From positions 1-35,037 of the forward strand of contig JAAZDN010000009.1 in assembly GCA_012512805.1 (NCBI GenBank): a stretch of 35,037 nucleotides of DNA, in the 5' to 3' direction. How positions within the stretch are numbered: the first letter of the stretch is position 1; every line of letters begins with the position of its first letter. The DNA comes from Erysipelothrix sp. (GTDB lineage: Bacteria > Bacillota_I > Bacilli_A > Erysipelotrichales > Erysipelotrichaceae). Below, piece after piece: positions 1-35,037 of the stretch. The translations under genes and the position numbers were made by a program. Under the pieces are notes generated by a model. The model was not told the origin of the DNA. It made no database searches and worked only from the letters and a program-made list of their open reading frames with translations.

Positions 1-735
1 AACTTTAAAGAAGATAGTATCCCTGAACTTGAAATCTCAAATGATGTTTTTTATAAACGAATGGAAACTGAGGGGATTCCAATTTCTTCGCAACCCGCAA
101 CCGGTGAAATCTTAGAAATATTTGAAGAAAGTCTAAAAAAAGGTGATGATATTATCGCCGTATTTCTATCCAGTCAAATGAGTGGTACCTATCAAAGTGG
201 ACTACTTGTCAAAGACATGTTGCTTGAAAAATATCCACAAGCAAAGATAACGATCATTGATTCAAAATCAAACTCAATGCAACTTGGATACAGCGTAATT
301 GAAGGAGCAAAAGCAATTTTAGAACAAAAATCCTATGCTGAAGTAGTTTCAAAAGTAGAAGCTGTAAATGCATCAAGTCGCTTTGTATTTGTACCAAATA
401 ATCTAGACTACTTAAGAAAAGGTGGCCGCATAGGAATGGCAAAGGCACTCTTAGGTAATGCCCTCCATCTTACACCAATATTAACTGTGAACGATGGACA
501 AGCAGATACAATCCAAACCGTACGTACAAAAAAACGAGCAAAGAAAATAATGCTCGATATCTTAAAGAAAGATCATGAACAAGCAGAAGTACAGGAAGTA
601 GCAATCCACCACATTAATAACATAGAAGAAGCACAGACATACAAGGCAGAAGTGGAAGCAATTGTAAATTGTCCAGTTATTATTGCGGACATTGGACCTG
701 TTATAGGAGTACATGTAGGTCCAGGTGCCCTATGA
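1..735 (+). CDS. DegV family fatty-acid-binding protein, 5' cut by window edge, early TGA
   Basis: The frame is open from base 1, so the start lies outside the window. DegV proteins bind a fatty acid and, in Firmicutes, can deliver it to fatty acid kinase (FakB role). Family features seen are SSQMSGTYQS (residues 57-66 of this fragment plus surroundings), the SM-rich turn SNSMQLGY, the LDYLRKGGRIG block and the C-terminal GPGAL. The reading frame stops at TGA 733-735, but the next 11 codons in the same frame (LAYHTKEVLND, then TAA at 769-771) continue the family pattern GPGA-x-GLAY. The TGA therefore looks like a GGA (Gly) codon with one changed base. The truncated product keeps nearly the whole fold and may still work. 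A strong terminator follows at 808-841. Family assignment is firm; the nonsense interpretation is inference. Confidence 0.88.
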   Translation, partial: NFKEDSIPELEISNDVFYKRMETEGIPISSQPATGEILEIFEESLKKGDDIIAVFLSSQMSGTYQSGLLVKDMLLEKYPQAKITIIDSKSNSMQLGYSVIEGAKAILEQKSYAEVVSKVEAVNASSRFVFVPNNLDYLRKGGRIGMAKALLGNALHLTPILTVNDGQADTIQTVRTKKRAKKIMLDILKKDHEQAEVQEVAIHHINNIEEAQTYKAEVEAIVNCPVIIADIGPVIGVHVGPGAL

Positions 736-807
736 CTTGCATATCACACAAAGGAAGTATTAAACGATTAATAAGCAGTAACAAGATAAACAAATAAACA
801 AATAATC

Positions 808-841
808 AATAAAGCCCGCTTAATATTAGGTGGGCTTTATT
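808..841 (+). terminator. Rho-independent terminator after the degV-like gene
   Basis: AATAAAGCCC at 808-817 pairs perfectly with GGGCTTTATT at 832-841. The T-rich part is inside the 3' arm, so termination may be moderate. Confidence 0.75.
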
Positions 842-867
842 GTCATCAAAAGCATACACAATGATGT

Positions 868-892
868 ACTTAAATGTTACATAATGTAAAAT
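868..892 (+). repeat. 25-bp repeat, left copy of a perfect inverted pair
   Basis: This 25-mer is exactly the reverse complement of 1541-1565. Its core TTACATAATGTAA is itself a 13-bp palindrome, the shape of a dimeric repressor operator. It ends 25 bases upstream of the -35 box at 918-923. The function is unknown. Confidence 0.8.
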
Positions 893-917
893 TTAGTCTC
901 ATATGTCAATAACCATA

Positions 918-945
918 TTGACTTACAGTAAGTGTATGCTATTAT
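918..945 (+). promoter_or_regulatory. Promoter of candidate small RNA 1
   Basis: TTGACT (918-923), a 16-base spacer and TATTAT (940-945) form a near-consensus housekeeping promoter. Transcription would start near 952. Confidence 0.6.
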
Positions 946-951
946 ATTGAT

Positions 952-1020
952 GAATAGCGCTAGGCAATCTGTAACAGGACCCTAGGGTGCCGCCCTCTTA
1001 ATGCAACGGAGGGTTTTTTT
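952..1020 (+). ncRNA. Candidate small RNA 1 (about 69 nt)
   Basis: A good promoter at 918-945 is followed within 70 bases by a GC-rich hairpin (CCCTC 993-997 / GAGGG 1009-1013) and seven Ts, with no start codon and open frame between. The body is much richer in GC than its surroundings. CTAGG (960-964) can pair with CCTAG (981-985), in competition with the palindrome ACCCTAGGGT (979-988). I do not recognise a known RNA family; it is not SRP RNA, 6S RNA or a riboswitch class I know. It could also be a leader whose gene has been lost. Confidence 0.45.
993..1020 (+). terminator. Terminator of candidate small RNA 1
   Basis: CCCTC (993-997) pairs with GAGGG (1009-1013), extended by a G-T pair, and is followed by an uninterrupted run of Ts from 1014 to 1020. 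Confidence 0.6.
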
Positions 1021-1211
1021 AAGGTATGATTTTATGACATCAAGAAGTCATTTCACAACAATTAATATATTTAATATGTTGTAAGTAACTGGATCAAGTG
1101 CTCATAAAAATTACGTACTTAGAACAACAATTATAATTCTATGTACATCAAAATGGAGAATTAATCAGTTAATACCATAAGTAAATACTTTTCTACTTTC
1201 TAATTTTACTA

Positions 1212-1220
1212 TGTTATAAT
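1212..1220 (+). promoter_or_regulatory. Extended -10 promoter of candidate small RNA 2
   Basis: TGTTATAAT is a perfect extended -10 element. No clear -35 box is present, as is usual for such promoters. Transcription should begin near 1226. Confidence 0.55.
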
Positions 1221-1225
1221 TATGA

Positions 1226-1309
1226 TGTAAACGACCCGCATATGGGTAGACAAAAACCAGATTCTAAGGAATCGAGTTTTAGGAGATACAATTTTGTATC
1301 TCTTTTTTT
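1226..1309 (+). ncRNA. Candidate small RNA 2 (about 84 nt)
   Basis: Between an extended -10 promoter and a strong terminator lie two further hairpins. The first is ACCC (1234-1237) with GGGT (1244-1247). The second is AAAAC (1253-1257) with GTTTT (1276-1280), enclosing a CA/GA internal loop and GATTC (1260-1264) with GAATC (1269-1273) closed by a TAAG tetraloop. There is no open frame with a ribosome binding site. I do not recognise the family. A three-hairpin unit ending in a terminator and not followed by a gene fits a trans-acting RNA better than a riboswitch. Confidence 0.5.
1283..1309 (+). terminator. Terminator of candidate small RNA 2
   Basis: GAGATACAA pairs perfectly with TTGTATCTC across a two-base gap (1283-1302), followed by a T run to 1309. 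Confidence 0.8.
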
Positions 1310-1386
1310 CATGATTATAGTTACTTATATTTTTATTATTTCATAGCCTTACTTTTATTTAAATTTCATGTTCAAATAACAAAAAA

Positions 1387-1404
1387 AAGAGCACGAGTGC
1401 TCTT
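1387..1404 (-). terminator. Terminator of the tRNA-Trp unit
   Basis: AAGAGCAC and GTGCTCTT form an 8-bp stem. On the minus strand it is followed by a run of Ts (As on the plus strand, 1381-1388). Confidence 0.75.
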
Positions 1405-1418
1405 GTGTTTATTTTATT

Positions 1419-1492
1419 TGGCAGGGGCAGTAGGAATTGAACCCACATCAACGGTGTTGGAGACCGGTATACTACCATTGTACGATGCCCCT
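1419..1492 (-). tRNA. tRNA-Trp (anticodon CCA)
   Basis: Read on the minus strand, a 7-bp acceptor stem (AGGGGCA / TGCCCCT), D arm, anticodon loop CTCCAAC, T arm GTGGG-TTCAATT-CCTAC and an encoded CCA end are all present. The sequence closely resembles Bacillus tRNA-Trp. The anticodon CCA reads only UGG. The top base pair of the anticodon stem (C27 with U43) is mismatched. A promoter lies upstream (TTGCTA, 17 bases, TATTAT on the minus strand) and a terminator is at 1387-1404, so this is a single-tRNA transcription unit. Confidence 0.95.
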
Positions 1493-1507
1493 GTTTGCTG
1501 CCTACTT

Positions 1508-1536
1508 ATAATAACATAAACAAATACGCTTAGCAA
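1508..1536 (-). promoter_or_regulatory. Promoter of tRNA-Trp
   Basis: On the minus strand TTGCTA (1531-1536) is followed after 17 bases by TATTAT, preceded by TG (extended -10). The repeat at 1541-1565 ends four bases upstream of the -35 box. Confidence 0.55.
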
Positions 1537-1540
1537 GATT

Positions 1541-1565
1541 ATTTTACATTATGTAACATTTAAGT
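1541..1565 (-). repeat. 25-bp repeat, right copy of the perfect inverted pair
   Basis: This is an exact reverse complement of 868-892. It sits directly upstream of the tRNA-Trp promoter. The 11-mer ATGTAACATTT inside it (1551-1561) recurs at 31488-31498, upstream of the minus-strand PAP2/nifU-like operon. Confidence 0.8.
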
Positions 1566-1675
1566 TATCGCAGTATGTGACTAAATTAGGCAAAGATCTA
1601 GTAATTAGTTAAAAATGTTAAAGATACCTCCCTAAATTAACACTTATAAGTCACAATATACCTATAGGGGGAATT

Positions 1676-2500
1676 ATGAGAAAAATTATTATATTTTTAT
1701 TAGGAATGTTTGTGTTCTTAAATATTCAAATGATTCACGGTTTTGCGTATGAAAAAGATACATTTATGTATCTAAGTCTAGAAATAAAGTTTTGTGAAGA
1801 AAGTGATTTCACTAAGTATTTAATGCTTGATTCTAAGATGGTCTACGTACATTCTCAGATGATGTCAAGGTTACTCATGCATCGTATATGGTGAATGGAG
1901 TGTCAGTAGCTGTACCATTTGAGTACAGTTATGATGAAGAGAGAGACTTTCGTCAGTATACAGTAAATAGTAATGTGTGTGATAGCTTTAAAGGTTTTTT
2001 AACGGAAGATCAGATTGATGAAATGATAGCTTTTAATGTAAAGATGGATAACTTATATTTTCAGTACAATATTTTATTAGAATATCACTTTGATCCTGTA
2101 ACGAATACATTTGATTCTGAAGGACATCAAGAGGATACAAGAATGTTATCGCGTACGATTAGTGATATGAAATATGCAGTAAGAATTATGTTTGTAGATA
2201 AGATTTTTCCTATACAATTGAATTTACAAATGAATTGAATGAAGTTGCGACTTTTACCTACAGTACAGATTTTAATGGAACGGCTGCTGGAGGGACACCA
2301 ATTCCATTAAATTTCCAGCCTAAGATCGATGATGAAGTTGAAGTGGTTGAAGAAGTAGTAATTGTTAAAAAACCGGTTGTTGTTGAAGAGAAAACAAAAG
2401 AAGGAACACCAAATACAGGTATTACTTTTGATATTACACTCTATTTATCTTATTCTTTGGTATTAGTAGTTTAATGATGTCTAAGAAAAAGACTTACTAA
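1676..2500 (+). pseudogene. Sortase-anchored surface protein, broken by three frameshifts
   Basis: Three overlapping frames make up one former gene of about 275 codons. It opens with a good ribosome binding site (AGGGGG) and a signal peptide (MRKIIIFLLGMFVFLNIQ, mature part from about HGFAYE). It ends with a Val/Glu-rich linker (EVVEEVVIVKKPVVVEEK), a sorting-signal-like GTPNTG, a hydrophobic segment (YYTLFILFFGISSLMM) and a charged tail SKKKTY. Adding one base restores the frame at each of three points: near 1836 (AA to AAA, giving SKDGLRTFSDDVKV), near 2206-2210 (one T, giving KIFSYTIEFTNE) and near 2425 (one G, giving GITFGYYTLF). The anchor motif has T instead of L in LPxTG. The body matches no family I can name. 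The intact frames on both sides of each lesion suggest recent decay, or sequencing error in homopolymers. Confidence 0.72.
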
Positions 2501-2529
2501 TTTATAGATTATGAAAAGTTTTAAGAAGA

Positions 2530-2555
2530 GGATTACTTCATGGTGATCCTTTTTT
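2530..2555 (+). terminator. Terminator after the surface-protein pseudogene
   Basis: GGATTAC (2530-2536) pairs with GTGATCC (2543-2549), and a T run follows to 2555. Confidence 0.7.
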
Positions 2556-2610
2556 CCTATAGTATTTAAAATTTCATCACGTAACTTATTCAATCTGACT
2601 TCATTTCACG

Positions 2611-2619
2611 TGCTATAAT
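2611..2619 (+). promoter_or_regulatory. Extended -10 promoter of the S9 peptidase gene
   Basis: TGCTATAAT ends 17 bases before the start codon, so the leader is very short and holds little more than the GGAGGTG ribosome binding site. Confidence 0.6.
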
Positions 2620-2636
2620 TTAATGGAGGTGAAATT

Positions 2637-4619
2637 ATGAGTAAACAAATTATGTTAGAAGATTTTCTAGAATATACGTATTTGGGTATGCCACAATACA
2701 ATCAAAGTAAGAATGTCTTGGCATTTATTGCTTCTAAAGCAAACTTAGATGACAATAACTATCAATCGTACTTGTATGTTAAGAAAGGGGATGACATCCT
2801 CCAGTTAACGAGTTCAGCAAAGGAAGGATCCTTCTATTGGCAAGATGATGAAACGATCATCTTTAAAAATATGCGTGATAAGAAAGACATGGATAAGGTT
2901 GAAGCCTTAGAAGAGTTAAGTGTTTATTACACCATTAATATTAATGGTGGTGAAGCGACTCGTGCCTTTGATATTCCTTTAACTGTAGGAAGTATTAATC
3001 CACTATTAGACAATCAACTGTTGTTACAAGTGAATTATAATGAACTGTATTCACATGCCTATACCTTAGATGATGAAGCGAAGGCTGAACTTTTAAAATC
3101 TAAAAAAGATATGCAAGACTTTGATGTGTATACACAGGTTCCATTTCATTTTAATGGAGCGGGTAATATCAATGATCAACGCAGTGCTTTGTTTACTTAT
3201 GATATCAAAACAAAACAACTTGATCGGATCACAGATAAGTATGTTGATGCTGGAAATATTAAAGTGAATGAAACATCTGATAAGGTCTACTTTGCAGCAG
3301 CACTTTTTGAAAAGGTTACACCACTTCAAGAGCATGTCTATGTTTATGATGTGAAGACTCAATCAGTATCACAGGTAAGTTCAGAGTTAATGTCAGTCCA
3401 TGATATTATTTTAATGAATAATAAACTGATAGTAGCAGGCTGTTATAATAACGACTATGGTATCAATGAAAATCCAAAGTTCTATGAACTGAGTGAAGTA
3501 AATAATACATATACCTTAGTAGCTGATTATGATGCATCCATTGGATCATCAGTTGGTAGTGATGTTCGTTATGGTGGAGGAGCATCAGCACGCGTCTTTA
3601 ATGATGAATACTACTTTACTTCAACCGTTGACAATCACAGTGAAGTACGTAAGTTAGATGCGAACTATACAATTGAAACCGTCTTAAACGTTGATGGTAG
3701 TGTTGATAGTTTTGATATTAATGAAGAAGGAATTATCTTTGTAGGACTTGTAGACAATCACTTACAAGAATTGTATATGAGCACACCAAAACTTACTCAA
3801 GTGAGTCATTTCAATGATGAAATCATGAGTGATAAATCAGTCATTGACTATGAAGAAATGAGTTTTGAGCGTGATGGATATACCCTAAGTGGATGGGTCT
3901 TAAAACCAAAAGATTATGATCCATTAAAAACATACCCCGCAATACTCGATATTCATGGTGGACCAAAAACAGTGTATGGACCGATCTTCTATCATGAAAT
4001 GCAAGTATGGGCAAATATGAATGCCTTTGTCTTCTTTATGAATCCACGTGGATCAGATGGAAAAGGAAATGAGTTCGCAGATATTCGTGGGAAATATGGA
4101 ACGGGTGACTATGATGATCTAATGCACTTTACAGATCTTGTCTTAGCGAAGTATCCTGCAATTGATCATACTAAGGTAGCAGTCACCGGCGGAAGTTATG
4201 GAGGCTTTATGACCAACTGGATTATTGGACACACTGATCGCTTTGTAGCAGCTGCATCACAACGTTCAATCTCAAACTGGGTAGGCTTTACCTACACCTC
4301 AGATATTGGACCATACTTTGCAACGGATCAACAAGCTGCAAATATGTTTGATGATGTTGATAAACTCTGGTGGCACTCTCCATTAAAATATGCAAAAAAT
4401 GTTGTGACACCAACCTTATTCATCCATAGTCATGAGGACTACCGTTGTCCTTCCTTTGAAGCCATGCAAATGTATGGAGCACTGATGGAAAATAATGTCG
4501 ATACACGACTGGTCATGTTCAAAGGTGAAAACCATGATCTATCACGATCAGGACGTCCAAAACAACGCATCAAACGCTTAGAAGAAATTACTGAATGGCT
4601 CTTTAAACATTTCGAATAA
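2637..4619 (+). CDS. S9 family peptidase (acylaminoacyl-peptidase type)
   Basis: This is a serine peptidase of the prolyl oligopeptidase clan, which releases short or N-blocked peptides, probably in the cytoplasm because no signal peptide is seen. The N-terminal ~400 residues fit a beta-propeller (repeated DxxT/DxxN strands). The C-terminal alpha/beta hydrolase begins near LKPKDYDPLKTYPAIL. The catalytic triad is Ser520 in GGSYGG, Asp601 in HSHEDYRCP and His633 in GENHDLSRSG, all typical of the S9C group. Its 660 residues match the usual size. The ATG follows GGAGGTG at ideal spacing, and its own promoter is at 2611-2619. It converges on pcp across a shared terminator. The exact substrate cannot be told from sequence. 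Confidence 0.93.
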   Translation: MSKQIMLEDFLEYTYLGMPQYNQSKNVLAFIASKANLDDNNYQSYLYVKKGDDILQLTSSAKEGSFYWQDDETIIFKNMRDKKDMDKVEALEELSVYYTININGGEATRAFDIPLTVGSINPLLDNQLLLQVNYNELYSHAYTLDDEAKAELLKSKKDMQDFDVYTQVPFHFNGAGNINDQRSALFTYDIKTKQLDRITDKYVDAGNIKVNETSDKVYFAAALFEKVTPLQEHVYVYDVKTQSVSQVSSELMSVHDIILMNNKLIVAGCYNNDYGINENPKFYELSEVNNTYTLVADYDASIGSSVGSDVRYGGGASARVFNDEYYFTSTVDNHSEVRKLDANYTIETVLNVDGSVDSFDINEEGIIFVGLVDNHLQELYMSTPKLTQVSHFNDEIMSDKSVIDYEEMSFERDGYTLSGWVLKPKDYDPLKTYPAILDIHGGPKTVYGPIFYHEMQVWANMNAFVFFMNPRGSDGKGNEFADIRGKYGTGDYDDLMHFTDLVLAKYPAIDHTKVAVTGGSYGGFMTNWIIGHTDRFVAAASQRSISNWVGFTYTSDIGPYFATDQQAANMFDDVDKLWWHSPLKYAKNVVTPTLFIHSHEDYRCPSFEAMQMYGALMENNVDTRLVMFKGENHDLSRSGRPKQRIKRLEEITEWLFKHFE

Positions 4620-4622
4620 TAT

Positions 4623-4659
4623 AATAAAGCATCACTTATCAAGGAAGTGATGCTTTATT
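4623..4659. terminator. Bidirectional terminator between S9 peptidase and pcp
   Basis: A perfect 15-bp stem (AATAAAGCATCACTT and its complement) with a 7-base loop serves the converging genes on both strands. Confidence 0.85.
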
Positions 4660-4662
4660 TTA

Positions 4663-5265
4663 CTATTTTGTTGTAAGGGTTGTGATCATAAGCTCTAATG
4701 CCTTTGTGATTACTTCAAGCTGTAGAAAAGGGATATCATCCTTATGTTGTGCACGTTGTGATTCAACAATAGGAATATGAACAAATAATCCTTGTGTGGA
4801 TGATGCTTTAATATGATCGAGTAAATGATAATAGGTACTGTTACATACAAAGGTGCCTGCATGATAACTAATACTGGCTGGAATGTCTGCCTTTTGTAAT
4901 GTTTGTACAAGTTGTTCTACATTAAGTGATGTTTCGTAAGCATGGGGAGTATCTTTTAGTATTGTTTCATTGTTTGGCTTATAGTGTACATTATCACCGT
5001 TTGTGCTGTTCATCACATTTAGGGCATAACGTTCTAACGTAATGTCACTGCGTCCAGCAGCCTGTCCCACAAGTATAACGTGTGAGTAATCATGGGTTTT
5101 AAGCGTATTTAAGAGCACTTGTGCAGCACGCATGTATTCAGTCGGAAGTTCTAGTTTATCAATGTGAGTGTTGTTTATTGTGCTTGATAGTCCGGATACA
5201 GCCTGAAAGGAAGGATTAATCAAATCTTTTCCAAATGGATCAAAGCCTGTAATTAAAATTCGCAT
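4663..5265 (-). CDS. pcp: Pyrrolidone-carboxylate peptidase (pyroglutamyl peptidase I)
   Basis: This enzyme removes N-terminal pyroglutamate from peptides (cysteine peptidase family C15). It starts with the family signature MRILITGFDPFGKDLINPS. Catalytic residues are visible as Glu78 (LERYALNV), Cys141 (GTFVCNSTYYH) and His163 (LFVHIP), the same spacing as in the Bacillus enzyme. The length of 200 residues is normal. It begins one base after the rlmA stop codon, so the two genes form an operon with probable translational coupling. With the nearby S9 peptidase it suggests peptide use. Confidence 0.95.
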   Translation of the reverse strand: MRILITGFDPFGKDLINPSFQAVSGLSSTINNTHIDKLELPTEYMRAAQVLLNTLKTHDYSHVILVGQAAGRSDITLERYALNVMNSTNGDNVHYKPNNETILKDTPHAYETSLNVEQLVQTLQKADIPASISYHAGTFVCNSTYYHLLDHIKASSTQGLFVHIPIVESQRAQHKDDIPFLQLEVITKALELMITTLTTK

Positions 5266-5266
5266 C

Positions 5267-6094
5267 TTATACCTTCTTTCTACATAGACAAATTCTTAAG
5301 TCTATGGTGATCTCTGTTAATTGTTTTGTATATGTTTGATGATTGCTCATCGGTGTCATTGCTAAGAGTTGTTCACTCTGTAGTCGCGTAATTTCAACTG
5401 TGTACGTTACATCCTCACTTGAAATGATGTCCATCTTATCATTGAGAATATTGAGTACCTCATCATTAGAATAGTCTGAATGTGTAGTCAAATCACGAAT
5501 TTCTTTTAAATAGTTTTCATTGGGGATGACTTTAATTAAGTGTCCATCATCTTTTAAAATTCGTTGAAACTCAGTATAGTTTGCGGGTGATAAAATATTT
5601 AAGATAAGATCACCACTCTGATCTTGTAGCGGCATGTTTGCTAAATCCGCAACGAGATAATTATGGTTTATATCATCACTTGCCAAATCAATTCCAGAGA
5701 GTGCAAGATCAAGTCCAAGTCCAAATGGTTTATCGCGGTCTTCTAAGACTTGTTTTAAAAAACTACCTTCACCACATCCGGCATCAACAACAAGTCCATA
5801 AGTGTCATCACAGTATTTTTTCAAGGCACGAATAAAGGGTTCATAAATGTTTGACGTAATGATTTCACGTCGGGCTGTAAATAAATCTTTAGTATACAGT
5901 TGATCATTTAAGGGTTTACTGAATTGGACATAGCCTTTACGGTTTAAATTGTAGCGATGATTATTTAAACAAAGAAGACTTTGATCATCCACTTCAAATA
6001 CTTCTTGACAGTGTGGACATTTTAAAACTTTTGCAACATTCTTAAAGTTCTCTGTTGCGGCTTTAATCTTACTCAATCGGACGACGGGTTCCAT
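5267..6094 (-). CDS. rlmA: 23S rRNA (guanine-N1)-methyltransferase RlmA
   Basis: This enzyme methylates N1 of a guanine (745 or 748, depending on subfamily) in 23S rRNA with S-adenosylmethionine. An N-terminal zinc-binding site is present as Cys26, Cys29, Cys42 and His46 (CPHC...CLNNH), and the SAM-binding motif is VDAGCGEG at about 103-110. I place the start at the ATG at 6094. A GTG nine bases upstream is in frame, but the ribosome binding site AAAGGTGA overlaps it and is correctly spaced only for the ATG. The protein is 275 residues, normal for the family. It is the first gene of a two-gene operon with pcp. Confidence 0.88.
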   Translation of the reverse strand: MEPVVRLSKIKAATENFKNVAKVLKCPHCQEVFEVDDQSLLCLNNHRYNLNRKGYVQFSKPLNDQLYTKDLFTARREIITSNIYEPFIRALKKYCDDTYGLVVDAGCGEGSFLKQVLEDRDKPFGLGLDLALSGIDLASDDINHNYLVADLANMPLQDQSGDLILNILSPANYTEFQRILKDDGHLIKVIPNENYLKEIRDLTTHSDYSNDEVLNILNDKMDIISSEDVTYTVEITRLQSEQLLAMTPMSNHQTYTKQLTEITIDLRICLCRKKV

Positions 6095-6132
6095 AGCGAT
6101 CACCTTTCTGTAGTTAATATATCTAATTTAAA

Positions 6133-6162
6133 AAGGATAGTGTTGCTTATAACACCATCCTT
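6133..6162 (-). terminator. Terminator after the 64-residue protein gene
   Basis: A 12-bp stem with one G-T pair (AAGGATAGTGTT / AACACCATCCTT) is followed on the minus strand by a T run. Confidence 0.8.
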
Positions 6163-6170
6163 TGTCCATG

Positions 6171-6365
6171 TTATTTAGTTTTTTCGACTAAGTCGTAATG
6201 TTCTACTAACCACTCATGGTATTTTGCGACAGAATTTTGTGCAATCGTAATTGCGAAACTAACGAGCTCTTCAGGTCCTAAGCGACCTTCTAGGCTTGTA
6301 CTGTCATTTAATATTTCTTGTAATTCATCTTGCACTAATAAGAAGTCTTTATCTTTTACGTACAT
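6171..6365 (-). CDS. Unidentified 64-residue protein downstream of ppdK
   Basis: This is a small acidic protein, probably mostly helical, with no signal peptide or membrane segment and no cysteine pair. I recognise no family. It has its own ribosome binding site (AGAGGTGA) and is followed by a strong terminator, so it looks like a real gene. It starts 70 bases after the ppdK stop with no terminator between them. A possible promoter of its own (TTGCAA, 17 bases, TATTCT on the minus strand) lies in that gap. It may be co-transcribed with ppdK, but a functional link is only suggested by position. Confidence 0.65.
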   Translation of the reverse strand: MYVKDKDFLLVQDELQEILNDSTSLEGRLGPEELVSFAITIAQNSVAKYHEWLVEHYDLVEKTK

Positions 6366-6435
6366 TATGGTTCACCTCTACTCTTTTCTTATAGTAAGAA
6401 TAACGAATATTTACGAAAATTGCAATCAATATTCA

Positions 6436-9042
6436 CTATTTTGTCGTAGTTGCAAGGGCAATACGTGCAATTGGGACACGATATGGTGAGCATGAAACGT
6501 AGTCCATATGCAGTTGTTTAAAGAAGTTAATGGATTGAGGATCACCACCGTGTTCTCCACAGACACCAATCTTAATGTTAGGTTTAACAGCTCTTGCTTT
6601 TTCAACAGCCATCTTAATTAAGCTTCCAACACCGACTGTATCTAAGGTTTGGAATGGATCATTTTCATAAATACCAATATCATAATAGTTCTTTAAGAAG
6701 ATTGCGGCATCATCACGACTGAAGCCATACGTCATTTGTGTAAGGTCGTTTGTTCCAAATGAAATGAAGTCAACTTCCTTAGCGATATCAGTAGCGAGTA
6801 AACAAGCTCGTGGAAGTTCAATCATAGTACCAACCATATATTCTAAGCTAATGTTTGCTTCCGCAATCAGTTCATCAGCAAGCTTACGAATACGAGATGC
6901 TAAGTAGGTAAATTCTTTAACATCACCAACAAGTGGGATCATGATTTCAGGTTTGATTGTAATACCGTCTAACTCATTTGAAACGTTGATTGCAGCTTCA
7001 ATAAGAGCACGTGTTTGCATGAGGGCTATTTCTGGATAAGAAATGGCTAAACGACAACCACGATGGCCCATCATTGGGTTAAATTCATGGAGACTACGAA
7101 TAACATCTCGAATTTCAGCAGAACTCATGTTCATGATCTCAGCGAGCTCTTCAATATCCTGTGTAGTTGTTGGCATAAATTCATGAAGTGGGGGATCAAG
7201 ATAACGAACAGTAACTGATTTATCTTTCATCGTTCTAAAGATTTTTTCAAAGTCTTCACGTTGCGTTGGTAAGATCTTACGAAGGGCAATTTCACGTTGA
7301 AGTGGTGTCGTACTTAAGATCATTTCACGTACGGCACGAATACGATCTGCTTCAAAGAACATATGTTCAGTACGAACAAGTCCAACACCTTGTGCACCAA
7401 ATTCAAGTGCAACTTGAATTTCTTCACTACTATCAGCATTTGTATATACTTTTAATTCAGCTTTTTCATCAGCCCATTCAAGAAGGTTATTGAAGTCTTC
7501 TGAAATGGTTGCGCTTTGTGTTTCAATACGGCCTGCATAAACAAATCCAGTTCCACCATCAATTGAAATTTGATCACCTTCATGATATTCTACGTTGTTG
7601 ACGATCATGACGTTATCACGGATGATAAGATCACTACTTCCTACGATACATGATTTACCCATTCCGCGTGCAACAACGGCAGCATGTGAAGTCATACCAC
7701 CACGTGCGGTTAAGATACCTTCAGAAATGTGCATTCCTTCAATATCTTCTGGTGATGTTTCAAGACGTACAAGAATGACTGGTTTTCCTTGGTCAAAGTA
7801 TTCTACAGCTTTTTGTGCAGTAAAGGCAATAAGACCTGTTGCAGCACCTGGTGATGCTGGAAGTCCTGTAGCGATTGGTTCAAGTTTCGCAACAACATCC
7901 GTATCAAACTGTGGATGAAGTAGACCATCAATAATACGAACATCTAAACTATCAAGTGCTTCTTGCTTATCGATAACACCTTCTTTTACAAGATCATTCG
8001 CAATTTTAACAGCAGCCTGTGCTGTACGTTTTCCAGCACGTGTTTGTAAGATATACAGTTTATGATCATCAATGGTAAATTCCATATCTTGCATATCATG
8101 ATAATGTTTTTCGAGTTGTTTTGAAACATCTAAGAATTGTTTATATTGTGCTGGCATTGATTTTGCTAATTCGCTAATTGGAAGTGGTGTATGCGTTCCT
8201 GCTACAACGTCTTCACCTTGAGCATTGTATAAGAATTCTCCGTATAATTCATCTTCACCTGTTGCTGGATTTCGTGAGAAGGCAACACCTGTTGCACAGT
8301 TATCATTACGATTTCCAAAGACCATTTCTTGAACGGTAACCGCTGTTCCCCATTCATCAGGGATATTATTCATACGGCGATAATACTTAGCGCGTGTATT
8401 GTTCCAAGATTTAAATACGGATTCAATGGCAGAAGTTAGTTGAACAAATGGATCTTGAGGGAAGGGCTCTTTCACCAATCTTAAATACGTATCCTTATGT
8501 AAATTAACAAGTTCAAGTAATTCATCAGGTGTAAAGTCGTGTTCTGTATCTTTATTAAATTTAACTTTTAGGGTGTCAATATCTTTTTCAAAATGATCAC
8601 GGTCAACGTTTTTAACAACATCACCATACATTTGAATTAAACGACGATATGAATCATAGGCAAGGCGAGCATTATCTATTGCCATTACTGCCGCAACCTT
8701 ATCATTAAGTCCTAAATTTAAAATAGTATCCATCATACCAGGCATCGACGCACGAGCTCCAGAACGAACAGATACTAAGAGAGCATTCTCTTCATTTTCA
8801 AAACTTTTCTTTGTAATACCTTCAAGTTGAAGCATATTTGCCTTCACTTGATCCATTAAATTTGCAGACATAGTTTCACTATCTGCATAATAATCATTAC
8901 AAGCATCAGTGCTTACAACAAATCCTTGTGGCACAGGCAGTCCTAGCTTTGTCATTTCTGCTAAGTTACTTCCCTTACCACCAAGCACATTTCGCATTGT
9001 TGCGTCACCTTCACTAAACATGTAAACAAGTTTCTTTTCCAT
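6436..9042 (-). CDS. ppdK: Pyruvate, phosphate dikinase
   Basis: This enzyme interconverts pyruvate, ATP and phosphate with phosphoenolpyruvate, AMP and diphosphate, and can run in the ATP-forming direction in fermenting bacteria. The ATP-grasp N-domain starts with VYMFSEGDATMRNVLGGKGSNLAEM. The phosphohistidine is His453 in GGMTSHAAVV, and the C-terminal barrel carries Cys828 in GVCGEHGGDP, matching the essential Cys of the Clostridium enzyme. Its 868 residues are normal. The ATG follows AGGAGG. A cre-like sequence lies upstream (9086-9100). No gene for the PPDK regulatory protein is in the window. Confidence 0.97.
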   Translation of the reverse strand: MEKKLVYMFSEGDATMRNVLGGKGSNLAEMTKLGLPVPQGFVVSTDACNDYYADSETMSANLMDQVKANMLQLEGITKKSFENEENALLVSVRSGARASMPGMMDTILNLGLNDKVAAVMAIDNARLAYDSYRRLIQMYGDVVKNVDRDHFEKDIDTLKVKFNKDTEHDFTPDELLELVNLHKDTYLRLVKEPFPQDPFVQLTSAIESVFKSWNNTRAKYYRRMNNIPDEWGTAVTVQEMVFGNRNDNCATGVAFSRNPATGEDELYGEFLYNAQGEDVVAGTHTPLPISELAKSMPAQYKQFLDVSKQLEKHYHDMQDMEFTIDDHKLYILQTRAGKRTAQAAVKIANDLVKEGVIDKQEALDSLDVRIIDGLLHPQFDTDVVAKLEPIATGLPASPGAATGLIAFTAQKAVEYFDQGKPVILVRLETSPEDIEGMHISEGILTARGGMTSHAAVVARGMGKSCIVGSSDLIIRDNVMIVNNVEYHEGDQISIDGGTGFVYAGRIETQSATISEDFNNLLEWADEKAELKVYTNADSSEEIQVALEFGAQGVGLVRTEHMFFEADRIRAVREMILSTTPLQREIALRKILPTQREDFEKIFRTMKDKSVTVRYLDPPLHEFMPTTTQDIEELAEIMNMSSAEIRDVIRSLHEFNPMMGHRGCRLAISYPEIALMQTRALIEAAINVSNELDGITIKPEIMIPLVGDVKEFTYLASRIRKLADELIAEANISLEYMVGTMIELPRACLLATDIAKEVDFISFGTNDLTQMTYGFSRDDAAIFLKNYYDIGIYENDPFQTLDTVGVGSLIKMAVEKARAVKPNIKIGVCGEHGGDPQSINFFKQLHMDYVSCSPYRVPIARIALATTTK

Positions 9043-9085
9043 AAAAACCTCCTATAGACTATAGTATAGTACACTTTTTAAAAAT

Positions 9086-9100
9086 ATGAAAGCGCTTCAT
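9086..9100. promoter_or_regulatory. Imperfect cre-like site between ppdK and the divergent membrane-protein gene
   Basis: ATGAAAGCGCTTCAT resembles the CcpA box TGAAAGCGCTTTCA but is one T short. It lies 43 bases upstream of the ppdK start on one side and 75 bases upstream of the divergent gene on the other. The assignment is tentative. Confidence 0.3.
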
Positions 9101-9174
9101 ATAAAGTTGTGAAATAATTATATTTTAAGGACAAGGCATTTTAAATAGGCTATAATAAAGACGGAGGGAATGCT

Positions 9175-10917
9175 ATGAAAAAATTAACAGCTTATATTAA
9201 AAATATTAGTTTAAACGTATTTAATGCACTCAAACAATTTCCAACGGCATTTTTAAGTGGAAGTGCGATTGCGATACTTGCCTTAATGAAGGTAGAGAAC
9301 TATGATATCATACTTAATTCTCAGCTAAGTGCAGTTCAGTATGGTCTTTTGTTTGCACTATTATTATCACTTGTCTTCACTAAAGTGAACACTTTTTCAA
9401 AATGGATAAAAGAAGCTTTAAGTCTTTTGTTAGGAATAGTACTGGGTGTCAGCTTCGTTGTATTCCGTGTTGATGCACTCACAGGATTGTATGATTCTGC
9501 ACGTATCATTGGTTTTAGTATTAATTTTATTCTATTAAATGCTTATCTCATTTTACTTTCAAAAAATGAATTTAGTGAAGATTATCCAAATGCCTTTTAT
9601 TTCTTAAACAAGGCAGTCTTTGCTTCACTCTTTATTTCACTTGTCATGTTTTTAGGGCTCGCAATTGTGAATACGGCGATATCAAGCCTCATCTTATCAA
9701 GTCATGGTTTTTTGAATACACTCACACTATTAATCCTTTCCTTTTATGTTGGATATCTTTTACTGCTTAGTCAATTGGTGAGAATCGAACATCATAATAA
9801 TCTTGAAAACAATCAGTTCTTAAAAAATCTCTTTAATTTTGCACTTACACCGGTAAGTCTTATTCTTGGTGTTGTTTTGATCATTTGGAGTGCACAACGT
9901 GTCTTTATGAATGTTCAAACCGACTTTGAAACGGTCTTAAGTCTTGTAAGTGCCTATACACTTGTTGGGATATGGCTTTACTTACTTGGTTTTCAACTTA
10001 CCAGTGCGATTACAAAGTTATTTCAAAAAGTATATCCATTTATTGTTCTCATTACAAATACTCTTCTCTGTGTTTCAACATTTAAAGCATATCAAAGTCT
10101 TGGACTTCGATTTGAAACATACTTTGCCTTTTTAAACATTGGCTTTGCACTGCTTGTAATTCTTAGCATTTTTATAAAGATGAAGCCACGATATGTTGGA
10201 ATCAGTCATGGACTCATTACCTTGGCACTCATTACGAGTTTGCCTGTTGTAGGACTTGCACATCTTCCATATCGAAATCAAGAAAAACGTCTTATTAAAA
10301 TATTAGAAGCAAATGAAATGTTAGATAATGATACAGTCCAACATGCTGATCATAATTTGAGTGATTCAGATAAAGAACAGATTGAAAACAGTATTAAAAT
10401 CATCTCTGATTATCCCTTTAAACATCCATCATACTTACCCTCTGATATAAATGAATATCAAACGTTCAATACTGTATTTGGATTTAATAAAAAATACGAT
10501 TATGATCCGGGTGCTAAACAAGACTATTACTTCTTTAATGTAAGAACGGGTAGTGTTGATGTTAGTGATGCATCAAAGGTATTTTTCTTTGATGTTAACC
10601 ATGATAGTAATGAATACCGCTTTTCAGTAAATCAGAGTGAATATGTGATTAAGTTTGTTGAAATGAATGTTGAAATCAGTAAAAATGGACAACATCTTGA
10701 AACACTAGCCTTAGACGAGTTCTATCAAGAACTCCTTACTTATGGACAATCGATGAATGATCTTGGAAACAATGTTCTGACTGATGCGGATCACTTTACA
10801 ATTTTATATACTGATGGTGAGACTTCATTTGATATTATCATGAATTCAATCACTATTTTAGACAATGGTACGATGCGAGTAGAACAAAGATCCGTATTCA
10901 TGATCATTCTGAAATAA
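9175..10917 (+). CDS. Multi-spanning membrane protein, DUF4153-like
   Basis: The first ~370 residues hold about ten or eleven hydrophobic membrane spans (for example AIAILALMKV, YGLLFALLLSLVF, LLLGIVLGVSFVVF, LITLALITSLPVVGLA). The last ~200 residues are soluble and probably outside the membrane. The overall plan and the FLGLAIVNTAISSL region resemble DUF4153 proteins, whose role is unknown; I hold this loosely. The start has a good ribosome binding site (GGAGGG). It is divergent from ppdK across 132 bases. There are no catalytic motifs that I can recognise. Confidence 0.6.
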   Translation: MKKLTAYIKNISLNVFNALKQFPTAFLSGSAIAILALMKVENYDIILNSQLSAVQYGLLFALLLSLVFTKVNTFSKWIKEALSLLLGIVLGVSFVVFRVDALTGLYDSARIIGFSINFILLNAYLILLSKNEFSEDYPNAFYFLNKAVFASLFISLVMFLGLAIVNTAISSLILSSHGFLNTLTLLILSFYVGYLLLLSQLVRIEHHNNLENNQFLKNLFNFALTPVSLILGVVLIIWSAQRVFMNVQTDFETVLSLVSAYTLVGIWLYLLGFQLTSAITKLFQKVYPFIVLITNTLLCVSTFKAYQSLGLRFETYFAFLNIGFALLVILSIFIKMKPRYVGISHGLITLALITSLPVVGLAHLPYRNQEKRLIKILEANEMLDNDTVQHADHNLSDSDKEQIENSIKIISDYPFKHPSYLPSDINEYQTFNTVFGFNKKYDYDPGAKQDYYFFNVRTGSVDVSDASKVFFFDVNHDSNEYRFSVNQSEYVIKFVEMNVEISKNGQHLETLALDEFYQELLTYGQSMNDLGNNVLTDADHFTILYTDGETSFDIIMNSITILDNGTMRVEQRSVFMIILK

Positions 10918-10963
10918 GCTTGTGATTGTTTACAAATAATTAACAAAAAAGTATATAAATACA

Positions 10964-10972
10964 TGCTATAAT
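10964..10972 (+). promoter_or_regulatory. Extended -10 promoter of the small gene / HAD operon
   Basis: TGCTATAAT sits 27 bases upstream of the ATG at 10999, with the ribosome binding site AGGCGAGG between them. Confidence 0.6.
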
Positions 10973-10998
10973 GAATAAAGAAAGGCGAGGTTTAATCG

Positions 10999-11280
10999 AT
11001 GCAATTAAAAGATAAGGTGAGTCTAAACGTTCAAAAACAATTACGTTGATTCTTGTATAACGAAGACAGTGGATTTAAGGATCATGAAGTGTTAGATGTT
11101 GCGGGCAGCTCTAGTTTTGTTATTGTAGGCTATGTACTTGAAAAGAGTAACAAAATATTTTATGAATACAGTGATGCAGCACCTTTTGCATATGTGCTCA
11201 TGTCACAGTTAAACAATGAATTATTTCGCGTTAAACCAGAAATTATGGACGATAGTTTCAGTCTCATTAAGTTAAATTAA
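10999..11280 (+). pseudogene. Small conserved-looking gene interrupted by an in-frame TGA
   Basis: A promoter, ribosome binding site (AGGCGAGG) and ATG start a frame that reads MQLKDKVSLNVQKQLR, meets TGA at 11047-11049, and continues FLYNEDSGFKDHEVLD to a TAA at 11278-11280 (93 codons plus stop if read through). The downstream part could start at TTG 11053, but that codon has no ribosome binding site. The replaced residue could be Trp (TGG) or Arg (CGA). I recognise no domain. The HAD gene follows after 14 bases in the same operon. The single lesion in an otherwise well-formed gene suggests a recent mutation or a sequence error. Confidence 0.6.
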
Positions 11281-11294
11281 GAAAGAGGTATAAA

Positions 11295-11969
11295 ATGAAA
11301 AATGCAGTTGTGTTTGATATGGATGGTACACTCATTGATTCAATGTGGATGTTTGATCGTGTTCGAAAAGAAGTTATCGAAGATATGGGATATAAACTAA
11401 CAAAAGAGCAGGAAGCAGAACTTGAAGGCGTATCCTTCTGGCAGTATCCAAAATTCTTTAATGAAGTTGTTAAAGCTGAAATGGACGATTCAATGTTCTT
11501 CCACTTAGTCAATACGCAAATTCGTATTAATTTTAGAAAAGGATTTGAACTAAAAAAAGGGCTCGTAAGATTTCTTGATTACTTAGATGAACAAGGGGTA
11601 AAATACTGTGTTGCGACAGCATCTAAAAACATTGATGCAATATCAAACTTCAAGGCACTAGGAATGCTTAAGCGTTTTGAATTTATCATCACAACAAATG
11701 ATGTTGATCGTGGTAAGGAATATCCAACGATTTATAAGGAAGCTGCAATTATGCTTGGTACCCATATTAGTAATACCTACGTATTTGAAGATGCACCATA
11801 TGCTGCGAAAACAGCTAAGGCCGGTGGCTTTAAGGTTGTGGGAATTGCCGATGACTACTTTAAATCAGTAGAAGATGAAGTACGTGGGGTAGCGGATTAC
11901 TTTATTCAAGATTATGATGAACTTATGGATATGATAGAACGAAAAGAAATTACATTTGAAGCAAATTAA
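11295..11969 (+). CDS. HAD-superfamily phosphatase (beta-phosphoglucomutase-like)
   Basis: HAD motif I is DMDGT with nucleophile Asp8 and acid/base Asp10. Motif II is the Thr of ATASKN, and motif IV is FEDAPYAAKTAKAGG. The helical cap inserted after motif I (about residues 18-85) is the type found in beta-phosphoglucomutase and related sugar-phosphate phosphatases. Length is 224 residues. It probably acts in the cytoplasm on a phosphorylated sugar or similar metabolite; the substrate is not predictable. It is second in an operon behind the small interrupted gene, with ribosome binding site AAAGAGG. Confidence 0.88.
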   Translation: MKNAVVFDMDGTLIDSMWMFDRVRKEVIEDMGYKLTKEQEAELEGVSFWQYPKFFNEVVKAEMDDSMFFHLVNTQIRINFRKGFELKKGLVRFLDYLDEQGVKYCVATASKNIDAISNFKALGMLKRFEFIITTNDVDRGKEYPTIYKEAAIMLGTHISNTYVFEDAPYAAKTAKAGGFKVVGIADDYFKSVEDEVRGVADYFIQDYDELMDMIERKEITFEAN

Positions 11970-11971
11970 AT

Positions 11972-12001
11972 AAAAATGAGATGCATGTGCATCTCATTTT
12001 T
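11972..12001. terminator. Bidirectional terminator between the HAD and sulfotransferase genes
   Basis: A perfect 14-bp stem with a two-base gap (AAAAATGAGATGCA and its complement) has T/A runs at both ends. Confidence 0.85.
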
Positions 12002-12002
12002 A

Positions 12003-13946
12003 CTACTTAAAGATGGCGTTAGTCTTTAAGTTATATATTTTATGATTAATTTCAAGTAAGATTGTATATTCGCCTGATAACTCGTCATCATCATTGATGT
12101 ACTGGTTGACCTGCTGAGTCTCATTATCGAAGATTACGATACACATTGCGGTATATGGACGTTCTGATATTCGAACATTGTAACGTTTGTACTGTAAATT
12201 CTTATAAAGAATCACATTAACAAAATCTTCTTTTTCAAAGTCACCGCTAATGACAAGGCGATTGTGTTCTTGATGAATGTTTAAGTTTAATGCATCTAGG
12301 ACGTCCTCATCAAAAGTGGCATCTAAGAGTCCAAAGCCACTTTCATAAGCGAAACTACTCGATAGACTTCCAAGTGATAGGGAAGGTTTAAACTCAAAGT
12401 TTTGATGACTGTTATAAATAGCCATTTTTTCTGCTCGATAATAGTTTTGATTCGTCTGTATTTCGAAGATTAATTCGTCATTTAACACCTCACTTGTGTA
12501 ACTCGCAAGATCAGTAAATTCAGTTAATCCAGGCGGGACATTGAGTACATTCATGTTATTTTTAGCGTGTCCTCCAGAATGGACAAGATAATGATTGTTA
12601 TCAAGATAATCAACATCAGAGATGTATGGTGAATAGTAGTCACTACCACGTTCTTTTCCATATTCATACACTTGTTCAATGGTTCGCTTGTCTTGATCAA
12701 TCTTGTAAATAACACCACGGCTGTAATTGTTTTCTGCAGCTAAGTACTGGCTTGGATCTTTAGAACGGTTATTACCATTATCAAAGATAAACACATTTCC
12801 ATCCGGTAAAATTTTAGCCGCATGTTGTGAATACGGAAATTCCAAATCACCAATAGGTTCTAAAAAATAAGGAAGCATATCATCACTAAAGGACTCTTTT
12901 TCACCAATAATATAATTAATATTAAGCGAATCATAGTCTAAGTTCACAACAATATCTTGGTGACGTCCTGATAGTGTAAGAGAGTTGGTTTTTTCATCGT
13001 ACCAGACAGAGTTATTATGGAACCAATCCAGATCAACCCAGTTTTCGCTCTTTCCACTTTCAGTGTCTAAAATATTTTTAAGGTCAATTGATTTCACGAT
13101 CTCACCAGTATTACGGTCAATCTCTACGATAACATCCTCAACGGTAAAGGTTTCAAAGTCATTACTTGCGACAATTAAATTACCATTTGGAAGTTCACTG
13201 ACATCATGATGGTAGCCACCCGGTAAGATGTATTCATTATAAACGTAACCTAGCATTGACATTTCATACATCCCTGTTTGATAGTAGGGAGGGTTAATAA
13301 TTTTATCGTTACTTAGAATAAGGTTACCATTATTAAGTGTTCGAATTTCCCACACCAACTGTTCAGTAAGATACCAGCGAACATTACCATTAATATCATA
13401 GGCACTCGTATAGCCAACTGAGGCTGGTGTCATAAAATAGAAGTTTGATTCTAACTGACTACGATATACTTCATTGAGGTGTATATTTGTAATGTTATTG
13501 CTTAAGCCATCAGGTAGTGGTGCAGTTTGAATGCTGAGTGAGGTATTGACATCACCATAGCTAATGATGACTTCATTAGTACTGTCAGCATAAAGACCAT
13601 AAATTGGTAATTGATGTTTCAAAGCCGCATCATAGTCCCAACTAAGATCTGGGCTGTTATGCATTCCTTTCAGTGTTATCGTCACTGGAAGTGCTTCATC
13701 GGTTTCAAATGTAAGCAGTGCACTGAGTGGTGCGATATCGAAGGGATCAAGATAAACTTGAAGTTCTGAATTCACTTCAGATTCGATCTTTTGTGCGATT
13801 AATACTTGTTTTTCTAATCGTGTTGCTTCAACTTCAAGACTTGTGTTGTTTGTAAGTTGAATGTGTTTGTATCCAAAATAACTCGCGATACTCACAAGTA
13901 ATATAAGCATTAGGATTAAACTGTTTTTTATACGTTTATTTTTCAT
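12003..13946 (-). CDS. Membrane-anchored arylsulfate sulfotransferase (ASST family)
   Basis: ASST enzymes move sulfate from one phenolic sulfate ester to another phenol without PAPS, outside the cytoplasm. Residues 9-26 form an uncleaved-looking membrane anchor. An N-terminal beta-sandwich (about 60-145) is followed by the propeller. The residues known to matter in E. coli AssT have clear counterparts: His246/247 in GYHHDVSELPNG, His310 in DWFHNNS, Arg328 in SGRHQD and the sulfate-carrying His375 in SQHAAKILPDG. Its 647 residues are slightly longer than the E. coli enzyme. It is a single gene with ribosome binding site AGGTGA. There is no DsbA-like or sulfate-related neighbour, so its substrate is open. 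Confidence 0.87.
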   Translation of the reverse strand: MKNKRIKNSLILMLILLVSIASYFGYKHIQLTNNTSLEVEATRLEKQVLIAQKIESEVNSELQVYLDPFDIAPLSALLTFETDEALPVTITLKGMHNSPDLSWDYDAALKHQLPIYGLYADSTNEVIISYGDVNTSLSIQTAPLPDGLSNNITNIHLNEVYRSQLESNFYFMTPASVGYTSAYDINGNVRWYLTEQLVWEIRTLNNGNLILSNDKIINPPYYQTGMYEMSMLGYVYNEYILPGGYHHDVSELPNGNLIVASNDFETFTVEDVIVEIDRNTGEIVKSIDLKNILDTESGKSENWVDLDWFHNNSVWYDEKTNSLTLSGRHQDIVVNLDYDSLNINYIIGEKESFSDDMLPYFLEPIGDLEFPYSQHAAKILPDGNVFIFDNGNNRSKDPSQYLAAENNYSRGVIYKIDQDKRTIEQVYEYGKERGSDYYSPYISDVDYLDNNHYLVHSGGHAKNNMNVLNVPPGLTEFTDLASYTSEVLNDELIFEIQTNQNYYRAEKMAIYNSHQNFEFKPSLSLGSLSSSFAYESGFGLLDATFDEDVLDALNLNIHQEHNRLVISGDFEKEDFVNVILYKNLQYKRYNVRISERPYTAMCIVIFDNETQQVNQYINDDDELSGEYTILLEINHKIYNLKTNAIFK

Positions 13947-14018
13947 GATTTCACCTAAGTTGTATTATACCTTGTTTAAGACTAATAGTCATGATTTTTA
14001 AAATATTATTTCATATAG

Positions 14019-14046
14019 TTGATTTATTCACAATAAGGTCTATAAT
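14019..14046 (+). promoter_or_regulatory. Promoter of the DUF1622-like gene
   Basis: TTGATT (14019-14024), a 16-base spacer and TATAAT (14041-14046). Confidence 0.6.
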
Positions 14047-14066
14047 AAGATTGTAGGGGTGATTTA

Positions 14067-14432
14067 GTGGAATATATTTTACATGAAATAATTGAATACA
14101 CGAATTTAATCATTTTAGTTATTGCTTTTGTGATTATCTTAATCGGTATAATTAATTCAGTAGCGGCGTTATTTAGAGATATGAAAAAAACGCCAGGGAT
14201 ATACATTGGAGAGAGTTTAGATTTAGCGTTACGCTATTTAATGGTCTCAGAAGTATTACATACATTTACATCTGAAACCTTAGAGGCAATTATTAATTTA
14301 GGTTTACTCTTACTGGTGCGCATTGCGATCGTCATCTTTAATCAAAAAGAGATGGATCATGAAAAGGCACATATAGAAGGACTTGTAGACTTGATAGAAG
14401 ACAAAAAACCAACGAAAGATATTACTGTATAA
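14067..14432 (+). CDS. Small membrane protein, DUF1622-like
   Basis: This 121-residue protein starts at GTG behind GTAGGGGTGA. It has one strong span near the N-terminus (LIILVIAFVIILIGIINSV) and two less hydrophobic ones further on, around ESLDLALRYLMVSEVLHTF and LGLLLLVRIAIVIF, then a charged tail. The layout and the LRYLMVSEVLHT / LVRIAIVIFNQ blocks resemble DUF1622 membrane proteins of unknown role. Its terminator overlaps the stop codon, and the next gene has its own riboswitch promoter, so it is monocistronic. Confidence 0.65.
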   Translation: MEYILHEIIEYTNLIILVIAFVIILIGIINSVAALFRDMKKTPGIYIGESLDLALRYLMVSEVLHTFTSETLEAIINLGLLLLVRIAIVIFNQKEMDHEKAHIEGLVDLIEDKKPTKDITV

Positions 14433-14447
14433 GCAATATCTTTTTTT
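14416..14447 (+). terminator. Terminator overlapping the end of the DUF1622-like gene
   Basis: AAGATATT (14416-14423) pairs with AATATCTT (14435-14442), followed by Ts to 14447. The stop codon lies in the loop. Confidence 0.75.
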
Positions 14448-14465
14448 ATGGTACAATAGAGTTGT

Positions 14466-14546
14466 CAAGACAGGGGTGCTTCGGCTGAGATGTGACATCA
14501 CAATCCCTTAAGACCTGATCTAGTTAATACTAGCGTAGGGAGTCTA
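14466..14546 (+). promoter_or_regulatory. TPP (THI-box) riboswitch upstream of thiT
   Basis: The conserved TPP aptamer parts are all present: GGGGTGC, GGCTGAGA, the CCCTTAAGACCTGATC block, and TTAATACTAGCGTAGGGA. P1 pairs AGAC (14468-14471) with GTCT (14542-14545). A promoter with -10 TGGTACAAT (14449-14457) would start transcription right at the aptamer. Downstream, GCGTAG (14533-14538) of the aptamer can instead pair with CTACGC (14556-14561), which is part of the terminator stem. That gives a clear antiterminator/terminator switch: TPP binding frees CTACGC and shuts the gene off. Confidence 0.96.
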
Positions 14547-14557
14547 ACCGACTGACT

Positions 14558-14581
14558 ACGCCTTTACGGAGGTGTTTTTTT
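14558..14581 (+). terminator. Riboswitch expression platform: terminator that also covers the thiT ribosome binding site
   Basis: ACGCCT (14558-14563) pairs with AGGTGT (14570-14575, one G-T pair), followed by Ts to 14581, directly before the ATG at 14582. The 3' arm contains the ribosome binding site GGAGGTG (14568-14574), so the same hairpin could block both transcription and translation. Confidence 0.75.
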
Positions 14582-15088
14582 ATGAATAAAAACAAGAATA
14601 CAACTAGGATGATTGTCAATGTTGCGATCTATGCAGCATTATTTATAGTATTTGATTTAATGCAGAACAATATGGGACTCTTACAAATGCCAAATGGAGG
14701 AAGTCTCGGGATTTCAACGGTTATAATCCTATTAGCATCATATCAATTAGGCTATAAAACAGGATTGCTGGTAGGACTCATATCAGTATTTTTACAATTT
14801 TTAACAGGACCAATGTACATTGTAGGAATCTTAGGTTTTATGTTAGATTATGTAATTGGTTTTGCGGTCTATGGCCTAGCTTCACTGTTTAAAAATTATA
14901 AATATTTTTATCCCGGCGTCCTCATTTCAAACATATTACGCTTTATTTCTGTAAGTTTATCGGGAGTCTATGTATTTGGCTTAGATTGGATACCATCGAT
15001 GGCCTATAACATAACCTACATGCTACCAACTGCTATTGTCGGGATGATTTTGGTTCCAATATTACATGAGCGTTTAAAAACTAAGTAA
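14582..15088 (+). CDS. thiT: Thiamine transporter S component ThiT (ECF type)
   Basis: ThiT is the substrate-binding membrane subunit that works with a shared ECF energizing module (EcfAA'T, not in this window) to import thiamine. The 168-residue protein has about six hydrophobic spans. It shows the family traits MNKNKNTTRMIVNVAIYAAL, GGSLGIST near the first loop, and the GPMYIVGILGFMLDYVIGF segment corresponding to the helix that carries thiamine contacts. The TPP riboswitch directly in front makes the assignment secure. There are no thiamine biosynthesis genes nearby. Confidence 0.93.
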   Translation: MNKNKNTTRMIVNVAIYAALFIVFDLMQNNMGLLQMPNGGSLGISTVIILLASYQLGYKTGLLVGLISVFLQFLTGPMYIVGILGFMLDYVIGFAVYGLASLFKNYKYFYPGVLISNILRFISVSLSGVYVFGLDWIPSMAYNITYMLPTAIVGMILVPILHERLKTK

Positions 15089-15103
15089 TATTATAAAATC
15101 TTA

Positions 15104-15112
15104 TGCTATGAT
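15104..15112 (+). promoter_or_regulatory. Extended -10 promoter of pyrR
   Basis: TGCTATGAT. An in-frame ATG at 15108 lies inside this element, which argues that translation starts at the next ATG (15129). Confidence 0.45.
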
Positions 15113-15128
15113 AGGTACAGGTGATACT

Positions 15129-15638
15129 ATGAAAGTAATCTTAAATGATAATGATATTAAACGAGCATTGACCCGAATTACCCATGAGATTCTAGAAAAC
15201 AATAATCAAATCTCTAATTTAGTTTTAGTTGGAATCAAAACACGGGGTGTTTATTTAATGCAACGGATTGCGGATAACATTAAGAAATTTGAAGATTTTG
15301 AAGTGGATTGTATTGAACTTGAAATTGATTATTGGCGAGATGATTATCGTAAAAGTGATGTGAAACCAGAAATCAATTATGATTTCTCGAATAAAAAAGT
15401 AGTGTTGATTGATGATGTGCTCTTTGGTGGACGTACAATCAGAGCTGCTATGGATGGAATCATTTCACATGGTCGTCCTGAAACAATCCAACTTGCGGTC
15501 TTAGTGGATCGTGGTCATCGTGAATTTCCAATTCGTGCTGACTATGTTGGTAAAAATATTCCGACAGCAAAGGTTGAACGGGTTAGTGTTTCACTCATGG
15601 AACTTGATGGCATTGATAAGGTAGAATTAAATCGTTAA
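15129..15638 (+). CDS. pyrR: PyrR: pyrimidine operon attenuator / uracil phosphoribosyltransferase
   Basis: PyrR binds pyr mRNA in response to UMP and often also makes UMP from uracil and PRPP. The PRPP-binding loop is KKVVLIDDVLFGGRTIRAAMD. Other family blocks are LVGIKTRGVYLMQRIA near the N-terminus and LAVLVDRGHREFPIRADYVGK. I start it at ATG 15129, behind AGGTGA; an upstream ATG at 15108 would fall in the -10 box. It has 169 residues, slightly short but complete. No pyrimidine gene or PyrR-binding leader is nearby, so its targets must be elsewhere. Confidence 0.92.
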   Translation: MKVILNDNDIKRALTRITHEILENNNQISNLVLVGIKTRGVYLMQRIADNIKKFEDFEVDCIELEIDYWRDDYRKSDVKPEINYDFSNKKVVLIDDVLFGGRTIRAAMDGIISHGRPETIQLAVLVDRGHREFPIRADYVGKNIPTAKVERVSVSLMELDGIDKVELNR

Positions 15639-15641
15639 ATA

Positions 15642-15687
15642 AAAAAGAAGGAAGCTTTGATTAAATCAGGTCAGTTTCCTTCTTTTT
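15642..15687. terminator. Bidirectional terminator between pyrR and the DUF4438-like gene
   Basis: A perfect 12-bp outer stem (AAAAAGAAGGAA, 15642-15653, with 15676-15687), with a smaller inner hairpin (TGATT/ATCA). Confidence 0.8.
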
Positions 15688-15692
15688 AATAT

Positions 15693-16544
15693 CTAAATAT
15701 AGTTGATTAAGTTTATTGTTTGATCCAGTTGATATTCAAGTGTATGACTCTGATCACTCATAATAATCACAACACCGGGTCCATGTCCGGCACTCTGTGA
15801 ATTGCTATGAACAATAATTCCAATGGATAATGCACCTTTTTTATAATGGGGTCCAAAGGCTGCATAGTGATCTTCAATTGCAACAAAGTCACCAAAACGT
15901 AAATCGTTGAGTTCATATTTTATATTTTCACTCTCATCATGCATCATGATGTCATAGTCGCCAATTTGAATATTGGCACTACCAAGTCCTGCTCCAAGTA
16001 AGTGAGCCGGTAAAACTTTGGTGACCTTAACCTTTACCTTTTGATTGTGATCAACGTTGATCTTTAAGCGTTCTAAGAGGTTTGGATCCATATTAAAGAG
16101 TTTAATTTGTGGGAAGTGTGTGAAGGCAAGTCCGAGTCCAACGGTTCTAATTTGAATATGATCACCAATAACAAGTTGATCTAAGATCTCATCTTCAAAG
16201 TGAATGATAATGTGATCAACTCCACCATGCTTTCCAGTTACAACACCAGTTTTACCTTTGGCATTACCTGATGTGATGGTAGCAATATTTCCGATACATG
16301 CTAAATGGTTTAAACTCATGTTTAAACTTGAATCATTATTTTTAATGCTGACACCAGGCTCTACATGATCTCCAACAAGGTCAATACAATTGTCTCCAAT
16401 TTTAAAGTCATAGACAATTGATCCAACACTGGGTACGTTGATCGCCTGTCCATCAAAGCTTGTCCAATATGATTTTCCTAAACTTGGATGCGCAATGCTT
16501 CCTGATGATGCTAAAGATACTAATTTATTTCGATTTGTTTCCAT
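15693..16544 (-). CDS. DUF4438-like protein
   Basis: This 283-residue soluble protein has no signal peptide. It starts METNRNKLVSLASSGSIAHP and contains GDHVEPGVSIKN, GNAKGKTGVVTGKHGG and LPAHLLGAGLGSANI. These blocks are, to my memory, typical of DUF4438 proteins such as the Thermotoga one of known structure but unknown function. Several conserved His and Asp residues (GDHVEPG, KHGGVDH, EDHYAAFGPHYKKG) look like a binding site. It is a single gene with ribosome binding site AGGAGTGA and a minus-strand extended -10 (rc of 16563-16571, TGATATAAT). Confidence 0.65.
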   Translation of the reverse strand: METNRNKLVSLASSGSIAHPSLGKSYWTSFDGQAINVPSVGSIVYDFKIGDNCIDLVGDHVEPGVSIKNNDSSLNMSLNHLACIGNIATITSGNAKGKTGVVTGKHGGVDHIIIHFEDEILDQLVIGDHIQIRTVGLGLAFTHFPQIKLFNMDPNLLERLKINVDHNQKVKVKVTKVLPAHLLGAGLGSANIQIGDYDIMMHDESENIKYELNDLRFGDFVAIEDHYAAFGPHYKKGALSIGIIVHSNSQSAGHGPGVVIIMSDQSHTLEYQLDQTINLINYI

Positions 16545-16654
16545 TGAATCACTCCTGTACGTATTATATCAAATGTTAAAGCGATACCATAATACGAAAT
16601 GATCTTATTATTGTGAAAAAAGCTCATATTTAATATGTATTATCACTTTTTTGG

Positions 16655-16663
16655 TGTTATAAT
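16655..16663 (+). promoter_or_regulatory. Extended -10 promoter of the MATE/GNAT operon
   Basis: TGTTATAAT lies 20 bases upstream of the start codon at 16684. Confidence 0.55.
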
Positions 16664-16683
16664 ATTCTAGATAGGAGTGTAAT

Positions 16684-18090
16684 ATGAAATATTTACGAAG
16701 GTTTTTTACAGTGGATGCTTTAATTCCAAAGCGAATACGTAAGGCTCCATTACCTTCAACTAAAGAAGCGTACTCTACAGCATTTCAGATGGCGTGGCCG
16801 TCATCCTTGGAAATGGTGTTGATTGGGTTAATTGGATCTGCCGATCTAATTATGGTTTCACATTTAGGTTCCAATGCCATTGCAGCAACTGGAATAACAA
16901 CCCAACCAAAGTTCATTTTATTGTCAATTGTTATGGCCTTAAATACTGGATTAACTGTGATCATTTCACGTCGAAAGGGACAAAATCGAGCCGACGAAGC
17001 CAATAAAATTCTCAGTAATGCCTTAATCATGAGTGTTTCAATTTCATTGTTAATGACATTGATTGGCTATTTTTATGCCGAACCAATTTTGAAAATAGCG
17101 GGAGCAACATCAGATTATCTCGATCTTGCGATTGTCTATTTCCGAATTATTGTAATTGGAAACTTCTTTACCGCCATTTCAATGACACTTACGTCAGCCC
17201 AACGTGGAGCTGGTAATACGAAGATTTCTTTAATCACCAACTTGTCAGCTAATATTGTCAACGCCTTTTTTAATTATTTCTTAATTAATGGAGTGTGGAT
17301 ATTCCCAGAGCTCGGAGTTGCAGGTGCAGCTGTTGCAACCTTACTCGGTAATATTGTTGGGTTTGTCATTGCGATTTATTCAATAACACATAATACTGAA
17401 TTTATTAGCTTGAATTTTAAACGTACGTTTAATATTGATTTTAGACGCTGGTTAGAACTTATTCGAGTGAGTTCTTCAGCCTTTGTTGAACAAATCTTTA
17501 TTCGTGGTGGTTTTTTAATGTTCTCAATTATTTTAGCGAACTTAGGTACTGACAAATTTGCTACACATCAAATACTGATGAACATACTTAACATTGCCTT
17601 TGCGGTAGGTGAAGGATTATCCATTGCCTCTTCAACCTTAGTTGGAGTAAATCTAGGGAAAGAGCGTCCAGATCTGGCAATGATGTATAGTTTAATTTTA
17701 CAGAGAATAGGTTTGTTTACAGCAATTATTTTAGGCTTAAATTTAATAGTATTTAGAGACATTATCTTATCGCTCTTCTCACAAGGAAGCAGTGTTGTCT
17801 TAGAACTTGGATCACCGATTATGTTTGTTGTCGGACTGACCGTTTCCTTCCAAGTATTAGGAACGATTACGATAGGGACCTTACGCGGTGGCGGAGACTT
17901 AAAATTCACGGCCTTACTCATGATGATCTGTATTGGTGTTGTACGTCCACTTTCAGGTTATATGTTTACCTTTGTCTTAAATGGTGGTTTAGTTGGCGCT
18001 TGGTTCGCAATCTTACTTGATCAAATGTTACGAACGATTGCAAGTCAAAAACGCTTTAAAGATGGGGCATGGTTACATATTAAAATATGA
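16684..18090 (+). CDS. MATE family multidrug/metabolite exporter
   Basis: This is a cation-coupled exporter of the multidrug and toxic compound extrusion family. Its 468 residues contain about 12 membrane spans in two halves. MATE-type blocks seen are AFQMAWPSSLEMVLIGLIGS near the first span, the GNTKISLITNLSANIVNAFFNYFLI repeat region, and LRGGGDLKFTALLMM in the second half. The start ATG follows AGGAGTG. The stop codon TGA overlaps the next gene's ATG (ATGA), so the acetyltransferase is translationally coupled. The substrate is unknown. Confidence 0.93.
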   Translation: MKYLRRFFTVDALIPKRIRKAPLPSTKEAYSTAFQMAWPSSLEMVLIGLIGSADLIMVSHLGSNAIAATGITTQPKFILLSIVMALNTGLTVIISRRKGQNRADEANKILSNALIMSVSISLLMTLIGYFYAEPILKIAGATSDYLDLAIVYFRIIVIGNFFTAISMTLTSAQRGAGNTKISLITNLSANIVNAFFNYFLINGVWIFPELGVAGAAVATLLGNIVGFVIAIYSITHNTEFISLNFKRTFNIDFRRWLELIRVSSSAFVEQIFIRGGFLMFSIILANLGTDKFATHQILMNILNIAFAVGEGLSIASSTLVGVNLGKERPDLAMMYSLILQRIGLFTAIILGLNLIVFRDIILSLFSQGSSVVLELGSPIMFVVGLTVSFQVLGTITIGTLRGGGDLKFTALLMMICIGVVRPLSGYMFTFVLNGGLVGAWFAILLDQMLRTIASQKRFKDGAWLHIKI

Positions 18091-18632
18091 TGTTAGTTGA
18101 ACAAGTTACATTAAGTGATGGACTCATCACCTTAAAAAGCTTAACGCTTAATGATGCTTACGCCTTACATGAAATGTTAAGTGATGTTAAGCTTACAGAA
18201 AGTGCGGGATTGCCTCTGCACACGCACGTACATCAAACGATGGACTTTATATTGGAAGGCAATGAAGGCGTTAAGAGCTATCAACAATATTTCTATGGTA
18301 TTTTTGTAAATCGTAATTTAGTCGGGCTTATTAATCTCTTTAATGTTGATTACGTTAAAAGTGATGGTGAATTTGGCTACTTTATTGGTAGTGAATACCA
18401 ACGTAATGGCTATATGCGTCGCGCTATTAAACTCTTAAGTGATTTCGTTTTAGAGCAAACAAATTTAAAAGCAATTAATATTTATATTGATACGAGTAAC
18501 CAAGCATCCTTACGCTTAGCACATCGCTTAAATCTAAAAGCAGGTTCAGAAAGTATTGAAACAGATCAGGCGAATCGTACAATACAGATGGTTAAATATG
18601 TCATTGACGATAAAAGTCAATCGGACCTTTGA
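18087..18632 (+). CDS. GNAT family N-acetyltransferase (RimJ/RimL type)
   Basis: This 181-residue acetyl-CoA-dependent acetyltransferase carries the acetyl-CoA loop in EYQRNGYMRRAIKLL and the closing motif NQASLRLAHRLNLK, as in RimJ/RimL-type enzymes that acetylate protein N-termini or small amines. Its ATG overlaps the MATE stop codon. The pairing of an exporter with an acetyltransferase could mean joint handling of a toxic amine or drug, but this is only suggested by position. The promoter of the following transketolase genes overlaps its last codons. Confidence 0.85.
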   Translation: MMLVEQVTLSDGLITLKSLTLNDAYALHEMLSDVKLTESAGLPLHTHVHQTMDFILEGNEGVKSYQQYFYGIFVNRNLVGLINLFNVDYVKSDGEFGYFIGSEYQRNGYMRRAIKLLSDFVLEQTNLKAINIYIDTSNQASLRLAHRLNLKAGSESIETDQANRTIQMVKYVIDDKSQSDL

Positions 18633-18657
18633 ATTTTATCATTAAGCATGATATTAT
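18629..18657 (+). promoter_or_regulatory. Promoter of the transketolase operon
   Basis: TTGAAT (18629-18634), a 17-base spacer and TATTAT (18652-18657), overlapping the GNAT stop codon. Confidence 0.6.
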
Positions 18658-18679
18658 TAATAATAGATTGGAGATAATT

Positions 18680-19489
18680 ATGAACATCAAAAAATTAGAA
18701 GAACATGCATTGCATATTAGACAGAATATCGTCGAAATGGTTTATGCAGCTGGATCAGGTCATATTGGAGGATCTTTATCAGCAGCAGATATCGCATCAT
18801 ACTTATATTTTGAAGCGATGAATATTGATGAAAGTAATGTGGATTCAAATAAACGTGATCGTTTTGTTTTATCAAAAGGACATGCTTCACCACTACTTTA
18901 TGGAACATTAATGGAAAAAGGATTACTAGATCGTGCTTTAATTCCACAATTTCGCCAAGTTGATTCACCACTAGAAGGACATCCATCACGTGGTACATTA
19001 GCAGGAATTGATGCTTCAACAGGATCACTAGGACAAGGGATCTCACAAGCAGTTGGTATGGCACTTGCAAACAAGATTGATGGCAATTCAAATACTGTAT
19101 ACTCACTTGTTGGAGATGGTGAGAGTCAAGAAGGACAAGTATGGGAAGCAGCAATGTCTGCAGCTCATTTTGAACTCAATAATTTAATCGTCTTCTTAGA
19201 CTTCAACCAACTACAAATTGATGGAGACATCAAACAAGTTATGAACCCAATTCCTTTAGATGAAAAATTTAAAGCCTTTGGATGGAACGTTATTGAAATC
19301 GACGGACATAACTTTGAAGAGATTGATCAAGCAGTAAAAGCTGCACATCAAAGTGAAAGTAAACCTACTTTAATTTTAGCGCGTACAATTAAAGGTAAGG
19401 GTGTTAGTTTCATGGAAAATGAAGCAGGATGGCATGGAGTTGCTCCAAGTTTAGAACAATTTGAAGCAGCAATGAAGGAGTTGGTATAA
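18680..19489 (+). CDS. Transketolase, N-terminal subunit
   Basis: This is the first half of a two-chain transketolase, binding thiamine diphosphate and the pyrophosphate magnesium. It has GSGHIGGSLSAADI near the N-terminus, the catalytic-site His in SKGHASPLLYG, and the thiamine diphosphate motif GDGESQEG...LDFNQLQIDG. The 269 residues fit the split form found in many Firmicutes and archaea. The start is the ATG at 18680 behind TTGGAGA; an upstream in-frame TTG (18629) is part of the -35 box. Its TAA overlaps the ATG of the next subunit (TAATG), so the two chains should be made in step. Confidence 0.95.
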   Translation: MNIKKLEEHALHIRQNIVEMVYAAGSGHIGGSLSAADIASYLYFEAMNIDESNVDSNKRDRFVLSKGHASPLLYGTLMEKGLLDRALIPQFRQVDSPLEGHPSRGTLAGIDASTGSLGQGISQAVGMALANKIDGNSNTVYSLVGDGESQEGQVWEAAMSAAHFELNNLIVFLDFNQLQIDGDIKQVMNPIPLDEKFKAFGWNVIEIDGHNFEEIDQAVKAAHQSESKPTLILARTIKGKGVSFMENEAGWHGVAPSLEQFEAAMKELV

Positions 19490-20418
19490 TGAGTATGGTC
19501 GCAACACGTGAAGCATACGGTAAAACGTTAGCTGAATTAGTCGAAGAAAATGAAAATATTATTGTTTTAGATGCTGACTTATCAGGATCAACAAAAACAG
19601 CGGATGCTCGTAAAGCACGTCCAAACCAACACTTTAACTTTGGTATTGCAGAAGGAAACATGATGTCAGCAGCTGCAGGTCTTGCAGCAAGCGACAAGGT
19701 TGTTTTCGCAAGCACATTCGCAATGTTTGCGGCAGGTCGTGGTTTTGAACAAATTAGAAACTCAATTGCCTATCCAAACATGAACGTTAAAATTGCGGCA
19801 ACACATGCGGGTATTTCACTAGGAGAAGATGGGGCAACTCACCAGGCTATTGAAGACATATCACTCATGCGTTCAGTACCAAACATGACCGTTGTTTCAC
19901 CATCAGATGGACCTGAAACAGCAGCTGCTATTCGTGCTGTTGCGGAGTATGTTGGACCAGTATACGTTCGTTTAGGACGTCTTGGTGTTCAAACAATTAA
20001 CGATAATGCAGATTATAAATTTGAACTTGGAAAAGGTGTTGTCCTTTCAGAAGGTCAAGACATTGCAATCTTTGCAACAGGTTTAATGGTACAAGAAGCA
20101 TTAAAAGCAAAAGAAATCTTAAAAGCTGAAGGATTAAATCCAACAGTCATTAATATACATACGATTAAGCCAATCGATAAAGACTTAATTATCGAAACTG
20201 CAAAAACTCACTCACTCATCGTTACAGCTGAAGAACACAACGTAATTGGTGGTCTTGGATCAGCAGTTGCTGAAGTTTTAGCAGTCAATCATCCAACACG
20301 AATGATCATGGTTGGAGTCAACGATACCTTTGGTGAAAGTGGTAAACCTGCTGACTTATTAGCGAAGTATGGTATTAATGCAGACAATCTTGCAAAACAA
20401 ATACTAGACAATAAATAA
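19489..20418 (+). CDS. Transketolase, C-terminal subunit
   Basis: This 309-residue second chain carries the pyrimidine-binding and C-terminal domains: LDADLSGSTKT, the glutamate in FGIAEGNMMSAAAGLA that activates thiamine diphosphate, FAMFAAGRGFEQIRNS, and HAGISLGEDGATHQ. It starts at an ATG overlapping the previous stop codon, with AAGGAG eight bases upstream. Together with the N subunit it moves two-carbon units in the non-oxidative pentose phosphate pathway. The cofactor can come from thiamine taken up by ThiT. A tRNA gene follows after 35 bases. Confidence 0.95.
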   Translation: MSMVATREAYGKTLAELVEENENIIVLDADLSGSTKTADARKARPNQHFNFGIAEGNMMSAAAGLAASDKVVFASTFAMFAAGRGFEQIRNSIAYPNMNVKIAATHAGISLGEDGATHQAIEDISLMRSVPNMTVVSPSDGPETAAAIRAVAEYVGPVYVRLGRLGVQTINDNADYKFELGKGVVLSEGQDIAIFATGLMVQEALKAKEILKAEGLNPTVINIHTIKPIDKDLIIETAKTHSLIVTAEEHNVIGGLGSAVAEVLAVNHPTRMIMVGVNDTFGESGKPADLLAKYGINADNLAKQILDNK

Positions 20419-20427
20419 AATATATGT

Positions 20428-20450
20428 TAAAGTTGAGTCTCTCAACTTTA
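20428..20450 (+). terminator. Hairpin between transketolase and tRNA-Leu, weak terminator or processing site
   Basis: TAAAGTTGAG and CTCAACTTTA form a perfect 10-bp stem with a 3-base loop. No T run follows, so transcription may continue into the tRNA. Confidence 0.4.
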
Positions 20451-20453
20451 CCT

Positions 20454-20538
20454 GCATCTATGGCGGAATTGGTAGACGCGCACGCTTGAGGGGCGTGTGA
20501 TTCATATCGTGCGAGTTCAAGTCTCGCTAGATGCACCA
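20454..20538 (+). tRNA. tRNA-Leu (anticodon GAG)
   Basis: A complete type II tRNA of 85 bases with acceptor stem GCATCTA / TAGATGC, anticodon stem CACGC / GCGTG around the loop TTGAGGG, a long variable arm, the T loop GTTCAAG and an encoded CCA. It reads CUU/CUC codons. No promoter is obvious just upstream, so it may share the transketolase transcript. Confidence 0.95.
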
Positions 20539-20551
20539 TTAATCAATAAAC

Positions 20552-20575
20552 AAAGTCTTATTCTATAAGGCTTTT
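20552..20575 (+). terminator. Terminator after tRNA-Leu
   Basis: AAAGTCTTAT pairs with ATAAGGCTTT (one G-T pair) across a 3-base loop, followed by Ts. Confidence 0.75.
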
Positions 20576-20657
20576 TATTTACTTGCAAATGGTTGCGCTT
20601 ACTTTTATTTCAGTCATATTCTTTCACATAATTCAATCAAATAGGTGTGTCGAACCT

Positions 20658-20685
20658 TTGCAAAAGATACAAAATATAGTAAGAT
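20658..20685 (+). promoter_or_regulatory. Promoter of the aldolase gene
   Basis: TTGCAA (20658-20663), a 16-base spacer and TAAGAT (20680-20685). Confidence 0.5.
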
Positions 20686-20717
20686 ATATACGTATATAAA
20701 TATAGGAGGAATTAGAT

Positions 20718-21584
20718 ATGGCATTAGTATCAGCAAAAGAGATTTTAGTAAATGCTCGCGAAGGACATTATGCAGTTCCAGCGATCAATATCAATAACTT
20801 AGAATGGACAAAAGCAATCTTAACGACTGCTCAAGCATTAAACTCACCAATTCTTTTAGGTGTATCAGAAGGTGCAGTTAAATACATGACTGGATTTGAC
20901 GCTGTTGTTGGAATGGTTAGTGGAATGATGAAATCATTAAACATCACAGTTCCAGTAGCACTTCACTTAGACCACGGAAGCTTCGAAGGCGCTAAAGCAG
21001 CTATCGCAGCTGGATTTACTTCAGTAATGTATGATGGATCACACTTACCATTCGATGAGAACATTGCAGAAACTAAAGAAATCGTTGCATTAGCTCACGC
21101 TAACGGCATTTCAGTTGAAGCAGAAGTTGGATCAATCGGTGGAGAAGAAGACGGAATCATCGGTACTGGTGAATTAGCTGACATCCAAGAATGTGTTGGA
21201 ATGACTGCAACAGGAATTGACTTCTTAGCAGCAGGAATCGGAAACATCCACGGACAATATCCAGCAAACTGGGCAGGATTAAGCTTCGAAACATTACAAG
21301 AAATTAGTGAAGCAACTGGTGGAATCCCATTAGTATTACACGGTGGTACTGGTATCCCAGCTGAACAAATCACAAAAGCAATTGACTTAGGTGTTGCGAA
21401 AATTAACGTAAACACTGAATTACAATTAGCATTCGCTGCAGCAACTCGTGCATTTATTGAATCAGGTAAAGACTTAGAAGGTAAAAACTACGATCCTCGT
21501 AAACTTCTTGCTTCTGGATATGACGCAATGGTTGAAGCTGTTAAAACAAAAATTGAAATGTTCGGATCAGCTAACAAAGCTTAA
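20718..21584 (+). CDS. fba: Class II fructose-bisphosphate aldolase
   Basis: This zinc-dependent glycolytic aldolase cleaves fructose 1,6-bisphosphate to the two triose phosphates. Catalytic Asp85 and zinc ligand His86 are in HLDHGS. The other zinc ligands fit His178 (GNIHGQY) and His208 (LVLHGGTG), and the phosphate site is INVNTEL. The 288 residues fit the short FbaA group of Firmicutes. It starts with MALVSAKEIL behind AGGAGG and is a single gene between its own promoter and terminator. Codons look adapted for high expression, with repeated use of a few A- or C-ending codons. Confidence 0.96.
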   Translation: MALVSAKEILVNAREGHYAVPAININNLEWTKAILTTAQALNSPILLGVSEGAVKYMTGFDAVVGMVSGMMKSLNITVPVALHLDHGSFEGAKAAIAAGFTSVMYDGSHLPFDENIAETKEIVALAHANGISVEAEVGSIGGEEDGIIGTGELADIQECVGMTATGIDFLAAGIGNIHGQYPANWAGLSFETLQEISEATGGIPLVLHGGTGIPAEQITKAIDLGVAKINVNTELQLAFAAATRAFIESGKDLEGKNYDPRKLLASGYDAMVEAVKTKIEMFGSANKA

Positions 21585-21598
21585 TTTCAAACTTTTAG

Positions 21599-21633
21599 AA
21601 CTAGGATTGAAAAATATCAGTCCTAGTTTTTTT
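21599..21633 (+). terminator. Terminator after fba
   Basis: A 12-bp stem with one G-T pair (AACTAGGATTGA / TCAGTCCTAGTT), followed by a run of Ts to 21633. Confidence 0.85.
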
Positions 21634-21659
21634 AATGCACTAAAACAAGACTGTATTAG

Positions 21660-21689
21660 TTGAGCATGAAAGTTATAATATGTTATAAT
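21660..21689 (+). promoter_or_regulatory. Promoter of the RNase J/ftsK operon
   Basis: TTGAGC (21660-21665), 18 bases, then TGT-TATAAT (TATAAT at 21684-21689). The leader of about 85 bases contains a small hairpin (TTTGAG/CTCAAA) and no recognisable riboswitch. Confidence 0.5.
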
Positions 21690-21781
21690 AAAAGATGATA
21701 ATTAGACAGATACATTTTGAGTAATCTCAAATATTTAAACTAATTTTTACACAAAGATGATTTTTATTATGGAGGAATATT

Positions 21782-23434
21782 ATGAACGAAATTAAAATAT
21801 TTTCACTTGGAGGACAAGATGAAGATGGTAAAAACCTATATGTAATTGAAATAAACAATGATATTTTTATTATTGACAGTGGATCAAAGGATGCTGAATC
21901 AGGACAATTAGGTGTTGAAAAAATTGTAGCAGATACAAGCTACTTAGCAAAAAACAAAAAACGCATTAAAGCACTCTTTATTACACATGCACATGATGAT
22001 GCCTTTGGTGGTTTAACACACTTATTACAAGATGTTAATGTACCTATTTATACAACGGCATTCCCCGCAACACTCATTCGTCAAACATTAAAAGATAAGG
22101 GCATTAAAAACGTTGAAATTCATGAAATTGAGCGTAGTCAAATCTTTAAGATTGCGAAAACTGAAATTAGAACCTTTAAGGTTACAAACTCAGTCCCAGA
22201 TTCATTTGGGATTGCGATTCGTACGAAATACGGAAACATTATTTATACAAATGAATTTATTGTGGACTATGATATTGGCTTACATGCCTTTGCATCAGAC
22301 ATTAGTGAAATAGCTGAAATTGGAAAAGAAAAGGTCTTTGCACTACTTAGTGAATCAACGGGAGCAAATACATTAGGCTATACGGCTCCAAGCCATAAGA
22401 TTTCACATGTATTAGAAACACACATTGATGAGGCAAAGGGACGCATTATCATTACGTCATATGCCCAAAATATTTACCGTGTTATTGAACTTGCGGAACT
22501 GTGTAATCGTACCGGCCGTAAACTCTTCTTCAAAGATAAGAAGATGTTAGATACAATGTCACTCTTAAAGAAACTTGACTACTATCACTTACCAGCGAAT
22601 GTTGTCGCAACACTCGAAGATTTAGAAAAACCAAATACAATTGTACTTGTAACAGGTGATGGATCTGAAGTCTTTAAGAAGATGTTTGCCATTACAGCTG
22701 GAGAAGATGAACGTCTGACGCTTAATAGTGATGATACAGTCATCATTGCCTCACCATCAGTTCCTGGTGTTGAAATCGAAGCAATGGCACTTGAAAATGA
22801 ATTGTACAAGGATGATCATAAGGTCATTACGATTAAAAAAGATAAACTCTCATCAATGCATGCATCTCAAGAAGATTTAAAGATGTTACTATACTTATTC
22901 AAACCACGATTCTATATTCCGGTAAAAGGGGAATATCGTCACTTAGCAGCGAATGCTGATCTCGCAATGAGTGTTGGAAATATTGGTGCAGACCGTATTA
23001 TTATTTTAGACAATGGACAAATCGCAACCTTCGTTGATGGAAAACTTAAGAATGCATCAGAAATGATCAGTGCTGAAGATATTATGGTTGATGGTACAGA
23101 CAGTCTTGAAGAGGGAAGTTTAGTTCTTAAAGATCGTGAAACACTCTCTACAGATGGTGTCATTATTATCGGAATCTTACTTGATTATAAAACAAAGAAA
23201 ATTATTGGTGGACCCGATGTACAAACTCGTGGGCTCTTATACGTACGTGACTCAAGTCATGTCTTAAAAGCAGTAAGTGATATTATGGTTGAAGCTGTTG
23301 AAAATGCAGTTAAAGAAAATAAATACACAAATTCTGATGTACGCTCTGAAGTAAGAATGCGTGCAGGGAAATATGTCATGAAAGAAACAGGTAAACGTCC
23401 AATGATCTTACCTGCAATTGTTGAAGTAAATTAA
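21782..23434 (+). CDS. rnjB: Ribonuclease J family protein with degenerate active site (RNase J2-like)
   Basis: The full RNase J plan is present in 550 residues: metallo-beta-lactamase core, beta-CASP insert (VIITSYAQN-type block near 223-230) and C-terminal domain (GVIIIGILLDYKTKK onward). Compared with the seven metal ligands of Bacillus RNase J1 (H74, H76, D78, H79, H142, D164, H390), this protein has His69, His71 and Asp73 but Ala74 (HAHDDA instead of HxHxDH), Asn136 (NSVPD for HSIPD), Glu158 (TNEF for TGDF) and Lys382 (PVKGEYR for PIHGEYR). It is therefore probably weak or inactive as a nuclease, like RNase J2, which supports RNase J1. The neighbour ftsK/spoIIIE is also near rnjB in Bacillus, which supports the J2 assignment. 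A J1 gene should exist elsewhere. Confidence 0.88.
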   Translation: MNEIKIFSLGGQDEDGKNLYVIEINNDIFIIDSGSKDAESGQLGVEKIVADTSYLAKNKKRIKALFITHAHDDAFGGLTHLLQDVNVPIYTTAFPATLIRQTLKDKGIKNVEIHEIERSQIFKIAKTEIRTFKVTNSVPDSFGIAIRTKYGNIIYTNEFIVDYDIGLHAFASDISEIAEIGKEKVFALLSESTGANTLGYTAPSHKISHVLETHIDEAKGRIIITSYAQNIYRVIELAELCNRTGRKLFFKDKKMLDTMSLLKKLDYYHLPANVVATLEDLEKPNTIVLVTGDGSEVFKKMFAITAGEDERLTLNSDDTVIIASPSVPGVEIEAMALENELYKDDHKVITIKKDKLSSMHASQEDLKMLLYLFKPRFYIPVKGEYRHLAANADLAMSVGNIGADRIIILDNGQIATFVDGKLKNASEMISAEDIMVDGTDSLEEGSLVLKDRETLSTDGVIIIGILLDYKTKKIIGGPDVQTRGLLYVRDSSHVLKAVSDIMVEAVENAVKENKYTNSDVRSEVRMRAGKYVMKETGKRPMILPAIVEVN

Positions 23435-23454
23435 TTAAATGAGGATGGGATAAA

Positions 23455-25674
23455 ATGGCAAAGAAAATGACAAAAAAACAACAACGTCTCTATGAACTTA
23501 TCGTTAGTATTATTGTCCTTAGTATGCTTGTCATTGCCTTGTTCAAATTAGGCATCGTTGGCATTACAATTGATAAAACAATTCGTTATTTGTTTGGACA
23601 GTTTCATATTGTCATGTACCTTATCAGTTTTACGTACTTGTTTTTCATACTCTTCGATAAGAAAGCACTCAAACAGTCTGGACGCATATATGGAGGATTA
23701 ACACTCTTATTTATAAGTTATCTTCTCTTATCTGCGTCAATCAGTCATTATAATTTAAGTAAAATGCCAGCCTTTGCATATTTTATTGAGCACTCTAAAG
23801 AAATCTTTAATTATCAACGTGTGGCAAGTGGGGGCTTCTTTGGTACTGGATTATACAGCATTTACACGATGTTATTTGATGTGTATGGTACGTATATTTT
23901 AATTGGAGTTACAAGCTTAGTAGGACTCTTACTTATGTTTGGTACCCAAATATTTAAGGTATTTAAACTTAAAGAACGACCTGAAAAAATAAAGGTTGAA
24001 AAAGAAAAGAAAGAACGTCAACCATGGTTTAAACGTAAAGTAGAAAAAGAGAGTGTTCTTCTTAGTAACTTAGAACATGAAATTCCCTTTGAAAATGTTG
24101 AAGAAGAAGTGAAACCAAAGGAAAGTATCTTTATTTCAATTACGGATGAGCCTGAAATAAAAACTGAAACATTAACTGTATCTGAAAACAGTAGTGATCA
24201 TTTACAACAACTTACATTAAAAATAGATAATGATGCTGATGTTGTGGTATCAAAACAATATCGACTTCCAAGTTTAACCTTACTGGATACAGCACTGAAG
24301 TCTTCTAAATCATCGAAGAACTCACAGGCTGCTAAAGCGAAGGGGACACATTTAATAAAGGTATTAAAAGAATTTAATATTGAGAGTGAACTTATCGATA
24401 TTCATATTGGACCTTCGGTTACAAAATTTGAAATTAGACCAGATTCTTCTGTGAAAATATCACGTATCAGTTCAATTACCGATAACATTAAGATGGAACT
24501 TCAAGCGAAGAGTATTCGTATAGAAGCCCCAATCCCTGGTAAAAATACGGTTGGAATAGAAATTCCAAACATTGAAAATACACCAGTTAGACTTTATGAA
24601 ATTATTAAGAATATGGATTCAAAACAACCGCCATTACAGTTTGCACTTGGTAAAGATCTTATGGGGAATATAATCTATAGTGATCTTGCGAAGATGCCAC
24701 ACCTCTTAGTAGCAGGAGCTACGGGTGCTGGTAAGTCGGTTGCACTGAATGCCATGATCACCACCTTACTTTTAAGAAGTAAGCCAGAAGATGTTCGCTT
24801 ACTCTTAATTGATCCTAAGAAAGTAGAATTCAATAGTTTCGCAAGTGCACCACATCTTATGACTCCGATCATAAATGAAGCCAGTCATGCGAATCTAGCC
24901 CTACAAAAGATTGTAGAGTTAATGGATGATCGCTATCGTGCCTTTGCTAAGATTAACGTTAAAAACATTAAAGCGTATAATGAATATCGTTTGATCAATA
25001 CTGATGTACAGCTTGAGAAATTACCCTTACTTGTTGTGATCATTGATGAGTTAGCGGATTTAATGATCGTAGCCGGAAAAGAAGTTGAAGGAAGTATTCA
25101 ACGCATTACCCAACTTGCTCGAGCTGCTGGTATTCATTTAATTGTTGCAACGCAACGACCATCAACGGATGTCATTACTGGAATTATTAAGGCAAACATT
25201 CCATCACGAATCTCATTTGCGGTATCAAGTGGAATTGATTCACGTACAATACTTGATACAGTCGGTGCAGAGAAGCTCTTAGGAAACGGGGACATGTTGT
25301 ACTATCCTGTTGGTTACTCAGCTCCTGTACGTCTTCAAGGGGTCTTTATAACCGATGAAGAAGTTATACGTGTTGCGAACTATGTTGGTAAGCAGCCAAG
25401 TCCAGATTACTTTGATGAGTTTGCCTTTGAAACGATGAGTGAAAGTAGTAATGGAAACAGTAACTTTGATGATGCCCTCTACGATGATGTTAAGGCCTTT
25501 GTTATCGCACAACAGAAGGCGAGTACTTCACTCATTCAAAGAAACTTTGGAATTGGATACAACCGTGCAGCCCGTATTATTGATTCACTAGAAGCACACG
25601 GTATTATTGGCCCGATGTCAGGAAGTAAACCACGTGAAGTGTATACGCAACCTGATCCTGATTTAGATTATTAA
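23455..25674 (+). CDS. ftsK: FtsK/SpoIIIE family DNA translocase
   Basis: This is a membrane-anchored motor that pumps DNA at the division septum. The first ~175 residues hold about four membrane spans, followed by a charged linker (about 178-280). The motor domain has Walker A GATGAGKS (421-428) and Walker B VVIIDELADL (Asp531, Glu532). The C-terminal gamma winged helix (about 670-735, ending in NFGIGYNRAARIIDSLEAHGIIG) recognises polar DNA guide sequences. The 739 residues fit SpoIIIE-size proteins. It starts 20 bases after the RNase J gene behind GAGGATGG, so the two are co-transcribed, and ends at a strong terminator. Confidence 0.95.
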   Translation: MAKKMTKKQQRLYELIVSIIVLSMLVIALFKLGIVGITIDKTIRYLFGQFHIVMYLISFTYLFFILFDKKALKQSGRIYGGLTLLFISYLLLSASISHYNLSKMPAFAYFIEHSKEIFNYQRVASGGFFGTGLYSIYTMLFDVYGTYILIGVTSLVGLLLMFGTQIFKVFKLKERPEKIKVEKEKKERQPWFKRKVEKESVLLSNLEHEIPFENVEEEVKPKESIFISITDEPEIKTETLTVSENSSDHLQQLTLKIDNDADVVVSKQYRLPSLTLLDTALKSSKSSKNSQAAKAKGTHLIKVLKEFNIESELIDIHIGPSVTKFEIRPDSSVKISRISSITDNIKMELQAKSIRIEAPIPGKNTVGIEIPNIENTPVRLYEIIKNMDSKQPPLQFALGKDLMGNIIYSDLAKMPHLLVAGATGAGKSVALNAMITTLLLRSKPEDVRLLLIDPKKVEFNSFASAPHLMTPIINEASHANLALQKIVELMDDRYRAFAKINVKNIKAYNEYRLINTDVQLEKLPLLVVIIDELADLMIVAGKEVEGSIQRITQLARAAGIHLIVATQRPSTDVITGIIKANIPSRISFAVSSGIDSRTILDTVGAEKLLGNGDMLYYPVGYSAPVRLQGVFITDEEVIRVANYVGKQPSPDYFDEFAFETMSESSNGNSNFDDALYDDVKAFVIAQQKASTSLIQRNFGIGYNRAARIIDSLEAHGIIGPMSGSKPREVYTQPDPDLDY

Positions 25675-25680
25675 GACGAG

Positions 25681-25723
25681 CACTAACGACATTCTAATCA
25701 CTAGAATATCGTTAGTGTTTTTT
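25681..25723 (+). terminator. Terminator after ftsK
   Basis: A 16-position stem with one mismatch (CACTAACGA-ATTCTA / TAGAAT-TCGTTAGTG), followed by six Ts. Confidence 0.88.
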
Positions 25724-25732
25724 ACATAAACT

Positions 25733-25830
25733 ATGTGAAAAAAATATCTAAAAACCGTATGAAAAAAATGTAATTAAATTGTAAACACTGTAACAAAATA
25801 AAGTAAAACCAATGTGAAAATTATGTGAAA
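25733..25830 (+). promoter_or_regulatory. Three ATGTGAAA direct repeats upstream of the Bmp promoter
   Basis: The octamer ATGTGAAA occurs at 25733-25740, 25812-25819 and 25823-25830. The last two are spaced exactly 11 bases apart, about one helix turn, and end 18 bases before the -35 box. This suggests a regulator binding site; no known box is matched. Confidence 0.35.
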
Positions 25831-25847
25831 TTATTGAGCCATTTTGT

Positions 25848-25876
25848 TTGACAAATGCTGTTAAGTTAAGTAACAT
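25848..25876 (+). promoter_or_regulatory. Strong promoter of the Bmp lipoprotein gene
   Basis: A perfect -35 TTGACA (25848-25853), 17 bases, then TAACAT (25871-25876). The lipoprotein is expected to be abundant. Confidence 0.65.
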
Positions 25877-25909
25877 TAAACTATAGGGAAACCTAATGGA
25901 GGAGAAATA

Positions 25910-26974
25910 ATGAAAAAAACATTCAAGTTTTTAGTTTTAGCAACATTAGTTTCTTTAGTCTTAGTTGCATGTGGTGGAAACGGCACAACTGAAACAGAAG
26001 CTAAAGATCCAGGATTTAAAGCAATTATCGTTTTAGATACAGGTGGAGTTGATGATAAATCATTTAACGAATCAACATGGGATGGCGTTCAAAAGTTCAT
26101 CGCAGATAACGGATTAGATAAAAATGCATTTGAATACATTACATCACCAGATGAAGCTTCATATGTAAACAACTTAGAAACTGCTGCTGAAAAAGCTGAC
26201 TTAGTTATTGCAGTTGGATTCTTATTTGAAAAAGCAATCGCTGAAGTTGCTCCTAAATATGAAGATACAGAATTCTTATTCATTGACGGTTTTGTAGAAA
26301 ACATTCCTAACTTACACAGTACTACTTTTGCTGATGAACAAGGTTCATACTTAGTAGGATTAATTGCTGGTGCTCGTTCAAAAGCTGATGGATCAAACAA
26401 AGTTGGATTTGTTGGTGGTATGGAATTCGATACAATTTTAGCATTCCAAGCTGGATTTGAAGCTGGAGTTTGGGAAACTAACCCAGATGCAGAAATCTTC
26501 GTAGACTACTTAGGAAGCTTTGTTGATACAACATTAGCAGGACAAGTTGCTTCAAGAATGTACAATGATGGCGTAAACATTATTTATCATGCTGCAGGTG
26601 ATGCTGGTAACGGTGTTATTACTGAAGCGAAAAACTTTGACGATAAATACGTAATTGGTGTTGATAAAGACCAATACGAAGCTGGAAAATCACAAGGTGA
26701 AGATTCAGTAGTTATTACTTCAATGCTTAAAGGTGTTGACGTTGCTGCTTATGACTTCTTAGAAGAATTCTATGTAAACAAAAAAATTACAACTGGCGTA
26801 TACAACTTTGACGTTGCTAACGACGGAATTAGAGCTGAAATTTCAGAAGGACGTAACTTAGACGCTGATGAAATTGCACTCATTAAAGATTACATGGCTA
26901 AAATTGTAAGTGGTGAAGTTACTGTTTCAAGAACACCTGAAATTACTGGTGCTTCAGGAACAAAAGCTAAATAA
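25910..26974 (+). CDS. BMP family (Med/PnrA-like) nucleoside-binding lipoprotein
   Basis: This is the extracellular binding protein of a nucleoside-type ABC importer. The signal peptide ends in the lipobox LVAC with Cys21 as lipid anchor, and the mature part starts GGNGTTETE. The family blocks DTGGVDDKSFNESTWDGV, GFLFEKAI, FLFIDGF, and ADEQGSYLVGLIAGARSK are the PnrA/Bmp ligand pocket parts. Length is 354 residues. It has its own strong promoter and ribosome binding site (GGAGGAG). A terminator at 27001-27030 separates it from the transporter genes, which have another promoter; this arrangement gives far more binding protein than transporter. Confidence 0.94.
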   Translation: MKKTFKFLVLATLVSLVLVACGGNGTTETEAKDPGFKAIIVLDTGGVDDKSFNESTWDGVQKFIADNGLDKNAFEYITSPDEASYVNNLETAAEKADLVIAVGFLFEKAIAEVAPKYEDTEFLFIDGFVENIPNLHSTTFADEQGSYLVGLIAGARSKADGSNKVGFVGGMEFDTILAFQAGFEAGVWETNPDAEIFVDYLGSFVDTTLAGQVASRMYNDGVNIIYHAAGDAGNGVITEAKNFDDKYVIGVDKDQYEAGKSQGEDSVVITSMLKGVDVAAYDFLEEFYVNKKITTGVYNFDVANDGIRAEISEGRNLDADEIALIKDYMAKIVSGEVTVSRTPEITGASGTKAK

Positions 26975-27000
26975 TATTAGTATAACTATTTAGAATAGAA

Positions 27001-27030
27001 AGAATCACATAATTTATGTGGTTCTTTTTT
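27001..27030 (+). terminator. Terminator after the Bmp lipoprotein gene
   Basis: AGAATCACATA pairs with TATGTGGTTCT (one G-T pair), followed by Ts to 27030. Confidence 0.8.
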
Positions 27031-27047
27031 ATCATAACGGTTACATA

Positions 27048-27056
27048 TGTTATAAT
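27048..27056 (+). promoter_or_regulatory. Extended -10 promoter of the ABC transporter genes
   Basis: TGTTATAAT, 28 bases upstream of the start codon I chose (27084). Confidence 0.5.
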
Positions 27057-27083
27057 TAATTATATTACATGGAGGGATTTAAG

Positions 27084-28616
27084 ATGGCATATGAAATAGA
27101 AATGCTCAATATAACAAAAGAATTTCCCGGCATTAAAGCAAATGATAATGTAACCTTAAAAGTTAAAAAAGGGAGTATCCATGCTTTACTCGGAGAAAAT
27201 GGGGCAGGGAAGTCGACCTTAATGTCGATCTTGTTTGGTCTGTATAAGCAAGACGAAGGAATTATAAAAATTAAGGGTGAAGAAGTAAGTATTGAAGATC
27301 CAAATGATGCAACAAAGTTAGGTATTGGAATGGTCCATCAACATTTCAAACTCGTTGAAACATTCACTGTTGCACAAAATATTATTTTAGGAAGTGAACC
27401 GACTACAAAAGCAAATACAATTGATTATGCTACGGTAAATAAAAAGATTAAAGAGATATCAGAACAGTATAAATTGGAAGTAGATCCAACGGCAAAAATT
27501 GAAGATATTTCAGTTGGAGCTCAACAACGTGTTGAAATATTAAAAATGTTATATCGTAACTCTGATATATTAATTTTTGATGAACCAACTGCCGTTCTAA
27601 CGCCACAAGAAATTACAGAATTAATGCAAATTATGCGTAATTTAATTAGTGAGGGTAAAACAATAATTCTGATTACACATAAGTTGAAAGAAATTATGGA
27701 AGTTGCGGACGAGGTAACGGTATTACGTCGTGGACGCTATATTGATACCGTATCTATCGAAGGTGCAAGTGAGCGATCACTAGCAGAACTCATGGTAGGA
27801 CGTGAAGTTGACTTCCAAGTTGAAAAACCAGAACAAGAAGCCGGTGATGTGGTATTAGAAATTAAGGGCTTAAGTGTCAATGATTTCCGTGATTTGCCAG
27901 CGGTAAGAGATTTAACGATTGAAGTTCATGCCGGTGAAATTTTAGGAATTGCTGGTATTGATGGAAACGGGCAAGATGAACTAATCTATGCTTTATCAGG
28001 ATTATCAAAATTTGAATCTGGTCAAATAATTTTAAACGGAGAAGACATATCAAAAACATCAATTAAAAATCGTACAAATAAAGGACTAGGACATATTCCA
28101 GCGGATCGACACAAATATGGTTTAATTCTCGATTTCTCACTTGAAGAAAACTTAATCGTTCATGACTACAATACGAAGCGTTTTTCAAATGCAGGGGTAT
28201 TGGCAAATAAACGTATACGATCACATGCTGAAGGCTTGATTAGTGAATTTGATATTCGATCAGGACAAGGAGCAAGATCTGAAACTCGATCAATGTCAGG
28301 TGGTAATCAACAAAAGGCAATTATTGCACGTGAGATTGATAAATCTCCATCATGTTTACTCGTCGTTCAACCGACTCGTGGACTAGATGTTGGAGCCATA
28401 GAATACATTCATAGTCGTATTGTTGAAGAACGTAATAATGGAAAAGCAATTCTACTCATTTCTTATGAATTGGATGAAATATTAGCACTTTCTGATCGTA
28501 TCGCAGTATTGAGTGATGGAAAGATAACAGGTATCGTTAAGCCAGAAGAAACAAATGAAAATGATCTTGGTTTAATGATGGCGGGTATTTCACAGGAGGA
28601 GTTAGTTCATGCTTAA
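27084..28616 (+). CDS. Nucleoside ABC importer, ATP-binding protein (two ABC domains, NupO/YufO type)
   Basis: This double ATPase powers import of nucleosides delivered by the Bmp lipoprotein. The first domain has a full Walker A GENGAGKS (37-44), a Q-loop region HQHFKLVETFTV, signature ISVGAQQRVEI and Walker B LIFDEPTAVL. The second domain has a degenerate P-loop (GIDGNGQDEL) but keeps the signature MSGGNQQKA, normal for this carbohydrate/nucleoside family. I start it at ATG 27084 because GGAGGG lies just before it; the in-frame ATG at 27069 lies upstream of that site. It has 510 residues and overlaps the next gene by eight bases. Confidence 0.93.
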   Translation: MAYEIEMLNITKEFPGIKANDNVTLKVKKGSIHALLGENGAGKSTLMSILFGLYKQDEGIIKIKGEEVSIEDPNDATKLGIGMVHQHFKLVETFTVAQNIILGSEPTTKANTIDYATVNKKIKEISEQYKLEVDPTAKIEDISVGAQQRVEILKMLYRNSDILIFDEPTAVLTPQEITELMQIMRNLISEGKTIILITHKLKEIMEVADEVTVLRRGRYIDTVSIEGASERSLAELMVGREVDFQVEKPEQEAGDVVLEIKGLSVNDFRDLPAVRDLTIEVHAGEILGIAGIDGNGQDELIYALSGLSKFESGQIILNGEDISKTSIKNRTNKGLGHIPADRHKYGLILDFSLEENLIVHDYNTKRFSNAGVLANKRIRSHAEGLISEFDIRSGQGARSETRSMSGGNQQKAIIAREIDKSPSCLLVVQPTRGLDVGAIEYIHSRIVEERNNGKAILLISYELDEILALSDRIAVLSDGKITGIVKPEETNENDLGLMMAGISQEELVHA

Positions 28617-29706
28617 AAATAAAAAAATAATGATACCATTAATATCAGTTTTACTTGGATTAGTAATCGGAAGTTTTCTCTTATTAATTACGGGGAAAAA
28701 TCCATTAATTTTATTTGAAGTACTATTTGAAGGTATTACTGGTTTTCAAACTAAACGTGGACAGTTGTTTAACATTAGATATACTGGTGAGCTCTTAGTT
28801 TCAGCAATGCCATTAATGTTAACAGGACTATCAATAGCCTTTGCTTATCGTACCGGACTGTTTAACATTGGTGCTGAAGGACAGGTTATTATGGGAAGTC
28901 TCTTTACTTACTTTGTAGCGACTAACCTTGATCTACCACCACTTATTCATATTCCATTATGTTTTGTAGCAGGAGCAGTTGGGGGAGCACTCTGGGGTGT
29001 TATTCCAGGAATTCTAAAAGCGTACTTTAATATTATTGAAGTTGTTGTAGGGATTATGCTTAACTATGTTGCAATGTATGTATCAAATTATATTGTTATG
29101 AATATGGAAGGCTATAAAAACTTAGTGTCACCACCAATTAACCCAAGTGCCTCACTTCGAGTGCCATGGTTGACGGATTTATTCGGTGGCTCACGTTTCC
29201 ACTTAGGATTCATTATCGTAATCTTAGGTGTAATAACATATTGGTTTATTATTGAAAAAACAACATACGGATATAACTTACGTGCAACTGGATTTAATAA
29301 AGATGGAGCAGAATATGCTGGTCTTAAAGTAAATCGAAACATTATTTCATCAATGGCTATTGCTGGAGCATATTCAGGTTTAGCAGGATCAGTCTTAACA
29401 CTTGGAACATTCGGAGATGTTAAGTCACTTGCGAGTTTAGCAAGTTATGGTTTTGATGGAATTGCGGTTGCCTTAGTTGGTAACTTAAGCGGAATTGGAA
29501 TTGTCTTAGCTGGACTTCTATTTGGACTTTTAGGATTTATACCACCAATGTTACAACTTCGTGGAGTACCACTTGAAATCGCATCGATTATCGCAGCCTT
29601 AATTGTCTTCTTTGTTGCAGCACAGCGCTTAATCGAAATGTCCCTATCTAAGCTTAGGGAAAAGAAACTGGCCAAGAATGGTGATAAAGAAGAGGGTGTA
29701 GCATGA
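28609..29706 (+). CDS. Nucleoside ABC importer, permease 1 (NupP/YufP type)
   Basis: This 365-residue inner-membrane permease has about eight to ten spans. It contains the family segment YRTGLFNIGAEGQVIMGSLFTYF and the cytoplasmic coupling region LRATGFNKDGAEYAGLKVNR that contacts the ATPase. The N-terminal span (IPLISVLLGLVIGSFLLLI) comes first, as usual for the longer of the two permeases. It starts inside the end of the ATPase gene with GGAGGAG, and its TGA overlaps the next ATG (ATGA). Confidence 0.93.
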   Translation: MLKNKKIMIPLISVLLGLVIGSFLLLITGKNPLILFEVLFEGITGFQTKRGQLFNIRYTGELLVSAMPLMLTGLSIAFAYRTGLFNIGAEGQVIMGSLFTYFVATNLDLPPLIHIPLCFVAGAVGGALWGVIPGILKAYFNIIEVVVGIMLNYVAMYVSNYIVMNMEGYKNLVSPPINPSASLRVPWLTDLFGGSRFHLGFIIVILGVITYWFIIEKTTYGYNLRATGFNKDGAEYAGLKVNRNIISSMAIAGAYSGLAGSVLTLGTFGDVKSLASLASYGFDGIAVALVGNLSGIGIVLAGLLFGLLGFIPPMLQLRGVPLEIASIIAALIVFFVAAQRLIEMSLSKLREKKLAKNGDKEEGVA

Positions 29707-30662
29707 ACTGGATTACAATATTAGAATTTTTATTACCTGGGATGATGACTGTTGCCAGCCCATTAATGGTAGCAGGTATCGGAGGAATGTTTGCAGAACG
29801 ATCAGGTGTCGTCAACATTGCCCTTGAAGGATTAATGCTCTTTGGATCATTTGTTGCGGCAACAATTATATTATATTTTGAAAGCTTAGGTTGGTTTACA
29901 ATGGGCCCATGGATGTCACTCTTTGTAGCAGGTATTGCCGGAGCACTATTCTCATTAATATTAGCATTATCAATTATTACACTAAGAGCAGACCATACAA
30001 TTGCGGGAACAGCGGTTAATATGCTCGCGGCAGGTCTTACAGTCTATTTATCACAAATACTCTTTGATCAACAAAGAACGGTTGAATTTAAACAAGGGAT
30101 TAAAAAGATTACCCTTCCTGGAATTAGTGAAATTCCAATATTAGGAGGATTCTTTACACAGTTTCACCCAACCGTATTCTTAGCCTTAGCAGTCGTCTTT
30201 ATTTCTTGGTTTGTAATGTATAAAACACCATTCGGCCTACGTCTAAGATCATGTGGCGAAAACCCACAAGCTTCAGCTTCAATGGGAATCGATGTTTTAA
30301 AAACACGTTATATCGCAGTCATAATTTCTGGATTCTTATCAGGAATTGCTGGTGGTATGGTCGTCTTATCAAGTGATATTCAATTTACATCAGGAACAAT
30401 TCATGGACTTGGATTTATTGCTGTTGCAGCAATCATCTTTGGTAAGTGGAAACCATTTGGAATCTTAGGAGCATCAATGTTCTTTGGATTAACACAGTCA
30501 ATCGGTGTTTATGCAAACCGTATTCCAATAATTGACCTTCTACCATCACAACTCTTTATCGCAATTCCATACATCTTTACGATTGTAGCGTTAATTGCCT
30601 TTAGAGGAAAATCAGTTGGACCAAAGGCAGCTGGTGAGATATACGACGTTAGTAAACGATAA
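29703..30662 (+). CDS. Nucleoside ABC importer, permease 2 (NupQ/YufQ type)
   Basis: This 319-residue partner permease has the family block GMFAERSGVVNIALEGLMLFGSF and the coupling region LRSCGENPQASASMGIDVLKTRY. It is shorter than permease 1, lacking the extra N-terminal part, as expected for this pair. It overlaps the previous gene by four bases and is followed by a terminator, ending the operon. Confidence 0.93.
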   Translation: MNWITILEFLLPGMMTVASPLMVAGIGGMFAERSGVVNIALEGLMLFGSFVAATIILYFESLGWFTMGPWMSLFVAGIAGALFSLILALSIITLRADHTIAGTAVNMLAAGLTVYLSQILFDQQRTVEFKQGIKKITLPGISEIPILGGFFTQFHPTVFLALAVVFISWFVMYKTPFGLRLRSCGENPQASASMGIDVLKTRYIAVIISGFLSGIAGGMVVLSSDIQFTSGTIHGLGFIAVAAIIFGKWKPFGILGASMFFGLTQSIGVYANRIPIIDLLPSQLFIAIPYIFTIVALIAFRGKSVGPKAAGEIYDVSKR

Positions 30663-30668
30663 TACACA

Positions 30669-30692
30669 AAAACCTTCATACGAAGGTTTTTT
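30669..30692 (+). terminator. Terminator of the nucleoside importer operon
   Basis: AAAACCTTC and GAAGGTTTT around a 4-base loop, followed by Ts. Confidence 0.85.
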
Positions 30693-30704
30693 CTATTAGG
30701 TATA

Positions 30705-30730
30705 AAAAAAGGATCAATTGATCCTTTTTT
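30705..30730. terminator. Palindromic terminator, mainly for the minus-strand NifU-like operon
   Basis: A perfect 26-base palindrome AAAAAAGGATC-AATT-GATCCTTTTTT. It starts two bases after the minus-strand stop codon and also works as a second terminator on the plus strand. Confidence 0.85.
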
Positions 30731-30732
30731 GC

Positions 30733-30969
30733 TCACCAGTTACTTGTATCAAGCTTTACACTAGTTATTCCAGGAATTTCTTCCATTAATAATGTTTCAA
30801 TACCATAATAAACGGTTTGGTCGACGATTGAACAGCCAACACACGCACCGAGCATTTTAACTGTTACAACGCCTTCATCTAAAGAAACAAATTCAACGTC
30901 ACCGCCATCACGATTGATATACGGACGTATCTTATTTAAAGTATCCAAAATCATTTGTTGTTTATCCAC
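30733..30969 (-). CDS. NifU C-terminal-like iron-sulfur scaffold protein
   Basis: This 78-residue protein carries the Nfu motif LGACVGCSI, whose two cysteines bind a bridging [4Fe-4S] cluster between two monomers. The family start INRDGGDVEFVSLDEGVVTVKM is present. It probably delivers clusters to target enzymes (like YutI in Bacillus). It follows the PAP2-like gene by 15 bases, in one operon, and ends with TGA right before a strong terminator, so TGA is a true stop here. Confidence 0.93.
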   Translation of the reverse strand: MDKQQMILDTLNKIRPYINRDGGDVEFVSLDEGVVTVKMLGACVGCSIVDQTVYYGIETLLMEEIPGITSVKLDTSNW

Positions 30970-30984
30970 TGTCTCACCTCACCT

Positions 30985-31446
30985 CTATTTTACTATAAGA
31001 AACCACAATCCGGCAATAGCTGCCCCTAATATAGCGCCACATATAACTTCTAGCCAGCTATGGCCTAATATTTCTTTTGTAGGAGCTTCATAGATTGGAT
31101 CGTTTAGGATCGGGGAATGGACATTATTTGCCTTTAAATCACGAATTAATTGTTGCGTAGTTTGAATATTCTTGCCTGCATAGAAACGAATGTTTGCTGC
31201 ATCATACATAACAATAAATGCAAAGATAACTGTAACTGCAAAAATTGTTGAAGAAAATTTTTCTACAAGACCAACAGAAAGGACTAGGGCTGATACCATA
31301 GAACTGTGTGAGCTTGGGAGTCCTCCACTATCAAAGAATAGTTTAAACTTCCATTTACCTGTTTTTATAAAGTGGGATACCGGTTTTAATAACTGCGCAA
31401 TAATTAGTGCAGAGAAAGATATCCAAATTGGAAATAGATGTTTCAT
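30985..31446 (-). CDS. Divergent PAP2 family membrane protein (DUF212)
   Basis: This 153-residue membrane protein with about four spans is related to acid phosphatase/haloperoxidase. The key motif is GGLPSSHSSMVSALVLSVG, and the C-terminal GHSWLEVICGAILGAAIAG is typical of DUF212 (YuiD-like). A role in lipid phosphate removal is possible but not shown. It starts behind AGGTGA and a minus-strand TGCTATAAT (rc of 31463-31471). First gene of the operon with the NifU-like gene. The 11-mer ATGTAACATTT shared with the 25-bp repeats lies just upstream. Confidence 0.88.
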   Translation of the reverse strand: MKHLFPIWISFSALIIAQLLKPVSHFIKTGKWKFKLFFDSGGLPSSHSSMVSALVLSVGLVEKFSSTIFAVTVIFAFIVMYDAANIRFYAGKNIQTTQQLIRDLKANNVHSPILNDPIYEAPTKEILGHSWLEVICGAILGAAIAGLWFLIVK

Positions 31447-31462
31447 CGTTCACCTCTGGAAT

Positions 31463-31471
31463 ATTATAGCA
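31463..31471 (-). promoter_or_regulatory. Extended -10 promoter of the PAP2/NifU-like operon
   Basis: TGCTATAAT on the minus strand, 17 bases upstream of the start codon. Confidence 0.5.
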
Positions 31472-31542
31472 CATAATATGAGTGGTAATGTAACATTTAT
31501 GTAAGTTAAGCCTTCAATAATCGTGGAGAAATACCTAAAAAA

Positions 31543-31551
31543 TGCTATAAT
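31543..31551 (+). promoter_or_regulatory. Extended -10 promoter of the S1-protein/pgi operon
   Basis: TGCTATAAT, 22 bases upstream of the GTG start. Confidence 0.5.
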
Positions 31552-31573
31552 ATTACAGAAGTGAGGTAATAAT

Positions 31574-31933
31574 GTGAAGTCTATTGTTAATACACAAGTT
31601 AAAGCAACAATTACAGGAATTGAGCCATATGGAGCATTTGTAAGTTTGGCTGATGGAACCAAAGGGCTTTTACATATTTCTGAAATCTCAAATGATTATG
31701 TTGCGAAAATTAGTGACTTTGTTAAAGTGAATGATATTATCGACGTTAAAGTCATCGATCAATTAAAAGATGGTAATGTTCGAGTGTCACTAAAGGCAAC
31801 ATTAAAGGAAAGTGTGCGCAAGCGTAGACGTAAACATAGCTTAGATTTACGTCAATTTTCCAAAGGATTTAGCTCACTACAAAAGCAGTATCCATCATGG
31901 ATTAAACAATTGGAGGAAGAATATGAACGTTAA
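31574..31933 (+). CDS. S1-domain RNA-binding protein (YugI/CvfD-like)
   Basis: One S1 fold occupies about residues 6-75 (VKATITGIEPYGAFVSL, GLLHISEIS, VRVSLKAT). A basic stretch (ESVRKRRRKHS) and a helical tail follow. Related small S1 proteins bind mRNA or ribosomes and act in stress adaptation (YugI/GSP13, CvfD). It starts at GTG behind GAGG; an ATG one frame off directly meets TGA (ATGTGA), so it cannot be the start. Length is 119 residues. Its last four codons overlap the beginning of pgi, which ties their translation together. Confidence 0.88.
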   Translation: MKSIVNTQVKATITGIEPYGAFVSLADGTKGLLHISEISNDYVAKISDFVKVNDIIDVKVIDQLKDGNVRVSLKATLKESVRKRRRKHSLDLRQFSKGFSSLQKQYPSWIKQLEEEYER

Positions 31934-33197
31934 ATTTGATTATGAAAAAGCATACTTAAGTAACAAAGTATCGGAATATCAGGATGTTGTCGATCAGGCA
32001 CACGAAGCACTACATGCAAAAACAGGTAAGGGTAATGACTATCTTGGATGGTTAGATTGGCCAGAAAATTATGACAAGGATGAATTTGAAGCCATTAAAG
32101 TTGTTGCGAAAAAAGTCCGTGATAATGCAGAAGTACTCGTTGTATGTGGTATTGGTGGATCTTACTTAGGTGCACGTGCTGCTATTGATATGATTAATGG
32201 CTTGTATTCAAAACAAGATGTTGAAATTTTATACTTAGGTAATACACTTTCATCAACATATATTAGTCAAACTTTAGAATATTTAAAAGATAAAAAATTC
32301 TATGTTAATGTTATTTCTAAGAGTGGACAAACAACTGAAACAGCAATTGCATTTAGACTCTTAAAAAACTTACTTAAGACTCAGGTAGGCGATGCATATC
32401 CTGATTATATTATCGCAACAAGTGATCCTAAAAATGGAACACTTCGTCAAGAAATAAACGAAAAGGGATATACGTCATTTTCAATTCCTGCCGATATTGG
32501 TGGACGTTTCTCTGTGAATACAGCTGTCGGACTCTTACCACTTGCGGTTGCGGGTATTAACATTGATGATCTTATGCAAGGTGCAAAAGATGCGATGAGT
32601 GATCTTGATAATCCAAGCTTAGAAGAAAATACAGCCTATCAATATGCCGTCGTTCGTCGACTCCTTGAAAAACAAGGAAAAGACGTTGAAATGCTAGTTA
32701 GCTACGAATTTCAAATGGCAATGTTTGCGGAATGGTGGAAACAATTATTCGGTGAATCTGAAGGAAAAGAAGGACGCGGAATTTTACCAACAAGTGTCAA
32801 CTTCTCAACCGACTTACACTCACTTGGACAATTTATTCAAGAAGGTAAAAAGTTACTCTTTGAAACGATCATTAACGTTGAACTTGTAAGTGAAGATATC
32901 ATCTTCCCAAGTGATGATGAAGATCTTGACAATATGAACTACTTAAGCGGAAATTCAATTGACTATGTTAATAAAAAAGCACAAGAAGGTACTTTAGCAG
33001 CACACTATGAAGAAGGTAGTGTTCCAAACTTAATCTTAAGCATTCCAGATATGAGTGCCCATACCTTTGGATATTTAACGTATTTCTTCTTTAAAGCTAT
33101 CGCAATGACATCATACTTAATTGACGTTAACCCATTTAATCAACCAGGTGTTGAAGTGTACAAACGTAATATGTTTGCCCTGCTTGGAAAAGAATAA
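31923..33197 (+). CDS. pgi: Glucose-6-phosphate isomerase
   Basis: This enzyme interconverts glucose 6-phosphate and fructose 6-phosphate in glycolysis. Family blocks are VVCGIGGSYLGARAAID, the phosphate loop SKSGQTTETAIAF, the signature GGRFSVNTAVGLLPLAVAG, the catalytic glutamate region FGESEGKEGRG, and the C-terminal NPFNQPGVEVYK with the catalytic lysine. Its 424 residues are a little shorter than the ~449 of Bacillus Pgi but nothing essential is missing. The ATG lies inside the S1 gene (11-base overlap) behind TTGGAGGAAG. Confidence 0.96.
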   Translation: MNVKFDYEKAYLSNKVSEYQDVVDQAHEALHAKTGKGNDYLGWLDWPENYDKDEFEAIKVVAKKVRDNAEVLVVCGIGGSYLGARAAIDMINGLYSKQDVEILYLGNTLSSTYISQTLEYLKDKKFYVNVISKSGQTTETAIAFRLLKNLLKTQVGDAYPDYIIATSDPKNGTLRQEINEKGYTSFSIPADIGGRFSVNTAVGLLPLAVAGINIDDLMQGAKDAMSDLDNPSLEENTAYQYAVVRRLLEKQGKDVEMLVSYEFQMAMFAEWWKQLFGESEGKEGRGILPTSVNFSTDLHSLGQFIQEGKKLLFETIINVELVSEDIIFPSDDEDLDNMNYLSGNSIDYVNKKAQEGTLAAHYEEGSVPNLILSIPDMSAHTFGYLTYFFFKAIAMTSYLIDVNPFNQPGVEVYKRNMFALLGKE

Positions 33198-33207
33198 ACA
33201 AAGTACA

Positions 33208-33239
33208 AAAAAAATAAACCGACTATGGTTTATTTTTTT
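33208..33239. terminator. Bidirectional terminator between pgi and apbE
   Basis: A perfect 13-bp stem (AAAAAAATAAACC and its complement) with a 6-base loop. It overlaps the last codons and stop of apbE. Confidence 0.85.
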
Positions 33240-34342
33240 TCGTCTAAAGCATTTTTAATGACATCATTATAATAGATATGTTTATTGTCTACTTCCATAT
33301 AATGATAGCCATGTGTTTCATCTTGTTTTGTTTTCTTAATGAACATAATACCAAGATCATCCATGTTTAGTTCTGTTTCAATTTGTTTTGCTTCTTCAAG
33401 TTCAACCATTGAGAAGACGGTAGAGAGTAAATCCGCAAGTCCCGAGTCTTTAACGGTCACTGTTACTGATCGTGAGAAACGAGCAGGTTGTAGTGTTCGA
33501 GGATTAATAAGATGATTTTGGAAGTTTCCTTGATCATCAATAAAGAAGCGCTCATAATCACCACTTGTAACAACAGACATCGATTGATCAAAGTGTAGTG
33601 AGGCAATCGATTCATTTGTAATTGAATCAGGATTTGTAACACCAACATTCCATGCTTCAGTATTATTTTTAGCACCGATTAAGCGAATATTACCACCACC
33701 GTTTACAATACCACTCGTTAGTCCCAGCTCTTCTAAATGTTGTGCGACTTTCTCAACAGCCCATCCTTTAGCGATGGCTCCAATATCGAGAAAGACACGT
33801 TCGTTCGTTAAATATACGGTATTGTTGACACTGTCAATGTCTACAAAGTCCCAACCGATATACTGTGCAGCATCTTCAAGAATTTCCTGACTTGGAGAAG
33901 GACCATATTTATTTTCTCGATTTAATTCTAATCCTCTTTCGCGGTATTCGTGCCAAATCTCTAGAACAGCACCCATCGTTGGATCAAAGAGTTCATTGTA
34001 TGAGGTTGAATTGTTCTTACTGTATTCTAAGAGTTCTATAATTGAAGGATCGACACTGACCTTTTCAAGACCAGCCATATCATTCACAACCTTGAGATTG
34101 TTGACGCCCTCATAATTTTTAAAGGTATCAAACTGACTGTTATAGAAACGAATCTCCGTTTTCATTGCTTCAAAGTATTCTAAGAATTCTTCTTCAGAAT
34201 GCGTATAGCCAACAAGCGTAAAGGGCGTATTAAATCCAACATCAAAGGTCGTTTCCCGATATTGTGTTAAGCCACTTGAAGGCGAACAGGCAGCCAAGAA
34301 GCTAAATGCTATTAAGATTAAAGTATATTTAATTGTTTTCAT
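33230..34342 (-). CDS. apbE: ApbE lipoprotein, FAD:protein FMN transferase
   Basis: ApbE attaches FMN to threonine or serine of extracytoplasmic flavoproteins. The signal peptide ends in the lipobox LAAC with Cys19 as lipid anchor. Family motifs are FDPTMGAVLEIW, LDIGAIAKGWAVEK, GGGNIRLIG, VVTSGDYERFF and HLINPRTLQPA (flavin and magnesium sites). The length of 370 residues is normal. It is monocistronic with a minus-strand promoter TGTGCTATAAT (rc of 34358-34368). No Rnf, NQR or FMN-binding-domain target is in the window, so the flavinylated partner must be elsewhere. Confidence 0.95.
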   Translation of the reverse strand: MKTIKYTLILIAFSFLAACSPSSGLTQYRETTFDVGFNTPFTLVGYTHSEEEFLEYFEAMKTEIRFYNSQFDTFKNYEGVNNLKVVNDMAGLEKVSVDPSIIELLEYSKNNSTSYNELFDPTMGAVLEIWHEYRERGLELNRENKYGPSPSQEILEDAAQYIGWDFVDIDSVNNTVYLTNERVFLDIGAIAKGWAVEKVAQHLEELGLTSGIVNGGGNIRLIGAKNNTEAWNVGVTNPDSITNESIASLHFDQSMSVVTSGDYERFFIDDQGNFQNHLINPRTLQPARFSRSVTVTVKDSGLADLLSTVFSMVELEEAKQIETELNMDDLGIMFIKKTKQDETHGYHYMEVDNKHIYYNDVIKNALDEKK

Positions 34343-34357
34343 CGTATCACCAGATTA

Positions 34358-34366
34358 ATTATAGCA
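34358..34366 (-). promoter_or_regulatory. Extended -10 promoter of apbE
   Basis: TGCTATAAT on the minus strand, 16 bases upstream of the start codon. Confidence 0.5.
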
Positions 34367-34433
34367 CATTCATTTTATGATTTAATTTTTAAAAAGTGAT
34401 AAGATAGGGCATAGATAAAAGATAGGAGATTAT

Positions 34434-34829
34434 ATGAACAAACAATATGAACAAGTTAAAGCATTTCATAAGACCTTTAAACATCCAGTTGCAGAAGAAG
34501 TACAAATGGTCAATCCAGATCGTGCACAAAAACGATACGCATGGATGCTAGAAGAAATTAATGAATTTTTAGAAGCAGAAGATGTAGTGGAACAGGCAGA
34601 TGCTATGATTGATACAATCTACTTTGCACTTGGAACACTCGTTGAAATGGGTGTTGAACCTGATGTCTTATTTGATATTGTCCAAGAAGCCAACATGAGT
34701 AAAATTTGGCCAGATGGTAAACCACATTTTAATGAGATGGGAAAAACAATCAAACCAGAAGGCTGGCAAGATCCACATGAAAAATTAGAACAAGCTATTT
34801 CCACAATGCAAAAGAAAACAGAAAAATAA
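34434..34829 (+). CDS. MazG-like nucleotide pyrophosphohydrolase
   Basis: An all-alpha NTP pyrophosphohydrolase fold is indicated by the metal-binding pattern ExxE...ExxD: MLEEINEFLEAED followed by EQADAMIDTIYFALG. The later VQEANMSKIWPDGKP is typical of the stand-alone phosphoribosyl-ATP pyrophosphohydrolase-like group. Such enzymes hydrolyse (d)NTPs to monophosphates, often as house-cleaning. Length is 131 residues. The start lies behind ATAGGAGAT, and a possible -10 (TGATAAGAT) is upstream. It is monocistronic, ending in a terminator. Confidence 0.85.
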   Translation: MNKQYEQVKAFHKTFKHPVAEEVQMVNPDRAQKRYAWMLEEINEFLEAEDVVEQADAMIDTIYFALGTLVEMGVEPDVLFDIVQEANMSKIWPDGKPHFNEMGKTIKPEGWQDPHEKLEQAISTMQKKTEK

Positions 34830-34843
34830 ATTTCTGTTTTTTT
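34818..34843 (+). terminator. Terminator after the MazG-like gene
   Basis: ACAGAAA and TTTCTGT around the stop codon region, followed by Ts to about 34843. Confidence 0.75.
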
Positions 34844-34851
34844 ATCATTGA

Positions 34852-35037
34852 TTATAAGGCCAACTGGTGTTTGAGGATTGGATACATGATCGCATCATTT
34901 TTTAATCGTACTAACTTATCTGTGAAGTCTTCAGCACTTAGATCATGTTTTCTTAAATACTGCTTCAATGTGTTCATTGCAATTAAAACGATTGTTTGAG
35001 ATAAAATATGTGCCATCATTTCATTACACTTTATAAG
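34852..35037 (-). CDS. C-terminal 61 codons of an unidentified gene (window edge)
   Basis: The minus strand is open from the window end to TAA at 34852-34854, giving 61 residues that include MMAHILSQTIVLIAMNTLKQ and YLRKHDLSAEDFTDKLVRLK. The sequence looks coding and helical. It is too short to assign. The start is outside the window. Confidence 0.6.
   Translation of the reverse strand, partial: LIKCNEMMAHILSQTIVLIAMNTLKQYLRKHDLSAEDFTDKLVRLKNDAIMYPILKHQLAL

Follow-up and report, generated by a model that had tools for sequence, protein, structure and literature searches.

RNase J2 proteins that bind RNase J1 and have low or no exonuclease activity alone are known only from Staphylococcus aureus, Enterococcus faecalis, Bacillus subtilis and Staphylococcus epidermidis. 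In S. aureus, cells carrying the J2 double mutant H76A-H78A are wild-type-like, while cells lacking J2 are sick, which makes the J2 active site dispensable. A catalytically dead J1 can partly substitute for J2 in this species, and the authors proposed that the active site is provided by J1 and that J2 is structural (PMC3937233). The J2 of E. faecalis binds J1 with a KD of 74 nM, a value hardly altered in dead mutants, and is itself a weak nuclease that requires H69 and H71 (PMC5383250). The J2 of S. epidermidis binds one Mn, held by H76, H78, H80, H144 and E166, and the residues that replace D78 (His) and D164 (Glu) are thus still Mn-binding. This protein is weakly active at 72 µM and pulls down J1, in an interaction described as low-affinity (PMC7864078).

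The stretch of DNA analyzed here (the window) comprises 35,037 nucleotides of Erysipelothrix sp. contig JAAZDN010000009.1. The gene at 21782–23434 (+) encodes a protein of 550 amino acids, identified as an RNase J2 ortholog (rnjB) with three of the seven canonical metal ligands from its open reading frame, Pfam and NCBIfam matches, alignment, tree position and AlphaFold2 model. Four Pfam domains, RNase_J_C, RNase_J_b_CASP, Lactamase_B and RMMBL, each score above the cut-off and make up the complete RNase J domain order, in agreement with the full architecture recognized in an earlier reading of this DNA made from the sequence alone (the sequence-only reading). The C-terminal (oligomerisation) domain RNase_J_C covers residues 448–549 (23123–23428, +; 89.5 bits). 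The protein belongs to the RNase J family by the NCBIfam model TIGR00649 (431 bits, cut-off 400), and its score against the NCBIfam RnjA (J1) model, 438.8 bits, is far below the cut-off of 820. A promoter-like site (TTGAGC-18-TATAAT with an extended -10; 21660–21689, +), which is a consensus match, is located in the gap upstream of rnjB.

Ligand positions were mapped by MAFFT alignment, using H74, H76, D78, H79, H142, D164 and H390 of B. subtilis J1 as reference. H69, H71 and D73 of the window protein correspond to H74, H76 and D78 and are kept. The other four ligands are replaced, H79 by A74, H142 by N136, D164 by E158 and H390 by K382. The kept residues and A74 lie in the motif H69-A-H71-D-D73-A74 (HAHDDA; 21986–22003, +), which reads HGHEDH in J1. 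The N136 codon (22187–22189, +) takes the place of a metal site 1 ligand, the E158 codon (22253–22255, +) that of the bridging ligand, which is Glu in S. epidermidis J2 too, and the K382 codon (22925–22927, +) that of a metal site 2 ligand. The counterpart of the 5'-phosphate motif SGH (residues 366–368 of B. subtilis J1) is S358-M359-H360 (22853–22861, +), and SMH is common among the J2s of related families. A catalytic RNase J1 has all seven metal ligands; the window protein, with HHDANEK, has three. The J2s of two congeners, which share 87% and 72% identity with the window protein, carry the identical four replacements. The sequence-only reading had named the residues Ala74, Asn136, Glu158 and Lys382, the intact His69, His71, Asp73 and His360, and the change from SGH to SMH. 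The translation bears out every one of these residues, the SMH change is seen in the alignment, and the aligned positions do correspond to those of J1 and J2. Its hint that the degree of loss is unusual does not hold. S. epidermidis J2 likewise keeps three of the seven canonical residues (HHHAHEQ), so the ligand loss in the window protein is no extreme and falls within the known range.

To place the protein, a maximum-likelihood phylogeny of 79 sequences was constructed with IQ-TREE. The 42 sequences that lack one or more ligands all fall in a single clade (support 100/99), recovered in all 200 bootstrap trees sampled, and every sequence outside this clade has seven of seven ligands. The clade contains S. 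epidermidis J2, B. velezensis rnjB, L. monocytogenes J2 and the window protein. It was recovered again when mycoplasma-like sequences were added, with their J2s inside the clade, though on long branches. The broken HxHxDH motif (HAHDDA) and a J1 paralog elsewhere in the genome, which are used to recognize a J2, are both found here.

The gene order points the same way. An FtsK/SpoIIIE DNA translocase gene (23455–25674, +), a conserved neighbor, lies 20 bp downstream of rnjB, and a BMP/PnrA-like lipoprotein gene (25910–26974, +) is found downstream of ftsK. The rnjB genes of B. velezensis and Cytobacillus likewise have ftsK/spoIIIE downstream in the same orientation; Cytobacillus adds gntR and a BMP-family gene, so that the latter likewise comes after rnjB-ftsK-gntR. 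Within the same family, 16 of 18 relatives have the rnjB-ftsK order, and so do all 12 from the sister family. One of the two exceptions has a two-base overlap and was left uncounted; the other gives no ftsK match, on a locus truncated by a contig end. In families further away this order is not conserved. The placement in the J2 clade together with the rnjB-ftsK gene order identifies the window protein as the organism's RNase J2 (RnjB).

Several other features were identified in the window. A TPP riboswitch (Rfam RF00059, 68.9 bits) at 14462–14558 (+) immediately precedes a YuaJ-type thiamine transporter gene (14582–15088). A transketolase at 18629–20418 (+) is split in two adjacent genes, encoding the N-terminal half (18629–19489) and the C-terminal half (19489–20418). 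The gene at 12003–13946 (−) encodes an arylsulfotransferase (ASST) family protein with an Ig-like N-terminal domain. The 580-amino-acid protein encoded at 9175–10917 (+) has no Pfam or NCBIfam match.

Loss of ligands, taken alone, might also be expected of a species-specific J1 duplicate that decayed independently, or of a pseudogene. We give this explanation practically no credence, since both the tree and the purifying selection refute it. An independently decayed recent duplicate of J1 is excluded by the tree, in which the J2 clade is older than the split from Bacillales. A pseudogene is excluded by the open frame, an omega of about 0.1 and replacements common to the congeners. The dN/dS of the J2 gene is 0.08 against the nearest congener and 0.15 against a second one, rough values with dS of 1.3–1.4, near saturation. 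Taken with the replacements shared by the congeners, these values indicate that the ligand loss in rnjB is due neither to chance nor to pseudogene formation.

Constraint differs among the parts of the protein. In the comparison with the nearest congener, omega is lowest in the C-terminal domain (0.03, a value from one species pair) and highest in the N-terminal metallo-beta-lactamase part (0.13). The J2 C-terminal domain shares 97% identity with that of the nearest relative (G001), compared with 83–86% for the other domains, while the C-terminal domain of J1 from the same two genomes shares 92% identity and shows no special conservation. Across 46 genomes, the divergence of J2 exceeds that of J1 by 1.6-fold in the beta-CASP domain, 1.4-fold in the N-terminal lactamase part, 1.2-fold in the C-terminal lactamase part and 1.1-fold in the C-terminal domain. 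The beta-CASP residues that are invariant among J1s are largely released in J2. Such a pattern is expected of a protein freed from constraint on catalysis but still needed for assembly; it is no proof of this.

The sequence-only reading had suggested searching the genome for another RNase J with every ligand, and one is found. The genome assembly of the window has a size of 1.17 Mb in 122 contigs, with 6.6% contamination, and contains exactly one other RNase J above the family cut-off (G000:C49:9146-10783; L002). This protein has seven of seven ligands with the HGHEDH motif and TGH at the phosphate pocket, and it groups with the J1s of related genomes. It shares 33% identity with the window protein, and the two fall in separate clades. 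The gene just before it encodes a product that resembles peptide deformylase, as read from the sequence. The J1 shares 92% identity with that of the nearest congener and is nested among the J1s of the same family in the tree; it therefore belongs to the organism despite the contamination of the assembly.

AlphaFold2 predicts an RNase J fold for the window protein with confidence (pLDDT 87.8). The best matches of the model in the PDB are the integrative RNJ2-RNJ1 model (9a5v), J1 (3zq4) and S. epidermidis J2 (6k6w), with an rmsd of 1.9 Å to 6k6w over 442 columns of the catalytic domains. Full-length structural matches give high rmsd, probably because the C-terminal domain is oriented differently.

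Compared with the staphylococcal J2 (RnjB of S. epidermidis and S. aureus; PDB 6k6w, 8yyk), the window protein belongs to the same clade and shares the replacement of H79 by Ala, that of D164 by Glu, the loss of H390, the number of canonical ligands, a J1 paralog with a full site and the close overlay of the catalytic domains. The two differ in that the staphylococcal protein keeps H142, has His at D78 and Gln at H390 and binds one Mn, whereas the window protein has Asn (N136), Asp (D73) and Lys at these positions. Bacillus rnjB shares with the window gene its clade, the downstream ftsK/spoIIIE on the same strand and, through 9a5v, the top structural match. The ligand positions of B. velezensis J2 read HHENHDN, against HHDANEK in the window protein, and in Bacillus a ClpP-like gene and a ylzJ gene stand between rnjB and ftsK. 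RNase J1, both that of B. subtilis (3zq4) and the organism's own, has the same fold and domain order as the window protein and differs in its intact HHDHHDH and its separate clade. A decayed J2 with an intact J1 elsewhere in the genome is a known arrangement in Bacillus-like bacteria, found here in a little-studied relative.

A survey of related genomes was performed to follow the ligands across J2s. In the 55 genomes in which both copies were read, J1 always has seven of seven ligands and J2 never does. The number of canonical ligands kept in 75 J2s is six (n = 15), five (n = 10), four (n = 29), three (n = 8), one (n = 9) or zero (n = 4). H79 and H390 occur together in none of the 75. Every J2 thus has a broken second-metal site, through loss of H79, of H390 or of both, and which residue is lost varies by lineage. 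The minimum number of changes on the tree, per ligand label, is 6 for H79, 5 for H142, 6 for D164 and 3 for H390. The J2s of the window's genus are among those that have additionally lost H142. Outside the mycoplasma-like families, almost every J2 retains H74 and H76. These families use TGA as a sense codon and show the deepest loss. Their J2s have no ligand (L163, L165, L167 and L169) or one (as in L172), for example DKETGNQ, while the J1s of the same genomes are intact. Lys or Arg occupies position 390 in 38 of the 75 J2s, all 38 of which have lost H79; with other residues at this position, H79 is kept in 21 of 37. This association involves 3–4 phylogenetically independent pairs, too few for testing a functional link.

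One genome (G018) gave no match to either RNase J or FtsK, apparently being unsearchable, and was dropped. J1 was not found in three draft assemblies (G016, G029 and G040), which gave a J2-like copy only, and missing contigs would give the same picture as loss of J1. In one of them, a 0.8-Mb genome that is 98% complete, the J2-like copy (ligand positions HHEHHNI) is the sole RNase J found (G040:C6:43288-44919; L096). G051, from family f13, encodes a third RNase J with all ligands (L111, 1–1801) that branches with clostridial RNase J, which suggests horizontal acquisition, and other genomes of this family likewise give three RNase J matches.

It is possible, although on balance we doubt it, that J2 is turning into a pure pseudonuclease across the class. 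Site 2 would have been lost first, by lineage-specific substitutions, and site 1 afterwards, ending at zero ligands with the gene kept. Lys or Arg at position 390, which is found only where H79 is lost, would perhaps stand in for the second metal as a fixed positive charge, so that the dead pocket stays folded or can still hold RNA. A 2014 survey of Mollicutes reported J1 and J2 in all Mollicutes and discussed both as nucleases (PMC4014445), and the minimal genome Syn3.0 reportedly keeps RnjB, described as an unexpected gene (PMC4993169). Our literature search, of incomplete coverage, found no paper on J2 as a pseudoenzyme and no survey of J2 ligands in Mollicutes. That J2 exists and has a structural role is already published; the small addition here is the class-wide series from six of seven ligands to none with J1 always intact, for which the same search gave no earlier report.

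For the window J2, by far the most probable role is that of a non-catalytic subunit paired with the intact J1 of the same cell. A J1-like two-metal site cannot form, with site 2 lacking H79 and H390, site 1 lacking H142 and Glu in place of the bridging Asp. The protein would pair with J1 through its dimer and C-terminal domains, would stabilize this partner and modulate its 5'-3' exonuclease activity, and may assist in holding RNA. That it forms a heteromer with J1 and acts structurally would be expected by analogy with the J2s of S. aureus, E. faecalis and B. subtilis. J2s that have the two histidines show weak residual activity, so complete inactivity of the window protein is an inference. 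The scaffold or regulatory subunit proposed in the sequence-only reading is thus supported by J2 orthology, the intact J1 and the literature on S. aureus and E. faecalis J2, but that reading did not recognize the protein as the known RNase J2.

The main competing explanation, which we consider unlikely, is a weak one-metal nuclease, in which H69, H71, D73, E158 and perhaps N136 would hold Mn or Ca and RNA would be cut slowly and mainly endonucleolytically. The single Mn and the activity at 72 µM of S. epidermidis J2 are consistent with it, and so are the retention of H74 and H76 outside the mycoplasma-like families and the presence in the window protein of both histidines needed by the active E. 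faecalis J2. However, two of the five Mn positions of S. epidermidis J2 carry other residues in the window protein (N136 for H144 and D73 for H80), removal of both histidines from S. aureus J2 gives no phenotype, and related families keep the J2 gene after losing every ligand. Less probable still is that the protein binds RNA and regulates J1, by competition or inhibition at 5' ends, with no stable heteromer formed. In its favor, parts of the 5'-phosphate pocket (S358 and H360) and the positive K382 are present, but known J2s bind J1, and constraint on the protein is highest in the C-terminal domain, with the J1-invariant beta-CASP residues largely released.

The role of RNase J2 has been obscured by traces of activity in the model J2s. 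In lineages where J2 persists with zero ligands and J1 is intact, the scaffold role can be told apart from any residual catalysis, and this can be tested directly. For the window, the practical outcome is the annotation of this gene as rnjB, probably non-catalytic.
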